Shown here in pieces: positions 1 through 64,000 of a stretch of 64,000 bases of DNA. The stretch lies in NCBI RefSeq assembly GCF_900091415.1, contig NZ_FMHU01000002.1, positions 3,348,001-3,412,000 of the forward strand, given 5' to 3'. The notes beneath the pieces were generated by a model, which saw nothing but the letters and a program-made list of their open reading frames with translations, was not told the DNA's origin and did not search any database. The stretch's first letter is position 1. Each line of letters opens with the position of its first letter. Made by a program: the position numbers and the translations under genes. The DNA is from Micromonospora inyonensis (lineage in GTDB: Bacteria > Actinomycetota > Actinomycetes > Mycobacteriales > Micromonosporaceae).

Positions 1-522
1 GCCGTGCAGGGCCCGCTGACCGCGCTGGAGGTGGCGGTCTCCGACGCCGCCCGGACCGACGGCGACCTGCTGGTGGTGGACGGTCCGTTGCGTGCCCGAC
101 GGCAGTTGCCCCGCACCCTCGGGTATGTCAAGACGCAGCACAGCCAGTACCTCGACGCCCGGCTGACGGCGGTGGTGACCGGCCTGGCGCCGGGGCAGCG
201 CTGCCCGGTGTTCCGACTGCGGGTGGGCACCGGCTGGGGCGGCTGGTCGTGGTATCTGCGGTTGCCGGTGGCGCGGGGTGCGCCGTGGGCGGGCATCGTG
301 CGGGTGGAGTGCTCACCGGACCTGGATCCGGCCGACGCGATCGCGCTCGCCGACCTCTCCCTGGTCACCCTCCCCCGGTTCGCCTCCACCCCGTACAAGG
401 ATCCGCGCGCCCCGCAGAACCTCGTCCCGATCGCCGGCCTGGAACGCCGGTTGCGCGCCCTGCTCGGCGACGCCCGCCTGCTGCACCGCGCGCTCTCCGC
501 CGCCGCCCGCCGCCGCCGCTGA
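1..522 (+). CDS. Conserved protein, C-terminal part (partial, possibly NurA-like)
   Basis: The reading frame is open from the first base, so this is the C-terminal 173 residues of a longer protein and the GTG at 4 need not be a start. The visible part has an acidic D-G-P-L motif followed about 15 residues later by a GYVKTQ segment. This order recalls NurA-type nucleases (acidic active site, then GxVK), but I cannot confirm the fold. It ends in an arginine-rich tail, 35 bases before the next gene on the same strand. Confidence 0.55.
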   Translation, partial: AVQGPLTALEVAVSDAARTDGDLLVVDGPLRARRQLPRTLGYVKTQHSQYLDARLTAVVTGLAPGQRCPVFRLRVGTGWGGWSWYLRLPVARGAPWAGIVRVECSPDLDPADAIALADLSLVTLPRFASTPYKDPRAPQNLVPIAGLERRLRALLGDARLLHRALSAAARRRR

Positions 523-557
523 CCATCGGGGCGCGGGCGGCGGGGATACTGGGCCGC

Positions 558-1415
558 ATGGGGCGTAGGCGGGGCGAGGACCGGGTGGTCGAGCGGGTCG
601 ACACCGGTGAGGCCGAACTGCTGCCGGACGCCGACCGCCCCGGGTCGTGGACCCTGCTGCTGGACGGGGCACCGCAGTCGCACGTCGACCTGACCGACCC
701 GACCCACCTGGAGTTCGAGTACGTGCGCCGGCTCGCCGCCGCGCTGGATCTGCTCGCCCCGGCCGGCGTACCGCTGCGGGTGCTGCACCTCGGCGGCGGC
801 GCGCTGACCCTGCCCCGCTACCTGGCGGCCACCCGGCCCGGCTCGGCGTCACGGGTGGTCGAGGTGGACGGCGCGCTGGTGGAGCTGGTCCGCCGGGCCC
901 TGCCCTGGCCGGCGCAGGCCCGGATCCGGGTCCGGGTCGCCGACGCCCGCGAGGTGGTCGCCACCACGCCGGACGCCGCGTACGACGTGGTCGTCGCCGA
1001 CGTCTTCGCCGGTGCCCGCACCCCGGCACACCTGACCTCGGTGGAGTACGTCGCCGAGGTGGCCCGGGTGCTGCGGCCGGGCGGCTGGTACCTGGCCAAT
1101 CTGGCCGACGGTCCGCCGCTGCGGTACGCCCGCGCCCAGGTGTCCACGGTCCGGACCGTGCTGCCCCGGGCCTGCCTGGTCGCCGACGCGGCGGTGCTGC
1201 GGGGCCGCCGGTACGGCAACCTGGTGCTGGTCGCCGGCCGGGAGGATCCGCCGGTCGCGGCGCTGACCCGGCGGGCCGCCGGAGACTGGTTCCCCGGACG
1301 GGTGGTCGCCGGGGCGGAGCTGGACCGTTTCGCGAGCGGCGCGACGGTGGTCCGGGACGCCGGGGCGACCGCGTCCACGCCACCCCCGCCCGGGATCTTC
1401 TCCGTTCGTCGGTGA
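558..1415 (+). CDS. Spermidine synthase-like class I methyltransferase-fold protein
   Basis: 285 residues. A Rossmann-type SAM-binding core is visible: VLHLGGGALTLPRYL (motif I), VVEVD (acidic end of strand 2) and VVADVFAG (motif of strand 4). This is the pattern of fused-MFS/spermidine synthase-like proteins in actinomycetes. True polyamine synthesis is not shown; many such proteins have no known substrate. The frame extends upstream, but the ATG at 558 avoids overlap with the previous gene and gives the family's usual N-terminus. The coding region ends 5 bases before the left boundary repeat of the integrated element. Confidence 0.8.
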   Translation: MGRRRGEDRVVERVDTGEAELLPDADRPGSWTLLLDGAPQSHVDLTDPTHLEFEYVRRLAAALDLLAPAGVPLRVLHLGGGALTLPRYLAATRPGSASRVVEVDGALVELVRRALPWPAQARIRVRVADAREVVATTPDAAYDVVVADVFAGARTPAHLTSVEYVAEVARVLRPGGWYLANLADGPPLRYARAQVSTVRTVLPRACLVADAAVLRGRRYGNLVLVAGREDPPVAALTRRAAGDWFPGRVVAGAELDRFASGATVVRDAGATASTPPPPGIFSVRR

Positions 1416-1419
1416 CCTG

Positions 1420-1436
1420 CTCGATGCGAACTGGCG
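1420..1436. repeat. Left att-core direct repeat
   Basis: CTCGATGCGAACTGGCG, identical to 8466-8482. In reverse complement it contains TTCGCATCGAG, the anticodon loop plus the 3' anticodon-stem strand of a tRNA-Ala(CGC). The rest of a tRNA is absent at this end, as expected if the element used a short core match rather than a complete tRNA gene as its target. Confidence 0.7.
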
Positions 1437-1467
1437 ACGAGTCGGTCAGCTCGGGTGTCGTCCGAGG

Positions 1468-1707
1468 TCATCCGGCCCGCTGAGGGTTGTCCCGGTCGGG
1501 TTCGGGCGGCTCGGCTGCTGCACTCCGCTGCTGTACTTCTTCGGCGGTGCGGAGGACGTTCCGGGCGGCGGTCGCCACCGGGCAGCCTGCGACTCGGCAG
1601 ATCGGGCAGCGTCCGTCGGGTCCGGGTCGGTGGTCGCGGAGGACCCAGCGGGCGGTGAGGATCAGCCGGTTACGGATCTGGGTCAGGGACAGGAACGGCG
1701 CGGTCAT
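1468..1707 (-). CDS. Small Cys-rich protein of unknown function
   Basis: 79 residues, with a CPIC...GCP arrangement (residues about 34-42) that could bind a metal, and a basic N-terminal half. Its start lies 2 bases beyond the stop of the upstream XRE regulator, so the two are probably cotranscribed. The C-terminal codons overlap the 1514-1536 repeat, which may be an integrase arm site. I do not recognise the family; similar short proteins accompany XRE regulators in actinomycete elements, but the role is unknown. Confidence 0.55.
   Translation of the reverse strand: MTAPFLSLTQIRNRLILTARWVLRDHRPGPDGRCPICRVAGCPVATAARNVLRTAEEVQQRSAAAEPPEPDRDNPQRAG
1514..1536. repeat. Candidate integrase arm-type site, left
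   Basis: Contains two direct 10-bp units, GCTGCTGCAC (1514-1523) and GCTGCTGTAC (1527-1536). Bases 1516-1536 recur identically at 8364-8384. The site lies about 79 bp inside the left att core, nearly the same distance as its partner from the right core (about 81 bp). Symmetry around the core is what arm-type integrase sites show; the function is inferred. Confidence 0.5.
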
Positions 1708-1709
1708 CC

Positions 1710-2912
1710 TCAGCCCACCCCGAGAGTGGCGGCGAGTTGGACGAGCGTCGTCGGGGCGGCGGGGTCACGGGCGACCAGGGCGAGCACGTCTCGGCCGGCT
1801 GGTCGGTGGCGGATCTCGGCGGGTGCGATCCGGTCGGCCTCGATCAGGACCCGGCCGGCGTTGATCGGGTCGTCGACCTGGAGGTACGCGCGGGCAGCGT
1901 CGACCAGGTACGCGGCACGGTGTTCGGCGGGCAGCCACCGCCAGCCGTCCCGCTTGATCGCCTTCTCGTGCCGGGCCACGGCCTCCTCCGCGTCGCCCTG
2001 TTCCACCGCTGCGGTGATCCGGGCAAGCTCCACCGCCGTCGGTCCGAACCCGGTCCGGTGGTGGTCGTGACCGTCCCCCACCCGGGCAGCCATCTCGGCG
2101 GCCTCGTCGATCAGCTCGGCGGCGGTGCGGTCGTCCCCGTCGCGGGCGGCGGCCAGGGCGGCCTGCACCAGCAGGGTTCCGCACAGGGACAACTCGGCCG
2201 GGTCGACGAACTCGGCCACCGGCGGAGCGATGCGGTACGCGGCGGCCAGCATCACCGACTTCGCCACCCGCACCCGTCCCGAAGCACGCAACACCTGACC
2301 GAGCTGCACCGCAGCAGCAGCCACCAACCCCCGGTCACCGGTAGCAGCGGTCATCGCCCGGTCGACGGCCAGCCACGCCACATCGGGGGCACCGAGCTTC
2401 ACCGACAGCGCGGCCGTCACCCGGTACGCCTCCACCAGCGGCACCCGACCCCTGCCGGGATCGTGAACGTGGGTGCGCTGCGCGTCGGCCACCAACTGCG
2501 GCAGCAGGTCGACCACCTGCGGGTAGCGGGCGTGCTGGAAGGTGGTCCACAAGTGGGCTACCTCCCGCGCCAGCCTCTCAGCCGGCAGCACAGGGCGGCG
2601 GGCTGCCGGCCGTTCCAACGCGATCTCGTACGTCGACAGCGCCGCCCGAATCCGCTCGACACCCCCGGCACGCTCGGTCACCCCGGCCGGCTTGGCGTCC
2701 CGGCCGAGTAGCACCGCCGTGTCGATCCGCAGGACCGCAGCGACGTCCTGGAGGATCGACACCTTGTCCAGCGACCGAACACCCCGCTCCACCTTGTCGA
2801 CCCAGCTCTTGGACTTGCCGAGCCGGTCGGCGAACACCTGCTGCGACAGCTTTCGCCGGCCCCGCCAGTACGCCACCCGGCGACCGATCGGCAACAGATC
2901 AGTGCTGTCCAC
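1710..2912 (-). CDS. XRE-family helix-turn-helix regulator with long helical C-terminal domain
   Basis: 400 residues, GTG start. An N-terminal XRE/Cro HTH (residues about 8-65) shows LSQQVFADRLGKSKSWVDKVERG, i.e. recognition helix then the usual GxRSL turn. The remaining 330 residues are Ala/Arg-rich helices resembling the TPR-like sensor region of Streptomyces-type XRE regulators. The upstream small gene (2899-3063) overlaps its start by 14 bases and the downstream one follows after 2 bases, so the three form an operon. It is similar in layout to the broken regulator at 3231-4346. Ligand and target promoter are unknown. Confidence 0.8.
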   Translation of the reverse strand: MDSTDLLPIGRRVAYWRGRRKLSQQVFADRLGKSKSWVDKVERGVRSLDKVSILQDVAAVLRIDTAVLLGRDAKPAGVTERAGGVERIRAALSTYEIALERPAARRPVLPAERLAREVAHLWTTFQHARYPQVVDLLPQLVADAQRTHVHDPGRGRVPLVEAYRVTAALSVKLGAPDVAWLAVDRAMTAATGDRGLVAAAAVQLGQVLRASGRVRVAKSVMLAAAYRIAPPVAEFVDPAELSLCGTLLVQAALAAARDGDDRTAAELIDEAAEMAARVGDGHDHHRTGFGPTAVELARITAAVEQGDAEEAVARHEKAIKRDGWRWLPAEHRAAYLVDAARAYLQVDDPINAGRVLIEADRIAPAEIRHRPAGRDVLALVARDPAAPTTLVQLAATLGVG

Positions 2913-3063
2913 GACGCCACCGCCGGTCCGGTACCGCCCGCGTAGTCTCCTCAGCCGGTATTCGATCCGCCTCAGCCTCCGCGAGAATCCGCTGCCGGGC
3001 AGCCTCCCGCTCCGCTGCCTGGATCTGCTCGCCTCGGCTCTCGGACGGAGCGTCCTCGCTCAT
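2899..3063 (-). CDS. Small charged protein preceding the XRE regulator
   Basis: 54 residues starting at ATG 3063, rich in Glu, Arg and Ala (EQIQAAEREAARQRILAEAE), probably one long helix. I chose this start because GGAGGT sits 5-6 bases upstream; a longer form from 3141 is possible. The 3' end overlaps the regulator start by 14 bases, suggesting translational coupling. The family is not recognised. Its charge and position suggest a small partner of the regulator, but this is a guess. Confidence 0.45.
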   Translation of the reverse strand: MSEDAPSESRGEQIQAAEREAARQRILAEAEADRIPAEETTRAVPDRRWRRGQH

Positions 3064-3230
3064 CCCTACCTCCGCTGGTAGGGGCGCGCCGGCGTGCTCT
3101 GAAAGGACCGACACCACCGCGCCCGGCTCCAAGCGGGTCACGCATTCTCGGTACTGATGACCGTGGCGAACCCGCCCTGGTCACAGCATCGGGTGATCAG
3201 CCGGTCACATTCCAGGTAGCACGCGTCCGG

Positions 3231-4346
3231 TCACTTGTCCATGGACGCGGACAGGTTGCGGACAAGGGCGGACAACCGGCTGGACCGGTTTCGGGCGGCG
3301 ATACATCGGGCTCGCTCCACCGACTGGGCTGCGCTGTCGCGTTCACCGATGGCTAGCTGTGCACCGGCGAGGTGGCACACGTACGTGCCGGTCCAGTCGG
3401 CCGAAGCCGAGTCGGCATCCAACCCGTCGAGACCGGCGGTCAACAACTCCACCGCCTACTCGTGCTGTCCGAGCGCGGCCCGGGTGGTGCCGGCCTCCAG
3501 GTCGAAGAACGCTCGGTCCCGGTAGTAGTCCCACGGCGGCATCTCGCCCTTGTGCTCCAGCGCGGCTATCGCCCGCTCGTCGGCCGCCACCGCCGTATTG
3601 ATCGCCGCCTGCCGGTCGTCAGCGAGGACGCATGCGCGGGCAAGCTGGTAATGGTCGTACGCGAGTTGCCCCGGCGACATACCCGGCCTGGTCAGCGCCG
3701 CCCGGGTCACGCCGAGCAGGGCACCGATGTCCCCCGTCTGCCCGGCCAGATCGGCGCGGAAGGACAGCACCGTACCCAGCAGCGCGTCATGCCCGCTCTC
3801 GACGGTCCACTCCAACGCCTGATTCAGCCAGTGCCGCGACCAGCCATGATCACCGGCGGCGATACCCAACCAACCGGCGAACTGCGCCCACTGCGCAGCC
3901 TGATCGATCAACCGGCTCCGTAGATCGTCGTGCGCCTCGCGGGCCAGATGGCTGACGAGATCCAGGTTCGCCTGGACCGCCGGCATGACAGCGGCAGCAC
4001 CAAGAACATCGTCAAGACGACGTTGACTCGCCAGGAGATCCGCGAGCGCGTCGACCGTAGCCGGATCAGTCCGCATCGGATGACGAGCAGCGAAGGCGAT
4101 CCGATCAGCACCGTCGCCCGGCAACTCGGGCGGACGCGCCAACGCCATCAGCCGGCCATCTGCGGTAAGAGCGTCATCCAGACGCCTCGCCACGTCGTCG
4201 CTCGGCTGCCGTCGCCCTGCCTCCAGGTCGTGAAGCTGACTCTTGCTCTGGTACACCACCTGCGCGAGAGCGCGAAGCGAAATCCTCGCTTCCGTACGCA
4301 GCCGGCGAAGCTGGGCACCGAAACGTGGGTCAGCGATGGGCGACAC
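3231..4346 (-). pseudogene. XRE-family regulator interrupted by an in-frame amber codon
   Basis: The 5' part (4346 to 3459, 296 codons) encodes an XRE HTH (RRLRTEARISLRALAQVVYQSKSQ region, residues about 13-60) and a TPR-like sensor domain. A TAG at 3456-3458 follows GQHE. The same frame then continues AVELLTAGLDGLDAD...ASMDK to a TGA at 3231. TPR regulators normally read HEQAVELL here, so a single CAG-to-TAG change explains the stop. The truncated product would lack its last 74 residues, about one and a half TPR repeats, and could still be partly functional. Readthrough or a sequencing error cannot be excluded. Confidence 0.75.
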
Positions 4347-4841
4347 AGCGTACTCCCAGGTAGAGGGCTGGGGCGGCGGTCCCGCCGGCCTCTACCCCGA
4401 CGGGCCGCCACATCGGACAGTACACCTGCGCTCCACGCTACGTAATGCCGCGCGCCGCCCACGCCGAGGAATCACTTGGCGTTGAACTGTTGCCGGGTGC
4501 CAGGCGGGCAAAGGATGCCTATCGCCCGCTTGAGTTGCGCAAATACCAGGCATCGATCGCTGCCGTTGGGCATCATTGGTCGACGTTCCACGGCCTGGCG
4601 ACGGCCTAGACTCCTTGACCCCCAGGCAACCAACACGGGACGCTGACCTGCGGATCCGAAGCCGCTGAACTGCCAGGCCCATCCCCCAGCGTCCGTGACA
4701 GTCCGCCGGTGTCCGTCCCGATCGTCACCCAAATAGTCACCCAACTGTGCCGGGAGCCTGCGAGCGGACCGGAAGGGCTCGCCAATGACCTGTACCGGTC
4801 GCTCACGCTGGCGGGGGTCAGGCCCAGGGCCCGCGTCCAAA
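4347..4841. other. Gene-free stretch upstream of the broken regulator
   Basis: About 495 bases between the start of the XRE pseudogene and the end of the GNAT gene. Several short frames exist on the minus strand, but none has a recognisable domain, a good ribosome site or the codon bias of neighbours. The regulator promoter must lie in its left end. I see no tRNA, strong hairpin or repeat. Confidence 0.5.
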
Positions 4842-5342
4842 TCATGAGATGGCCCGGCGCATCCTGATGTTGTACGCGTCGAATCCGTGCTCCTGGAAAA
4901 ACCGCCCAGCCGCTTCGTTGAAGGACCAGAAGTCCAGCCGTAGGTCCTTCAAACCACGACGGCGAGCCTCCTCCTCCGCAGCAGCCATCAATGCCCGACC
5001 CACGCCACGCCGACGCGCCGACTCGGCTACCGCAAGGTGATGGATGTACAACATTCCAAACGCCTCAGTAAAAGGGTTGTCGCGCCGACGCGTCTCCTCG
5101 GCGGTGAGGTAGCCGACTACGTGATCGCCAAGCTCCGCGAGAAGTATCACCATGTCGGCCCGCTGGAGCTGTCCACGGAAGAACTCGGCCGCTGCCGCAG
5201 CATCCGGTGCCTTGAACTCGGCAGGCTCGGCATCTGAATGTAACTGCTGCACCAAGCCGTTCAGCTCGCCTAAGACGTCTGCGTCTGCCAGCTTGCCCCT
5301 TCGAACACGGACGGCGGTGCGAATAAGTCGATCTTCATCCAT
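4842..5342 (-). CDS. GNAT-family N-acetyltransferase
   Basis: 166 residues. The acetyl-CoA binding motif A is clear: LYIHHLAVAESARRRGVGRALMAAAEEEARRRG (Q/RxxGxG/A region, residues about 106-138), followed by FNEAAGRFFQEHGFDAY, the motif B region before the last strand. Length is normal for the family. The substrate cannot be told. It sits alone in the element with about 500 gene-poor bases on both sides, so it looks like an accessory cargo gene. Confidence 0.8.
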   Translation of the reverse strand: MDEDRLIRTAVRVRRGKLADADVLGELNGLVQQLHSDAEPAEFKAPDAAAAAEFFRGQLQRADMVILLAELGDHVVGYLTAEETRRRDNPFTEAFGMLYIHHLAVAESARRRGVGRALMAAAEEEARRRGLKDLRLDFWSFNEAAGRFFQEHGFDAYNIRMRRAIS

Positions 5343-5840
5343 GGCATGATCCTGCCCCGGAAGTCATGCCGCCGGCCACCCCGTTCGTCACTGCATGCGA
5401 TTCCATCCCGTCTACCGTCAACCCGTCCTCTTGGGGAGCGGGCCACCGCCCGGCCCTCCGCGTCAAGCAAGCCTTGACGCAGGTCGTGGCCTTCGGGCCT
5501 GGTGCTGGCTGGTCATGGACGCACAGGCAACACGGCCAGGCTCTGCAACGGACCTCCGCTGGCCGGTGTTGACCGCTGCATCGGGCACGGATCGGGCACG
5601 GGCTCAGGTGGGGGCTGAGGCTTGAACCTGAACCCCTTCGGCGGTGTGCTGATCGACTCCAACGGGCGGACCGGCCGCCTGACCTCGGCGATTTCTATCA
5701 CTGCCTTACTTACAGCGGTTTACAGCTCTTGTCGGCGTCACTTGTACCCGTTGATCTTGTCTGAGGTCACTGCTATTGCCGCCCAGATCACTACCGGGCA
5801 CGCTGTCGGCCATGAATCACGACGTCTCTTCGTTGCCAAG
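5343..5840. other. Gene-poor stretch between GNAT and VOC genes
   Basis: About 500 bases with no convincing gene. The part from 5690 to 5830 is clearly lower in GC than the chromosome and carries two close copies of TTACAGC (5710-5716 and 5720-5726). A minus-strand frame at 5513-5701 and the plus-strand extension of the VOC frame to 5622 are both unsupported. It may be debris of earlier recombination. Confidence 0.45.
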
Positions 5841-6221
5841 ATGGAGTTGCCGATGCCCCCACAACTGAAGCTCACGGCAATAACACTCGACTGCCCGGAT
5901 CCGTGGATCTTGGCCGCCTTCTACCAGCAGGCCACCGGACTCGACATCGACGCCAAGTCCGACGACGACTTCGTCGGACTGCTCGGCGAAGGCGAACTCT
6001 TCATCGGCCTGCAACGGGTCGACGACTACCAGGCGCCGAGTTGGCCCGATCAACGTGTGCCGCAGCAGCTTCACCTTGACTTCGCTGTCGACGACCTCGA
6101 CGAGGCCGAGGCCCTGGTCCTGGGGCTAGGCGCGACCAAGCCGGAGACTCAGCCGGGTAGCGACCGATGGCGCGTCTTCCTCGACCCGGCCGGACACCCT
6201 TTCTGCCTGGCGAGAAGCTGA
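5841..6221 (+). CDS. VOC-superfamily (glyoxalase-like) protein
   Basis: 126 residues in one vicinal-oxygen-chelate unit: LTAITLDCPDPWILAAFYQQATG at the start, FVGLLGEGELFIGLQRVDDY in the middle and FLDPAGHPFCLARS at the end, as in single-domain glyoxalase-like proteins. The frame is open from 5622, but the family begins at the KLTAITLDC segment, so I chose ATG 5841 (ATG 5853 is the alternative). Substrate unknown. It is cargo of the integrated element. Confidence 0.75.
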   Translation: MELPMPPQLKLTAITLDCPDPWILAAFYQQATGLDIDAKSDDDFVGLLGEGELFIGLQRVDDYQAPSWPDQRVPQQLHLDFAVDDLDEAEALVLGLGATKPETQPGSDRWRVFLDPAGHPFCLARS

Positions 6222-6598
6222 GCCTGATGAATGCGAACCGGACCTTGACGGCCCGTACGGACGCTGCCGGACAGAGTGAGTCGGCTCTCGTGTCACGGAC
6301 CTCGCCCCCGGCGGACACCGCCACAGTGGCGCAGTTGACCCAACCTCGCCCGACACGGACCCGGCTCCCGGGGTCGAAGCTGGCCACCGGTGGCCGCCCC
6401 TCCCCCTCCCAGGTGAGCAGTTGACCTGACCCTGAGCGGTTGGGGAGCCGACTCCTGGACGACCAGCATGCCGCGCGCGGCCACCGCCCCCATGTTCGGG
6501 GCTTGCCGCGCGGACCCGGCGCGTCCTTTCCTGCGTCGCGCTGCTCAGGCGCGGCGCGGCCGGCTGCCGGCGACGAACCTCCACCACTCTCCCCGACT
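6222..6598. other. Degraded sequence upstream of the integrase remnant
   Basis: About 375 bases where the N-terminal part of the integrase would be expected. Translating all frames, I find only the last residues before the preserved part: RLGT in one frame, then PVEPRNF in the next, which suggests another frameshift near 6605-6610. Nothing else in the stretch resembles an integrase or any other gene. Confidence 0.4.
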
Positions 6599-6875
6599 CG
6601 GCACCCGGTCGAGCCGAGGAACTTCCACCGGGAGTTCAAGACCCGCTGCCGCAAGGCCGGCGTCCGTGAGATCTCCGTGCACACCACCCGCCGCACCTGC
6701 GCGTCCCTGCTGGTCGCCCTCGACGTCCACCCCCGGGTCACCATGCAGATCCTCCGGCACAGCCAGATCGTCGTAAACCATGAACATCTACAGCGAGGCC
6801 ACCTCGGCGGCCACCCAAGCCGCACTCAAGCGCCTCGGCCAGCAGTTGAACACGAACGATGATGAGCAGTCCTGA
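6599..6875 (+). pseudogene. Tyrosine recombinase (phage-type integrase), C-terminal remnant with frameshift
   Basis: The C-terminal catalytic domain is recognisable: PVEPRNFHREFKTRCRKAGV, then HTTRRTCASLL (the HxxR box), then QILRHSQIVV (the second conserved His). At the A-run 6775-6777 one extra base shifts the frame. Reading on from 6780 in the next frame gives MNIYSEATSAATQAALKRLG and a stop at 6875, containing the nucleophile Tyr. The Tyr is therefore out of frame with the HxxR box, and the first two thirds of the protein are missing, so the enzyme cannot be active. This is the integrase expected for the element. Confidence 0.8.
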
Positions 6876-6959
6876 GGTTGCTTGACCGGACTGCTCGCTC
6901 TCAGCGCCGCCGGAGTCGAACCTGATAGCGCGTCTGGTCGGCACGCTCCCACCGGTAGT

Positions 6960-7949
6960 GAGGTGATCTCAGCAACGCATAAGGGTTGATTGGCGCGACA
7001 CGGTCGAAGGCGGCGAGTCGGGCGGCAGTGGATACAGGCGTGGAGCCATCGATAGACAGGTTCTTGCGACAGATCCACGTCTTCGAGAGGGCTCCACGTG
7101 ATTGCCTATCGTGCCATGGTCGACGTCCCGAGGGAACTCGTGCAGCACGTGGCGCGTCTGCTGTACGCGCAGCGCCGGGCCTGCGGCACCCGTCGGGGCG
7201 CGCGGGCGTTGACCTGCTTCTACCAGGCCCTGATGGTGCTGGTCTGGTTCCGCAAGGGTGAGGACATGACCCTCCTGGCCGCCGGGTTCGGCATCTCCCG
7301 GGCGACCGCCTACCGCTACCGCGACGAGGGCGTCACGGTCCTTGCCGCCCAGGCGAGCGATCTGCACACCGCGCTGCGTCGGGCCGCCGCCGACGGCTGG
7401 TCGCACGTGATCCTCGACGGCAAGCTGTTCGACTGCGACCGGGTCACCGAGACGACCCTGTCGGTCAAGGGTGAGGTGATCGACGCCTGGTTCTCCGGAA
7501 AGCACCGCGACTTCGGCGCGAACATCCAAGCCGTCATGCGCCCGGACGGGCTGCCAATCTGGACATCGGCGGCGATGCCGGGGCATCTGCACGACACCAG
7601 TTGCGCCCGCGACCGGGGCGTCACCGCCGCCCTGAACTGGTCCGCCGCCGAGCTGGGCCTGCCCGCTCTGGCCGACTCCGGCTACGAAGGCGCAGGCCAC
7701 GGCATCAAGACCCCCGTCAAGCAACCCGCCGACGGCCACCACCTCGCGCCCGACAACCGTGCATACAACAGACTGCTACGCGGCCTGCGTTGGCAGGGAG
7801 AACGCGGCTTCGCCATCCTCATCGGACGCTGGAAGACGCTACGCCACACGACCATCAGCCCACGACGAATCGGCGACATCATCGCAGCCGCGCTACACCT
7901 GACCCATTTCGAATACAAATACCTACCGCAAGGTTGTTGAGATCACTTC
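6960..7949 (+). mobile_element. IS5-family insertion sequence, complete, 990 bp
   Basis: Ends are imperfect inverted repeats: GAGGTGATCTCAGCAAC at 6960-6976 against GAAGTGATCTCAACAAC (reverse complement of 7933-7949), 15 of 17 identical. A 3-bp direct duplication AGT flanks it (6957-6959 and 7950-7952), as expected for an IS5-type transposition. One intact transposase gene fills most of it, and the transposase stop codon lies within the right terminal repeat. Intact ends and target duplication suggest a fairly recent insertion. Confidence 0.88.
7098..7940 (+). CDS. IS5-family DDE transposase
   Basis: 280 residues, GTG start. An N-terminal helix-turn-helix region (FGISRATAYRYRDEG) is followed by a DDE_Tnp_4 (HARBI1/IS5-like) catalytic domain. 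The first Asp lies in HVILDGKLFDCDR, the second in LPALADSGYEG, and the Glu in LRWQGERGFAILIGRWKTLR. Length is normal and no frameshift is seen, so it is probably functional. The coding region ends inside the right inverted repeat of the element. Confidence 0.88.
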   Translation: MIAYRAMVDVPRELVQHVARLLYAQRRACGTRRGARALTCFYQALMVLVWFRKGEDMTLLAAGFGISRATAYRYRDEGVTVLAAQASDLHTALRRAAADGWSHVILDGKLFDCDRVTETTLSVKGEVIDAWFSGKHRDFGANIQAVMRPDGLPIWTSAAMPGHLHDTSCARDRGVTAALNWSAAELGLPALADSGYEGAGHGIKTPVKQPADGHHLAPDNRAYNRLLRGLRWQGERGFAILIGRWKTLRHTTISPRRIGDIIAAALHLTHFEYKYLPQGC

Positions 7950-8361
7950 AGTGCACCTCTTGAATCTGCCGGTCGTTCCCATACAGGGCAACGAACGCAA
8001 GATCACCCAAGTGTTCCAAGGCTCCCCGATGCTGCTTCGCCTCAAGCACATCAGCAATGCCGCCCAAATAGTTGGTCGCGTCCGACGGCGGCTCGGTCGG
8101 GCTCTCCAGCGAAACATCCAGCGTGAGCGGCCCGTCCGGAAAGAGCGGTTTCTGCCCCTCGCCGACGGCCTCTCTTGCAGCTCGGAGCAGTGCTAACACG
8201 CGGTCGGCGTAGACATGACCAGAGGCGAGCATCGACTTGGCTTCATTCTTGGCCGGAGGTAGTCCCTGCACCACGAAGCTGATTTCAGTCATCGCCACAC
8301 TCTCTGCCTTCATCGGCAGCGCTTCAAGTGCGGCGGCCTGTCGGGTCAAGGCGACAACCTT

Positions 8362-8384
8362 GTTGCTGCACTCCGCTGCTGTAC
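8362..8384. repeat. Candidate integrase arm-type site, right
   Basis: GTTGCTGCAC (8362-8371) and GCTGCTGTAC (8375-8384). Bases 8364-8384 are identical to 1516-1536 and in the same orientation. It lies 81 bp inside the right att core. The pair brackets the element symmetrically, the layout of arm-type sites for a tyrosine integrase. Confidence 0.5.
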
Positions 8385-8393
8385 AAGATCGGA

Positions 8394-8426
8394 AAAGGCC
8401 GTCTCCGACTACCGGAAACGGCCTTT
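8394..8426 (-). terminator. Hairpin terminator following the tRNA-Ala 3' half
   Basis: AAAGGCCGT (8394-8402) pairs perfectly with ACGGCCTTT (8418-8426) around a 15-base loop. On the minus strand it directly follows the tRNA-like 3' end (7 bases away) and ends in TTT, so it looks like the tRNA gene's own terminator carried along with the attachment site. Confidence 0.65.
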
Positions 8427-8432
8427 GAACTG

Positions 8433-8476
8433 GGTGGAGCTGAGGGGATCTGATCCCCTGCCCCCCTCGATGCGAA
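8433..8476 (-). pseudogene. 3' half of a tRNA-Ala(CGC) gene (attachment site)
   Basis: Read on the minus strand: anticodon loop TTCGCAT (anticodon CGC), 3' anticodon-stem strand CGAGG, 5-base variable loop GGGGC, T arm AGGGG-ATCAGAT-CCCCT, acceptor strand CAGCTCC, then A-CC. All lengths fit tRNA geometry exactly. The T loop has A where TTC is expected, so it is decayed by one base. The 5' half is absent; the sequence beyond the anticodon loop is the shared att core and chromosome. An integrative element that normally targets tRNA-Ala carries such a 3' half in its attP. Confidence 0.7.
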
Positions 8477-8482
8477 CTGGCG
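8466..8482. repeat. Right att-core direct repeat
   Basis: CTCGATGCGAACTGGCG, identical to 1420-1436. It spans the tRNA anticodon loop and the first bases of the chromosome side. Everything to its right (from about 8483) resumes ordinary high-GC core sequence leading into the AlkA-like gene. Confidence 0.7.
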
Positions 8483-8536
8483 GCGAGCCGGACCGGTGCC
8501 ACCGGCAGTCGGCGCAGGCCGTGGCAGAGTGGCCCG

Positions 8537-9439
8537 GTGACCTGCACCCGGATCCTTCGTCCGCCGCCGGAGCACCGGCTCGCCGAGACCGTACGGGCGC
8601 TGACCTTCAGCCCGTACGACCCGTGCGCCCGGATCGCCGCCGGGGCGTTCTGGTGGGCCACCCGCACCCCGGACGGACCGGCCACCCTGTGCCTGCGCCG
8701 GCACGACGGTGACCTGCTCGCCGAGGGGTACGGGCCGGGTGCCGGCTGGGTGCTGGAACGCGCCGACGCGGTCGCCGGGCTGCGGGACGACCTGACCGGC
8801 TTCGCCGACCTCGCCGGCCAGCACCCGGTGGTGTCCCGGCTGGCCGCCGGGCACCAGGGGCTGCGGATGCCGGCCACCGGCCGGGTCTTCCGGCAGTTGC
8901 TGCGGACGGTCTGCGAACAGAAGGTCACCGGCAAGGAGGCGTACCGGGCCTACGCGGCGATGGTCCGGCACTTCGCCGAGCCCGCACCGGGGCCGTTCCC
9001 GCTGCTGATGCCGCCCGACCCGGCGGCGGTGGCTGCCGCGCCGTACTGGGTGTTCCACCCGTTCGGGGTGGAGCAGCGGCGGGCCGAGACGCTGCGCCGG
9101 GTCGCCGCCCTGGCCGACCGTCTGGAGGCGTGCGCAGACGCCGCCGAGGCGACCCGGCGGTTGACCGCGATCCCCGGCATCGGCCCGTGGAGCGTCGCCG
9201 AGGTGATCCGGATCGCGTACGGCGACCCGGACGCGGTGAGCGTCGGGGACTACCACGTCCCGAACACGGTGAGCTGGGCGCTGGCCGGTGAGGCGCGCGG
9301 GGACGACGCCCGGATGCTGGCCCTGCTGGAGCCGTTCCGGGGACACCGGGGGCGGGTCTGCCTGTTGCTGGCCACCGGGGGCGTGCACGCGCCCCGCTTC
9401 GGGCCGAGGATGCCGCTGCGCTCGTTCGCGACCTACTGA
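8537..9439 (+). CDS. DNA-3-methyladenine glycosylase II-like (HhH-GPD) protein
   Basis: 300 residues, GTG start. The helix-hairpin-helix and catalytic loop are clear: LTAIPGIGPWSVAEVIRIAYGDPDAVSVGDYHVPN, with the Gly/Pro-rich hairpin and the catalytic Asp in VGDYH. This matches AlkA-type glycosylases that remove alkylated purines in base excision repair. The N-terminal 120 residues would be the AlkA beta domain. It is the first core gene to the right of the integrated element. Confidence 0.88.
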   Translation: MTCTRILRPPPEHRLAETVRALTFSPYDPCARIAAGAFWWATRTPDGPATLCLRRHDGDLLAEGYGPGAGWVLERADAVAGLRDDLTGFADLAGQHPVVSRLAAGHQGLRMPATGRVFRQLLRTVCEQKVTGKEAYRAYAAMVRHFAEPAPGPFPLLMPPDPAAVAAAPYWVFHPFGVEQRRAETLRRVAALADRLEACADAAEATRRLTAIPGIGPWSVAEVIRIAYGDPDAVSVGDYHVPNTVSWALAGEARGDDARMLALLEPFRGHRGRVCLLLATGGVHAPRFGPRMPLRSFATY

Positions 9440-9444
9440 CCGGG

Positions 9445-9954
9445 TCAGCCGGCCCGGCGGCAGAGCCGACGCAGGGTGTACGCCAGCCAGCGGGCGTACC
9501 CGTGCTGGAAGGCCCGCCCGGCGGGGCCGGCCGCCCGCATGATCCAGCGGTCCGGGCGGCTGAACGCGCGGATCTCGAACCAGACCCGACCCGCGTCGTC
9601 GCGTTCCACCACGAACGCCTCCTCGCCGCACGCCGGGTGGCCGGGGAGCGTGCCGTACCCGAAGCCGATTTGGCGGTCGTCGTCGACGGCCCAGACCACC
9701 TCGCACGGGGCGTCGAGCCGCAGCGGGCCGACGCCCAGCCCGGAGGTGACGGCGACGCCCGGGGCGGCACGTGGCGCGTCGGCGGTGATGCGGACCCCGG
9801 CGGCGCGGTGCAGCCGCCAGGTGAGCACGGCCGCGCCCGCGACCGCGAAGCAGCCGTCGGGAAGCCGGACCCGGTGCCGCACGTGCCGCCAGCCCGCCGG
9901 CAGGTCCCCGGTGCGGGTGGCCCCGACGTGCGGATAGGTCAGCGACACGGGCAC
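9445..9954 (-). CDS. DUF1990 family protein
   Basis: 169 residues. The pattern LTYPHVGATR at the start, GFGYGTLPGHPACGEEAFVVER in the middle and FSRPDRWIMRAAGPAGRAFQHGYARWLAYTLRRL at the end is characteristic of the actinobacterial DUF1990 family. Its function is not established. It converges on the glycosylase gene with only 5 bases between the stop codons. Confidence 0.82.
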   Translation of the reverse strand: MPVSLTYPHVGATRTGDLPAGWRHVRHRVRLPDGCFAVAGAAVLTWRLHRAAGVRITADAPRAAPGVAVTSGLGVGPLRLDAPCEVVWAVDDDRQIGFGYGTLPGHPACGEEAFVVERDDAGRVWFEIRAFSRPDRWIMRAAGPAGRAFQHGYARWLAYTLRRLCRRAG

Positions 9955-10036
9955 CTCCGGGGTTCGGCGTGGGCCCGGTAAGCGTACGGCCGCCGTCGAC
10001 GGCGCGGGCCCGCAGCGAACGGCCGGCCGGGCGGGC

Positions 10037-10282
10037 TCAGGCGGCCTCGCGCAGGTCGGCCAGGGTCAGCGGGGTACGCCGGGTCAGCAGGTCCGCCAGC
10101 TCGGGGATCGATCCGGCCTCACCGAGGACGTCCTTGCCGCCGCCGAACTCCGGGCGGTAGCGGCGCACCAGCCGGTACCGGTACCGGCCCCGGATCAGCT
10201 CCACGCTGACCCGCCAGCGCCCGCAGCAGCCGCAGACGAACTCGCGCACCCGGCGACGGTAGCGGTTTTGCGGATCGACCAC
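10037..10282 (-). CDS. Small basic protein with a Cys cluster
   Basis: 81 residues from GTG 10282. CGCCGRW lies near residue 16, in a segment rich in Arg and Tyr (RGRYRYRLVRRYRPE), followed by a Leu-rich helical C-terminus. A single Cys cluster of three residues is too small for a certain zinc site. The frame continues to 10327, but that would eat into the divergent ligase promoter, and the GTG at 10282 fits better. Similar short proteins exist in related actinomycetes; function unknown. Confidence 0.55.
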   Translation of the reverse strand: MVDPQNRYRRRVREFVCGCCGRWRVSVELIRGRYRYRLVRRYRPEFGGGKDVLGEAGSIPELADLLTRRTPLTLADLREAA

Positions 10283-10374
10283 GGGTGACGGACGGGCCGG
10301 CGCGGGACACACCGGCACCGTACGCACCCGTGATGTGCCTCACTGTCGTCGGTCCCGTCTGGTTGACTGTCGCC

Positions 10375-11475
10375 GTGGAACTGCCGTTGAACCCGCCGGT
10401 CGAGCCGATGCTGGCCAAGAGCGTCGCCCGGATCCCCACCGGCGACCAGATGACGTACGAGCCGAAGTGGGACGGCTTCCGGTGCATCGTCTTCCGGGAC
10501 GGTGACTCCGTCCAACTGGCCAGCCGGGGCGGCAAGATGATGACCCGGTACTTCCCCGAGGTCGTCGAGCAGGCCCGCCGGCAGCTGCCGGAGCGCTGCG
10601 CGGTCGACGGCGAGCTGATCGTGATCCGGCGCGACGGCCCCGACGGGCAGCCCCGGCTCGACTTCGAGCTGCTCGCCCAGCGGATCCACCCGGCCGCGTC
10701 CCGGGTGCGGCTGCTCGCCGAGACCACCCCCGCCGACTTCGTCGCCTTCGACCTGCTGGCGATCGACGACGAGGTGCTGCTCGACCTGCCCTACCCGCAG
10801 CGCCGGGCCCGGCTGGAGGCCGCGCTGGCCGGGGTACGCCCACCGGTGCACGTCACCCCGGTCACCACCGACGTGGAGACCGCGCGCCGCTGGTTCGACG
10901 TCTTCGAGGGCGCCGGCCTGGACGGGCTGATCGCCAAGCCGGCGGACCTGCCGTACGAGCCGGGAAAACGGCTGATGTTCAAGATCAAGCACGCCCGCAC
11001 CGCCGACGTGGTGGTGGCCGGGTTCCGCTGGCACAAGTCCGGGCCGGTGGTCGGCTCGCTGCTGCTCGGCCTCTACGACACGCAGGGCACGCTGCACCAC
11101 GTCGGGGTGTGCGCCTCGTTCACCATGGCCCGGCGCAAGGAACTGCTGGCGGAGCTGGAGCCGTACCGGGACGTCGGCGACGACCACCCCTGGGCACACG
11201 GCGACCACGAGCGCGGCCAGCGCATTCCGGGCGGGGTGAGCCGCTGGACCGGCGGCAAGAACCTGGAGTGGGAGCCGCTGCGCCCGGAGCTGGTGGTGGA
11301 GGTCGGCTACGACGCGATGGAGGGCGACCGGTTCCGGCACACCGCCCAGTTCGTCCGCTGGCGGCCCGACCGCGACCCCCGCTCCTGTGGGTACGACCAG
11401 CTGGAACGCCCGGTCCGCTTCGACGTCGACCAGGTGCTGCGCGGCGAACCGGTGCCGACGGCCGAGCCGAGCTGA
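10375..11475 (+). CDS. ligC: ATP-dependent DNA ligase, LigC type
   Basis: 366 residues from GTG 10375. The nucleotidyltransferase motif I is EPKWDGFR with the adenylated Lys at residue 31. Motif III (FVAFDLLAIDD), motif IV (GLDGLIAKP) and motif V (MFKIKHART) follow in order, with an OB-fold C-terminal domain ending near RSCGYDQLERPVRFD. Length matches mycobacterial LigC (about 360), so it is not LigB or full-length LigD. LigC enzymes are linked to base excision and end repair; a stand-alone LigD polymerase domain is encoded 4 kb away at 15800-16822. Confidence 0.9.
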   Translation: MELPLNPPVEPMLAKSVARIPTGDQMTYEPKWDGFRCIVFRDGDSVQLASRGGKMMTRYFPEVVEQARRQLPERCAVDGELIVIRRDGPDGQPRLDFELLAQRIHPAASRVRLLAETTPADFVAFDLLAIDDEVLLDLPYPQRRARLEAALAGVRPPVHVTPVTTDVETARRWFDVFEGAGLDGLIAKPADLPYEPGKRLMFKIKHARTADVVVAGFRWHKSGPVVGSLLLGLYDTQGTLHHVGVCASFTMARRKELLAELEPYRDVGDDHPWAHGDHERGQRIPGGVSRWTGGKNLEWEPLRPELVVEVGYDAMEGDRFRHTAQFVRWRPDRDPRSCGYDQLERPVRFDVDQVLRGEPVPTAEPS

Positions 11476-11502
11476 CGCCGACACGATCCTGGAGGGCAGC
11501 CC

Positions 11503-13101
11503 GTGAGCCGCATCCCCGCCCCGTACCCGTCCCGCTGGTTCCGCTTCGCGCTGGCCGGGTTCGTCGCGGCGGCCCTGGTCGCCACCGGCTGCACCCTGCC
11601 GGCGTTCGCGCCCCGGGCCGAGGTGGAGGGTGAGGCGTCGGTGGCCCCGCTGGGCACGGCCCCCCGGTGGCGGTCCTGCCCGGAGACCGCCGAGCAGGTG
11701 GCTGGCCGCGCCGCACCGGACATGCGGTACGAGTGCGCCCGGGTCGCCGTACCGCGTCGATGGAACACCACCGGCCAGCCGGCGACGGCCACCCCGGGTG
11801 GCGGCGGGACCTTCGAGATCGCACTGCTGCGGGCCCGCTCCACGAAGCAGCGCGACCGGATCGGGTCGCTGCTGGTCAATCCGGGCGGGCCGGGTGGCTC
11901 GGGAGTCGACACCGCGGTCTACCTCTCCTTCGGTGAGCAGTTCGGTGGCCTGCCGACGTCGGTGACCGAGCGGTTCGACATCGTCGGCTTCGACCCGCGG
12001 GGCGTGGCCCGCTCCAGCCCCGTCGAGTGCATCTCCGACGCCGACCTCGACGCCAGCTTCGGCTACGACCCCGACCCGGAGTCCACCGCCGCGTTCGACG
12101 GTCTGGTCGCCCTCAACCAGCGGATCGGCCGGGCCTGCGGGACGAGGTACGGCGGCCAGCTGTCGCTGTACGGCACCGAGCAGGCCGCCCTGGACATGGA
12201 CGTGGTACGCGCCGCCGTCGGCGACGAGAAGCTGACCTACCTGGGGTACTCCTACGGCACCCTGCTCGGCGCGGTCTACGCCCAGCGTTTTCCGGAGCGG
12301 GTCCGCGCGCTGGTGCTCGACGGCGCGATCGACCCCCGCCAGGGGGCGGTCGCCGCCTCGGAGAGCCAGGCGAAGGGCTTCGAGCGGGCCTTCGACAACT
12401 TCGTCCGGTGGTGCGCCGGGAACGCCGACCGGTGTCCGCTCGCCCCGGACGCCCGAGCCGCGGTGACCTCGGCGATCGACAAGGCCCGGGTCTCGCCGGT
12501 CCGGGGCGCGGAGGGGCGGGAGGCCACCTCCGGCTGGGTCTTCTACGCGGTCATCTCCTCGCTCTACACCGAACAGGGGTGGCAGGAGCTGGCCCGCGCG
12601 ATCGACCAGCTGGCCCAGGGCGACCCGGCCGGTGTGTTCCGCCTCGCCGACGCGTACGCCGGCCGGAACCCGGACGGCACCTACCGCAATCTGTTCGACG
12701 CCAACCTGGCCGTCAACTGCGTCGACGACGAGGAGAAGCCGAGCCTCAAGCGGATCCGCCAGCTCCAGGGGCAGTGGCGCGAGGCGTACCCGCTGTTCGG
12801 GCCGGCGCTGGCGGTGGGCCTGCTGACCTGCGCGAACTGGCCCGCCACGCCGGACCCGTACCCGACCGGGAAGGCCGACGGCGCGCCGCCGATCCTGGTG
12901 GTGGGCACCACCGGCGACCCGGCCACGCCCTACGAGCAGACCCCGGCGCTGGCCGCGATGCTCGGGGTGGGACGGGTGCTCACCTGGGAGGGCGAGGGGC
13001 ACACCGCCTACCCGCAGACCAGCTGCGTCACCGACGCCGTCGACGCCTACCTGATCGACCTGACCGTTCCCCCGGAAGGGCTGCGCTGCCCGGCGCGTTG
13101 A
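11503..13101 (+). CDS. Secreted lipoprotein alpha/beta hydrolase, tripeptidyl aminopeptidase (TAP) type
   Basis: 532 residues. The N-terminus is a signal peptide with a lipobox (LVATGC, Cys30), so it should be a surface lipoprotein. The oxyanion motif NPGGPGGSG is followed by the nucleophile elbow GYSYGT (Ser250). Asp472 in GTTGDPATP and His500 in GEGHTAY complete the triad. These and the TAP-like C-terminal domain match Streptomyces tripeptidyl aminopeptidases (peptidase family S33). It follows the ligase by 27 bases and converges with the K+ channel gene, overlapping it by 74 bases. Confidence 0.88.
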   Translation: MSRIPAPYPSRWFRFALAGFVAAALVATGCTLPAFAPRAEVEGEASVAPLGTAPRWRSCPETAEQVAGRAAPDMRYECARVAVPRRWNTTGQPATATPGGGGTFEIALLRARSTKQRDRIGSLLVNPGGPGGSGVDTAVYLSFGEQFGGLPTSVTERFDIVGFDPRGVARSSPVECISDADLDASFGYDPDPESTAAFDGLVALNQRIGRACGTRYGGQLSLYGTEQAALDMDVVRAAVGDEKLTYLGYSYGTLLGAVYAQRFPERVRALVLDGAIDPRQGAVAASESQAKGFERAFDNFVRWCAGNADRCPLAPDARAAVTSAIDKARVSPVRGAEGREATSGWVFYAVISSLYTEQGWQELARAIDQLAQGDPAGVFRLADAYAGRNPDGTYRNLFDANLAVNCVDDEEKPSLKRIRQLQGQWREAYPLFGPALAVGLLTCANWPATPDPYPTGKADGAPPILVVGTTGDPATPYEQTPALAAMLGVGRVLTWEGEGHTAYPQTSCVTDAVDAYLIDLTVPPEGLRCPAR

Positions 13102-13540
13102 CCTTCAGCACGTCCGGTGGCTCCGGCAGGGCGATGCCCTGCCGGGTGGCGAGTTCCTCCAGCAGCGCCCGCATCCGGCGGACGTCGGCCTTCAGTTCCT
13201 CCTGCTCCTCGTGCTCGAACGCGTCGTCGTCCACGATCAGCCGGCTGGCGAAGTGAGCGGTGATCAGTGGGATGACCAGCAGCACCATGGTCGAGATGAG
13301 CATCGCGGCGAGAGCCCGCCCCTGCCAGGAGGTCGGCGAGATGTCGCCGTAGCCGACCGTGGAGGCGGTGACCACCGCCCACCAGACCGAGTCGGCGGTG
13401 CTCTTGTTCTCGACCTGGCTGTAGATGGCTCCGGCCACGACGATCATCAACAGGTACGACATCATGAGGGTGCGGGGTGAATTGGCGAACCAGACCAGTC
13501 CCCGGTAGATCAACCGGAACGGCCACAGCACGAACTCCAT
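13028..13540 (-). CDS. Potassium channel of the two-TM family
   Basis: 170 residues. There are two membrane helices (about 25-45 and 80-105) with a re-entrant pore loop between them that holds the selectivity filter TVGYGD. A charged coiled-coil-like tail (DDDAFEHEEQEELKADVRRMRALLEELA) follows, then an Arg-rich end, in place of an RCK domain. The 3' end overlaps the hydrolase gene on the other strand by 74 bases. Confidence 0.88.
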   Translation of the reverse strand: MEFVLWPFRLIYRGLVWFANSPRTLMMSYLLMIVVAGAIYSQVENKSTADSVWWAVVTASTVGYGDISPTSWQGRALAAMLISTMVLLVIPLITAHFASRLIVDDDAFEHEEQEELKADVRRMRALLEELATRQGIALPEPPDVLKVNAPGSAALPGERSGRSGRRRRRR

Positions 13541-13626
13541 GCCGGATCATGCTGCACCCACCCGGGCGCCCCCGCCACACGTACCCGCCAAATGGCTGTG
13601 CCATCCTCGGCGGTAGTTCTGACCTG

Positions 13627-14067
13627 GTGTTCCGGACAGCGGTCCGCGCCGACCTGCCCGCAGTGGTCGCCCTGCTCGCCGACGACGTCCTCGGCCGGGG
13701 CCGGGAGGCCGCAGTGGTCGACGAGGCGTACGAGCGGGCCTTCGCGGACATCGAGGCCGATCCGCGCAACCAGCTCGTTGTCGGCGAGCAGGACGGCGAG
13801 GTGGTCGGCTGCCTCCAGATCACCTACATCCCCGGCCTGGGCCGGCACGGCGCGGAGCGCTCGCTGATCGAGGCGGTCCGGGTCCGGTCGGACCGCCGGG
13901 GTGCCGGCGTCGGTCGGGCCATGGTGACCTGGGCGGTCGACCAGGCTCGGGAGCGAGGCTGTGGCCTCGTGCAGCTCACCACCGACAAGCGCCGGGCGGA
14001 CGCGCAGCGGTTCTATCGGGGCCTGGGCTTCGTGGCCAGCCACGAGGGCATGAAGCTGCCGCTCTGA
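13627..14067 (+). CDS. GNAT-family N-acetyltransferase
   Basis: 146 residues from GTG 13627. VRVRSDRRGAGVGRAMVTWAVDQARERGC is motif A (acetyl-CoA pyrophosphate loop RRGAGVG), and KRRADAQRFYRGLGFVASHEGMKL is the usual C-terminal GNAT ending. The N-terminal part LVFRTAVRADLPAVVALLADD fits the family start, which decided the start codon; the frame is open further upstream. The substrate is unknown. Confidence 0.85.
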   Translation: MFRTAVRADLPAVVALLADDVLGRGREAAVVDEAYERAFADIEADPRNQLVVGEQDGEVVGCLQITYIPGLGRHGAERSLIEAVRVRSDRRGAGVGRAMVTWAVDQARERGCGLVQLTTDKRRADAQRFYRGLGFVASHEGMKLPL

Positions 14068-14320
14068 CCAGCCGGGCTCCGGGCTGGTGGTACCCGAGCC
14101 CGCACAGACGGGGCAGGCACGGAGCTTCCGCTCGATGCCGTCGCGGACCAGCACCCGACCCCGATACCGTCCCCCGAGCCGCACGCGGGAGCCGGGAACC
14201 ATCCGGTAGCACGGACGGGGCAGCTCCAAAAGGACTCCGACCCGCACCGTACGGGCCCGGACCGGCAACCCCCGCCGCACCGGACGACGAACGGCGCAAC
14301 GGCCCGCTACATTCACGGCC
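14068..14320. other. Intergenic region
   Basis: About 250 bases. A stem of at least 7 bp (ACCAGCC at 14067-14073 with GGCTGGT at 14082-14088) sits at the GNAT stop codon and could terminate it. On the minus strand a frame encodes a basic peptide with CPVCAGSG, but it has no stop until 13510, far inside the antisense of the GNAT gene, so I do not call it a gene. Confidence 0.4.
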
Positions 14321-14906
14321 ATGACAGGGCGGGCTCGGCTGGCACCGGCGGCGTGGACGACCCGGCTGCCCCCGGTGGCCTGGCTGGGGTTCGCCGCCAC
14401 GCTGCTGGTCATCGCCGCCTTCGCCCGCTGGCGTACGGTCACCGGCGACCCGGTGACCGCCGCCACGCTGGAGCAGAAGATCGCGGCGGTCGGGTCGGCG
14501 GCCGGTCCCTGGCTGGTCGGGGCGACCACACTGCTGGTGGTGACCCGGGCGGTGGCGGTCGCGGGCGGACGGCCACAGCGGCTGCTCCGGCTGGTCGGCA
14601 CCGCCCTGGCGGTCGTCCTGCTGGTGCTGCTCGGGGTGATCGCGGTCGCCCTGGTGGGGACCGTCGAACCGCCCGCCGGCCCGGCCCGGACGTCGGTGTC
14701 CACCCAGCCCGGACCGGCGCTGCTGCCCGCCGCCGGTGCCGTGCTTGCCTGTCTGGTGGGCATCTGGTCGGCGCCTGTCCGGCGGGCCGCGCCGGGACCG
14801 CGCGGGGCGCGGTGGCGGCGGCTGGGCGTGCTGCTGCTCGCCGCCGGCTGGGCGACCGTCGCGGTCGCCGTCCTGCTGCCGGCCTGGCGGCGGGAGTACC
14901 ACCTGA
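14321..14906 (+). CDS. Small polytopic membrane protein (3' end uncertain)
   Basis: About 195 residues with four hydrophobic segments (near 20-35, 65-80, 95-115 and 175-190) and a Pro/Ala-rich loop, probably a four-TM protein. ATG start at 14321. The frame does not stop where expected: it stays open to 15754 across the whole antisense of the next gene. A TGA at 14904-14906 in the +1 frame, 9 bases before the convergent gene ends, is the natural terminus if one base is missing. The end given here is that inferred position. Function unknown. Confidence 0.5.
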
Positions 14907-14914
14907 CGACACCG

Positions 14915-15718
14915 TCAGGCCCGGCAGAGGATCTCGCCGTGCAGGATGGCGAACCAGCCGTCGTCGTCGGCGGCCCACTCCCGCCAGCCGGCCGACAGGC
15001 GGTCCAGGTCTTCCGTCGTGGCCAGGCCCGACGCCCGCACCTGGTCGGCCATGGCCGAGTGCCGGATCCGGTCGGCCCACATGCCGCCCCACCACTGCCG
15101 GTCCTCGGGCGTGGCGAAGCACCAGGTGCTCGCCGTGGCGGTGACGTCGGTGAACCCGGCGGCACGGGCCCAGGAGAGCAGCCGGCGGCCGGCGTCGGGC
15201 TCCCCGCCGTTGGCCCGCGCCGCCCGCTGGTAGAGGGCGAGCCACTCGTCCAGCTCGGGCACCCGGGGGAACCAGGTGAACGCGGCGTAGTCGCTGTCCC
15301 GGGCGGCGACGAGCCCACCGGGCCGGCACACCCGGCGCATCTCGCGCAGCGCCTCGACCGGATCGGCCACGTGCTGGAGCACCTGGTGGGCGTGCACCAC
15401 GTCGAACGCCGCGTCGGGCAGGTCCAGCCCGTGCACGTCGGCCACCACGAAGTCGACGTCGTCCCGTCCGCGGGCCCGCGCCTCGGCCCGCGCGAGTTCG
15501 AGGGCCTCCTCGCTGACCTCCAGCGCGGTGACCCGGGCCACCCGCCCGGCCAGGTCGGCGGTGATGGTGCCGGGCCCGCAGCCGACGTCGAGCAGGACCT
15601 GATCGGACGTCAGGTGCGGCAGGAGGTATCCGGCGGAGTTCTCCACGGTACGCCAGCGGTGCGATCGCAGCACCGTCTCGTGGTGCCCGTGGGTGTAGAC
15701 GTTGCGCACGGCGACCAT
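14915..15718 (-). CDS. Class I SAM-dependent methyltransferase
   Basis: 267 residues. Motif I LLDVGCGPGTITADLA, post-I VTALEVSEEAL, motif II FDVVHAHQVLQHV and motif III LREMRRVCRPGGLVAARD identify a UbiE/Methyltransf_11 type small-molecule methyltransferase. The C-terminal half (WWGGMWADRI...GWFAILHGEILCRA) is typical of the actinomycete subgroup. Its acceptor is unknown and the neighbours give no hint. Confidence 0.88.
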   Translation of the reverse strand: MVAVRNVYTHGHHETVLRSHRWRTVENSAGYLLPHLTSDQVLLDVGCGPGTITADLAGRVARVTALEVSEEALELARAEARARGRDDVDFVVADVHGLDLPDAAFDVVHAHQVLQHVADPVEALREMRRVCRPGGLVAARDSDYAAFTWFPRVPELDEWLALYQRAARANGGEPDAGRRLLSWARAAGFTDVTATASTWCFATPEDRQWWGGMWADRIRHSAMADQVRASGLATTEDLDRLSAGWREWAADDDGWFAILHGEILCRA

Positions 15719-15799
15719 GGCGGGACCTCCTCGTTTCGGGTGCCCCGAACCTAACCGCCGTGTCCCTTGATGCGGGACGGTGATCCCGGAGTACGAGAA

Positions 15800-16822
15800 T
15801 CAGGCGGGATCGGGCCGCGCCCGGGAGGGCTGGACCCGCTTCGGCTCGCCCGGCATCTTCGGGTGGTCCGGCGGGTACGGCAGGTCGCCGGAGCCGGTGG
15901 CGTCGTCCCGGTCGGCCCACTCCAACAGCGGGGTGATGTCCCACGGGCGCTCGTCGATGCCGGCGTGCGGGTCGCCCCCGGCCAGCCGGGCCGGCACGCT
16001 GCCGAGGTGGAAGTCGTCCGGGTCGACGTCGGGCAGTTCGTCCCAGGTGACCGGGGTGGAGACGGTGGCCCGGGCGTTGGCCCGCAGCGAGTACGCGCAG
16101 GCGATCGTCCGGTCCCGGGCCATCTGGTTGTAGTCGACGAAGACGTGCGCCCCGCGCTCCTCCTTCCACCAGGCGGTGGTGATCAGATCGGGACGGCGGC
16201 GTTCGAGTTCCCGGGCCAGGGCGATGGTGGCCCGGCGCACCTCGGTGAACGTCCAGCGCGGCTCGATTCGCAGGTAGACATGGACGCCCCGGCCGCCGGA
16301 GGTCTTCGGCCAGCCCGTCGCGCCGAGTTCGTCGAGGAGGGCGCGCAGTTCGCCGGCCGCGGTCACCGCGTCGGCGAAGTCCGTGCCGGGCTGCGGGTCC
16401 AGGTCGATGCGCAGTTCGTCGGGGCGGTCCACGTCGGCGGCGCGCACCGGCCAGGGGTGGAAGACGATCGTGCCCATCTGCGCCGCCCAGGCGACGTGGG
16501 CCAGGTCGGCCGGGCAGAGTTCGTCGGCGCTGCGCCCGCTGGGGAAGTTGATCCGCGCCGTCTCCACCCACGGTGGCACGCCCCGGGCCGGCACCCGCTT
16601 CTGGAAGAACATCTCCCCCTCGATGCCCTCGGGGAAGCGTTGCAGCGTGGTGGGACGGTGCCGCAGCGCCCGCATGATCCCGTCGCCCACGGCGAGGTAG
16701 TAGTGGAAGACGTCGGCCTTGGTGAACCCCCGGCCCGGGTAGATCACCCGGTCCGGGCTGCTCAGCCGTACGGTATGCCCGGCCACCTCGATCTCGACGG
16801 CCGCTGCCTTGGTGCCACCCAT
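15800..16822 (-). CDS. ligD: Stand-alone LigD polymerase domain (DNA-end primase-polymerase)
   Basis: 340 residues, starting at ATG 16822 (a longer form from 16840 is possible). It shows SSPDRVIYPGRGFTKADVFHYYL (N-terminus of the domain), the catalytic ELRIDLDPQPG, KTSGGRGVHVYLRI (nucleotide binding) and a later MARDRTIACAYSLR segment. There is no ligase or phosphoesterase domain, so this is the separate PolDom form used with Ku and a ligase in non-homologous end joining. No Ku gene lies in the window. The LigC-type ligase at 10375 is the nearest possible partner. Confidence 0.88.
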   Translation of the reverse strand: MGGTKAAAVEIEVAGHTVRLSSPDRVIYPGRGFTKADVFHYYLAVGDGIMRALRHRPTTLQRFPEGIEGEMFFQKRVPARGVPPWVETARINFPSGRSADELCPADLAHVAWAAQMGTIVFHPWPVRAADVDRPDELRIDLDPQPGTDFADAVTAAGELRALLDELGATGWPKTSGGRGVHVYLRIEPRWTFTEVRRATIALARELERRRPDLITTAWWKEERGAHVFVDYNQMARDRTIACAYSLRANARATVSTPVTWDELPDVDPDDFHLGSVPARLAGGDPHAGIDERPWDITPLLEWADRDDATGSGDLPYPPDHPKMPGEPKRVQPSRARPDPA

Positions 16823-16869
16823 GCCGCGACCATATGTCACACCTGTGACAGGCGGCCTATTCTTGCCGG

Positions 16870-17280
16870 GTGAGTCTTTCCGAGAGCGAACTGCCCCGCA
16901 CCGAGGACGAGTGGCGCGTCCGGCTCAGCCCGGAGGAGTTCCGGGTCCTGCGTCAGGCCGGCACCGAACGCCCGTGGACCGGCGAGTACGTCGAGACCAA
17001 GACCCCGGGCGTCTACCACTGCCGAGCCTGTGGCGCGGAGCTCTTCTCCAGCGACACCAAGTTCGACTCGCACTGCGGCTGGCCGAGCTTCGACGACGCG
17101 CTGCCCGGTGCGGTCAAGGAGATCCCGGACAACACCCTCGGCATGCGGCGCGTCGAGATCCGCTGCGCGCGCTGCGACAGTCACCTGGGGCACGTCTTCC
17201 ACGGCGAGGGCTTCACCCCGAAGGACACCCGGCACTGCGTCAACTCGGTCTCCATCCGGTTGACGCCGCGCGAGGGCTGA
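16870..17280 (+). CDS. msrB: Peptide-methionine (R)-S-oxide reductase
   Basis: 136 residues, GTG start. It has the full MsrB signature: CRACG and RCARCDSHLGHVF provide the four zinc Cys, CGWPSF is the substrate loop, and RHCVNSVSIRL contains the catalytic Cys. It reduces methionine-R-sulfoxide in proteins using thioredoxin. It is transcribed divergently from the LigD polymerase gene with about 47 bases between the starts. Confidence 0.95.
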   Translation: MSLSESELPRTEDEWRVRLSPEEFRVLRQAGTERPWTGEYVETKTPGVYHCRACGAELFSSDTKFDSHCGWPSFDDALPGAVKEIPDNTLGMRRVEIRCARCDSHLGHVFHGEGFTPKDTRHCVNSVSIRLTPREG

Positions 17281-17306
17281 GTTCGGGGCGAACGGCGGAC
17301 CGACCC

Positions 17307-17582
17307 TCAGATCAGCAACAGGCTGCCCCGCTCGTCCACCAGGTCGGCGTGCTCGTCGTCGAGCCACACCCCGCCGGTCGCCAGGTAGCGGAACCGGTAC
17401 TCCCCCGGGCCCAGCTTCACGGTGACCGTCCGGGTGCCGTCCCGGCGGGCGACCAGCTCGTGCCGTCCGGGCTGCCAGTCGTTGAACGAGCCGACGACGC
17501 TGACCGTCCCCGGCGGAAGGTCGCGGGGCAGGCAGAAGGTGACACGGGTCTGGTTGCCGAAGAGCTTGTTGCGCTTGATCAC
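17307..17582 (-). CDS. CBM48/AMPK-type glycogen-binding-like small protein
   Basis: 91 residues from GTG 17582. The segment VSVVGSFNDWQPGRHELVARRDGTRTVTVKLGPGEYRFRYLATGGVWLDDE is the isoamylase N-terminal/AMPK glycogen-binding fold (GSFNDW and the YRFRY strand). Stand-alone copies like this are common in actinomycetes and may bind glucans or act as a protein-interaction module. The upstream extension of the frame to 17930 overlaps the divergent gene antisense and has no family match, so I used the internal GTG. Confidence 0.8.
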   Translation of the reverse strand: MIKRNKLFGNQTRVTFCLPRDLPPGTVSVVGSFNDWQPGRHELVARRDGTRTVTVKLGPGEYRFRYLATGGVWLDDEHADLVDERGSLLLI

Positions 17583-17738
17583 ACCGATCCTCCGCCGGTC
17601 GGGGCCTCTCACCGGGTCCAACGCGCGACACGCCCGGCACGACGCGCCACCCGACCGGACGTCTTCGGGCCGTTCCGCCGCCACGTCGCCCTCCGGTGCC
17701 GCACCCTCGGGGCATGACTGCCGATGGGGGGATCCGTC

Positions 17739-17999
17739 ATGGCGACCTGTGAGGTCTGCGGCAACGACTACTGGATGGCGTTCGAGGTCCGGACGGTCAG
17801 CGGTGACTCGCACACCTTCGACTCGTTCGAGTGTGCGGTGCACCGGCTGGCCCCGGTCTGCGAGCACTGTCAGCTCAAGATCGTGGGGCACGGCGTGGAG
17901 GTGTCCGGCCGGTTCTTCTGCTCGGCGCACTGCGCCCGCACCGTCGAGGGGGAACGCGCCGCCGAGGTCGCCGACGCCGTCGGCGTCCGGCCCGGCTGA
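17739..17999 (+). CDS. Small zinc-finger-like protein
   Basis: 86 residues from ATG 17739, which has GGGGGG at 17726-17731, 7 bases upstream. Three Cys pairs or near pairs (CEVCG, CEHCQ, FFCSAHC) and conserved FDSFECAVH suggest a treble-clef-like double zinc site. The family is widespread in actinomycetes and unnamed as far as I know. Ends 13 bases before the next gene on the same strand. Confidence 0.72.
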   Translation: MATCEVCGNDYWMAFEVRTVSGDSHTFDSFECAVHRLAPVCEHCQLKIVGHGVEVSGRFFCSAHCARTVEGERAAEVADAVGVRPG

Positions 18000-18012
18000 C
18001 TAGCATCGCGGT

Positions 18013-18465
18013 ATGCAGCCCCGGACCATCGACCTGCGGGTCGCCTCCTTCGCCGACCTGGACACCCGCACCTTCCACGACCTGCTGAGACTGCGCATCG
18101 ACGTGTTCGTGGTGGAACAGGAGTGCCCGTACCCGGAACTCGACGGGCGGGACGTCGAGCCGGGCACCCGGCACCTCTGGCTGGCCGAGGACGGCACGCC
18201 GGTGGCGTACCTGCGGATCCTGGCCGACCCGGACGGCGTCGAGCGGATCGGCCGGGTCGTGGTGGCACCGGCGGCACGCGGCGGCGGGCACGCCGGGCGG
18301 CTGATGACCGAGGCGCTGGCCGTGGTCGGACACCGCCCGTGCGTCCTGGAGGCGCAGTCGCACCTGGTCGGTTTCTACGCCCGGTACGGCTTCACCGTCA
18401 GCGGCCCGGAGTACGTGGAGGACGGCATCCCGCACACCCCGATGCGCCGCGAGCCCGCGTCCTGA
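18013..18465 (+). CDS. GNAT-family acetyltransferase, ElaA type
   Basis: 150 residues. LLRLRIDVFVVEQECPYPELDGRDVEPGTRHLWL is the ElaA-family start, RIGRVVVAPAARGGGHAGRLM is the acetyl-CoA loop, and QSHLVGFYARYGFTVSGPEYVEDGIPHTPM is its hallmark C-terminus. ElaA proteins have no proven substrate. It shares the strand and close spacing of the zinc-finger gene before it. Confidence 0.88.
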   Translation: MQPRTIDLRVASFADLDTRTFHDLLRLRIDVFVVEQECPYPELDGRDVEPGTRHLWLAEDGTPVAYLRILADPDGVERIGRVVVAPAARGGGHAGRLMTEALAVVGHRPCVLEAQSHLVGFYARYGFTVSGPEYVEDGIPHTPMRREPAS

Positions 18466-18480
18466 CCGGCGGCTCCGCCC

Positions 18481-18509
18481 GCCGACCCCGGATCGGGGCC
18501 GGGGTCGGC
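18481..18509. terminator. Bidirectional terminator between ElaA-type gene and hemQ
   Basis: GCCGACCCCGG (18481-18491) pairs perfectly with CCGGGGTCGGC (18499-18509) around a 7-base loop, in the gap between two convergent genes. There is no U tract, as usual in high-GC actinomycetes. Confidence 0.7.
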
Positions 18510-18526
18510 GACGGCGCCGGCCCGGA

Positions 18527-19231
18527 TCAGGGCAGCGCGGCGACGATGTCGGTGAGCGAGCGGCGACGGCCGGTGTAGAAGGGGACCTCCTCGCGGACGT
18601 GCCGGCGGGCCCGGGAGGCGCGCAGGTCCCGCATCAGGTCCACGATCCGGTGCAGCTCGTCGGCCTCGAACGCGAGCATCCACTCGTAGTCGCCGAGGGC
18701 GAACGAGGCGACCGTGTTCGCCCGCACGTCCGGGTAGCCCCGGGCCATCCGGCCGTGCTCGGCGAGCAGCTCGCGCCGCTCGGCGTCGGGCAGCAGGTAC
18801 CACTCGTAGGAGCGGACGAATGGGTAGACGCAGACGTACGCCCGCGCCTCCTCGCCGGCCAGGAACGCCGGAATGTGACTCTTGTTGAACTCCGCCGGCC
18901 GGTGCAGCGCCATCTGCGACCAGACCGGGGTCGTCGCCCGCCCCAGCGCGGTGCGCCGGAACCGGCCGTACGCGTCCTGGAGGTCGTCGCTGGAGGAGGA
19001 GTGCCACCAGATCATCAGGTCGGCGTCGGCGCGCAGCCCGGCGACGTCGTAGGTCCCCCGGACCACCACGTCCTTGCCGGCCAACTCCTCGACGAGCGCC
19101 TCGGCCTCGGCGCTGACGTTGTCCCGCAGGGCCGGCAGGGGGCTGCTGGCCCGGAACACCGACCACATCGTGTAGCGGATGCTCGCGTTCAGCTCCCGCA
19201 GCCGGGCCGCGTTGCTCTGCTCGTCGCTCAT
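18527..19231 (-). CDS. hemQ: Coproheme decarboxylase (ChdC/HemQ), actinobacterial type
   Basis: 234 residues. This is the last enzyme of the coproporphyrin-dependent haem branch, using peroxide to convert two propionates of coproheme to vinyls. Key residues match the Corynebacterium diphtheriae enzyme with an offset of one: distal His119 (NKSHIPAF), catalytic Tyr136 (VCVYPFVR) and proximal His159 ([11 protein letters not shown]). The start overlaps the cgoX stop (ATGA, 19228-19231), showing translational coupling in a hemE-cgoX-hemQ operon. Confidence 0.95.
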
Positions 19232-20637
19232 GTCGCCGGTCCTCCCAGTGCAGTGATGATCTCGTCGGCCGCCGTCTCGCCGGAGCGGACGCAGACCGGG
19301 ATGCCGACCCCGTCGTACCCGGCCCCGGCCAGGGCCAGCGTCGGGTGGGCCGCCCGCAGGGCCGTCCGGGCCGCCGCCACCCGATCGGAGTGTCCCGGGG
19401 TGTACTGCGGCAGCGCCCCACCCCACCGTTGCACGTGGCTGGCCAGTGGCGTCGGCAGCGCCGTGCCGAGCACCCCGGACAGCTCCCGGTGCACGGTGGC
19501 GACCAGGTCGTCGTCGGAGAGCTGCAACTGCCGCTCCTCGCCGTACCGGCCGACCGAGGCGCGCACCAGCGCCACCCCGTCCGGCCGGCGCAGGTGCCCC
19601 CACTTGGTGGTGAAGAAGGTGGACGCCTTGATCAGGAGGCCCTCGGTTCCGGGCACGAGGAAGCCGGAGAGCGCCGGCAGCTCCGGCTCGGGCAGGGCCA
19701 GGGTGACCAGCGCGACACTGGCGTAGTCGAGCCCGCCGACGCGGTCGGCCACCTCCGGGGCGACGCTGGTGAGCAGTCGCGCGGCCGGTCGGGCCGGCAC
19801 GGCGAGCAGCACCGCGTCGGCCTCCACCGACTCCGGGTCCCGGGTGGGGCCCACGGTCAGCCGCCACCGCCCGCCCAGCGGGGTGAGTTCACGGACCGTC
19901 GCGCCGAGCCGGAGCGTCGCCCCGCTGGCGCTCGCGGCGGTCTCGACCAGCCGGCCCATCCCACCGGCCAGCGCACCGAAGACCGGTGCGCCGGGCGCGC
20001 GGGGGGCGGCGGCCTGCGCCGCCCGGACCGCCCCGGTGAGGGTGTGCTCCACCCGGGCGGCGCGGGCCAGCGCTGGCATGGTGGTGACCAGGGACAGGTC
20101 GTCGGCGCGGCCGGCGTAGACGCCACCGAGCATCGGGTCGACCAGCCGGTCCACCACCTGGTCACCGAGGCGGGCCCGGACCAGCGCGCCGACCGCGACG
20201 TCCTCGTCCGGGCCGAGCAACGGCCGGCCGCCGTCGACGTCGGCCGCCGCGACGGGTTCGGCCACCGTCGCCACCTTGTCCAGATCCCCCGGTACGCCCA
20301 CCAGGGTGCCCCCCGGGATGGGGCGCAGCCCCCCGTCGACGGCGAGCGCGGCCTGCCCGACGGTCGGGTGCACGATCTCGGCGTCCAGCCCGAGCCGCCG
20401 GACCAGGGTCACCGCGGCGGACTCGCCGCCGGCCGGGTCGCGCATCAGGAACGACTCCGCGCCGAACTCCACCGGCCCGCCGGCGATACGGCCGGTGCGC
20501 AGCTTGCCACCGAGCGCGCCGGACTGCTCGTACACGGTGACCTCGGTCCCGGCGGGGGCGCGGTCACGCAACCGGACGGCGGCGGCCAGCCCGGTGATCC
20601 CACCGCCGATGACCGCGATCCGCCACGGGTGCCGCAT
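19228..20637 (-). CDS. cgoX: Coproporphyrinogen III oxidase (CgoX/HemY)
   Basis: 469 residues. The FAD-binding [18 protein letters not shown] motif with the acidic EQSG at the end of strand 2 begins the protein. [16 protein letters not shown] and a C-terminal [24 protein letters not shown] dinucleotide-binding segment complete a HemY-type flavoprotein. Next to hemQ and in an actinomycete, it should oxidise coproporphyrinogen III to coproporphyrin III rather than act on protoporphyrinogen. Between hemE (12 bases upstream) and hemQ (4-base overlap). Confidence 0.93.
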
Positions 20638-20649
20638 GGTCGCCTCCGG

Positions 20650-21756
20650 TCAGTCCACGGGCCGCGCGGACACCTCGTGCACCAGCGCGACCACCCGGGT
20701 CAGCACGTCGGGGTCGGTCTCCGGCAGGACGCCGTGACCGAGGTTGAAGACGTGACCGGGCGCGGCCCGGCCCTCGTCGAGGATGCGCCGCACCTCGGCC
20801 TCGACCACCGGCCAGGGGGCGAAGAGCACGCACGGGTCGAGATTGCCCTGGACCGCCCGGTCCGGGCCGATCCGCTTCGTGGCGACGTCCAACGGGGTAC
20901 GCCAGTCCACGCCGACCACGTCGGCGCCGGCCTCCCCCATCGCGGTCAGCAGCTCGGCGGTGCCCACTCCGAAGTGGATCCGGGGTACCCCGGCGTCGGC
21001 CAGCCCGGCCAGCACCATCGCCGAGTGCGGCTGCACGTAGCGACGGTAGTCGGCCTCCGACAGCGCGCCGGCCCAGGAGTCGAAGAGCTGCACCGCGGAG
21101 ACCCCGGCGGCGATCTGCACACGCAGGAACGCCAGCGTGACCTCGGCGAGCCGGCCGCAGAGCGCATGCCACAGCTCCGGGTCGCCGTACATCAGCGCCT
21201 TGGTCTTCGCGTGGGTCCGTGACGGCCCCCCCTCGACCAGATAGCTGGCCAGGGTGAACGGCGCACCGGCGAATCCGATCAGCGGAGTCTCGCCCAGCTC
21301 GGCGACGAGCAGCCGGACCGCCTCGTCGACGTACGAGACGTCCTCGACGGTGATCGGTCGGATCCGCTCGACGTCGGCGCGGTCGCGCACCGGCTCGGCG
21401 ACCACCGGGCCCGTGCCGGGCACGATGTCCAGGTCGACGCCGGCCGCCGCGACCGGCACCACGATGTCGCTGAACAGGATCGCCGCGTCCACGCCGTGCC
21501 GGCGTACCGGTTGGAGGGTGATCTCGGCGACCAGCTCGGGGCGGCGGCAGGACTCCAGCATCGCCACGTTGGCCCGGATCTCGCGGTACTCCGGCAGCGA
21601 GCGCCCGGCCTGGCGCATGAACCAGACCGGCGTGTGCGGGCCGGGTCGCCGGCGACAGGCCCGGACGAAGGGCGAGTCGGCGGTGCGGGATGCTCCACCC
21701 GCGCTCAAGCGGGTCTCTCCGTCTCGGGCAGCGCCGCCCGCGGTGGTGGTGGTCAT
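20650..21756 (-). CDS. hemE: Uroporphyrinogen decarboxylase
   Basis: 368 residues from ATG 21756. The signature [14 protein letters not shown] at the substrate site, ILFSDIVVP with the catalytic Asp, and [16 protein letters not shown] at the end are standard HemE features. It makes coproporphyrinogen III, the substrate of the next gene product. The frame is open to 21840, but the ATG after the TTTT-like Thr run gives the normal family length. It is first in the hem operon, divergent from the DUF3000 gene, with a large palindrome in the shared promoter region. Confidence 0.95.
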
Positions 21757-21880
21757 CGCGGCAATCGTGCCACGACCGCCAGCACCGACGGTCACCCGGG
21801 TTGCGAAGGACACGTCCTCCGAGAGCCACCGGCCGGTCACGCTGCGCGTTCCCGGCGGGCGTGGGCGTCGACGGCGGCGC

Positions 21881-21924
21881 CGCCGTCCGGCCGGTGCCGG
21901 CGCGCCGGCACCGGCCGGACGGCG
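21881..21924. repeat. 44-bp perfect palindrome between hemE and DUF3000
   Basis: Bases 21881-21902 are the exact reverse complement of 21903-21924, with no spacer. The arms are built of GCCGG-type units. It lies 21 bases before the DUF3000 start and about 125 bases upstream of hemE, i.e. in a divergent promoter region. It could form a cruciform, or in the DUF3000 transcript a hairpin that would sit directly before the start codon. Confidence 0.85.
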
Positions 21925-21944
21925 CGGCGGCTTAGGCTGCCCGC

Positions 21945-22517
21945 ATGTCCCCTCCGATCGCGCTTCCGGAGACCTTCGCCCGCGCGGTCGCCGGGCTGCG
22001 GTCGGTGGCGACCCGGCCCGAGATCGTGATGGAGGAGGTGGGGGCGCCGAAGCGGCTCGCCCCGTACGCCTTCGCCCTCTCCGCCACGGTGCTGCGCGAC
22101 GACGACGAGGTGGCCACCGGGCGGCTCATCCTGCTGTACGACCCGGCCGGGCACGAGGCGTGGCAGGGCACGCTGCGGTTGGTCAGCTACGTCACCGCGG
22201 ACCTGGAGGCCGACCTCGCCGCCGATCCGCTGCTGCCCGGGGTGGGCTGGACCTGGCTGACCGACGCGCTGGAGGCACAGGACGCGGGCTACCGGGCGCT
22301 CGGCGGCACCGTCACCCAGACCATGTCCACCCGGTTCGGCGACCTGGCCGGACCGCCGGCCACCGGGGACGTCGAGATCCGGGCCTCGTGGACCCCGTTC
22401 GACGACGACCTGGCCCCGCACCTGCACGCCTGGTGCACGCTGCTCGCCTCCACCGCCGGCCTGCCGCCGCCGGGAGTGACCGCGCTGCCCGACCGCCGGC
22501 CCGCCATCACCGGCTGA
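21945..22517 (+). CDS. DUF3000 family protein
   Basis: 190 residues. [44 protein letters not shown] is the DUF3000 N-terminus; the [38 protein letters not shown] segment is also diagnostic. The family is restricted to actinobacteria and is usually next to hemE and rnd, as here. Function is unknown. Confidence 0.9.
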
Positions 22518-22524
22518 CGCACCG

Positions 22525-22585
22525 CGGTCCGGGACCCGTCGTCGCTGCTGCCGGCGGCAACCGGGCGACGACCGGCCCCGGACCG
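22525..22585. terminator. Bidirectional hairpin terminator
   Basis: CGGTCCGGG (22525-22533) pairs with CCCGGACCG (22577-22585), and inside it GTCGTCGC (22538-22545) pairs with GCGACGAC (22565-22572). It fills the gap between the convergent DUF3000 and proline-rich membrane protein genes. Confidence 0.6.
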
Positions 22586-22604
22586 ACCGGGACACGAGCG
22601 TGTG

Positions 22605-23456
22605 TCAGAGGTACTTCTCAGCCTCGTCGCAGACCGCGTCGAGGCCCTTGACGGCCTGGTCGTAGGCCGCCTTGTTGCCGGCCGCGGCGGCGCTCAGGGC
22701 GGTGGTGAGCTTCTCCAGGCAGTTCGCGATGACCTTCTTCTGCCGGGCCTGCTCGTCGCGGTCGTTCTTGGTGCCGGTGAGGTCCTGCTGGGTGTCGGTC
22801 AGCTTGTCCTTGGCGGTCTGCAACTCACCCTTGAGCTTCTCGATTTCCTTGACCCTGGTGTCCCGGTCGGCCGTCCGGGCGACCAGGTTCTTCTCGGTGC
22901 GCTCGAGGTCGCCGCTGGTGTTCAGGTAGAGCCCGGTCATCACGCCGCCGAGGACGAAGAGCAGACCGGCCACGATCGCCAGTACGAGCACCGCCCGGCC
23001 ACGCCCGCCGCCCCCGCCGGGGGTGGTGGCCGGCGGCGGGTAGCCGGGCGGGCCGGACATCGGCGGGCCGAAGGGCTGACCGGAGGTGGGGGTGTACTGG
23101 CCCGGAACCGGCGCGCCGGAGGTCGGGGAGTAGCCAGCGGGTGCCGGCGTCTCGGCCGGCGGCGCGGACTGCGGGTAACCGCCGGGGTAGCCCGGCTGCG
23201 GGTAACCGGCGGCCGGGGGCGCGGACTGCGGGTAACCCGCGGCGGGCGGCGCGGACTGCGGGTAACCGGCGGCAGGCGGCGCGGACTGCGGGTAGCCGGA
23301 CGGCTGCTGCGACAGCGTCGGGTCGATACCGAACTGCTGGGTCGGCTCGTACCCCTGCGGTTCGCGCTGGGAACCGTACAGCCCGCCGCCGGGGCCGGCC
23401 GGCGGCTGCTGCGGGTACCCCGGCGGCGGATATCCGCCGGTGGGTGGCTGGGTCAT
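22605..23456 (-). CDS. Proline-rich membrane protein with extracellular coiled coil
   Basis: 283 residues. The first 150 are Pro/Gly/Tyr/Gln-rich and carry three exact 10-residue repeats GYPQSAPPAA (residues about 54-83). One membrane helix follows (AVLVLAIVAGLLFVLGGVMTG, about 152-174). The rest is a coiled coil (LERTEKNLVARTADRDTRVKEIEKLKGELQTAKDKL) and a short helical domain with two Cys. The cytoplasmic repeat region and outside coiled coil recall other actinomycete envelope proteins. The function is unknown. Its downstream neighbour on the same strand is a protease with the same Pro-rich plan. Confidence 0.7.
   Translation of the reverse strand: MTQPPTGGYPPPGYPQQPPAGPGGGLYGSQREPQGYEPTQQFGIDPTLSQQPSGYPQSAPPAAGYPQSAPPAAGYPQSAPPAAGYPQPGYPGGYPQSAPPAETPAPAGYSPTSGAPVPGQYTPTSGQPFGPPMSGPPGYPPPATTPGGGGGRGRAVLVLAIVAGLLFVLGGVMTGLYLNTSGDLERTEKNLVARTADRDTRVKEIEKLKGELQTAKDKLTDTQQDLTGTKNDRDEQARQKKVIANCLEKLTTALSAAAAGNKAAYDQAVKGLDAVCDEAEKYL
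23208..23297 (-). repeat. Three tandem 30-bp coding repeats
   Basis: Within the proline-rich protein gene, three near-identical 30-bp units encode GYPQSAPPAA. A fourth, shorter copy lies a few codons further on. Copy number may vary between strains. Confidence 0.8.
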
Positions 23457-23535
23457 GACTACTTCCTCCGAAAGGGCTGGTCCGGCTCCGGTTGACGGGG
23501 CGGACCGGGCGGGTACGGGCGCGTCGGCGGACGGG

Positions 23536-24708
23536 TCAGCAGATGTCGAAGCCGTCGCACGCGGTCTTGATCGGCACGGCCAGGCCGATGCCCTCGGCGT
23601 TGCGGGCCTTGGCGGTGGCGATGCCGACGACCTGCTTGGCGCCGTTGATGACCGGGCCGCCGGAGTTGCCGGGGTTGATCGGGGCGTCGAACTGGATGAC
23701 GTCGCCGCCGCCGTTCTCCGCCTTGCGGAAGGCGCTCACCACACCGGTGGTGACGCTGTCGGTGAGGCCGAGCGGTGCGCCGACGACGATGATCTGCTGC
23801 CCGGACTTCACCGGGGTGGGGGCGGTGACCAGGCCGGTGAACTTGGCGGCCGTCCGCAGGTGGGCGACGTCGTTCTCCTCGTCGACCTTGACGATGGTGG
23901 CCGGGAACCGCTGGTCGGTACGCTCCAGGAACACCTGGCGCTCGCCACTGGTCCAGAGCGACTCGACCACGTGGTAGTTGGTGAACAGGTTCGCCCCGCC
24001 CTCGGAGTTGGGCTTGCCGACGGCGAACGCCGTGCCGGTGGAGTTGCCGGCCCGGACGCGGAAGACGCTCCGCAGCACCGTCTCGGCGATGTCCTCCGGG
24101 TTGAACACCGTCCCGGCCTGCTTCTCCAGCTCCTCCGCCCGTTGCTCCACACCGTCGAGGCGAACGCCGTCGCGCTCCTGCGCGGTGGCCAGGTCGCGGC
24201 GGGTGTCGCCGAGCCGGTCGTTGAGCACGTGGATCTGGTACGCCTGGACGCCGGACACCAGGACCAGCAGCAGCGCCAGCAGCAGGGCGGCCCGGGGCAG
24301 CCAGCCGGAGCGCTGGCGGACGACGGGCGCCTCGCCCGGATGCGAAGTGCCCGGGAAGGCCGGCCCGGAGGCGGCCGGCGGCTGGCCGGGCGACCAGGTC
24401 GGCGGAGCCGGAACCGGCTGCGCCGACGGCTGCCCGGTCTCACCGGCGGTCGGCCAGGTGCCCCGGGGAGCGGGCACCGCGGCCGGGGCCGGCGCGGTGG
24501 CGTAACCGGCCGCCGGGGCGCCCGGGTGTCCTCCGCCCACCGGGGGCTGCCCGGGGACCGGGGCACCGGACGCCGGGGGCGCGGGCCAGCCGCCCGCCCC
24601 CGTGCGGGGCGGCTCCATCCGTGGTGGCAGCGGTCCTGGTCTACCTCCGTGGTCACCGGGTGCCGGCCCGACCGGTCCACCGTCCTGCGGCCCGTACCCC
24701 GCCGTCAT
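23536..24708 (-). CDS. Membrane-anchored trypsin-like serine protease (S1C/HtrA-like)
   Basis: 390 residues from ATG 24708. It has a Pro/Gly/Ala-rich cytoplasmic N-terminus (about 130 residues), one TM helix (LPRAALLLALLLVLVSGVQ), a coiled-coil stretch (NDRLGDTRRDLATAQERDGVRLDGVEQRAEELEKQ), then a chymotrypsin-fold domain. The triad is visible: His in FTNYHVVES, Asp in VDEENDVAHL and Ser in PINPGNSGGPV. There is no PDZ domain; the protein ends in CDGFDIC, a possible disulfide. It lies 79 bases upstream of the similar Pro-rich gene on the same strand. The substrate is unknown. Confidence 0.88.
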   Translation of the reverse strand: MTAGYGPQDGGPVGPAPGDHGGRPGPLPPRMEPPRTGAGGWPAPPASGAPVPGQPPVGGGHPGAPAAGYATAPAPAAVPAPRGTWPTAGETGQPSAQPVPAPPTWSPGQPPAASGPAFPGTSHPGEAPVVRQRSGWLPRAALLLALLLVLVSGVQAYQIHVLNDRLGDTRRDLATAQERDGVRLDGVEQRAEELEKQAGTVFNPEDIAETVLRSVFRVRAGNSTGTAFAVGKPNSEGGANLFTNYHVVESLWTSGERQVFLERTDQRFPATIVKVDEENDVAHLRTAAKFTGLVTAPTPVKSGQQIIVVGAPLGLTDSVTTGVVSAFRKAENGGGDVIQFDAPINPGNSGGPVINGAKQVVGIATAKARNAEGIGLAVPIKTACDGFDIC

Positions 24709-24912
24709 GATTGCCACGTCCTCCCCGCTGAGCGCCTGCCGGCGGCCCTGCCGCCTGCGCTGCGCCGGCGGTGGGCTCGATGGACCGTACCGGCCCCGGA
24801 GGACATTGTCTCCCCTGTTGTCCAGCCCCGGGACGGCGGTACCGGACCGGTTGCCGACACGCACCGGAGGAGGCTGCGCGCACCGGATCGCCGCGCGCAC
24901 TAGGGTTGTCAG

Positions 24913-26229
24913 GTGACCGACGAACCACCCCTGCGCCGTCGGGCCGCCGAACGCCGACCGGGAAACGAACCGCAGCACCCGCCATCGGCCGCGCCGGAGC
25001 CGACGGACGCGGGGACCGAAGCGACCGCCGAGCAGCCCGTACCCCTGACCGCACCCCGGGAGGGCACACCTGAGCCGGTGGCCACATCGGCCGCGTTGGC
25101 CGAGGTGGTGGCCCGGTTCGCGGCGGGCACCGGACCGGTGGCCATCGACGCGGAACGCGCCTCCGGATACCGCTACAGCCAGCGCGCCTACCTGGTACAG
25201 CTCCGTCGACACGGCGCCGGCACCGTCCTCATCGACCCGTTGCCGCTGCCCGACCTCTCCACCCTCGACGCGGTGATCGGCCCGGCGGAGTGGGTGCTCC
25301 ACGCGGCCAGCCAGGATCTGCCCTGCCTGGCCGAGCTGGGGCTGCGCCCGCGCCGACTGTTCGACACCGAACTGGCCGCCCGGCTGGCCGGGTTCGAGCG
25401 GGTCGGCCTGGCCGCGCTGACCGAACACCTGCTGGGCTACACCCTGGAGAAGCACCACTCGGCGGCCGACTGGTCCAGCCGCCCCCTTCCGGAGTCCTGG
25501 CTGACCTACGCCGCCCTGGACGTCGAACTCCTCGTCGACCTTCGCGACGCGCTCGCCGCGGAGCTGGAGCGGCAGGGCAAGCAGGAGTGGGCGGCGGAGG
25601 AGTTCGCCGCGCTGGTGGCCGCCGGGGCGCGGCCACCCCGGGTCCGGGCCGAGCCGTGGCGGCGCACCTCCGGCATCCACCGGCTGCGCGGCGCGCGGGC
25701 CCAGGCGCGCGTCCGGTCGTTGTGGTACGCCCGGGACCAGATCGCCGCCCGCCGGGACGCGGCTCCCGGCCGGGTGCTCCCCGACTCGGCGATCGTCGCC
25801 GCCGCCGAGCTGGACCCGAAGGACGAGCGGACGCTGCTGACCCTGCCCGGCTTCGGCGGCCGGTCGGTACGCCGGCTGGCCCGCACCTGGCTGGCGGCGT
25901 TGGAGGAGGCCCGACACCTGCCGGAGGACGCGCTCCCGGTCAGCCCGGCGGTGGAGGGTCCACCCCCGCCGCACCGGTGGGCGGAACGGGATCCGGTGGC
26001 CGCGGCGCGGCTGGCCCGGTGCCGGGAGGTGGTGGTGCGGATCGCCGGCGCGCACCGCCTGCCGCCGGAGAACCTGATCACCCCGGACTCGATCCGCCGG
26101 TTGGCCTGGACCCCGCCGGAGGAGATCACCGAGGAGACGGTGGCCGAGACCCTGCGCGGGTTCGGCGCGCGGACTTGGCAGCTCGGCCTGCTGGTGCCGG
26201 AGCTGACCGTCGTCCTGCCCACGCCGTGA
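24913..26229 (+). CDS. rnd: Ribonuclease D-like 3'-5' exoribonuclease with HRDC domain
   Basis: 438 residues, GTG start. The DEDD exonuclease domain shows AIDAERASGYRY (Asp, Glu), HAASQDLPCLAELG (second Asp) and TYAALDVELLVDL (Tyr...Asp). A HRDC domain follows (around 215-300, RALRGARAQARVRSLWYARDQIAAR region), plus a second helical domain at the end. Such RNase D homologues trim tRNA 3' ends in other bacteria. In actinomycetes it lies near hemE/DUF3000, as here. Confidence 0.92.
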   Translation: MTDEPPLRRRAAERRPGNEPQHPPSAAPEPTDAGTEATAEQPVPLTAPREGTPEPVATSAALAEVVARFAAGTGPVAIDAERASGYRYSQRAYLVQLRRHGAGTVLIDPLPLPDLSTLDAVIGPAEWVLHAASQDLPCLAELGLRPRRLFDTELAARLAGFERVGLAALTEHLLGYTLEKHHSAADWSSRPLPESWLTYAALDVELLVDLRDALAAELERQGKQEWAAEEFAALVAAGARPPRVRAEPWRRTSGIHRLRGARAQARVRSLWYARDQIAARRDAAPGRVLPDSAIVAAAELDPKDERTLLTLPGFGGRSVRRLARTWLAALEEARHLPEDALPVSPAVEGPPPPHRWAERDPVAAARLARCREVVVRIAGAHRLPPENLITPDSIRRLAWTPPEEITEETVAETLRGFGARTWQLGLLVPELTVVLPTP

Positions 26230-26234
26230 CGGCG

Positions 26235-26265
26235 CACACCCACCCCGGACACCGGGGTGGGTGTG
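26235..26265 (+). terminator. Hairpin terminator after rnd
   Basis: CACACCCACCCCGG (26235-26248) pairs perfectly with CCGGGGTGGGTGTG (26252-26265) around a 3-base loop, starting 6 bases after the rnd stop codon. Confidence 0.8.
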
Positions 26266-26410
26266 TCGTGGGACACAGGGAGGGCACGGGCGCGGTTGGT
26301 TACTGGTGAGTAGCATGCGAGGAACCACGCCCGCGCCGGCGACCTTCGTCCGGCCCGGAGTGCCGCCTGTCGGCGCCGGGTTGCGGATCATGGTCGAAAA
26401 GGAGGCTCAA

Positions 26411-27607
26411 GTGCCCCGTGAAGTTCGGGATGTCGTCTTCGTCGACGGCGTCCGCACCCCGTTCGGCAAGGCGGGTGGCATGTACGCCAACACCCGCGCC
26501 GACGACCTGGTCATCCGCTGCATCCGGGAACTGCTGCGACGTAACCCGCAGCTGCCGCCGGAGCGGGTCGAGGAGGTGGCCATCGCCGCCACCACCCAGA
26601 TCGGCGACCAGGGCCTGACCATCGGCCGGACGGCCGCCCTGCTGTCCGGCCTGCCGAAGACCGTGCCCGGCTACGCCATCGACCGGATGTGCGCGGGCGC
26701 GATGACGGCGGTGACCACCGTCGCCGGGGGCATCGCGATGGGCGCGTACGACGTCGCCGTCGCCGGTGGCGTGGAACACATGGGGCGGCACCCGATGGGC
26801 GAGGGCGTGGACCCGAACCCGCGCATCCTCGCCGAGAAGCTGGTCGACCCGTCCGCCCTGGTGATGGGCGCCACCGCGGAGAACCTGCACGACCGGGTCC
26901 CGCACGTCACCAAGGAGCGCGCCGACGCGTTCGCGCTGGCCTCGCAGCAGAAGACCGCGAAGGCGTACGCCAACGGCAAGCTCCAGCCCGACCTGGTCCC
27001 GGTCGCGATCCGCGACGGCGACGGCGGCTGGGGTCTGGCCACCGTGGACGAAGCCCCCCGGGACACCTCGCTGGAGAAGCTCGCCACCCTGAAGACCCCG
27101 TTCCGCCCGCACGGCCGGGTCACCGCCGGCAACGCGGCCGGGCTGAACGACGGCGCCACGGCCAGCCTGATCGCGGCCGAGTCGACCGCCCGCGAGCTGG
27201 GCCTGCCGGTCGCCATGCGGCTGGTGTCGTACGGTTTCGTCGGCGTCGAGCCGGAGGTGATGGGCGTCGGCCCGATCCCCTCGACCGAGAAGGCCCTGCG
27301 CATCGCCGGTCTGGGCATCGACGACATCGGCCTGTTCGAGCTGAACGAGGCGTTCGCCGTGCAGGTGCTCGCCTTCCTCGACCACTTCGGCATCGCCGAC
27401 GACGACCCCCGGGTCAACCAGTGGGGCGGCGCGATCGCCATCGGTCATCCGCTCGCCTCCTCGGGCGTACGGCTGATGACCCAGCTCGCCCGGCAGTTCG
27501 CCGAGCACCCCGAGGTCCGCTACGGCGTCACCGCCATGTGCATCGGCATCGGCATGGGCGGCACGGTCATCTGGGAGAACCCGAACTGGGAGGGTGGGGA
27601 CAAGTGA
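26411..27607 (+). CDS. fadA: Acetyl-CoA acyltransferase (thiolase, FadA type)
   Basis: 398 residues from GTG 26411, chosen because AAAAGGAGG ends 6 bases upstream. Active-site Cys94 lies in DRMCAGAM, the second-site His in IAIGHPLASSG, and the C-terminal Cys in AMCIGIGMGG. GLNDGATASLIAAE is another thiolase signature. It cleaves 3-ketoacyl-CoA in fatty acid beta-oxidation. The stop overlaps the start of fadB (GTGA, 27604-27607), so the two are coupled. Confidence 0.93.
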   Translation: MPREVRDVVFVDGVRTPFGKAGGMYANTRADDLVIRCIRELLRRNPQLPPERVEEVAIAATTQIGDQGLTIGRTAALLSGLPKTVPGYAIDRMCAGAMTAVTTVAGGIAMGAYDVAVAGGVEHMGRHPMGEGVDPNPRILAEKLVDPSALVMGATAENLHDRVPHVTKERADAFALASQQKTAKAYANGKLQPDLVPVAIRDGDGGWGLATVDEAPRDTSLEKLATLKTPFRPHGRVTAGNAAGLNDGATASLIAAESTARELGLPVAMRLVSYGFVGVEPEVMGVGPIPSTEKALRIAGLGIDDIGLFELNEAFAVQVLAFLDHFGIADDDPRVNQWGGAIAIGHPLASSGVRLMTQLARQFAEHPEVRYGVTAMCIGIGMGGTVIWENPNWEGGDK

Positions 27608-29673
27608 GCACGATCGCCGCGGCGAACGAGGTGGTCACGAAGGCGCTGCTGCGCCAGGTGAACGTGCCCGGCCTGGACCGGCCGGCCGCGCTGATCACGC
27701 TCGACAACGGCTTCGACCACACCAAGCCGAACACCCTCGGGCCGGGCGGCCTGACCAGCCTGGACGAGGCGATCACCGCCGCGCTGGCCGGGAACCCGGC
27801 GTTCGTCGCGGTCACCGGCAAGCCGTACGTCTTCTGCGTGGGCGCCGACCTGGTCAGCCTGCCGCAGATCGCCGACCGGGAGCAGGCGCTGGAGATCGGC
27901 CGGCTCGGCCACCGGGTCTTCGCCCGGCTGAAGGACAGCGACGTCCCGACCTTCGCCTTCGTCAACGGCGCGGCGATGGGCGGCGGCCTGGAGCTGGCCC
28001 TGCACTGCCACTACCGGACGCTCTCCGGCGGCGCGGCGGCCCTGGCCCTGCCCGAGGTGTCGCTCGGGCTGGTCCCCGGCTGGGGCGGCACCCAGCTCCT
28101 GCCCAACCTGATCGGCATCCCGGCCGCCACCCAGGTGGTCATCCAGAACCCGCTGATGCAGAACAAGATGCTCAGGCCGAAGCAGGCCGCCGAGATGGGC
28201 ATCGCGGACGTGCTGCTGGAGCCGGCAGACTTCCTCGAGCGGTCCCTGGAGTGGGCCGCCAGCGTGGTGCGCGGTGAGATCACCGTGGCCCGCCCGGAGG
28301 TCGACCGGGACATGTGGGACGGCGTGCTCTTCTTCGCCCGGCAGATGCTCGACCAGCGGCTGCACGGTGCGGTCCCGGCCGCCGACAAGGCCCTGGAGCT
28401 GCTGGCGCTGGCCAAGGAGGCCGACTTCGCCGCCGGCAGTGCCGCCGAGGACGAGGCCCTGGCCGACCTGGTCTTCAGCGAGGAGCTGCGCAGCGGCCTG
28501 TACGCCTTCGACCTGGTGCAGCGGCGGGCCAAGCGGCCGGTCGGCGCGCCGGACAAGGGACTGGCCCGCGAGGTCACCAAGGTCGGCATCGTCGGGGCCG
28601 GCCTGATGGCCAGCCAGCTCGCGCTGCTGTTCGCCCGCCGCCTCCAGGTGCCGGTGGTGATGACCGACCTGGACCAGGCCCGGGTGGACAAGGGCGTCGG
28701 CTACGTGCACGCCCAGATCGAGAAGCAGGTCACCAAGGGCCGGATGGACAAGGGCACGGCCGCCAAGCTGTACGGCCTGGTCTCCGGCTCGGTCGACAAG
28801 GGCGCCTTCGCCGACGCCGACCTCCTCATCGAGGCGGTCTTCGAGGACCTGGGCGTCAAGAAGCAGGTCTGGGCCGAACTGGAGAAGATCGTCTCGCCGG
28901 AGGCGGTGCTGGCCACCAACACCTCCTCGCTCTCGGTGACCGCGATGGCGGCCGACCTGGAGCACCCCGAGCGGGTGGTGGGCTTCCACTTCTTCAACCC
29001 GGTCGCGGTGCTGCCGCTGCTGGAGATCGTCCGGGGCGAGCGGACCGACGACGCCACCCTGGCCACCGCCTTCGCGGTCGGCAAGCAGCTGCGCAAGTCC
29101 TGCGTGCTGGTGGCCGACGCCCCGGCGTTCGTGGTCAACCGGCTGCTCACCCGCTTCCTCGGCGAGATCTTCACGGCCGTGGACGCGGGCACCCCGCTGG
29201 AGGTGGCCGACAGCGCGCTGGACCCGCTGGGTCTGCCGATGCGTCCGCTGGCCCTGCTCCAACTGGTCGGTCCGGCGGTCGCCCACCACGTGGGCGGCAC
29301 CCTGCACGCGGCCTTCCCGGACCGGTTCGGCCTCAGCGACAACCTGAAGCGGATCGCCGAGTCGGGCCAGCCGGTCATGGTGGACGACGAGGTGAACCCC
29401 GAGGTGGCGAAGCTGCTGGTCGTCGGGGACACACCGCTGACCGCCGAGCAGGTCCGGCAGAGTGCGCTCGACGCGCTGGCCCAGGAGATCCGGCTGATGC
29501 TCGACGAGGGCGTGGTGGCCGAGGCGCAGGACATCGACCTGTGCATGATCCTCGGTGCCGGCTGGCCGTTCCACCTGGGCGGCGTGACGCCGCACCTGGA
29601 CCGGACCGGCACCTCCGAGCGGGTCACCGGGGCCCGGTTCCTGCCGCGCGGGGCGGCGAGCCTGCCCGCCTGA
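27604..29673 (+). CDS. fadB: Bifunctional enoyl-CoA hydratase / 3-hydroxyacyl-CoA dehydrogenase (FadB type)
   Basis: 689 residues, GTG start overlapping the fadA stop. The N-terminal crotonase domain (about 1-250) has VNGAAMGGGLELALHCHYRTL (oxyanion hole) and LPEVSLGLVPGWGGTQLLP (catalytic Glu). The NAD-binding domain begins at VGIVGAGLMASQLALLFARR, and LATNTSSLSVTAMA...HPERVVGFHFFNPVAVLPLLEIV holds the catalytic His. A C-terminal 3HCDH dimer domain ends the protein. With FadA it forms the beta-oxidation trifunctional complex. Confidence 0.95.
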   Translation: MSTIAAANEVVTKALLRQVNVPGLDRPAALITLDNGFDHTKPNTLGPGGLTSLDEAITAALAGNPAFVAVTGKPYVFCVGADLVSLPQIADREQALEIGRLGHRVFARLKDSDVPTFAFVNGAAMGGGLELALHCHYRTLSGGAAALALPEVSLGLVPGWGGTQLLPNLIGIPAATQVVIQNPLMQNKMLRPKQAAEMGIADVLLEPADFLERSLEWAASVVRGEITVARPEVDRDMWDGVLFFARQMLDQRLHGAVPAADKALELLALAKEADFAAGSAAEDEALADLVFSEELRSGLYAFDLVQRRAKRPVGAPDKGLAREVTKVGIVGAGLMASQLALLFARRLQVPVVMTDLDQARVDKGVGYVHAQIEKQVTKGRMDKGTAAKLYGLVSGSVDKGAFADADLLIEAVFEDLGVKKQVWAELEKIVSPEAVLATNTSSLSVTAMAADLEHPERVVGFHFFNPVAVLPLLEIVRGERTDDATLATAFAVGKQLRKSCVLVADAPAFVVNRLLTRFLGEIFTAVDAGTPLEVADSALDPLGLPMRPLALLQLVGPAVAHHVGGTLHAAFPDRFGLSDNLKRIAESGQPVMVDDEVNPEVAKLLVVGDTPLTAEQVRQSALDALAQEIRLMLDEGVVAEAQDIDLCMILGAGWPFHLGGVTPHLDRTGTSERVTGARFLPRGAASLPA

Positions 29674-29765
29674 CTTGCCCGACGGTGGAGCATCCCATCG
29701 GGGCAACGGCCATGTCGGTCCGGCTGGTTAGGATCACGCGTCCATTCCTCAGATCTGGAGCGTCG

Positions 29766-30482
29766 ATGTCCCAGCCGCACCACCCCCCGCAGCCGGAGTA
29801 CGGCTCTGCCCACCCCCAGCCGTCGGCCGCGCCCGGCTACGGCACCGGCCAGCCGTACGGGGCCGACCCGATGGCGGGCGGGTTCGCGCCGCCGCCGAAG
29901 AAGAAGTCCGGCGTCGGCAAGGTCCTGCTGATCGTCCTCGCCGTGGTGCTGGTGCTCTGCGTCGGCGGCGGGATCGCCATCTGGGCCACCGTGAAGGACG
30001 ATGTCGACGAGGTGGTGGAGGCCACCAAGACCCGGGTGGTCGCCCCGGAGACGCTCAACGGCCGGCCCAAGGTCACCGAGCCGGGGCTGGTGGCCGCGTC
30101 GGAGCAGATGGCCGCCGAGATCAAGAAGGACGTGCCGGAGGCGACCAGCCAGGTCGGCGGCTTCTACGGCGACGTGAACAAGAACGACCTGGTCATGATC
30201 GTCGGGGTGTCCGGCGTGATGGCCGACCCGCAGAAGGAGATGAACGACGCGATCAGCGCCATCTCCGGGGAGCTCGGTGCCACCAACATGGCCGCCGTGG
30301 AGCCGGGGCCGCTCGGCGGCGAGGCCAAGTGCGGCGACGGCACCTCCGAGGGCGTCAAGCTCGGCATCTGCGTCTGGGCCGACCGGGGCAGCCTCGGCAT
30401 GGTGGTCATCTACTTCAAGACCGGCAAGGAGGCCGCGGCGGAGTTCGGCACCATCCGCGCCGCGATCGAGCAGCGCAACTGA
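29766..30482 (+). CDS. Proline-rich single-span membrane protein
   Basis: 238 residues from ATG 29766. A Pro/His/Gly-rich N-terminus (about 55 residues) ending in PPPKKKSG is followed by one TM helix (VGKVLLIVLAVVLVLCVGGGIAIW) and an extracytoplasmic domain of about 150 residues. That domain has two Cys (AKCGDG...LGICVW) likely to form a disulfide. The plan resembles other actinomycete DUF-type anchored proteins and the Pro-rich proteins at 22.6-24.7 kb. Function is unknown. Confidence 0.75.
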   Translation: MSQPHHPPQPEYGSAHPQPSAAPGYGTGQPYGADPMAGGFAPPPKKKSGVGKVLLIVLAVVLVLCVGGGIAIWATVKDDVDEVVEATKTRVVAPETLNGRPKVTEPGLVAASEQMAAEIKKDVPEATSQVGGFYGDVNKNDLVMIVGVSGVMADPQKEMNDAISAISGELGATNMAAVEPGPLGGEAKCGDGTSEGVKLGICVWADRGSLGMVVIYFKTGKEAAAEFGTIRAAIEQRN

Positions 30483-30493
30483 GTCCTCGACAA

Positions 30494-30521
30494 GGGGCCC
30501 CTCCCGTGTGGGAGGGGCCCC
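30494..30521. terminator. Strong hairpin terminator
   Basis: GGGGCCCCTCCC (30494-30505) pairs perfectly with GGGAGGGGCCCC (30510-30521) around GTGT. It lies between two convergent genes, 12 bases after the stop of the upstream one and 13 before the other. Confidence 0.85.
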
Positions 30522-30534
30522 GTCGCGTTCCGGG

Positions 30535-30918
30535 TCAGGCCGTCGCGGCCCGCTCGGCGGCGCTGCGCTCTACGCAGAACTCGTTGCCCTCCGGGTCAGC
30601 GAGGACGACCCAGCCGGTGCCGTCCGGCCGACGCCGGTCGGAGACCTGGGTGGCGCCGAGGGCGAGCAGGCGCTCCACCTCGGCGTCCCGGTCCCGGTCG
30701 ACCGGCTGCAGGCAGACGTGCATCCGGTTCTTGACACTCTTGCCCTCTGGCACCTGCACGAAGAGCATCATCGGGCCGCCCGGCGGCAGCAGCGTCGCCT
30801 CCGGGTCCCCGGGGAGGTCTTCGGGCCGGCGAGAGCAGCCGTAGACCTCGGCCCAGAACCCGGCGAGGACGTAGGTGTCGTGGCAGTCGACGGTGACGCT
30901 GTGAATTCCTGAACTCAC
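30535..30918 (-). CDS. VOC-superfamily (glyoxalase-like) protein
   Basis: 127 residues: IHSVTVDCHDTYVLAGFWAEVYG at the start, MHVCLQPVDRDRDAEVERLLALGATQV in the middle and VLADPEGNEFCVERS at the end, the single-domain glyoxalase-like_dom pattern. Metal ligands cannot be assigned surely. It is monocistronic and its substrate is unknown. Confidence 0.88.
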   Translation of the reverse strand: MSSGIHSVTVDCHDTYVLAGFWAEVYGCSRRPEDLPGDPEATLLPPGGPMMLFVQVPEGKSVKNRMHVCLQPVDRDRDAEVERLLALGATQVSDRRRPDGTGWVVLADPEGNEFCVERSAAERAATA

Positions 30919-31095
30919 GGTCTTCCTCCGTACGAGGATGGGACGCGCCCCGCGTGAGTCGACTTGTCAGCGGTGCCGGCGGCGAGGCGCGGGAATGATC
31001 ATGCTGGACATCGACCGCACCTCCTTCCGCCTCCGGCTGACCGGACGATCGTGCCAGGCCGGATCCGGTCGACGCAAACGCATTAGCGCAGCCGG

Positions 31096-32331
31096 TCAGT
31101 CGGCCTTCACGTCGGCCGCGATGCGGGGCAGCACGTCGGTGGTCACCGCTGCCGAGGCGCTGACCACCGGGGTGACGGCCGCCGCGGGCAGGGTCACGGT
31201 CACCTCCAGGCCCCCGCCCGGCTGGGCGATGACCCGGACGCTGCCGCCGTGCGCGTCGCAGACCGCCCGGACGATCGAGAGTCCCAGCCCGGAGCCGCGT
31301 GCCCCGGTCCGCTCCCGCCCACCGCGCCGGAACGGCTCGAACAACCCCGGTACGTCCGCCTGGTCCACCTCGAAGCCGGTGTTACCGACCACCAGCCAGG
31401 ACTCGTGCCCGTCGGAGCCGGTCCGCACCCAGAGCCGGCCGTGCAGGTGGTTGTAGCGCACCGCGTTCTCGATCAGGTTGCCGGCGAGCCGGTCGAGCAG
31501 GCCGGGATCGCCGACCACCGGGGCCGGCTCCAGCGCGGTCTCCACCCGCAACTTGATCCGCTCCACCTCGCGGCGGACCGCCGAGAGGGCGTTGGCGGTG
31601 CCGTCGGCGAGGTCGCACTCGCTCTTGCGGCCGAGCCGCCGCCCCGCCTGCGCCTCGCTGCGGGCCAGCACCAGCAGCGCGTCGACCAGGCCGTTGGCGC
31701 GTTCCGAGGCGTCCCGCACCACGGTGGCCATCCGGCGGAACTCGGCGACGTCGGCCTCGTCGTCGGAGAGCGTCACGTCGATCTCGGTACGCATCACCGC
31801 CAGCGGCGTCCGCAGCTCGTGCGAGGCGTTGGCGACGAACCGCTTCTGCGCCTCGAACGCCCCGGCGATCCGGTCCAGCATCGCGTCGAAGGTCTTGGCC
31901 AGCTCGGCCACCTCGTCGTCCGCCCCGGAGTAGCCGATCCGCTGGTCGAGGGTGGCCTCGCCGAGCCGGCGAGCGGTGGAGGTGACCTGGTACAGCGGGC
32001 GCAGCGCCCGGCCGGCGACCGCGTAGGCACCGGCCACCGCGACGGCGCTGATCGCCAGCAGCGCGACCAGCCCCTTGGCGAGCAGTTCCCGGGACGCGGT
32101 GTCGACCAGCTGCCGCTGCCACTGCCCGGCGTCCAGGGTCCGGCCGTCGGCGAGCACCACGGTCGTGCCGGGGAGCAGCTCGTCGGTGGGGCGGAGCGCG
32201 TCGCGCACCAGCAGCCAGGCCAGCAGGACGAGGATCGCCCCGGCACCGATCAGCAGGATGCCGTTGAGCAGGGTCAACCGCAGCCGCAGGGTGGGGCGCA
32301 GCCGGGGGCGGCGGGTGAGGTAGAGGGTCAT
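31096..32331 (-). CDS. Two-component sensor histidine kinase
   Basis: 411 residues. Two TM helices (about 25-42 and 86-106) flank a short external loop. HAMP follows (RPLYQVTSTARRLGEATLDQRI), then the dimerisation domain with phospho-acceptor His171 in FVANASHELRTPLAVM. The ATPase has the N box NLIENAVRYNH and the G boxes ARGSGLGLSIVRAV. Its start overlaps the regulator gene stop by 4 bases (ATGA), so the pair is coupled. The small sensor loop does not reveal the signal. Confidence 0.92.
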   Translation of the reverse strand: MTLYLTRRPRLRPTLRLRLTLLNGILLIGAGAILVLLAWLLVRDALRPTDELLPGTTVVLADGRTLDAGQWQRQLVDTASRELLAKGLVALLAISAVAVAGAYAVAGRALRPLYQVTSTARRLGEATLDQRIGYSGADDEVAELAKTFDAMLDRIAGAFEAQKRFVANASHELRTPLAVMRTEIDVTLSDDEADVAEFRRMATVVRDASERANGLVDALLVLARSEAQAGRRLGRKSECDLADGTANALSAVRREVERIKLRVETALEPAPVVGDPGLLDRLAGNLIENAVRYNHLHGRLWVRTGSDGHESWLVVGNTGFEVDQADVPGLFEPFRRGGRERTGARGSGLGLSIVRAVCDAHGGSVRVIAQPGGGLEVTVTLPAAAVTPVVSASAAVTTDVLPRIAADVKAD

Positions 32332-32996
32332 GACAGGTCTCCGGCCGTCCGGTAGCCGGCGCCCACCACCGTCTCGATCAGTGGCGGGTCGCCGAGCTTC
32401 TTGCGCAGGGTCATCACGGTGACCCGGACGATGGTGGTGAACGGGTCGGTGTTGGCGTCCCAGACCCGTTCCAGCAGTTCCTCGCTGGAGACCACCGCGC
32501 CCCGGGCCTTGAGCAGTTCGCAGAGGACGCCGAACTCCTTGTTGGTCAGGTCGACCGGCGCCCCGCCGCGGGTGACCACCCGCCGGGCCGGGTCGAGCAC
32601 CAGGTCGGCCAGCTCCAGCACCGGCGGCGCGGGCGGGGTGGCCCGCCGACCGAGCGCCTGGACCCGGGCGACCAGCTCGTCGAAGGCGAACGGCTTGGGC
32701 AGGTAGTCGTCGGCCCCGAGCTGGAGCCCCTCCACCCGGTCGGAGACGGTGCCGCTGGCGGTGAGCATCAGCACCCGGGTGAGGGTGCCGGAGGCGGCCA
32801 GCTCGGCGCAGATCTGGTCGCCGTGCACGCCGGGCAGGTCACGGTCGAGGATCACCACGTCGTACCGGGTGACGAAGGCCATCTCGTGCCCGGCGTCCCC
32901 GTCGTACGCGACGTCGACCGCCATGCCCTTGCGACGCAGCCCCCGCGCGATCGCGTCGGCGAGGTTGCGCTCGTCCTCGACCACCAGTACCCGCAT
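32328..32996 (-). CDS. OmpR/PhoB-type response regulator
   Basis: 222 residues from ATG 32996. The receiver domain has VVEDE, phospho-acceptor Asp51 in VVILDRDLPG and the Lys in YLPKPFAFDEL. The winged-helix domain (about 128-220) ends in FTTIVRVTVMTLRKKLGDPPLIETVVGAGYRTA, the OmpR DNA-binding pattern. It works with the kinase encoded immediately downstream. Regulated genes are not evident from the neighbours. Confidence 0.92.
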   Translation of the reverse strand: MRVLVVEDERNLADAIARGLRRKGMAVDVAYDGDAGHEMAFVTRYDVVILDRDLPGVHGDQICAELAASGTLTRVLMLTASGTVSDRVEGLQLGADDYLPKPFAFDELVARVQALGRRATPPAPPVLELADLVLDPARRVVTRGGAPVDLTNKEFGVLCELLKARGAVVSSEELLERVWDANTDPFTTIVRVTVMTLRKKLGDPPLIETVVGAGYRTAGDLS

Positions 32997-33131
32997 CCCC
33001 GGCCTCCTCGCTGCTGCCCACCACAACCTAGTGTCGGCCGCCAAACGCGAGGTGGTCGCGGCCACCCGGACATTGCAAACAATCTTCGGGTACGCGATGC
33101 TGCACGAAACTCGTCTACGGATCGGACCGTG

Positions 33132-33327
33132 ATGACCGCAGCGACGCAGCACCGGGACGTCGTCTACCGGGTCTTCCGGTTCCCGGCGGACCTCGACGAC
33201 GGCACGGTTCTCGGCGTACGCCCCGACGACGGCGGGCTCGTCCTGGGCGGACCCCCGTCCCGGCTGGAGTACACCGATCCGCACACCGGCGTCCGCACCC
33301 GGTACGACGTGGGCCGCTGGGTGTCCC
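33132..33327 (+). pseudogene. N-terminal fragment of a C39-like peptidase family protein
   Basis: From ATG 33132 the frame encodes VVYRVFRFPADLDDGTVLGVRPDDGGLVLGG...LEYTDPHTGVRTRYDVGRWVS, about 65 residues resembling the start of actinomycete C39-family peptidases (substrate-binding N-terminal strand region). Similarity stops at WVS (33327). After it the frame becomes Arg/Gly/Pro nonsense that is antisense to the neighbouring gene. The catalytic part is missing, so this is a truncated remnant. Family assignment is from pattern memory, not a search. Confidence 0.5.
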
Positions 33328-34138
33328 GCGCGGCCACCAGAGGCGGAACGAGCCGTCCGCCTGCTGGCACAGCAGCACCTCAGGATGGAAACGACACTCG
33401 CCGTAGGTGCCGGGCAGCACGTCCAGGATCCGGGGACGGGGCGCGTACGACGTCGAACTCGGCCACCAACAGTCCCCGGTCCCGGATCTGCCGGGAGGCG
33501 ATCGGCGGCCGGCCGTCGACCGGGGTCCGCAACCCGTTCCAGGTGCCCAGGTCGGCCAGTTCCCGGCCGGTCGCGGCGTCCAGCACGAAGACCTCCTCCC
33601 GGACCGAACTGACCGACGTGGTCGCCACCAGCCGGTCCCCGACCGGGACGGCCGCCATCCACCGGGGGTCGCGCCAGACCGTCCGGCCGGTCGCCCGGTC
33701 CAGCAGTCGCACCCCGCCGGGCTGCTGCCAGACGCAGAGCATCGCGCCGCAGGTGCTGACGTACCCCACCGACGGCAGCTCGGCGGTCCAGCGCCGGTCC
33801 AGCCGGTCGAGCCCGTACGCGGTCACGCGGGCCCGCAGTGTCGACGACGCGGACGGACCGCCGTCGGGCAGGTCGTAGGCGACCAGCTCCCGGTCGCTCC
33901 ACGCGCCACCGACGGGCGGGACGACCACCACGAGCTGGTCGCCGACGAGGAACGCCTCGGATCCGGCGCGGCCGGGCACCGTCACCGAGATCCGCCGGGG
34001 CACCGGTGCCGCTCCGGCCAGGGTGACCAGGACGAGGCCGAGCACCAGCGCGAACCGCCAGCGCCGTGACACCCCGGGGCCCCGCCGCACCGCCGGTTCC
34101 GGGTCGTCGCGCACCTCACCCAGATCGATCAGCGCCAT
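33328..34138 (-). pseudogene. Membrane-anchored PQQ/beta-propeller-like protein, frameshifted and 3'-truncated
   Basis: From ATG 34138: a short cytoplasmic start, one TM helix (WRFALVLGLVLVTLAGAA), then beta-propeller-like strands (LYGLDRLDRRWTAELP, VRLLDRATGRTVWRDPRW, VFVLDAATGRELADLGTW) typical of PQQ-like repeats. At the 4-base run 33432-33435 the frame shifts: the original frame stops at 33380, while the next frame carries on sensibly with ILDVLPGTYGECRFHPEVLL...FRLWWPR to about 33328. There it meets the peptidase fragment of the other strand. Both the frameshift and the abrupt end argue for a broken gene. Confidence 0.6.
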
Positions 34139-34253
34139 CCGCGTCCTCCCCGTGCCCTCCCGCCAGCACCGGGACCGTCGCGCGCCGGGCCGGCGCCCGC
34201 GACCGGCACCGGCCCGGCAAAAGCAACATGCCCCTCGCGTACGATGGCGCGTC

Positions 34254-36119
34254 GTGGCTGTGCCGGTGGTAGACCCCTCGTTGAAGTCCGCGTCCGTGTC
34301 CGCTACGGCCGACCCGCCGACGGACACCCGGCCGGCGACCGGCCGGTTCGTCCGCGCCGACGTCCTGGCCATCGGAGCCTATGTGCTCCTCGGCGTTCTC
34401 GTGTGCCTGAACTACTGGGGGGACGTCGGGAACCGGGTCTCCTCGCACCTGCCCACCGACCACAGCTGGTTCGAGTGGCTCTTCTCGCACGGCGCGTACT
34501 CCGTACGCCACCTGGAGAACCCGCTCTTCTCCGACCGTCAGAACGCCCCGGACGGGGTGAACATGATGGCGAACACCTCGCTGCTCGGGGTGACCCTGCC
34601 GCTGGCCCCGCTGACCCTCCTGCTCGGTCCGCAGGTGGTGTACGCCCTCTACCTGGGCGGCGCGCTGGCGGCCACCGCCGCCACGTCGTACTGGGTGCTC
34701 TCGCGCCGGCTGGTCCGCTCCCGGGCGGCGGCGTTCGTCGGCGGCGCGTTCCTCGGGTTCGCGCCCGGCATCGTGCACCACGCCAACGGGCAGCCGAACT
34801 TCGTGTCGAACTTCCTGCTGCCGTTGATCGTGGCCCGGGTGCTCCGGCTCGGCGAGCCGGGACGGTGGCGGCGCAACGGGCTGGCGCTGGGCCTGCTGGT
34901 CGCGTACCAGATCTTCATCAACGAGGAGATGCTGCTGCTGACGGCGCTGGCCTGCCTGGTGGTCGTGGTCGCGTACGCGGTGGCGCGCTGGCGGGTGGCG
35001 CGGGCCCAGGCCGGCACCTTCCTCGCCGCCCTCGGCGTGGGCGGCGGACTGGCGCTGTTGCTGACCGCGTACCCGATCTGGTTCCAGTTCAACGGCCCGC
35101 AGTCCTACCGGGGCCTCCAGGGTGGCGTCTTCCACAGCTGGGGCGAGGACCTGGCCGCCTTCGTCACCTTCGCCCGGGACACCCTGGCCGGGGACCCGGC
35201 GGTGGAGAAGACCATCGGGTTGACCGAGCAGAACACCTGGTTCGGCTGGCCGGTGGTGCTCGTCACACTGGCGGCGATCGTGCTGCTCTGGCGGCGTTCG
35301 CTGGCCGCCCGGATCGCGGCGGTGCTGGTGGCGGTCTTCACGGTGGTCTCTCTCGGCCCCCGGATCCGCCTGAACGGCGTGGAGACCGGGACCTACGGCC
35401 CCTGGCACTACGTCCCGGACGACCTGCCGCTGGTCGAGATGATGATGCCCACCCGGATGACCCTGGTGGTGACCGGCGCGGTCGGCGTCCTGCTCGCGCT
35501 GGCCTGGGACGCCGCCGCCAGGAGCGGACGACCGGCCCCCGCGTCCGACGCCGACCTCCAGTCGGCCGCCACCGAGGTCGCCGCCGGGCCCCGCCGCCGC
35601 TGGGTCCGGCCGGTCGGGTACGCCGCGATCGCGCTGGCGGTGCTGCCGCTGGTCCCCCGGCCGCTGCCGGCCCAGCAGATCGACCCGCCGCCGGCCTTCA
35701 TCACCTCCGGCGCCTGGCGGCCCTACGTGCCGGACGGCCGGACCCTGGTGCCGGTGCCCGTCCCGAGCAACGTGCACGGCCTGTCCACGCTGCGCTGGAG
35801 CGCGCTGACCCGGCACGAGTTCCCGGTTCCCGGCGGCTACTTCATCGGCCCGGGCCCGAACGACGAGGGCATCTTCGGCGCCCCGAACCGCCCGACCAGC
35901 ACCCTGATCTACTCCACGATGGACAAGGGTGCGGTGCCGGCGCTGACCGACGAGGACCGCCGCCGGGCCGTCGAGGACCTGCGCTTCTGGCGGGCCTCGG
36001 TGGTGGTGCTCGGCGCTCATCCCCGGGAGGCGGTGCTGCGCGAGCTGATGACCGGCCTGCTCGGCGAGCCCCGCCGGGTGGACGACGTGTGGCTCTGGGA
36101 CGTCCGTCCCCTGGTCTGA
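34254..36119 (+). CDS. Polytopic membrane protein, glycosyltransferase-C-like (paralogue A)
   Basis: 621 residues, GTG start (34260 is an alternative). About ten TM helices in the first 500 residues, with an NAPDGVNMMANTSLLG loop after TM1, GFAPGIVHHANGQPN and QIFINEEMLLL. The soluble C-terminal 130 residues hold TLVPVPVPSNVHG, FPVPGGYFIGPG and DVWLWDVRPLV. The layout resembles GT-C/Wzx-like actinomycete proteins of unknown role in polysaccharide assembly. The convergent gene 36131-38119 encodes a clear paralogue with the same motifs. Function is inferred only from topology. Confidence 0.8.
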   Translation: MAVPVVDPSLKSASVSATADPPTDTRPATGRFVRADVLAIGAYVLLGVLVCLNYWGDVGNRVSSHLPTDHSWFEWLFSHGAYSVRHLENPLFSDRQNAPDGVNMMANTSLLGVTLPLAPLTLLLGPQVVYALYLGGALAATAATSYWVLSRRLVRSRAAAFVGGAFLGFAPGIVHHANGQPNFVSNFLLPLIVARVLRLGEPGRWRRNGLALGLLVAYQIFINEEMLLLTALACLVVVVAYAVARWRVARAQAGTFLAALGVGGGLALLLTAYPIWFQFNGPQSYRGLQGGVFHSWGEDLAAFVTFARDTLAGDPAVEKTIGLTEQNTWFGWPVVLVTLAAIVLLWRRSLAARIAAVLVAVFTVVSLGPRIRLNGVETGTYGPWHYVPDDLPLVEMMMPTRMTLVVTGAVGVLLALAWDAAARSGRPAPASDADLQSAATEVAAGPRRRWVRPVGYAAIALAVLPLVPRPLPAQQIDPPPAFITSGAWRPYVPDGRTLVPVPVPSNVHGLSTLRWSALTRHEFPVPGGYFIGPGPNDEGIFGAPNRPTSTLIYSTMDKGAVPALTDEDRRRAVEDLRFWRASVVVLGAHPREAVLRELMTGLLGEPRRVDDVWLWDVRPLV

Positions 36120-36130
36120 GCGACCTCCGG

Positions 36131-38119
36131 TCAGTCGGTGCGGGTGGTGATCGGGCGCACGTCCCAGAGCCACACGTCCTGTTCCCGCCGCGCCGGGCCG
36201 ACGAGTTGCTCGACCGTCTGCCGCAGCGGCTCGACGTTCTTCTGGTCGACTGGCAACACCACGATCGCCGCCCGCCAGTAGCGCAGCTCGTCCAGGGAAC
36301 GGCGACGTTCCCGGTCGGTCAGCTTCGCGGTACGCCCGGTGGTCGCCACCTGCTGGAGAATCTCGCCCACCCCGCTGGGCCGGCCGCCGAACCGACCCGG
36401 GTCACCGGTGTTGCCGTTGCGCGGCGCGAGGAAGTACCCACCGGGAATCTTGAAGTCCAGGTTGGTCGAGGCGGCCCAGCGCATGCCGTGGGTGTTGCCC
36501 ATGCTCGGAATCGGCACCGGCACCAGGGTCTGCTCCGCCGCGACGTACCGTCGCCACCGGTCGGAGGTGATAAAGTCCGGCACCGGCGGGCGGTCGGTCA
36601 CCTTCAGTGGCATCGGGGCGATCGGCAGCAGCGCCATGACCAGGCCGGCGCCGACCAGGGTGCGGGTGTGCTGGGCCAACGGACGCGTCGTCCAGGCCCG
36701 CTCGACGGCAACGGCCAGCAGCACGCCGATGACCACCGTCGTGATCATCCCGAACCGGGTGGGCACCACCGCGTCCAGCAGCGGCAGGTGGACCAGCCAC
36801 TCCCACGGGCCGGTGAACAGGTCCCGGTCCCACCAGGAGATTCGCTCCCCCAGCGAGAGCACGGCGTAGAAGGCGCCGGTGACCGCGAGCGCCCGCACGA
36901 CGACCTCCCGACGCAGCCACAGCACGATGCCGATGGTGATCAGCACCAGGCTCCACCCGAAGAAGGCGTTCTCCTCCGAGTAGTTGGGGGCCAGGTTGGC
37001 GTTGGCCCGCTCGTTACCGCCGAGGGTCGGCGAGCCCGGTGTGACGAACGCCGCGATGTCGTTGCCGTAGTCGCGGACCGCGTCGCTGAGCCCGTGGTAC
37101 GCCATCGGGCCACCGAACTGGATGTAGAGCGGGTACGCCAGCAGCGCCCCGGCCACCACGGTGCAGACCCCGAGCGCGACCGCCGTCGGACGCCAGGCGG
37201 ACGACCAGAGTTCCCGCCGCTGGGCCAGCACGGCGAGCAGGAAGATGCCGCAGGCCATCGCGGTGAAGAGCAGGATCTCCTCGTTGATGAAGGCCTGCCA
37301 GGTGACCAGCAGCGCCAGGATCACCCCGTCCCGCACCGGCCGGCGGGAACGGGTGACGACCAGCACCCGCCAGACGATGAACGGCAGCAGCCACTGCGAG
37401 ATGATGTTGGGGTGCCAGTTGGCGTGCGAGAGCATGGCCGGGGAGAACCCGCAGAACCAGCCGCCGACCAGGGCCGCCAGCGGGGTCCGTAGGACGTGCC
37501 GGGAGAGCACGAAGTACCAGGTCGAGGCGGTGCCGGCCAGGGCGAGGGTGACCAGCACCACGAAGGTCACCGCCGGGCCGAAGAGCAGCGTGATCGGCAC
37601 CATCGGAATGCCGAGCGCCAGGATGGCCGTGTTGGCCATCAGGTTGACCCCGTCGGGGTAGTTGAACTGTTCGGTGTAGAACGGGAACTCGCCGTGCAGC
37701 ACCACCCGGACCGAGTGGGCGAGGAAGAACTGCACCTGGGCCGGGTCGCTGCTGTAGAGCGAGGCCACCCGGCCGGCCGGGTCGACCCAGATCTGGCTGG
37801 TCACCCAGATCGCGGCGAGCAGGAAGAAGCCGAAGACGCCGAGGTCCCGCCGCCAGGTGGGCCACCGTCGACGCCGGTCGGCGGTGGCCCCCGCCAGGGC
37901 ACCGGGGGTGTCCGTGCCGCCGGCCTCCGCCCGGACGACCGTGGGCTCCCCGTCGGCCGTGGTCCCGTCCACCGGTCCCCCGTCGGGCGTCCGCGCGTCG
38001 AGCGTCCGCGCGTCGACGGAGCGGGCGGCGACCCGCCCGGTCGCCACTGTCGGGTCGCTTCCCGGGCCGGTGGTGGCGGATTCCAGCGTGGATACCCCAC
38101 GGGGCACGGCAGGCGTCAC
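36131..38119 (-). CDS. Polytopic membrane protein, glycosyltransferase-C-like (paralogue B)
   Basis: 662 residues. A charged, low-complexity N-terminus of about 90 residues precedes ten or so TM helices. Shared motifs with the convergent neighbour are NYPDGVNLMANTAILALG, GFSPAMLSHANWHPN, QAFINEEILLFT, TLVPVPIPSMGNTHG, KIPGGYFLAPR and DVWLWDVRPI. The first external loop after TM1 with an acidic residue is as in GT-C enzymes, but no DxD/ExD can be assigned surely. Only 11 bases separate the two stop codons. A role in envelope glycan assembly is a guess. Confidence 0.8.
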   Translation of the reverse strand: MTPAVPRGVSTLESATTGPGSDPTVATGRVAARSVDARTLDARTPDGGPVDGTTADGEPTVVRAEAGGTDTPGALAGATADRRRRWPTWRRDLGVFGFFLLAAIWVTSQIWVDPAGRVASLYSSDPAQVQFFLAHSVRVVLHGEFPFYTEQFNYPDGVNLMANTAILALGIPMVPITLLFGPAVTFVVLVTLALAGTASTWYFVLSRHVLRTPLAALVGGWFCGFSPAMLSHANWHPNIISQWLLPFIVWRVLVVTRSRRPVRDGVILALLVTWQAFINEEILLFTAMACGIFLLAVLAQRRELWSSAWRPTAVALGVCTVVAGALLAYPLYIQFGGPMAYHGLSDAVRDYGNDIAAFVTPGSPTLGGNERANANLAPNYSEENAFFGWSLVLITIGIVLWLRREVVVRALAVTGAFYAVLSLGERISWWDRDLFTGPWEWLVHLPLLDAVVPTRFGMITTVVIGVLLAVAVERAWTTRPLAQHTRTLVGAGLVMALLPIAPMPLKVTDRPPVPDFITSDRWRRYVAAEQTLVPVPIPSMGNTHGMRWAASTNLDFKIPGGYFLAPRNGNTGDPGRFGGRPSGVGEILQQVATTGRTAKLTDRERRRSLDELRYWRAAIVVLPVDQKNVEPLRQTVEQLVGPARREQDVWLWDVRPITTRTD

Positions 38120-38285
38120 AGTCGGCGGAGTCTACCGGAGCAGAGAAAAGCCACGAAAACGCCGGCGACGCCCGGGACGGACGCCACAGTGCCCGCGTCC
38201 CGCGGCCCGAGGCGCCGGCCGGGGACCTCCGGACATCTCGTAGCATGTGGCTTCCGGACCGGGCAGAACGATCGGGGGCGTACAC

Positions 38286-39479
38286 GTGGCTTCAGTCCGC
38301 TGGCGCGGCAGGACGGCCACGGCGCTGCTGGCCCTGGCCCTGACGGCGGCCGGCTGCGGGCCGGTCGCCCAGCGGCAGCAGGCCCGGCTTCCGGTCGGCT
38401 ACGACTCCCTCGACGGTGCCCTGGCGGTGTGGCCGGCGCGGGGCGGTCTGGCCGCGGACGCCGACGCGACGGCCGCACTGACCGAGGCGGTCCGCGACTG
38501 GCGCTCACCGGTCGACGACCGGGTCCACCTGCCCACCTCGGGCATCCTCTGGTCCGGCGAGGTCGGCGGGACGCGGCTGGCACTGGTCGCCGCCGACGTG
38601 CCCGGGGAGAGTGCCTCCTGGCTGCTCCAGCTCACCGGCGACGGGTCGCGGTACACGGTCACCCGGGCCGTCGACTACACCGACCGGGGCTACCTGGTCT
38701 ACGCCGACGTGCTGCCGGTGCAGCTCGGTGCCGAACGCCGCTATCTCACCTCCGCCCGCGTGGAGCGCCTGCTCGGGCCGGACGGGCGGCCACTGGCCGT
38801 CACCGACGGCCTGACCGGGCCGGTCGCCGTCCCGGCCTGCGCGGCCGTGCCACTGACCGCCACCCTGCGGGCCACCGCGTCGCTGCCGCGCGGCCGGGCC
38901 GCGGACCGCCTGATCGACCTGGGTACGGCCACCGAACCGCCCCGCTACCCGCTGGTGCGCGACGATTCCGGCGCCGGCCAGCGGGCCCTGCACGGGTTGG
39001 ACACCTGCCAGCTCGCCGGGGAGGACGGCCCGTTCGTCAGCGTCCCCCGTCGGGTGCGCGACCGGGAGACCCCCGAGTCGGTCCCGCGCTCCTGGCCGAT
39101 GGAGCAGATCACCACCCGGGTGCTGGGCGAGATCACCCTCGACGGTGGCGCGTCGGCCGAGTTGAAGCAGCTCAGATGGGAGAGCGAGGCGGGACCGATG
39201 ACGGCCCTGGTGCACCGCTCCCCCGCCGGGGGACCGACCGTGATCTCCTCCGCCGACCGGACCAGCACCCTCCAGACGTACGTGCTGCCGGTGCCGGGAC
39301 AGCCGCTGGTGGTCCTGAGCTGGCGGGCCAGCCAGACGACCTCCCTGTCCACCCCGCCGGGCACCCGACGACTGGTGGACCGCCCCGGTCTGGTGGTCGT
39401 GCCGCAACCGGAGTCCAACCAGACCTTCAGCCTGGCCAACGCCGAACGCACCTACTACCGCTCGGTCAGCGGGCGCTGA
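38286..39479 (+). CDS. Putative secreted lipoprotein of unknown function
   Basis: 397 residues from GTG 38286. The N-terminus MASVRWRGRTATALLALALTAAGC is a lipoprotein signal peptide (lipobox TAAGC). The mature part has beta-rich character with a few Cys (VPACAAVPL, LDTCQLAG) and no recognised domain. A longer start at 38247 would place residues before the signal peptide, so it is rejected. It is divergent from paralogue B with about 165 bases between starts. Function is unknown; a link to the envelope genes next door is possible. Confidence 0.72.
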   Translation: MASVRWRGRTATALLALALTAAGCGPVAQRQQARLPVGYDSLDGALAVWPARGGLAADADATAALTEAVRDWRSPVDDRVHLPTSGILWSGEVGGTRLALVAADVPGESASWLLQLTGDGSRYTVTRAVDYTDRGYLVYADVLPVQLGAERRYLTSARVERLLGPDGRPLAVTDGLTGPVAVPACAAVPLTATLRATASLPRGRAADRLIDLGTATEPPRYPLVRDDSGAGQRALHGLDTCQLAGEDGPFVSVPRRVRDRETPESVPRSWPMEQITTRVLGEITLDGGASAELKQLRWESEAGPMTALVHRSPAGGPTVISSADRTSTLQTYVLPVPGQPLVVLSWRASQTTSLSTPPGTRRLVDRPGLVVVPQPESNQTFSLANAERTYYRSVSGR

Positions 39480-39485
39480 CCCGCT

Positions 39486-39507
39486 GCGGGCACCAGCGGG
39501 TGCCCGC
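39486..39507 (+). terminator. Hairpin terminator after the lipoprotein gene
   Basis: GCGGGCACC (39486-39494) pairs with GGTGCCCGC (39499-39507) around a 4-base loop, 7 bases after the stop codon. Confidence 0.65.
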
Positions 39508-39563
39508 GTCCCCGCCGGCCCCGGGCCCACCCGTCCGGCCCCGGCCGTCGGCGAGGTAGCCAA

Positions 39564-39595
39564 ACGGCCGGCGACCCGCGTGGGGTGCCGGCCGT
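39564..39595 (-). terminator. Hairpin terminator after dxs
   Basis: ACGGCCGGCGACCC (39564-39577) pairs with GGGTGCCGGCCGT (39583-39595) with one bulged base, 14 bases beyond the dxs stop on the minus strand. Confidence 0.6.
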
Positions 39596-39609
39596 CCGCC
39601 AGGGGTGGG

Positions 39610-41562
39610 TCAGTTCTGTGCCGCGGGTTTGCCGGCGGCGAGTCGGACCGGCTCGACCGGCTCGGAGTCGATGCCGGAGATCCAACCGGTGACGTCGCGG
39701 GCCACGTCCTGCGCGGTCAGGCCCAGGTCGGCGAGGATCTGCGCCCGGGTGCCGTGCGGGTGCCAGTCGGCCGGTACGCCGAGGTCGCGCAGCGGGACCC
39801 GGACGTCGGCGTCGCGCATCGCCTGGGCCAGCGCGTTGCCGACGCCACCGGTGCGGACGCCGTCCTCGACGGTGACCACGAGCCGGTGTGCTGCGGCCAG
39901 CTCGACCAGTTCCGCCGGGACCGGCCGCACCCAGCGCGGGTCGACCACGGTGACCCCGTAGCCCTGCTCGGCCAGCCGGGTGGCGACCTCCATGCCGAGC
40001 TGGCCGAAGGAGCCGACCGCGACCAGCAGCACGTCCTTGCGCTCCGCCTCGGCCAGCACGTCCACCGGGCCGACCCGGCGCACGGCGGGCAGGTCGGCGG
40101 CGACCGTACCGGTCGGGAAGCGGACGATGGTCGGGCCGTCGTCGACGGCGACCGCCTCGCGCAACTCCTCGCGCAGCGTGGCGGCGTCCCGGGGTGCGGC
40201 GATCCGCAGGCCCGGTACCACCCCGAAGACCGACATGTCCCACAGTCCGTAGTGGCTCGGCCCGTCGGGGCCGGTGACGCCGGCCCGGTCCAGCACGAAG
40301 GTCACCGGCAGCCGGTGCATCGCCACGTCCAGCAGGACCTGGTCGAAGGCCCGGTTGAGGAAGGTCGCGTAGACCGCCACCACCGGGTGCAGCCCGCCGA
40401 GCGCCAGCCCGGCCGCCGAGGTGGCCGCGTGCTGCTCGGCGATGCCGACGTCGTAGACCCGGTCGGGGTACTTGCGGGCCAGCTTGGCGATGCCGGTCGG
40501 CTCGGCCATCGCGGCGGTGATGCCCACCACGTCGGGCCGCCCGTCGGCGATCGCGACCAGTTCGTCGGCGAAGACGTTCGTCCACTTCACCGCCGGCGCG
40601 GCGACCAGCTTGCCGGTCTCGACGTCGAAGGCGCCGGGACCGTGGAAGCAGTCCGCCTCGTCCTCCTCGGCGGGGCGGTAGCCGTAGCCCTTGCGGGTCA
40701 CCGCGTGCACGATCACCGGACCACCGAAGTTCTTCGCCGCCCGCAGCGCCGACTCGACCGCGCCGACGTCGTGCCCGTCCACCGGGCCGACGTACTTGAT
40801 GCCGAGGTCCTCGAACATCGCCTGCGGGGCGACCGCGTCCTTGATGCCCTTCTTGACCGCGTGCAGCACCTCGTACATCGGCCGTCCGACCAGGGGGGTC
40901 GAGCCGAGGGCGTCCTTGACGGTGTCCAGGATCTTCTCGTAGCCGGGGTTGAGCCGCAGCGACGAGAGGTGGTCGGCGAGCCCGCCGATGGTCGGCGCGT
41001 ACGAGCGGCCGTTGTCGTTGACCACGATGACCAGCGGGTTGCCGGCGGTGGCGATGTTGTTCAGCGCCTCCCAGCACATGCCGCCGGTCAGCGCGCCGTC
41101 ACCGACCACGGCGACCACGCTGCGCTGCTCACCCCGGAGCTTGTACGCCTTGGCGAGGCCGTCCGCGTAGGAGAGCGCGGTGGAGGCGTGCGAGTTCTCG
41201 ATCAGGTCGTGCTCGCTCTCGGCCTGGCTGGGGTAGCCGGAGAGGCCGCCGCGCTGCCGCAGCCGGTCGAAGCCGGCCTGCCGGCCGGTGAGGATCTTGT
41301 GTACGTACGCCTGGTGGCCGGTGTCGAACAGGAGCCGGTCGCGAGGGGAGTCGAAGACCCGGTGCATGGCGACGGTCAGCTCCACCACGCCGAGGTTGGG
41401 GCCGATGTGCCCACCGGTGCGGGACACCTTGGCGATCAGGAAGTCCCGGATCTCGGCGGCGAGGATGTCCAGTTCCTCGGCGGACATCCGCTTGACGTCC
41501 TGCGGACCGCGCACCGTGGCCAGTAGCCGGCCGTGGTTGGCCGTGTCCTCTTCAACACTCAT
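39610..41562 (-). CDS. dxs: 1-deoxy-D-xylulose-5-phosphate synthase
   Basis: 650 residues from ATG 41562. Thiamine diphosphate motif [16 protein letters not shown] (GDG...N), the substrate and cofactor His in [18 protein letters not shown], the transketolase-like [18 protein letters not shown] and [19 protein letters not shown] are all visible. It makes DXP from pyruvate and glyceraldehyde-3-phosphate, first step of the MEP isoprenoid pathway. It lies 11 bases after the anmK stop on the same strand, probably in one transcript. Confidence 0.96.
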
Positions 41563-41573
41563 AGGCGATGAGT

Positions 41574-42793
41574 CTATCGGCCGTCGCGCAACCCGCAGTC
41601 CGGGCCGGAACTCGCCCCGGACCGCCCGTCGACCACCCGCAGCCGTCGCGGGGCACCGGTGGCGACGCCGGCACTGGGCGGCCCGGCGGGGGTCCACGCA
41701 CCGAGCACCGCGGCCCGCCGCGCCCCGGTGACCGAGGGCACCGCCCCCGGCAGGCCGTGCCAGGAGAGCCAGCCCAGCAGGGCGAACGCGTACGCCTCTC
41801 TGGCCTGCGCGGGCACCCCCAGCTCGTCGGTGGTACGCAGCCGCCAGCGCCCGTCCCCGAGAGCGGCCAGCCGGTGCAGCAGGGTGGGGTTGCGCACCCC
41901 GCCGCCGGCCGCCACCACCTCGACCACCCGGTGCCGGTCGCACGCGGCGGCCACCGTCCGGGCGGTCAGCTCGGTCAGCGTGGCGAACACGTCGTCGACG
42001 GCCACCGGCCCGTCCAGCGCGGCGAGCCGGTCGGCCAGGTAGCCGGCGTGGAACAGCTCCTTCCCGGTCGACTTGGGCGGCGGCGCGGCGTAGTAGGGCT
42101 CGGCGAGCAGCGACGCCAGCAGGGCCGGGTGCACCCGGCCGGCGGCGGCACGTGCGCCACCTGCGTCGCAGGGCGCGTCGAGGAACCGGTGGGCCGCCGC
42201 GTCGAGCAGCGCATTCGCCGGCCCGATGTCGTACCCGACCGGGGGCACGCCGGGCGCGACCACGGTGAGGTTGGCGATGCCGCCGAGGTTCAGCGCCGCG
42301 CGGGGCGCGGTGGCGTCCGGGTCGGCGAGCAGCAGCGCGTCGAAGGCCGGCACCAGGGGCGCGCCCTGCCCACCGGCGACGACGTCCGCGCTGCGTAGGT
42401 CACTGAGCACCGGTACGCCCACCCGGGCGGCCACCCGGGCCGCACTGCCGAGTTGCAGGGTGCCCCGGGCCCGCCCCGCCTCCACCCAGTGGAAGACCGT
42501 CTGCCCGGGTGAGACGACCAAGTCGACGTCGCCGCCGGCCAGCGCCACCCCGACCGCCGCCGCCTCGGCGAACACCTCACCGAGGCGGTTGTCCAGCCGG
42601 CAGACCGCCTCGACGGTGGTCGGGTTCGGTGGCAGCGCCGCCCGATCGCGGCGCGCAGGTCGTCGTCGTAGTCGATCCCCCGGTGGCCGAGCGGGCGCAG
42701 CAGCAGCGTCTCCCCCTCGACCGCGAACCCGGCGGCGGCCACGTCCACCCCGTCGTAGGAGGTGCCGGACATCAGGCCCACGACCCGTAGCAC
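41574..42793 (-). pseudogene. anmK: Anhydro-N-acetylmuramic acid kinase, frameshifted
   Basis: The 5' part from ATG 42793 has VVGLMSGTSYDGVDVAAAGF (the family's ATP/sugar motif) and RGIDYDDDLRAAIG, then loses sense. From about 42640 the next frame continues LPPNPTTVEAVCRLDNRLGEVFAEAA...HWVEAGRARGTLQLG...[12 protein letters not shown]...[14 protein letters not shown] through [14 protein letters not shown] to a TAG at 41574. One G missing from the minus-strand G run at 42641-42643 explains the shift (GGGG to GGG). AnmK phosphorylates anhydro-MurNAc in cell wall recycling. Unless it is a sequencing error, the gene is inactive. Confidence 0.8.
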
Positions 42794-42796
42794 GGC

Positions 42797-44062
42797 TCAG
42801 CCTTCCCGGGCCGGGGGCAGCAGCAGCCCGACCAGCTCGACGTGCTGGGTCATCGGGAACAGGTCGAACCCGCGCAGGGCGGCCAGCCGCCATCCGGCGG
42901 CGGTGAAGGTGCGTACGTCCCGGGCGAAGGCGGCCGGGTCGCAGGCCACGTACGCCACCGCACGCGGCGCGGCGGCGACCAGGCCACGGACCACCTGGGC
43001 CCCCGCGCCGGCCCGGGGCGGGTCGAGCACCACCACGTCGACCGGGCCGGTGATCCGCCGGCGGGCCAGGGCCGTCTCGACCCGGGCCGCCACCACCTCC
43101 ACCCGCCCGGTGTCGGCCAGGTTCTCCCGGGCGGCCCGGACGCCGTCGGCCGCCGCCTCGACCAGGGTCACCCGGCCGGTCGGGCCGACGCGGTCGGCGA
43201 GCGCGGCGGCGAAGAGGCCAGCCCCGCCGTAGAGGTCCCAGGCGGATTCCCCGGCCCGCGGTTCGAGCAACTCCAGCACCGCCGCGACCAGGGTGTCCGC
43301 CGCGGCCGGGTGGACCTGCCAGAAGCTGCCTGCCGGCAGTGCCCAGTCCCGGCCGGCGGCCACCTCGCGAACCGTCGCCGGCCCGCGCACCGGCGTGCCG
43401 ACCCCCTCGGTCACCGCGGTGACGGTCACGTCCCCGCCGGTGGAGGCGACCACCTCCACCGCCTCGGCCTCCGGCCAGCGGGTGCCGTCGGCCGCCAGCA
43501 CCCCCGTCTCCTGGACGGCCGGGTGGGCGATCAGGCAACGGTCGATCGGGACGACCTCGTGCGAGCGGTGCTTGAGCAGCCCCGCCCGGCCGGCCGCGTC
43601 GACCGCGTACCGGACCCGGGAGCGCCAGCCCAGCGGTCCGCCGGGCAACGCCGCGACCCGGGGGTCGAGCGCGTCCACCTCCGCGTCGGTCAGACCACCG
43701 AGCCGGGTGAGCTGCTCGCGCACCACCGACGTTTTCCAGTCGCGCTGCGCCTCCGGCGCGACGTGCTGGAGGTCGCAGCCCCCGCAGCGCCCCGGCCCGG
43801 CGTACGGGCAGGGCGGTTCGACCCGCTGCGGCGCGGCCGCCAGGACGGTCACCGCGTCGGCCCGGAGGAAGCCCCGGTGCACCTCGGTGACCTCGGCGAC
43901 GACCCGCTCCCCGGGGAGCGCGTGCCGGACGAAGACCACCTGGCCGTCGAGCCTCGCCACGCAGTGCCCGCCCGGGGCGACCGCCCCGACCGTCACCTCG
44001 ATCCGCTCGGCCTCCTCCGGTCCCATCCGTGCCCCCTCCATCTCGACGTCGACGTCACTCAT
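42797..44062 (-). CDS. TrmA/RlmD-family RNA (uracil-5)-methyltransferase
   Basis: 421 residues. An N-terminal TRAM domain (about 20-80) precedes a Cys cluster CPYAGPGRCGGCDLQH fit for the [4Fe-4S] site of RlmD-type enzymes. The SAM domain has SAWDLYGGAGLFAAALADR (motif I) and VVVLDPPRAG (motif IV). The catalytic Cys is in YVACDPAAFARDVRT. The target may be a uracil in 23S rRNA or tRNA; the Fe-S-like cluster favours RlmD or RlmC, but I cannot tell which base. The start overlaps the transporter gene by 8 bases, so it is cotranscribed with it. Confidence 0.9.
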   Translation of the reverse strand: MSDVDVEMEGARMGPEEAERIEVTVGAVAPGGHCVARLDGQVVFVRHALPGERVVAEVTEVHRGFLRADAVTVLAAAPQRVEPPCPYAGPGRCGGCDLQHVAPEAQRDWKTSVVREQLTRLGGLTDAEVDALDPRVAALPGGPLGWRSRVRYAVDAAGRAGLLKHRSHEVVPIDRCLIAHPAVQETGVLAADGTRWPEAEAVEVVASTGGDVTVTAVTEGVGTPVRGPATVREVAAGRDWALPAGSFWQVHPAAADTLVAAVLELLEPRAGESAWDLYGGAGLFAAALADRVGPTGRVTLVEAAADGVRAARENLADTGRVEVVAARVETALARRRITGPVDVVVLDPPRAGAGAQVVRGLVAAAPRAVAYVACDPAAFARDVRTFTAAGWRLAALRGFDLFPMTQHVELVGLLLPPAREG

Positions 44063-46163
44063 CGCCGGCCTCCCGGTCCCTGGCGGAGCCGCCCTCGCCG
44101 GGAGCCGCCACGGGCACCGGCGGGAGGGCCGGCGGCAGCGTGCTGCGCGGGGCCACCCGGGGCCCCCGGGCCGGGCCCCGGCTGAGCGTCTCGTCGAACC
44201 GGGTCAGGTCCTTGCCCCGGGACGAGGCGAGCTGCCAGGGCACGCTGGTCACCATCACCCCGGGCTCGAAGAGCAGCCGGGTCTTGAGCCGGAGCGCGCT
44301 CTGGTTGTGCAGCAGGTTCTCCCACCAGCGCCCGACCACGTACTCGGGGATGAACACGGTGACGACGTCCCGGGGCGACTCCCGGCGGGTGGAGGCGACG
44401 AAGTTGAGGATCGGCCGGGTGATCTCCCGGTACGGCGAGTCGATCACGGTGAGCGGCACCGGCACCGCCCGCCGTTCCCACTCGGTTTGGAGGGCGCGGG
44501 TGTCCTTGTCGTCCACGTTCACCGTCACCGCGGTCAGCGAGTCCGGCCGGGTGGCCCGCGCGTACGCGACCGCGCGCAGGGTCGGCTGGTGCAGTTTGCT
44601 GACCAGCACGATCGCGTGGTTGCGGGCCGGCAGCACGGGCCGGCCGTCGTCCGGGGTCAGCTCGACGGCGACCCGGTCGTAGTGCCGCCGGATGGCGACC
44701 ATCAGCCCGTAGATCACCGCCATCGCGGCGATGGCGATCCAGGCGCCGAGCAGGAACTTGGTGATCAGCACGATGACCAGCACGATGCCGGTCAGCGCCA
44801 TGCCGAAGCTGTTGATCGCCCGGGAGCGGAGCATCCGGCGGCGGGCCTGCGGATCCCGCTCGGTGCGCAGCAGGCGGTTCCAGTGCCGGATCATGCCCGC
44901 CTGGGAGAGGGTGAAGGAGACGAACACCCCGACGATGTAGAGCTGGATGAGCTTCGTCACCTCGGCCTGGAACCCGGCGATCAGCACGATCGCGAAGGCG
45001 GCCAGGAAGAGGATGCCGTTGGAAAAGGCCAGCCGGTCGCCCCGGGTGTGCAGCTGCCGGGGCAGGAAGCGGTCCTGGGCCAGGATCGAGCCGAGCACCG
45101 GGAAGCCGTTGAAGGCGGTGTTCGCGGCCAGGAAGAGGATCAGCGCGGTCGCGCCGACCACCACGAAGAGCAGCACCGAACCGGAGCCGAAGATGGTCTC
45201 GCCGAGCTGGGCGGTGACGGTCTTCTGGACGTACCCCTCGGGGCCGGAGACGATCTGGTGGTTCGGGTCCTCGACGAACTGGAGGCCGGTCAGCCGGGCC
45301 AGCCAGACGATGCCGACCAGCATGGTGACCGCGACCGTGCCGAGCAGCAGCAGGGTGGTGGCCGCGTTGCGGCTCTTCGGCTGCTTGAACGCCGGCACAC
45401 CGTTGGAGATCGCCTCCACGCCGGTCAGCGCCGCGCAGCCGGAGGAGAAGCTGCGCAGCAGCAGGAACGCCATGGCCCACCCGGTCATGTCGCTCCACTC
45501 GGCGACGATCTCCAGGTCGGCGCTGGGTGCGCGCAGGTCGTGCCCGAGCACGAAGACCCGGACCAGGCCGGTGAGGATCATGCCGACCACGACGATGATG
45601 AAGCCGTAGGTGGGAATGGCGAACGCGGTGCCCGACTCGCGCAGGCCACGCAGGTTGATCGCGGTGAGCAGCACCACCGCGGTCACCGCGACCAGCACCT
45701 TGTGGGTGGCGACGAACGGGATGACCGAGCCCAGGTTGGCCACCCCGGAGGAGACCGACACCGCGACGGTCAGCACGTAGTCGACCAGCAACGCGCTGGC
45801 CACCCCGATGCCGAACCGGGGGCCGAGGTTGACCGTGGCCACCTCGTAGTCGCCGCCGCCGGAGGGGTAGGCGTGCACGTTCTGCCGGTAGCTGGCCACC
45901 ACGGTGAGCATCACCACGACCACCGTGAGCGCGATCCACGGGGAGAACAGGTACGCCGACGCGCCAGCGATGGAGAGGGTCAGCAGGATCTCGTCGGGGG
46001 CGTAGGCGACGCTGGAGAGCGCGTCCGAGGCGAAGACCGGCAGGGCGATGCGCTTGGGCAACAGGGTGTGCTGGAGCCGGTCGGACCGGAACGGACGACC
46101 GACGAGGAGTCGCTTCAACAGCGAGGTGGGACTGGCCACAACCGGTAAGCGTACGACCAGCAC
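44055..46163 (-). CDS. APC-superfamily transporter, KimA-like (putative K+ importer)
   Basis: 702 residues. About twelve TM helices with the YPSGGGDYEVATVNLG motif on TM3, GVEAISNGVPAFK and FSNGILFLAAFAIVLI. A long C-terminal cytoplasmic domain (about 480-650) has RVAVELTPDDGRPVLPARNHAIVLVSKLHQPTLRAVAYARATRP. That combination is the KimA/YdaO plan: K+/H+ symporters of the APC superfamily, regulated by c-di-AMP in Bacillus. Two TrkA/RCK genes start divergently 141 bases away, supporting a potassium role. An amino acid permease is the alternative. Confidence 0.8.
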   Translation of the reverse strand: MLVVRLPVVASPTSLLKRLLVGRPFRSDRLQHTLLPKRIALPVFASDALSSVAYAPDEILLTLSIAGASAYLFSPWIALTVVVVMLTVVASYRQNVHAYPSGGGDYEVATVNLGPRFGIGVASALLVDYVLTVAVSVSSGVANLGSVIPFVATHKVLVAVTAVVLLTAINLRGLRESGTAFAIPTYGFIIVVVGMILTGLVRVFVLGHDLRAPSADLEIVAEWSDMTGWAMAFLLLRSFSSGCAALTGVEAISNGVPAFKQPKSRNAATTLLLLGTVAVTMLVGIVWLARLTGLQFVEDPNHQIVSGPEGYVQKTVTAQLGETIFGSGSVLLFVVVGATALILFLAANTAFNGFPVLGSILAQDRFLPRQLHTRGDRLAFSNGILFLAAFAIVLIAGFQAEVTKLIQLYIVGVFVSFTLSQAGMIRHWNRLLRTERDPQARRRMLRSRAINSFGMALTGIVLVIVLITKFLLGAWIAIAAMAVIYGLMVAIRRHYDRVAVELTPDDGRPVLPARNHAIVLVSKLHQPTLRAVAYARATRPDSLTAVTVNVDDKDTRALQTEWERRAVPVPLTVIDSPYREITRPILNFVASTRRESPRDVVTVFIPEYVVGRWWENLLHNQSALRLKTRLLFEPGVMVTSVPWQLASSRGKDLTRFDETLSRGPARGPRVAPRSTLPPALPPVPVAAPGEGGSARDREAGDE

Positions 46164-46303
46164 AGGCCGACGGCCCGGGGGTGGCCGGTCGTCACCGGAA
46201 ACACGGCCGGGTACCGTCTCCTCCGCGTCGGGGCCGGGAACATGGCAGGCTCACAGACGACGATGCCCTCGACGGGCGGGTGCGCACCTTCGGGAGGGAC
46301 GCC

Positions 46304-46969
46304 GTGCATGTCGTGATCATGGGGTGCGGCCGGGTCGGCTCCACCCTCGCCCAGAACCTGGACGCACGGGGGCACTCGGTGGCGGTCATCGACCAGGACG
46401 CCGACGCGTTCCGGCGGCTCAGCCCCGACTTCGCCGGGATCACCGTGACCGGTGCCGGGTTCGACGGCGACGTGCTGCGGCAGGCCGGCATCGAGCGGGC
46501 GGACGCCTTCGCCGCGGTCTCCAGCGGCGACAACTCGAACATCATCTCCGCTCGGCTGGCCCGGGAGACGTTCGGTGTGGCCCGGGTGGCCGCCCGGATC
46601 TACGACCAGCGCCGGGCACAGGTCTACGAGCGGCTCGGCATCCCCACCGTCGCCACCGTCCGGTGGACCGCGGACCGGATGCTGCGGCATCTGATTCCCG
46701 AGGGGAACGTGGAGATCTTCCGCGACCCGACCAGCACCGTGTCGATCATCGAGGTGCCGACCCACAAGGACTGGATCGGCCGGCCGCTGCGGGTGCTGGA
46801 GGAGACGACCGGCGCGCGCACGGCGTACCTGACCCGCTTCGGCATCGGCACCCTGCCCACCGCCTCCACGGTGGTGCAGGAGGGTGACCAGCTCTTCATG
46901 CTGGTCACCGACGACATCGCGGCGTCGGTCACGGCGGTGGCCGTGGCCCCGCCGGAAGGAGGGCACTGA
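46304..46969 (+). CDS. trkA: TrkA-family K+ uptake regulator (RCK), first of two
   Basis: 221 residues from GTG 46304, with GGGAGGG 8 bases upstream. The Rossmann NAD-binding RCK_N domain starts at VVIMGCGRVGSTLAQNL with an acidic VAVIDQD after strand 2. The RCK_C (TrkA-C) domain follows at about 140-220 (VPTHKDWIGRPLRVLEE...GDQLFMLVTDD). It binds K+ transporter membrane subunits and gates them with nucleotide. The next trkA-like gene begins 2 bases after its stop. Confidence 0.9.
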   Translation: MHVVIMGCGRVGSTLAQNLDARGHSVAVIDQDADAFRRLSPDFAGITVTGAGFDGDVLRQAGIERADAFAAVSSGDNSNIISARLARETFGVARVAARIYDQRRAQVYERLGIPTVATVRWTADRMLRHLIPEGNVEIFRDPTSTVSIIEVPTHKDWIGRPLRVLEETTGARTAYLTRFGIGTLPTASTVVQEGDQLFMLVTDDIAASVTAVAVAPPEGGH

Positions 46970-46971
46970 GC

Positions 46972-47664
46972 ATGCGCATCGCCATCGCCGGGGCGGGCAA
47001 CGTGGGTCGCTCGATCGCCCAGGAGCTCATCGACAACGGCCACCAGGTGATGCTCATCGAGCGTCAGCCCCGGATGCTCCGCCCGGACCGGGTGCCGGGC
47101 GCCGACTGGGTGCTGGCGGACGCGTGCGAGCTGACCAGCCTCGAGGAGGCCGCGATCGCCGACTGCGACGTGGTGGTCGCGGCGACCGGCGACGACAAGG
47201 TCAACCTGGTGGTCTCCCTGCTGGCCAAGACCGAGTTCGCGGTGCCCCGGGTGGTCGCCCGGGTCAACCGTGCGGAGAACGAGTGGCTCTTCACCGAGCA
47301 GTGGGGGGTCGACGTCGCGGTGAGCAAGCCGCGGGTGATGGCCGCCCTGGTCGAGGAGGCGGTCACCGTCGGCGACCTGGTCCGGCTGATGACCTTCCGG
47401 CAGGGCGAGGCGAACCTGGTCGAGATCACCCTGCCCCCGGCCGCCCCCTACGTCGGGCAGCCGCTGCGGGACGTGCCGTTGCCCCGGGACAGCGCGCTGG
47501 TGGCCGTCGTGCGTGGCCGGCGGGTGCTGGTGCCCAGCCCCGACGACCCGATCGAGGCCGGCGACGAGCTGGTCTTCGTCTGCACCGCCGAGGTCGAGGA
47601 CGCGGTCCGCGCGGTGGTCCTCGGCCCGGACAGCGTCGAACGCACCCGCAACGGCGACCGCTGA
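46972..47664 (+). CDS. TrkA-family K+ uptake regulator (RCK), second of two
   Basis: 230 residues. IAIAGAGNVGRSIAQELIDNG is the nucleotide loop with the acidic VMLIERQ, and RCK_C follows (about 145-225: PPAAPYVGQPLRDVPLPRDSALVAVVRGRRVLVPSPDDPIEAGDELVFVCTAE). It is a paralogue of the gene before it. The pair corresponds to the CeoB/CeoC arrangement of mycobacteria, where two TrkA proteins serve K+ transport. Confidence 0.9.
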   Translation: MRIAIAGAGNVGRSIAQELIDNGHQVMLIERQPRMLRPDRVPGADWVLADACELTSLEEAAIADCDVVVAATGDDKVNLVVSLLAKTEFAVPRVVARVNRAENEWLFTEQWGVDVAVSKPRVMAALVEEAVTVGDLVRLMTFRQGEANLVEITLPPAAPYVGQPLRDVPLPRDSALVAVVRGRRVLVPSPDDPIEAGDELVFVCTAEVEDAVRAVVLGPDSVERTRNGDR

Positions 47665-47755
47665 CCCGCGCCGCCGGACGGACCGGTGCCGCCGGACGAC
47701 AGTGCCGACGGTGACGGGTCCCGGACGACCGTGCCGGTCGCGGGTTCCCGGCGGC

Positions 47756-48430
47756 TCAGGCGGCGGGGGCGGCCGGCTGCCGGGTCACCCGGCGGACCAC
47801 CCAGACGGTGATCAGCAGCAGCAGCGCGTACGGCGGATAGCCGAGCGCCAGCCGGGCGATGCCCAGCGCGGTGTCCATGTCGGCGAGGTAGAAGGCGGCC
47901 TGCACACCCACCTTGGCCAGCCAGACCACGCCCCAGAGCGCGGTCAGCCAGGTGAAGGTGCGCACCAGCCGGGGATCCTGCCGCCACTCGGAGCGCCCGC
48001 CGGCAGCCAGTACCGACCAGATCCAACCGACCAGCGGTTGCCGGATCGCGGCCGAGCCGAGCAGCACCAGCCCGTACGCGATGCCGTAGAGGATGCCGGG
48101 CAGGTAGAAGGTCTTCTCGTCCCCGGTGCGCCAGGCGATCGCCGCGCCGACGGCGACGCCGAAGAGGCCGTTGACCGCGTGCCGGACCGGCCGGCGCTGG
48201 ATCAGCCGGAGCACGGCGATCACCAGCGCCACCCCGACCGACGCGACGATCGCCGGCCGCAGGTCGGTGATGATGTTGGCCACCACGAAGACGACCACCG
48301 GCACGCTGGACTCGACCAGCCCGCGCCAGCCGCCGAGCTGGTCGGCCATCTGTTCGGCGAGGGTGGGCAGGCGCTCCTCGTCGGGTGAGTCGTCTCGGGG
48401 CGGGGCGGCCGGGTGCTGCCCAGTGGTCAT
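47756..48430 (-). CDS. DUF3159 membrane protein
   Basis: 224 residues from ATG 48430. A charged N-terminus is followed by five or six TM helices: SSVPVVVFVVANIITDL, GVALVIAVLRL, GLFGVAVGAAIAW, PGILYGIAYGLVLLGSA, the LTALWGVVWLAKVGVQAAFYL region and YALLLLITVWVV. QMADQLGGWRGLVESSVPV is the DUF3159 signature. The family is actinobacterial and often lies next to the OB-fold protein and the TrkA genes, as here. Function is unknown. Confidence 0.85.
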   Translation of the reverse strand: MTTGQHPAAPPRDDSPDEERLPTLAEQMADQLGGWRGLVESSVPVVVFVVANIITDLRPAIVASVGVALVIAVLRLIQRRPVRHAVNGLFGVAVGAAIAWRTGDEKTFYLPGILYGIAYGLVLLGSAAIRQPLVGWIWSVLAAGGRSEWRQDPRLVRTFTWLTALWGVVWLAKVGVQAAFYLADMDTALGIARLALGYPPYALLLLITVWVVRRVTRQPAAPAA

Positions 48431-48456
48431 CGGTACGTCCTCCGCTCGCAGGCCCG

Positions 48457-48837
48457 TCACCGTGGCGACTCGAGTTCGTAGTACGGGTTGTAGATGACCT
48501 TGCGATCATCCCGCACGGCCACCCGCCCCCGCACCGTGAGGTGTCGACCCGGCTCGATGCCGGCGATGTGCCGGCGGCCGAGCCACACCAGGGTCACCAC
48601 GTCGCTGCCGTCGTAGAGGTCGGCCTCCAACGTCGGCAGGTTCGTCCGGGGCGTGTACACCACGGTACGCAGTCGCCCGGACACCGAGACGACCTGCCCG
48701 CGCCGGCACTGCCGCGCGGGAGTCCCGCCGCACTGGGCGCTCTCCCGGCGCAGCTCCTGCGCCTCGATCTCGGCCTCGTCGGCGGTGAGCCGGCGCAGCA
48801 GGCGACGCAGCGACACCCGCCCTTCGTCGGTCACCAT
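48457..48837 (-). CDS. OB-fold nucleic-acid-binding-like protein
   Basis: 126 residues from ATG 48837. The C-terminal two thirds form an OB-fold of the tRNA_anti type: RGQVVSVSGRLRTVVYTPRTNLPTLEADLYDGSDVVTLVWLGRRHIAGIEPGRHLTVRGRVAV. A helical N-terminus (VSLRRLLRRLTADEAEIEAQELRRE) precedes it. The longer start at 48897 is unlikely. It is known as a conserved neighbour of DUF3159 and DUF3710 in actinobacteria; its ligand is unproven. Confidence 0.85.
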   Translation of the reverse strand: MVTDEGRVSLRRLLRRLTADEAEIEAQELRRESAQCGGTPARQCRRGQVVSVSGRLRTVVYTPRTNLPTLEADLYDGSDVVTLVWLGRRHIAGIEPGRHLTVRGRVAVRDDRKVIYNPYYELESPR

Positions 48838-48965
48838 GACCTCCGTGTCACCCTCTTCACGCCGACCGGCGGACCGGTACCGGGCCGGGCCCGGCACCGG
48901 GACCCGTCCCCGTCAGCGTACGCCGACGGTCGGGCTTCCCGGTGCCGCCGGTCGGTGCCACCGGC

Positions 48966-49652
48966 TCAGGCCGCACCGGAGGCGTCGGGCGTGGTGCCCG
49001 CGCCCTGCGCCTCCGCCTGCGCCTGGTGCTGGTCGGCGACCTCCCGGGGCAGCCGCAGCGGCAGCGGCTCGCGCACCGGCTTCGCCTCCTGACCACGGTC
49101 GACCACCAGCCCGTCGAGGCACTCGGCGAGCGGGCCGGCAGCCGCCGGATCGACCGCGGCGAGGCCCTGGTAGACGCCACGGACCATCCAGCGCGGGCCG
49201 TCCACCCCGATGAACCGAAGGTCGGTGATGCCCTCCGGGGTACGCAGGCGGGCCCGCAGCTCGGTGCCGTACTCCCCCGACAGCTCCTGGGCGGCGGCCC
49301 CGTCGTTGAACAACGACTGCCGGATCTCCTCGCGCACCTCGTCCCAGATACCGTCGCTACGCGGGGCGGCGAAGACGCCGAGCTGCAACGCGTTCTCCCC
49401 GTGCACCAGGACGACCTGCTGGACCACGCCCTGCGGGTCGGCCTGCACCCGCACCTCCACCCCGGGCACCGCCGGGATGTGCAGGCTGCCCAGGTCGAGG
49501 CGCTGGACGTCGTCGGGCGCCTCGGAGATGTCGTACGGGCCGCGGGCCGGCGTGCCCGCGGTCTCGTCGGTGTCCTGCCCGACCCGGCGCTCGGCGGCCT
49601 GTTCGTCGCGGGCGTGCCGCCCGGAACCGGCCCGCTTTCGGGAGAAGATCAC
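48966..49652 (-). CDS. DUF3710 family protein
   Basis: 228 residues. [70 protein letters not shown] is the DUF3710 core, followed by [21 protein letters not shown]. The N-terminus is acidic/basic and disordered. The start overlaps the dut stop (49649-49652, ATGA), so translation is coupled. Function is unknown; the dut-DUF3710 pair is conserved in actinobacteria. Confidence 0.9.
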
Positions 49653-50197
49653 TGCGTCCGCCCTCCGCTGTTCGCACTCACCGTGCCACCTCTTCCGTCT
49701 GGTCGCCCGCCCGCCTCGCCGTCGGCCGGTGGCGGGACGAGGCCGGCGTGCCCGCCGGTCGAACCGTGTCCACCGACCCCACGGCGGGAGTCGGGCAGCT
49801 CGGTCACCGGGTGGAAATCGGCCCGCTCCACCCGCTGCACAACGAGCTGCGCGATCCGATCGCCACGGGAGATCCTCGCCGGGCTCACCTGATCGTGGTT
49901 GATCAGGTTGACCATGATCTCACCCCGGTAGCCGGCGTCGACCGTACCGGGAGCGTTGAGCACCGTCACGCCGAGCCGGGCGGCGAGTCCGGAGCGCGGG
50001 TGCACCAGGCCGACGTACCCGTCGGGCAGCGCCAGGGCGACGCCGGTGGGCACCAGTGCCCGCTCGCCCGGCGCCAGGTCGACGTCGACGGCGGCCACCA
50101 GGTCGGCTCCGGCGTCGCCGGGATGGGCGTACGCCGGCAGCGGCAGCCGCGGGTCGAGCTGCCGCACGGGTACGGGTACGGGTACGGGGTCGTTCAC
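49649..50197 (-). CDS. dut: Deoxyuridine 5'-triphosphate nucleotidohydrolase
   Basis: 182 residues from GTG 50197. All dUTPase motifs are present: HPGDAGADL (I), VHPRSGLA (II), [14 protein letters not shown] (III), [11 protein letters not shown] (IV) and [12 protein letters not shown] (V, with His in the place of the usual stacking Phe). A C-terminal tail of about 30 residues after motif V is longer than usual. The N-terminus has a VPVPVPV run from a GTACCC-type DNA repeat. It hydrolyses dUTP to dUMP, keeping uracil out of DNA. Confidence 0.93.
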
Positions 50198-50281
50198 GTC
50201 TCGCCTCTTCCTCCGGTTCGCTCCGCCTGCCCCTGCCATCCTGCCGGTTCCGACGCCCGCGCCGCGCCGTACCCTCGGACT

Positions 50282-50815
50282 GTGAGCCTGTCGCCTTCCT
50301 CCCCACCCAGCCCCCCCGGCGAGCACATCGAGCGGCTCACCCTGCCGTGGTGGCTCTGGCTGGGCGGCCTCGCGGTCGCGGTACTGCTCGCCGCCGAGAT
50401 CTGGATGGGCGCGTCCGGCCTGCGCGCCTGGCTGCCGTTCGCGGTGCTCCTGCCCGCCACCGCCGCCGGGCTGTGGTGGCTGGGGCGGATCCGCGTCGCG
50501 GTCGGCGACGGCGAGTTGCGGGTGGACGACGCCCGGCTGCCGGTGCACTTCGTGGCCGACGTGGTGCCGCTGGACGCCGACGGGCGGCGTGAGGTGCTCG
50601 GCGTCGGCGCCGATCCGCTCGCCTTCGTGGTGCAGCGACCGTGGATCGGCGGGGCGGTGCAGGTGCTGCTCGACGACCCGGCCGACCCGACCCCGTTCTG
50701 GGTGGTCAGCACCCGGCACCCGGTCCGGCTCGCGGCGGCGCTGCTGGCCGCCCGCGACGCCGCCACCGACCGGCGGGAGACCGTTCCGGCCGAGGCCGAC
50801 CCGGCCGGCGGCTGA
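50282..50815 (+). CDS. DUF3093 membrane protein
   Basis: 177 residues, GTG start. [29 protein letters not shown] and a second TM helix ([18 protein letters not shown]) precede a PH-like C-terminal domain ([29 protein letters not shown]...[19 protein letters not shown]). This is the DUF3093 pattern. It is divergent from dut, a conserved arrangement in actinobacteria. Function is unknown. Confidence 0.88.
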
Positions 50816-50823
50816 GGACCGGT

Positions 50824-51669
50824 TCAGGGCGCGACCGGTGGCGGGCCGGGTAGGGTGCTGCGCTGCCGGCGCAGGTCGGCGCGGAGCTGGTCGCCCACCG
50901 AGCGGGTGGCACGCCGGTTGAGGTAGCTGGCCACCGCCGCGCCGGTGAGGAACGGGCCGAGTGTGGTCAGGTTACGGCCGAAGCGCTTGAGCAGACTGTC
51001 CCGCAGTTCCTTCCGGGCGGCCGTGCCGAGCACCGCCGCCACCCCGACGCCCGGTGCCATCGGATTGACCCCCCGCTGGGTGGCCCAGCTCTGCACCAGC
51101 GCGACCGCGCGCTGGGTGCCGCCGGTGGGCAACTGGGCGCCGTAGACCTCGTGCAGCTCGCCGATCAGTTTCAGCTCGATCGCCACCACGGCGACCGTCT
51201 CCGCGGCCAGCAGCACCGGCGCGGAGAGCAGGGTCGGGGCGACCGCCCACTCCACGGCGGCGACGCCGCCGCCGGCCGCCCCCACCCCGGCCGTCGCTCG
51301 CGAGGCATTCCGGACCAGGCGTTCGGCGAGCGCCTCGCCGTCGAGTCCACCGTGGTGGCTGCGCAGCGTGGCCAGGTCCCGTACGGGCACGTACGGCGCG
51401 ACATCGCCGACCGTGTCGGCGATCCAGCGCAACGCGGCCCGCGGCTTGAACAGGTCGGCCAGGCCCCGGGTGCGGGCCTGGCCGACCAGTCGGGTCAGCA
51501 GCTGTCGACGTCGCCCCGTCGACAGGTCGTCGGCGGTCAGCGCGGCAACGGTCGCGCCCAGTTCCTCGCCGGCCGACAGGCCCCCCGCTGGGCCGTCGGG
51601 CGACGGGCCCGACCCCGCCGTGGTCGCCGGCTCCGGGGTCGGGCCCGGATCCGTCCCGCGTCCGCTCAT
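50824..51669 (-). CDS. Conserved protein with helical hydrophobic core
   Basis: 281 residues from ATG 51669. The N-terminal 45 residues are Pro/Gly/Thr-rich. Then a helical region includes hydrophobic stretches ([49 protein letters not shown]) that may insert in a membrane or form helical bundles. [34 protein letters not shown] is the conserved block. No known domain is recognised. It converges on DUF3093 with 8 bases between the stops. Confidence 0.65.
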
Positions 51670-51803
51670 ACCGCCACCCTCCCGCGTCGTCCGCCGTTCT
51701 CGGGACACCCACCCACCGGTTACCCGAGTGAATCAGCTCCCACACGACGGCGCACGACGATCGTGTCCCGCGACGGCTCCGACGGAGGCGTCGCGGGACA
51801 CGA

Positions 51804-52100
51804 TCACACGCACTCGCGACAGATCAGTTCTCCGTTCCGCTCGGTGGCCAGCTGGCTGCGATGGTGCACCAGGAAGCAGCGGGCACACCGGAACTCGTCC
51901 TGCTGCATCGGTAGCACCTTGACTGTCAGTTCCTCGTCAGTCAGATCGGCACCGGGCAGCTCGAAGCTCTCGGCCACCTCGGCCTCGTCGACGTCCACGG
52001 CGCCCGACTGTGAGTCGACCCGCCGGGCCTTGAGCTCTTCCAGGCTGTCCTCGCCGAGGTCGACCTCGTCGCGACGCGGGGCGTCGTAGTCGGTGGCCAT
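51804..52100 (-). CDS. DUF4193 (zinc-ribbon) protein
   Basis: 98 residues. MATDYDAPRRDEVDLGEDSLEELKARR at the start and FRCARCFLVHHRSQLATERNGELICRECV at the end define DUF4193. The two CxxC pairs should hold zinc. It is highly conserved in actinobacteria and of unknown role. The longer start at 52109 is not needed. Confidence 0.92.
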   Translation of the reverse strand: MATDYDAPRRDEVDLGEDSLEELKARRVDSQSGAVDVDEAEVAESFELPGADLTDEELTVKVLPMQQDEFRCARCFLVHHRSQLATERNGELICRECV

Positions 52101-52523
52101 CGGTTTCACTCTCCCATTTCGATATGGTCGCTACCCGGTTGTCACGCCGGACGACGCTGTTCCGGTTCCGCTGGCCGGCCACCACAGTGTCGGTCACCCG
52201 ACCCGACAGTCGGTCGGATCGGGGCTTGCCAGAGGAACGTCCCCCAGCGAGCGCGGTACCTTACCCCCCTCTGGGCGAGGCATGTATACCGCCCTCGTGG
52301 CATGGATGTACGCCCTCGTCCCCAAAGTTGTTCCCAATGTGACTCAGGCGACACGAAGATAGGGGTAGTACTACCCGCTCGCCGGTCGGCACGCCGGCAT
52401 GTCCGGCTGTTTCCACGCGTCCGCCGGACAACCGATAACCTCAGCGGCGTACCCGACGGCCCGTCCGTACGCCCCAACCCGTCGTGGGCCGTCCTCGTCC
52501 ACCTCTCCCGGGGGAGCGCCCAG
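52101..52523. other. Divergent promoter region, DUF4193 / LytR_C gene
   Basis: About 420 bases without a gene. Two imperfect tandem copies of GGCATG..TA.CGCCCTCGT lie at 52279-52298 and 52299-52319. GGGGGAG at 52511-52517 is the ribosome site of the next gene. AT-rich patches around 52326-52345 and 52358-52372 may contain its promoter; I cannot place -10/-35 boxes with confidence. Confidence 0.4.
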
Positions 52524-53060
52524 ATGAGCTTTGCGCGAGTGCGAGCACTCGTTGTCGTCGGTCTGCTGGCGGTCTTCGCGCTGGTGTTCGCGGTCGTGGC
52601 GCTGGTCAAGGACAGCCAGGGCGACGCCGGAGCCGCGAAGGGCTGCCCGGCGGGGTGGCCGCTGGCCGACGTCACACTGCGCGAGTCCAAGGACGTCAAG
52701 ATCAACGTCTACAACGCCACCGACAAGGCGGGGCTGGCCATCAACGTGGCCGACGACTTCCGCAACCGGAAGTTCCAGGTGAAGAAGGCCGGCAACGACC
52801 CGCAGAAGCGCTCCGTCGACGAGGTGGCCGCGCTGCGGTACGGCCCGAAGGGCGTCGGCTCGGCGCACCTGTTGCGCGCGTACTTCCTCAACCAGGCCGT
52901 CTACGAGTACGACGCCAAGCGCGAGGACGACGTGGTGGACGTGGTGATCGGCGAGTCGTTCCAGCAGCTCGCCACCACCACCGAGGTCAACCAGTCCCTC
53001 GGTGACCTCGGCTCGCCGCAGGCCCCGGAGAACACCTGCCCGGCCCCGGTCGACAAGTAG
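52524..53060 (+). CDS. LytR_C-domain membrane-anchored protein
   Basis: 178 residues from ATG 52524 (RBS GGGGGAG). One N-terminal TM helix (ALVVVGLLAVFALVFAVVALV) is followed by the LytR C-terminal domain: VKINVYNATDKAGLAINVADDFRNRKFQVKKAGND, then YFLNQAVYEYDAKREDDVVDVVIGESFQQL. In actinomycetes such stand-alone LytR_C proteins are linked to cell wall glycopolymer attachment, but the role is unproven. It is convergent with the inositol monophosphatase gene. Confidence 0.9.
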   Translation: MSFARVRALVVVGLLAVFALVFAVVALVKDSQGDAGAAKGCPAGWPLADVTLRESKDVKINVYNATDKAGLAINVADDFRNRKFQVKKAGNDPQKRSVDEVAALRYGPKGVGSAHLLRAYFLNQAVYEYDAKREDDVVDVVIGESFQQLATTTEVNQSLGDLGSPQAPENTCPAPVDK

Positions 53061-53090
53061 CCGCCACCGGCGGACGCCTGCGGCGGGATG

Positions 53091-53900
53091 TCACGGCCCG
53101 CCGGAGGCGTCCAGGTCGGCGAGACGGTCGTGCAGCGCGTCGTACAGCGCGGGCGGCGCCGCGACCACCATGTCCGGGCCCGGGCCACGCCCGCGCAGCC
53201 CGGTGACCCGCAGCCCCGCCTCGGCGGCCACCAAAGCACCGGCGGCCATGTCCCAGGCGGCCAGCCCCTTCTCGTAGTACGCGTCCACCCGTCCCTCGGC
53301 GGCCAGACAGAGGTCGAGCGCGGCGGCCCCGAGCCGGCGGATGTCCCGCACGTGCGGGATGAGTCCGGCGACCACCCGCGCCTGGTGCGCCCGTCGGGCC
53401 TGGTCGTAGCCGAAGCCGGTGGCGACCAGCGCCTGGCCGAGATCGGTCCCGGTGGAACCGCACAGCCGTCGCCCGGCCCGGTACGCGCCACCGCCGAGGG
53501 TGGCGGTCCACTCGTCGCCGGTGGCGATGTTGCGGACCACACCGGCGACCACCCGGCCGTCGACCTCGGCCGCCAGCGACACCGCGTGGTACGGCAGGCC
53601 GTAGAGGTAGTTGACCGTCCCGTCGATCGGGTCGACGATCCACCGGACGCCGCCGGCCTCGGCGGACCGGCCCTGGCCGTACTCCTCACCCAGCACCACG
53701 TCCCCGGGGCGCAGCCGGCGCAGTTCCGCCGTGACCTGCTCCTCCACCGCCCGGTCGGCGGCGGTCACCACGTCGGTGGCGGTGCTCTTGGTCGCGACCG
53801 CCGCGACGCCCTCACCCCACATCCGGTGGGCCGTCGCGGCCGCGGCCCGGACGACCCCGAGGGCGACCTCGATCAGTTCCTCCGGCGTCGCCGAGCCCAT
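53091..53900 (-). CDS. suhB: Inositol monophosphatase family protein (SuhB/ImpA type)
   Basis: 269 residues from ATG 53900. The metal-binding motifs are [10 protein letters not shown] (Glu), [17 protein letters not shown] (DPIDGT) and [22 protein letters not shown] (WD). These identify the Mg-dependent phosphatase fold acting on inositol-1-phosphate or related sugars. In actinomycetes inositol feeds mycothiol and PI synthesis. The symbol is by family; other paralogues may exist elsewhere. Confidence 0.9.
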
Positions 53901-54190
53901 GGTGTCCCCTTCCGCACGTCCCGGGGCGTCCCGGTGTCGCCCGCGAGTATCATCCATACAAAGTCCACAAGTTCGCCAATTTCGCGGCCCCCGGCCGCCG
54001 GTACGCCGTGCGGCGCAGGATGATCGCCGCAGACGGCGTTACAATTCACCCCTGCCCACGCGCCACGGACCGCCAGACGACCGGCCGGCCCGGGACACGG
54101 GGGTCCCTCAACCACATCGCCCGACGCGGTGCCCCATGCTGCGCCGGACGAACCCGGCCGTGCTCGCTCATCGCCTCCGGAAGGTCATTC

Positions 54191-55792
54191 GTGACAGAAC
54201 CCCGCCACACCGGCGCCGACGTACGCTCGCTCACCGACACGCTGATCGCCCACGCGCAGAGCGCCGGCGGCCAGTTGACGTCGGCCCAGCTCGCGCGCAC
54301 CGTCGAGTCCGCTGAGGTGACTCCGGCCCAGGCCAAGAAGATCCTGCGCGCGCTCTCCGACGCGGGCGTGACCGTGGTGGTCGACGGTTCGGCGAGCACC
54401 CGCCGCCGGGTCGCCGCCGCCCGGTCGGCCACACCGGCGTCCCGGGCCACCACCGCCAAGACCACCAAGAAGACGGCCGCCCCGGCGCCGAAGCAGGCTC
54501 CCGCCGCCGAGGAGGCGAGCCCGGCCCCGCGCAAGGCGGCGCCCCGGAAGGCGGCCGGCGCGACCGCCGAGGGGGCCGCCAAGGCGGCACCGGCCAAGGC
54601 CACCAAGGCGACCCGGGCCACCAAGGCGACGGCCGCCCCCGGAGCCCCGGCCAAGGCCGCCGGCAAGGCCAAGGGTGGCGAGGGGCCCGAGGGCGACATC
54701 GATCCCGAGGAACTCGCCGCCGAGATCGAGGACGTGGTGGTCGAGGAGCCGGTCGAGCTGGCCCAGGCCGCCGAGGCCGACGCGGCCAGCTCCGCCAGCG
54801 ACAACGACTTCGAGTGGGACGACGAGGAGTCCGAGGCCCTCAAGCAGGCCCGACGGGACGCCGAACTCACCGCCTCCGCCGACTCGGTCCGGGCATACCT
54901 CAAGCAGATCGGCAAGGTCCCGCTGCTCAACGCCGAGCAGGAGGTGGAACTCGCCAAGCGGATCGAGGCGGGGCTCTACGCCGCAGAGCGGCTGCGCGCC
55001 GCCGAGGAGGGCGAGGAGAAGCTCACCCGCGAGATGCAGCGCGACCTGGGCTGGATCTCGCGGGACGGCGAGCGGGCCAAGAACCACCTGCTGGAGGCGA
55101 ACCTGCGGCTGGTGGTCTCCCTCGCCAAGCGGTACACCGGGCGGGGCATGGCCTTCCTCGACCTCATCCAGGAGGGCAACCTCGGCCTGATCCGCGCCGT
55201 CGAGAAGTTCGACTACACCAAGGGCTACAAGTTCTCCACCTACGCCACCTGGTGGATCCGCCAGGCCATCACCCGCGCCATGGCCGACCAGGCCCGAACC
55301 ATCCGCATCCCGGTGCACATGGTCGAGGTGATCAACAAGCTCGGCCGCATACAGCGCGAGCTGCTCCAGGACCTGGGCCGCGAGCCCACCCCGGAGGAGC
55401 TGGCCAAGGAGATGGACATCACACCCGAGAAGGTGCTGGAGATCCAGCAGTACGCTCGGGAGCCCATCTCCCTGGACCAGACGATCGGTGACGAGGGGGA
55501 CAGCCAGCTCGGTGACTTCATCGAGGACTCGGAGGCCGTGGTCGCCGTCGACGCGGTGTCGTTCTCGCTGTTGCAGGACCAGCTCCAGCAGGTCCTGCAG
55601 ACGCTCTCCGAGCGTGAGGCGGGTGTGGTGCGGCTGCGCTTCGGCCTGACCGACGGTCAGCCCCGGACGCTGGACGAGATCGGCCAGGTGTACGGGGTGA
55701 CCCGGGAGCGCATCCGGCAGATCGAGTCCAAGACGATGTCGAAGCTCCGGCACCCGTCCCGGTCCCAGGTGCTGCGCGACTACCTGGACTGA
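54191..55792 (+). CDS. rpoD: Principal RNA polymerase sigma factor (RpoD/HrdB)
   Basis: 533 residues from GTG 54191 (GGAAGG 7 bases upstream). A region 1.1-like start is followed by a long Lys/Ala/Thr/Pro-rich linker (about 80-160) as in HrdB. Region 1.2 ([21 protein letters not shown]), 2.1-2.4 ([39 protein letters not shown]...[20 protein letters not shown]), 3 ([13 protein letters not shown]) and 4.2 ([41 protein letters not shown]) are all intact. It directs housekeeping transcription. It diverges from suhB with 290 bases between starts. Confidence 0.97.
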
Positions 55793-56034
55793 ACGATTCC
55801 GTCAACCAACCGTGTCGGTTTGATCACCAGACGTACAACACGCCCTGGTGACCGGTCGGTTGCACGATTGTGATCGTTGACGTGGCACCCTTGGTGCACG
55901 GCACACTGTCTCCCATGTGTGACCCCGGTCCCCCGCGGGCACACTGGGAAGGCAGGGCCCCGCAAGGGTGTTGCACGATAGGTGAGCAATGACCGACGAG
56001 AGTGTTCATCGGTGACGACCAGAGGAGGAAGGCG

Positions 56035-56268
56035 ATGACCCCGACCCTCACGCCGCCGCCCGAGACGGTGGCTCCCCCAGCCGCCGATGAACGGTGCGAC
56101 CGCTGCAATGCTGCCGGCAAGCTCCGCATCACTCTGGCTGGTGGGAGCGAGCTGGTGTTCTGTGGGCACCACGCGAACAAGTACGCGGAGGATCTCGTGA
56201 AGATCACCGTGCGGTACGCGACGGACCCGGAGTTCACCTGGCGTGGCGCCGATCTGATGGCGAACTAA
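56035..56268 (+). CDS. DUF7455-type small zinc-finger protein
   Basis: 77 residues from ATG 56035; AGAGGAGGAAGG ends 4 bases upstream, which decides the start over 56002. ERCDRCNAAGKLRITLAGGSELVFCGHHANKYAEDLVKI provides CxxC and CGHH, a likely zinc site, in the pattern of the conserved small actinobacterial protein found just after the principal sigma gene. Function is unknown. Confidence 0.85.
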   Translation: MTPTLTPPPETVAPPAADERCDRCNAAGKLRITLAGGSELVFCGHHANKYAEDLVKITVRYATDPEFTWRGADLMAN

Positions 56269-56290
56269 CCGCACAACCGACATATGGCAG

Positions 56291-56320
56291 GACCGGGAGC
56301 CCGCTTGCGGGCTCCCGGTC
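56291..56320 (+). terminator. Strong hairpin terminator
   Basis: GACCGGGAGCCCGC (56291-56304) pairs perfectly with GCGGGCTCCCGGTC (56307-56320) around TT, 22 bases after the DUF7455 stop. Confidence 0.85.
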
Positions 56321-56515
56321 CTCTCGTATGTCCGGGTCCTGGCCCGGTGTCCGGTCCCGCCCACGGCTCCGCCGCACCGACCAGTCGTCCCCGCCCCCGT
56401 CCCCGGCACCGCCGTGCCCCGCTGGCCGGCAGCCGACAGGGCGCCCCGGCAGCCGGCCGTCCCGGCACCGCCGCGCCACCCCGACACTCACGCCGGAGCG
56501 GGACGGGGGGGGCGA

Positions 56516-58246
56516 TCAGAGGGTCTGGACGGTGGCGATGCGTTCCTCGAGCTGCTCGATGGTGGCCTGGGCGCTGGGCGGCCCGCCGCAGAGCCGACGC
56601 AACTCCGCGTGGATCTTGCCGTGGGGCTGGCCGGTGCGATGGTGCCGGGCGGCCACCAGGGCGTTGAGCTGCCGCCGGAGCGCCACCCGACGCTGGGCGG
56701 CGTTCATCGGCGGCGGGGCCGGCGGCGCGGCGACGGCCGGTTCCGCCGTGCGGGTCGCGGAACGCCGGCGCTGGGCGGCGAGCTGCTCGGCCTGCCGCTT
56801 GCTCAGCAGCAGCGCCACCTGGTCGGCGGAGAGCAGGCCGGGGAGACCGAGGTACTCCTCCTCCTCCGGCGTCCCGGCCTGGGCGGCGGTGCCGAACGAG
56901 GCGCCGTCGAAGATCACCTGGTCGAGTTCGGCGGTGGCGGACAGCGCGGCGAAACGCTTCTCCAGCTCGCCGCTGGCCTGGTCGTCCCGCTGGGCCCGCT
57001 CCAGCAGGTCGTCGTCGAAGCCGTCGGCCTCCTTGGGCTTGCCGAGCACGTGGTCGCGCTCGGCCTCCATCTCACTGGCCAGTCCGAGCAGGTGCGGGAC
57101 GCTCGGCAGGAAGACCGATGCGGTCTCCCCGGTGCGACGGGCCCGCACGAACCGCCCGATCGCCTGGGCGAAGTACAACGGTGTGCTGGCGCTGGTCGCG
57201 TAGACGCCGACCGCCAGGCGGGGGATGTCGACCCCCTCCGAGACCATCCGCACCGCGACCATCCAGCGCTGGTTGGAGGCCGCAAAGCTGGCGATCCGGG
57301 CCGAGGCGCCGACGTCGTCGGAGAGGACCACGGCCGCCTTCTCGCCGGTCACCTGTTCGATCAGCTTGGCGTACGACCGGGCGGTCTGCTGGTCGCTGGC
57401 GATCACCAGGCCACCGGCGTCGCTCATGCCCGCCGTGCGCAGCACGGTCAGCCGGGCGTCCGCGGCGCGCAGGACCTGGGGCATCCAGTCGCCCGCCGGG
57501 TCGAGGGCGGTACGCCAGGCCTGCGCGACGAGATCCTGGGTCATCGGCTCGCCCAGCCGGGCGGCCAGTTCCTCCCCCGCGTTGGTGCGCCACCGGGTCT
57601 CCCCCGAGTACGCCAGGAACAGCACCGGCCGGACCACGCCGTCGCGGAGCGCGTCGGAGTAGCCGTAGACCGAGTCGGCACGGGAACGGAGCAGGCCGTC
57701 CCCGCCCCGCTCGTAGGTGACGAACGGGATGGGATTGTCGTCGGAGCGGAACGGCGTACCGGTGAGCATCAGCCGGCGTACCGCTGGTTCGAAGGCCGCC
57801 TTCACCCCGTCACCCCAGGACCGGGAGTCCCCAGCGTGGTGGATCTCGTCGAGGATGACCAGGGTCCGACGGGTCAGGGTGCGCCGTTTGTGCACGTGGG
57901 GTGCCATTCCCACCTGCGCGTAGGTGACCACCGCGCCGTGGAAGTCGGCGGAGGAGTGCAGGTCGGCATTGCGGAAGGCGGAGTCGAGCTGGATGCCGAC
58001 CCGCGCCGCCGCCAGAGCCCACTGGGTCTTCAGGTGCTCGGTCGGGGCGACCACGGTGACCGCGTCGACGGTGCCGTCGACAAGCAACTCCGCCGCGATC
58101 CGCAGGGCGAAGGTGGTCTTACCCGCCCCGGGGGTGGCGACCGCCGTGAAGTCGGGATCCCGGCGGCGCAGGTACTCCACCAGGGCCTTGCGCTGCCAGG
58201 CACGCAGTGGCGGAAACGTCTCGATCGCCGGCAACGGGGCAGGCAC
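56516..58246 (-). CDS. Superfamily II DEAD/DEAH-type helicase
   Basis: 576 residues. Motifs in order: Q-like LRAWQRKALVEYL, I (ATPGAGKTTFALRIA), Ia (VVAPTEHLKTQW), II (VILDEIHHAGDS), III (LMLTGTPFRSD), IV/V (GLVIASDQQTARSYAKLIE, RMVSEGVDIPRLAVGVYATSAST) and VI (YFAQAIGRFVRARR). This is the RAD25/XPB- or UvsW-like single helicase without extra nuclease domain; the C-terminal 150 residues are helical and basic. A DNA repair or restart role is likely but unproven. It is widespread in actinomycetes as a single gene. Confidence 0.9.
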   Translation of the reverse strand: MPAPLPAIETFPPLRAWQRKALVEYLRRRDPDFTAVATPGAGKTTFALRIAAELLVDGTVDAVTVVAPTEHLKTQWALAAARVGIQLDSAFRNADLHSSADFHGAVVTYAQVGMAPHVHKRRTLTRRTLVILDEIHHAGDSRSWGDGVKAAFEPAVRRLMLTGTPFRSDDNPIPFVTYERGGDGLLRSRADSVYGYSDALRDGVVRPVLFLAYSGETRWRTNAGEELAARLGEPMTQDLVAQAWRTALDPAGDWMPQVLRAADARLTVLRTAGMSDAGGLVIASDQQTARSYAKLIEQVTGEKAAVVLSDDVGASARIASFAASNQRWMVAVRMVSEGVDIPRLAVGVYATSASTPLYFAQAIGRFVRARRTGETASVFLPSVPHLLGLASEMEAERDHVLGKPKEADGFDDDLLERAQRDDQASGELEKRFAALSATAELDQVIFDGASFGTAAQAGTPEEEEYLGLPGLLSADQVALLLSKRQAEQLAAQRRRSATRTAEPAVAAPPAPPPMNAAQRRVALRRQLNALVAARHHRTGQPHGKIHAELRRLCGGPPSAQATIEQLEERIATVQTL

Positions 58247-58588
58247 GCAACCGCTCCTCTCCGACCGCCGTAGGTCTTCGACCGCCGCAGGCGGAACCCG
58301 CCGGGGCCACGGGTACCGCCGCCCATGAAAACGCCTCCGCGCGCGGATGCCGCGAAGGCCGGATCAGCATAACCAGGACACCCTCGCGGGTGCCCGTCGA
58401 CACCACGCGCCGCCGGTCACACCGGCCACGCCCCACGGCCCACCGGCTCCCGCCGGACGTGTGGTGGGTGGTGCCTTCTCCCGCCGGTGTGTGGTTGCAG
58501 GGGGCCCTTCCTCGCCAGAAAGCGGTAGGAGGGGTCCCCTGCAACCACACAGCCCGCAGCTGCAACCACACAGCCCGCACCGTCGCCG
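58247..58588. other. Intergenic region with repeat structure
   Basis: About 340 bases without a gene. The right part holds an inverted repeat of 16-bp perfect arms (58488-58503 and 58536-58551) around a 32-base loop, and the right arm is part of a 20-bp tandem repeat (58539-58558 and 58560-58579). The left part shows nothing beyond the helicase promoter region. Confidence 0.6.
58488..58579. repeat. Inverted repeat plus tandem repeat, possible dispersed element
   Basis: TGTGTGGTTGCAGGGG (58488-58503) is the reverse complement of 58536-58551, and the stem extends partly with GGCCC/GGGTC blocks. A 20-bp unit beginning CTGCAACCACACAGCCCGCA occurs twice with a one-base spacer. I recall similar hairpins in other Micromonospora intergenic regions, so this may be a dispersed palindromic repeat, or the terminator of the TRIC gene. 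Confidence 0.6.
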
Positions 58589-59242
58589 TCAGGAGGCGGG
58601 CGGCTGCCCGTCGGGGGCGTGGGGCGGCCGGAGGACGGGCACCGGGGCGGACCAGCGCCGGCGGAGGGCGACCAGGCGGAGCCCGAAGACCAGCACCGCC
58701 GCGGCGGTCAGCGGGACCGGCCCGGTGCGGCCGAGACCGTCCAACGCCGCCACCGCGGTCGCCCCGACCAGGGCGGCCACCGCGTAGATCTCCCGGCGCA
58801 GCACGACCGGGATCTCCCCGGTGAGCAGGTCCCGGCCCAGGCCGCCGCCGATCCCGGTCAGCATGCCGACCAGGCACGCGCCGACCGGCGGCACCTGCGC
58901 GTCCAGGGCGCGGAGCGTGCCGGTGACGGTGAACAGGGCCAGCCCGGCCGCGTCCAGCACCAGCACGGTGGTCCGCAACCGGGCGAGGTGGGGGTGCCAC
59001 CGGAACACGACCGCCGAGGTGAGCACGGCGGTGGTGGCGTACCGCCAGTCGGCGAAGGCGAGTGGGGGGACCTCGTCGACGACGAGGTCCCGCAGGATGC
59101 CGCCGCCGAGGGCGGCGACGAAGCCGACGAAGACGACACCGAAGAGGTCGAGTCGTTTGACCACCGCGGCGGAGGCCCCGGAGGCGGCGAAGACGGCCAC
59201 GCCGACCAGGTCGGCCAGGAGCAGGGCGGTGGAGGTGGTCAC
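58589..59242 (-). CDS. TRIC/UPF0126 family membrane protein
   Basis: 217 residues. Two homologous halves each contain a glycine motif: AALGGGILRDLVVDEVPPLAF and TGIGGGLGRDLLTGEIPVVL. About seven TM helices. This is the UPF0126 pattern, the bacterial branch of TRIC cation channels, where the glycines line the pore. It is likely a cation or glycine transport protein; substrate unproven. The last 25 residues are a Pro-rich tail. Confidence 0.9.
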   Translation of the reverse strand: MTTSTALLLADLVGVAVFAASGASAAVVKRLDLFGVVFVGFVAALGGGILRDLVVDEVPPLAFADWRYATTAVLTSAVVFRWHPHLARLRTTVLVLDAAGLALFTVTGTLRALDAQVPPVGACLVGMLTGIGGGLGRDLLTGEIPVVLRREIYAVAALVGATAVAALDGLGRTGPVPLTAAAVLVFGLRLVALRRRWSAPVPVLRPPHAPDGQPPAS

Positions 59243-59282
59243 CGCCGCAGGTTACGTGGGCGGCCGGGCGGGCCGCCCACGG

Positions 59283-59501
59283 TCAGTCGCCCCAGGAGTC
59301 GTAGATCTCCTTGCACGCGGGACACACCGGGGAACCGGGCTTGGCCGCCTTGGTCACCGGGAAGGTCTCCCCGCAGAGCGCCACCACGAACGTACCCATC
59401 ACGGCACTTTCGGCGATCTTCTCCTTCCGGACGTAGTGGAACATCTCCGGGCCGGTATCGGCGTCCTTCAGCTCCGGACGCTCGAGAACCTCTGTGCTCA
59501 C
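59283..59501 (-). CDS. DUF3039 family protein
   Basis: 72 residues. [26 protein letters not shown] with CGETF and CPAC gives a probable zinc site. [28 protein letters not shown] is the DUF3039 start. It is conserved in actinobacteria and often lies next to psuG or a helicase. Function is unknown. Confidence 0.9.
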
Positions 59502-59586
59502 GTCACACCTCCAACTTTCCAGTCTGGCAGGTCACTTCCGCGTGGTCCACCGGAGAGGCCCCCGCCCCGCGCCGTACGGTGGCGGC

Positions 59587-60513
59587 GTGACCGACTTTCA
59601 CATTCAACACGGCAACGAGGTCGCCGAGGCGCTGCGGGACGGGCGTCCGGTGGTCGCCCTGGAGAGCACCATCGTCTCGCACGGCCTGCCCCGGCCGGAC
59701 AACCTGCGGGTGGCCCGGCAGGTCGAACAGGCGGTACGCGACGCGGGGGCGGTGCCGGCGACCATCGGCATGGTGGGCGGCCGGCTGGTGGTGGGGCTCG
59801 ACGACGCCGAACTGACCCGACTCGCCACCGCCGACGGCGTGGCGAAGCTCTCCGTACGCGATCTGGCGGTGGCGGCGGCGGCGGGTGCGGACGGCGCGAC
59901 GACGGTCGCCGCGACCAGCGCGGTGGCCGCGGCGGCGGGGATCCGGGTCTTCGCCACCGGTGGGCTCGGCGGGGTGCACCGGGAGGCCGCGCAGTCCTTC
60001 GACGAGTCGGCCGACCTGACCACCCTGGCCCGCACCCCGATCGCGGTGGTCTGCGCCGGGGTCAAGTCGATCCTCGACGTGGGGGCGACCCTGGAGCGGA
60101 TGGAGACGCTCGGCGTCGGGGTGGTCGGCTACCGTACCCACCGGTTCCCGGGCTTCTTCGTCACCGACGGCGGGTTCGACCTGGACTGGTCGGTCGACTC
60201 GCCGGAGCAGGTGGCGGCGGTGCTGGCCGCCCGCGCCGCGCACGGTCTGCACGACGGCGGGCTGGTGGTGGCCAACCCGCTTCCCGTCGACGAACAGCTC
60301 GACCGGGACCTGCACGACCGCACCCTCGCCGACGGGCTGGCCCTGCTCGACCGGGACGGGGTGACCGGCAAGGCGGTGACGCCGTACCTGCTCGCCCACT
60401 TCCACTCGGCCACCGAGGGCGCGAGCCTGGTGGTGAACGTCCGGATCATCCTGCGCAACGCGGACCTGGCCGCCCGGATCGCGGTGGCCGCCGCCGGGAC
60501 CGTCGCCGGATGA
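59587..60513 (+). CDS. psuG: Pseudouridine-5'-phosphate glycosidase
   Basis: 308 residues from GTG 59587. [19 protein letters not shown] holds the catalytic Glu region, [14 protein letters not shown] and [28 protein letters not shown] the phosphate and active-site loops, and [31 protein letters not shown] the catalytic Lys. It splits pseudouridine-5'-phosphate into uracil and ribose-5-phosphate. It overlaps psuK by 4 bases (ATGA, 60510-60513) and forms an operon with it. Confidence 0.95.
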
Positions 60514-61409
60514 GCCGTCCGGGTCGGGTGGTCGTGGTCGGCGACGTTGTGACCGACGTGGTCGCGGTGGTCGCCCGGCCGCTGGCGACCGGTTCGGACA
60601 CCCCGGCCACGATCCGGGTCGGCGGGGGCGGCCAGGCCGCCAACACCGCCGCCTGGCTCGCTGAGGTGGGCGTACCGGTCACCCTGGTCGGGGCGGTCGG
60701 CGACGACGAGGCGGGCCGGGCGCGGGTCGTCGAGCTGACCCGCGCCGGGGTCGACTGCGCGGTTACCGCATACCCCGACCGACCGACCGGCAGCGTGGTG
60801 GTGCTGGCCTCCGGCGAGGAGCGGACCATGCTCACCGAGCGGGGGGCGAACGAGCGGCTGACCGGCGCACAGGTGCGGCAGGCCCTGGCCGCGCTGCCGG
60901 ACGCGCGGCACCTGCACCTGTCGGCGTACCCGCTGCTGGACGCCGCGTCGCGCGACGCGGGACTGGCGGCGTTGGCCGCCGCACGCGCTGCCGGCCTCAC
61001 CACCAGCGTCGACGCGGCCTCCGCGGCGCCGTTGCGGCTCGTCGGCGCGACCGCCTTCCTGGACTGGGTACGCGACGTCGACCTGCTCCTGGTCAACACC
61101 GACGAGGCCGAGGCGCTCGCCGGCCGCACCGATTCGACGCAGCAGGCCCGAGCGCTGACGGCCACGGCACGACACGTGGTGGTCAAGTGCGGGTCGGCGG
61201 GGGCGGTGTGGGCCGGGCCGGACGGCGCGGTGACGACGGCACCCGCACGGCCGGTGACGGTGGTCGACGTCACCGGGGCCGGGGACGCCTTCGCGGCCGG
61301 GCTGCTCGCCGGCTGGCTGGTCGGGGCGACCCCAGCGGTGGCACTGGCCCGTGCCGGTGAGCTGGGTGCCCGTGCGGTCGCCGGGATCGGCGCGCGACCG
61401 ACCCGGTGA
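60510..61409 (+). CDS. psuK: PfkB-family carbohydrate kinase, probable pseudouridine kinase
   Basis: 299 residues. The PfkB patterns are present: [21 protein letters not shown] with the first Gly box and [21 protein letters not shown] with the catalytic Asp in DxTGAGD. Adjacent to psuG, its likely role is phosphorylation of pseudouridine to feed PsuG. Translation is coupled by the ATGA overlap. A ribokinase-like alternative cannot be excluded from sequence alone. Confidence 0.88.
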
Positions 61410-61418
61410 GGTCGGGTT

Positions 61419-61775
61419 CTACAGCTCGGCGTCGATGACCCGGTGCGGGCGCTCCTCGGTGGCGGCGAGGCTGCGCGGCGGGGGTGCCTCCCGGCGCGGT
61501 GCCCGGTGGAACATGCGGTGCTCCTCCTTGGGCGGCCGGTCGTTGGCGATCAGCACGGCCAGCCAGGGGATGAGCACCATGCCGATGCCGCAGAGCGGCA
61601 GCCAGAGCCAGAGCAGCGGGGCCTCCACGCCGACCAGGACGGCTCCGGCGACCAGGCAGGCCGCCCGGATGGACATCATCACGACGTACCGTCGCTGGCG
61701 GCTGTTGAGCTGGTCGTCCTGGCTGCGCGGGGCGTCGGTGATCAGGATCGGCTCGTACGCCTGTCGCTTCACCAC
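61419..61775 (-). CDS. DUF3099 membrane protein
   Basis: 118 residues. ILITDAPRSQDDQLNSRQRRYVVMMSIRAACLVAG is the family start; two TM helices (ACLVAGAVLVGV and LWLWLPLCGIGMVLIPWLAVLIAND) follow, then an Arg/Pro-rich cytoplasmic tail. Function is unknown. It converges with psuK with 9 bases between. Confidence 0.88.
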   Translation of the reverse strand: MVKRQAYEPILITDAPRSQDDQLNSRQRRYVVMMSIRAACLVAGAVLVGVEAPLLWLWLPLCGIGMVLIPWLAVLIANDRPPKEEHRMFHRAPRREAPPPRSLAATEERPHRVIDAEL

Positions 61776-61876
61776 GACCTCCTCGAGGGATTCGACTCAT
61801 CCTGTCACCTCCCGGCCGGTGACGGCGACAATCGACGCGACGGATTCCGTGTTACGCGCGTGGTACGCTCCGCGGA

Positions 61877-62166
61877 GTGGGCACTCGGTTCAGCGTCACC
61901 GAGCAGGCACTGGTCAACCTGCGGGTCTACGGCGTCTCTCCGGGCGAGGTCTGGGAGGCTCTGCACAGCTCCCGCCGGGTGTGATCCGACACCTGGGCGA
62001 CGACGTGATGATCGTCTACGCCGCCGCCCGCCGGGGGCGACGGCTGGCCGTGCTGCTCGCCGCGGCCGACGGACTCGACAACGACTGGGACATCCTCTCC
62101 GCCCGCGACCTCAGTGACGTGGAGGCCAAGCGCTACGAGGACGCCGTGCGGAGATCGCGCCGATGA
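61877..62166 (+). pseudogene. BrnT-like toxin gene with a 2-base duplication frameshift
   Basis: From GTG 61877: FSVTEQALVNLRVYGVSPGEVWEALHSSRRV, then TGA at 61982-61984. In the frame starting at 61981, VIRHLGDDVMIVYAAARRGRRLAVLLAAADGLDNDWDILSARDLSDVEAKRYEDAVRRSRR continues to TGA 62164-62166. CGGGTGTGATC at the junction would read RRVIRHLG if one GT were removed. The joined protein (about 95 residues) matches the BrnT-like fold (YGVSPGEVWEAL...ILSARDLSDVEAKRYE). It precedes a ribbon-helix-helix antitoxin-like gene by 13 bases. The toxin is probably dead. Confidence 0.7.
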
Positions 62167-62179
62167 GGAGGCCGGGACG

Positions 62180-62491
62180 ATGAACCGCGACGACGCGACC
62201 AGGCAGTTCCACGAGGGCGGCGACCGGCTCGCCGAACTGGTCGACGACGGTCAGCCGGCCCGGCTGCCGACGCCGGACACCGACGTGCCGATGGTCAGCC
62301 GCTCGGTCCGACTGCCCCTGGAGACGTACGAACGGGTCCGGGCCGCAGCCGAGGCCCGGGGGCTCGGGGTCACCACGCTGATGCGGCAGTGGATCGAGGC
62401 CGGCCTGGCCGACCTGGACGACTCGGCGACGGTCTCCCTCGCCGACGTCCGGCGGGCCCTCGCCGCGCTCGCCCAGCCCACCGCCGCCTGA
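62180..62491 (+). CDS. Ribbon-helix-helix (CopG/BrnA-like) antitoxin-type regulator
   Basis: 103 residues from ATG 62180. VSRSVRLPLETYERVRAAAEARGLGVTTLMRQWIEAGL is a ribbon-helix-helix domain (strand, then two helices), the DNA-binding fold of CopG/BrnA antitoxins. The first 40 residues, acidic and Pro-rich, could hold the toxin-binding part. It follows the toxin-like gene in the order found in brnTA operons. With the toxin broken it would remain an orphan antitoxin. Confidence 0.75.
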   Translation: MNRDDATRQFHEGGDRLAELVDDGQPARLPTPDTDVPMVSRSVRLPLETYERVRAAAEARGLGVTTLMRQWIEAGLADLDDSATVSLADVRRALAALAQPTAA

Positions 62492-62615
62492 TCCCACCCG
62501 CAGCCACCCGCCCGGATCGCCCGGTCGCCGGATCCGGCGACAGCGGACCGCCGGCCGGGCCGGCGGCGGGGGTGCGCCGTCCGCACCGCCGACGGCCGGG
62601 TGCACCGAAGCTGGT

Positions 62616-63191
62616 TCAGCCTTTCGCCGCCCGGGCCGCCGCCTTCTGCTGCTGCTTGTACTCCCGGACCCGGCGCAGCGACGCCACGTCGGTGATGTCG
62701 GCCACCGACCGGTACGCGTCCGCGTCGCCGTACCCGCCGGCCGCCTCCCGCCAGCCCGTCGGGTGGACGTCGAAGCGCTTGCCGAGCAGGGCCAGGAAGA
62801 TCTGCGCCTTCTGCCGGCCGAAACCGGGCAGGTCGGTGAGGCGGCGCAGCAGCTGCGCACCGTCGGCGACGCCGGTCCAGATCCGGGCGGCATCCCCGTC
62901 GTACCGCTCGACGAGCACCCGGCACACCTCCTGCACCCGGGCCGCCATCGCCTTCGGGAACCGGTGCAGGGCCGGCGGCCGGGCGAAGACCTCGACCAGC
63001 GCCTCCGGGTCGTACGCCGCCAACTCCCGGGCGTCCGGAGTGTGTCCCAGCCGCTCGGCCAGCACGTACGGCGAGGTGAACGCCTTCTCCAGCGGAATCT
63101 GCTGGTCCAGGACCATGCCGACCAGCAGGGCCAGCGGATCGTCGTTGAGCAGCCGGTTGGCCTCGGGGTCGATGGGCAGCGAGAGCGTCAT
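62616..63191 (-). CDS. HhH-GPD-type base excision repair protein
   Basis: 191 residues from ATG 63191. LLVGMVLDQQIPLEKAFTSPYVLAERLG is the N-terminal part, LTDLPGFGRQKAQIFLALLGKRFDVHPTGW is the helix-hairpin-helix with a shortened GPD loop, and a basic tail ends KQQQKAAARAAKG. Endonuclease III-like, but the catalytic Lys and [4Fe-4S] Cys are missing, as in the actinobacterial HhH-GPD subgroup. Activity is uncertain. Confidence 0.85.
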   Translation of the reverse strand: MTLSLPIDPEANRLLNDDPLALLVGMVLDQQIPLEKAFTSPYVLAERLGHTPDARELAAYDPEALVEVFARPPALHRFPKAMAARVQEVCRVLVERYDGDAARIWTGVADGAQLLRRLTDLPGFGRQKAQIFLALLGKRFDVHPTGWREAAGGYGDADAYRSVADITDVASLRRVREYKQQQKAAARAAKG

Positions 63192-63344
63192 ACGCCTCAT
63201 CCTGCCCGGCCGGGCCATGCCGGCCGACGCGACGTACCGGAGACGACCTGTGGCCCGGGTATCGGTCCTGCAAACCGGCACCGGCACCCGGGGCCACTCC
63301 ATCGCCCTCGGCTTCGACCGCATCCGGCGCGGCGCAAGCGCTCC

Positions 63345-63560
63345 ACAGGCTTGACATCTCCCCCAGCTGAAGCAGGGGGATTCAACCCTCGCGGGTTGAG
63401 CTTTCTGCTTCACCGACCACAGCCGACCCGGAACACCGGCAAGGGACGGTGTACCGCCCATCGGTCTTACACAGTCTCCACAGACGTCACTTCCCGCCAG
63501 CCCGGCGGTAGGCCCGACCGGTTTGGTTGTCACCGGCCGAGCGCACGGAGATTACCACGT
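63345..63560 (-). mobile_element. IS200/IS605-family end remnant (TnpB 3' end / omega-RNA region)
   Basis: On the minus strand TCCCCC-TGCTTCAGCT-GGGGGA (63358-63379) is the subterminal hairpin typical of IS605-type right ends. A second hairpin CAACCC-GCGA-GGGTTG (63383-63398) lies just upstream on that strand. The frame upstream reads GLAGSDVCGDCVRPM...QKAQPARVESPCFSWG, resembling the C-terminal tail of actinomycete TnpB proteins, whose 3' end doubles as the guide RNA scaffold. The RuvC domain and the left end are missing. Boundaries are approximate. Confidence 0.55.
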
Positions 63561-64000
63561 GTGTCCAGTCGCGCACCGCAGGTACCTGACGCCTGTTCGC
63601 CTTGGCGGCGAACCGGCTTTCCCTGTCCTGCTCCACAGGCGATCCGTTTCCTCCCCCGCCTGAAGGCGCCGCCGTTTCAACGCGCGTTCAAGTGGGAGGC
63701 AGCGGACATCGTCAAGCTCTTCGACAGCCTGCTGCGCGGATTCCCCATCGGCAATCTCCTCCTCTGGCGTCGCCCGGCTCCCGCTCAGCGGCTGCAGGTC
63801 GGCCCGCTCTCGATAGCCGCTCCGGAATCCGCCTCGGCGCTCTGGGTCGTAGACGGGCAGCAACGCATCGTGTCGCTCGTCGGCGCCTTGACCCAGGCCA
63901 ACCAGTCAGTTGATCCCCGTTTCCGGGTGCACCTCGATCTGGACACCGGCGAATTCCACACTGCCGGGAGCCGTCAGCAACCTCCCCGATCCTGGGTGCC
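63561..64000 (+). CDS. DUF262/GmrSD-like protein, N-terminal part (partial)
   Basis: The frame runs off the window. From about 63654 it reads LKAPPFQRAFKWEAADIVKLFDSLLRGFPIGNLLLWRRP and then SALWVVDGQQRIVSLVGALT, the DUF262 hallmarks (FQR...W, PIG, DGQQR), as in GmrSD-type restriction enzymes or DNA sulfur-related nucleases. GTG 63561 is only the first possible start; residues before LKAPPF are Pro/Cys-rich and unlike the family, and they abut the IS remnant, so the true N-terminus may be damaged. No stop is seen inside the window. Confidence 0.65.
   Translation, partial: MSSRAPQVPDACSPWRRTGFPCPAPQAIRFLPRLKAPPFQRAFKWEAADIVKLFDSLLRGFPIGNLLLWRRPAPAQRLQVGPLSIAAPESASALWVVDGQQRIVSLVGALTQANQSVDPRFRVHLDLDTGEFHTAGSRQQPPRSWV

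Follow-up and report, generated by a model that had tools for sequence, protein, structure and literature searches.

Among the described systems closest to the present locus is ICEBs1 of Bacillus subtilis, an element with a tRNA-specific tyrosine integrase that can be stranded at non-tRNA sites and whose att geometry, a 7-bp spacer between 5-bp inverted repeats, is the same as here. According to the available portions of PMC3715440, secondary sites of ICEBs1 match poorly (up to 10–12 of 17 bases) and excision from them is reduced. Those were laboratory events, mostly in attB-less cells and with mismatched ends where the spacer differed (same portions of PMC3715440), whereas the insertion described below is natural, occurs in two species, is decayed and has identical cores. 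The second attB of SGI1 is likewise an intergenic secondary site with tandem arrays, although SGI1 is a different element whose primary site is the protein gene thdF (PMC2297512, in the portions available). For AICEs, the accessible parts of PMC3218068 report that close relatives among the integrases occupy different tRNA genes, that elements can stand in tandem, and that two elements lie without a detectable tRNA, which was ascribed to tRNA remnants.

The locus lies in a 64-kb stretch of Micromonospora inyonensis DNA (64,000 nucleotides in all; hereafter the window). It is probably the remains of a pSAM2-type, tRNA-Ala(CGC)-specific element that integrated at a secondary non-tRNA site, grew into a tandem array, was stranded there and decayed. 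The parent type resembles pSAM2-type AICEs in having RepSA, Xis and Int in that order beside the tRNA end and an att site in the tRNA 3′ end; the window copy, by contrast, has a remnant of the integrase only and sits at a non-tRNA site. As far as the accessible parts of PMC3218068 go, the case belongs to a kind already described there, and this instance is new: a literature search at title and abstract level, with subscription journals mostly outside its reach, returned no tRNA-Ala elements of Micromonospora. From left to right the element consists of core, left end, 21-nt repeat, 79-aa ORF, XRE1, NsdA-family regulator, cargo, integrase remnant, insertion sequence, open frame, second 21-nt repeat, terminator, tRNA half and core, and its features are as follows (window coordinates, strand).

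558..1415, +: left flanking gene, spermidine synthase/methyltransferase-like (Pfam PF01564, 28.7 bits)
1420..1431, +: left 12-bp core, corresponding in reverse complement to the anticodon loop and part of the anticodon stem of tRNA-Ala(CGC)
1432..1457, +: element left end after the core, resembling 14 other left ends (two from G137)
1468..1707, −: 79-aa open reading frame of the left-end module
1516..1536, +: 21-nt direct repeat, left copy, perfect, ∼80 bp inside the left core
1710..2912, −: XRE1, intact 400-aa XRE-type regulator (HTH_31, from domain search)
3456..4346, −: NsdA-family XRE/TPR regulator, 296 aa, ended by an in-frame stop (371-aa form in G137 and G143)
4842..5342, −: GNAT acetyltransferase, cargo (PF00583)
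5853..6221, +: glyoxalase-like protein, cargo (PF18029)
6605..6854, +: C-terminal remnant of a tyrosine integrase in two frames, matched to the G131 tRNA-Ala integrase
6959..7950, no strand assigned: IS5-family insertion sequence with 18-nt terminal inverted repeats (89%); transposase at 7098–7940 (+)
7948..8313, −: part of a longer open frame (7948–8934) that leaves the element; no family match
8364..8384, +: 21-nt direct repeat, right copy, perfect, ∼80 bp inside the right core
8393..8427, −: tRNA-type terminator hairpin carried by attP, of the same kind as that behind the intact tRNA-Ala gene
8433..8476, −: tRNA-Ala(CGC) 3′ half, identical at 41 of 44 nt to the intact gene of the same genome (contig C1)
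8466..8477, +: right 12-bp core, from repeat search
8478..8491, +: putative left-end remnant right of the core, from the left-end profile, read as a tandem-junction relic
8537..9439, +: right flanking gene, AlkA-like (HhH-GPD; 20.7 bits, below the Pfam cut-off of 26.2)

An earlier note, made from the letters of the window, had described a decayed element of ∼7 kb between spermidine synthase-like and AlkA-like genes, bounded by a perfect 17-bp direct repeat whose left copy has only the core and whose right copy is fused to a tRNA-Ala(CGC) 3′ half with its terminator, in a chromosome with no full tRNA on either side. This anatomy was borne out. The repeat, CTCGATGCGAACTGGCG, has two exact same-strand copies in the 64-kb window (1420–1436 and 8466–8482), between genes that end at 1415 and start at 8537; the 6.92-Mb genome contains no other exact copy, and one further place in it has two mismatches. 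With up to three mismatches allowed the window count stays at two (0.52 expected), a number that 8 of 100 window shuffles reach, yet the genome has only these exact copies and a core arisen as a chance word was rejected; nor is the repeat the frequent word that the note had considered. Similarity between the two ends spans 33 nt at 85% identity, and its tRNA part is confined to 12 bp, which in tRNA-Ala(CGC) cover the 7-nt loop between 5-bp arms. On folding, the anticodon arm formed as expected from the tRNA, while neither window junction formed such an arm. No tRNA half adjoins the left copy, and ARAGORN reported no tRNA in the 64-kb window or at either element end. Two of the three mismatches between the 3′ half and the intact gene sit in the T loop, and the half is therefore drifting.

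Within the element, the tyrosine integrase beside attR is reduced to its C-terminal remnant, the NsdA-family regulator is truncated, and neither a RepSA-type initiator nor Xis was found by tblastn in window positions 1–9600. Autonomous excision or transfer is therefore unlikely, to judge from gene content. No FtsK/TraB domain (PF01580) occurs inside the six element intervals searched (the present genome, G000, and G131, G085, G137, G115 and G143), so a pSAM2-type integrative element fits better than a conjugative one and conjugation by a translocase of its own is not supported. A search of a plasmid collection with positions 1420–4500 returned no match. The IS5-family transposase carries DDE_Tnp_4 and reaches 107 bits against NF033581, below the cut-off of 140. 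The 21-nt direct repeats, similar forms of which lie near the element ends of relatives, are probable integrase arm-binding sites. The 79-aa ORF, which had no family match in Pfam, NCBIfam or PADLOC, accompanies XRE1 in 13 of the 18 loci examined, a set obtained for the most part through the left-end module itself.

Relatives hold the parent type at the tRNA gene. The note had envisaged an attP carrying a tRNA-Ala(CGC) 3′ end that entered a non-tRNA site, and had proposed looking for the same element in the tRNA-Ala(CGC) genes of relatives; elements of this type were indeed present there in G131 and G085. That of G131 (L148) is 11.46 kb long, with cores at 4639 and 16098, is bounded by a displaced tRNA-Ala 3′ half and an intact tRNA-Ala(CGC) gene, and carries RepSA (477 bits), an excisionase-like Xis and Int at the tRNA side. 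In G085 (L138/L149) the cores lie 23.8 kb apart on one contig, the second within the intact tRNA-Ala gene. Full-length tyrosine integrases are found in G131, G085 and G143. At the DNA level the window's integrase remnant is 93% identical to the G131 and 87% to the G085 integrase, compared with 71–75% for elements at tRNA-Pro, -Val and -Lys where matched and no match in two of these loci (L033, L036); against the G131 tRNA-Ala integrase the protein identity is 97% over 58 aa and 88% over 26 aa. The right end (8360–8482) is 88–92% identical to Ala-type ends and 69–70% to Val-type ends, with no match among the Pro or Lys ends compared. By DNA identity, then, the remnant's integrase and att right end group with the tRNA-Ala(CGC) elements. 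XRE1 was absent from the three tRNA-Ala loci compared (G131 L148, G085 L138/L149 and G137 L145); in one named relative (L190) it adjoins a tRNA-Ala att end. The tRNA-Ala(CGC) loci of the present genome, G137 and G131 (L144, L145 and L146) have an arm-type sequence resembling GTACAGCAG beyond the terminator of the intact gene, which suggests present or past occupation of the primary tRNA-Ala site.

The closest relative found, G137, is occupied at the same site, with flanks 91–95% identical to the window. Three cores lie between its flanks (L024, positions 4930, 7208 and 17950), delimiting a unit A of 2.3 kb and a unit B of 10.7 kb; the middle core has a tRNA-Ala 3′ half before it and an element left end after it, and the two units are therefore in tandem. 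Unit A is filled by a 694-aa protein with a NACHT domain (L024:5111–7195; 34 bits), possibly a defence-type cargo, that no PADLOC model matches. Window positions 1420–4506 are 91.8% identical to unit B. The dS values between window and G137 were 0.31 for XRE1 (unit B), 0.18 for the NsdA-like regulator and 0.14 for the flanking gene, with a dN/dS of 0.22 for XRE1; because XRE1 exceeds both the regulator and the flanking gene, simple vertical descent fails for some segments. Part of the element, not all of it, would fit descent from one insertion common with G137.

Sequence to the right of the right core points to a tandem arrangement in the window as well. A 14-nt profile was built from 14 other left ends of the family, whose members score 8.9 to 18.8. 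Positions 8478–8491, which read TGGCGGCGAGCCGG, score 17.7, and no other of the 127,972 window positions on both strands reaches this score; for comparison, the left end of the window's element gives 11.2 and the right flank of G137 −20.5. Given this fit, the 17-bp repeat would consist of the 12-bp core plus left-end bases at both ends, and since such bases lie right of the right core, a relic tandem junction is the best reading of the right boundary. Sequence of the chromosome common to the window and G137 resumes within CGGACCGGTGCC, near 8489–8492. To this extent the note, which had held both ends to be exactly marked by the repeat, requires correction.

Insertion of just one copy, with attL and attR exact and TGGCG at both ends being the chromosomal target's own match, would account for the perfection of the 17-bp repeat and implies an empty site reading ...TGGCGGCGAGCCGGACCGG.... 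We consider it unlikely, as the 14 nt right of the core score like true left ends at that one position in the window, the right flank of G137 does not fit the profile, and G137 has a tandem array.

Empty sites were sought in 160 genomes of the genus, the present one included, with the joined flanks as query and counts taken among the matches listed. The flanks match end to end without the element in at least 9 of the 160, and the spermidine synthase/methyltransferase-like gene is syntenic in G137 and in the empty-site relatives. The nearest empty site among the matches listed is that of G132, where the flanking genes are adjacent at 88%; in other genomes with both flank matches listed these are mostly 2.4–3 kb apart, with G147 and G148 at 8–9 kb. 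The 12-bp core is missing from all 9 intergenic regions (best 4–7 mismatches in 12, no better than shuffles), contrary to the note's prediction of an empty site reading through one core copy. It follows that the original target either was a poor match or has since drifted.

These sites also bear on the possibility that a genuine second tRNA-Ala(CGC) gene once stood here, was entered in the normal way, and later lost its 5′ half and the displaced 3′ half to decay. There is precedent in the tRNA remnants proposed as integration sites of two actinobacterial elements (PMC3218068, in the parts accessible), and when the window is aligned to three tRNA-Ala loci by lax BLAST, the match extends 20–31 nt beyond the core, to 8502–8513, into the 5′ half. 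A 5′ half hidden right of 8482 was nevertheless rejected, its score being no better than that of shuffles (p 0.17 and 0.29 for two lengths in the window, 0.59 in G137). The left flank is without a displaced 3′ half in both the window and G137, the core is in none of the 9 empty sites, and the G132 site points against such a gene, albeit in an intergenic region that has diverged. Together we judge a former tRNA gene quite improbable.

Transfer of the segment from a tRNA-Ala locus by homologous or IS-mediated rearrangement, for which one might cite the IS5-family element inside and the short element-like sequence past the terminator of the genome's own tRNA-Ala locus, is very improbable in that both ends lie at core sequences in the window and G137, the IS is internal, and relatives carry tRNA-Ala-like halves at a further non-tRNA site.

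Secondary integration followed by tandem growth, the reading we prefer, would run as follows. An element with a tyrosine integrase, an excisionase and a RepSA initiator, specific for the anticodon stem-loop of tRNA-Ala(CGC), would have recombined its attP by means of the integrase with a poorly matching non-tRNA sequence between two chromosomal genes before the split from G137, and further copies would have joined it at the cores to form a tandem array. Excision from secondary sites is poor, as known for ICEBs1, so the array would have been stranded and inherited vertically. During decay rep, xis and most of int may have been lost, an IS5-family element inserted near the integrase remnant, one regulator truncated, the tRNA half allowed to drift and neighbouring units of the array deleted; the order of these losses and their timing are likewise our reconstruction. 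What remained here would be one shortened unit and, from the left end of another, ∼14 bp. Several observations run against this account. With no core in the 9 empty sites the ancestral attB lacks documentation; a mismatched attB should give differing crossover bases at the two ends, and the cores of window and G137 are identical; the window's own left end fits the profile less well than the right-flank remnant does; and the dS of XRE1, its absence from three tRNA-Ala loci and the lax BLAST extension past the core have to be set beside these.

The left end is one of a family. A scan of genome contigs yielded 415 relatives of XRE1, of which 80 were kept, all titled Micromonospora or Verrucosispora, and the first ∼480 bp of the element match many places across 151 genomes. 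Twelve of 14 large loci examined match the left part over at least 1.3 kb. Among 11 oriented loci, six pair an intact tRNA at their far end with a left-end core that corresponds to the anticodon loop of that tRNA, which is tRNA-Pro(CGG) in L027, L031, L032 and L036, and tRNA-Val(CAC) in L033 and L034. At a tRNA-Lys(TTT) locus (L029) the left-end match is less clear, and L025, L026, L028 and L030 had no tRNA within the stretch examined. Fourteen left ends share a TGGCGGC-like sequence after the anticodon-loop GAAC, and family left ends after the core read TGGCGGC[GA]..[GC]CGG or similar. A survey of the 80 named loci with a strict pattern gave 16 matches and 64 loci without a left end; two matches (L237, L247), ∼1.3 kb away and without family sequence, were dropped as chance, and after exclusions the cores were of Pro type in 5, Val type in 7 and Ala type in 2.

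Other sites in the family were also noted. L200 combines an Ala-type core and a family left end with a flank that has no displaced tRNA 3′ half, and is another candidate secondary insertion. In the present genome a second XRE left-end module (L026, C2:1982541) has its left end next to a GC-rich hairpin and not a tRNA core. At a second non-tRNA site, tRNA-Ala(CGC)-like 3′ halves occur in G044, G147 and G085 and a core followed by CCCC in G032 (L150–L153); halves and core abut the terminator hairpin of another conserved gene, these being 4 cases among 21 of 30 matches. This site was not accepted as proof, with the cores of G147 and G085 altered and left ends not found there. CTCGATGCGAACAGGTG, present seven times in G148, was set aside, as its ∼160-nt flanks resemble each other and hold no tRNA half.

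The locus would thus offer a natural case, in two species, of a tRNA-specific element stuck at the wrong site and decaying there, as the laboratory work on ICEBs1 predicts, and it can be compared with the parent type, with a tandem array and with sites free of the element. More tentatively, and with some doubt, the family may keep its left end and half-site (TGGCGGC...) nearly constant while exchanging the other half, that is, the anticodon loop and tRNA 3′ half, together with the integrase. If so, one backbone would switch between tRNA-Ala, -Pro, -Val and perhaps -Lys, and stranded secondary-site arrays such as the present one, along with the second site found in four relatives, would have arisen as by-products of that switching or served as stepping stones for it. 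With integrases that are related yet differ in tRNA target, and with one half-site that hardly varies, the family would be useful for testing how integrases change target.
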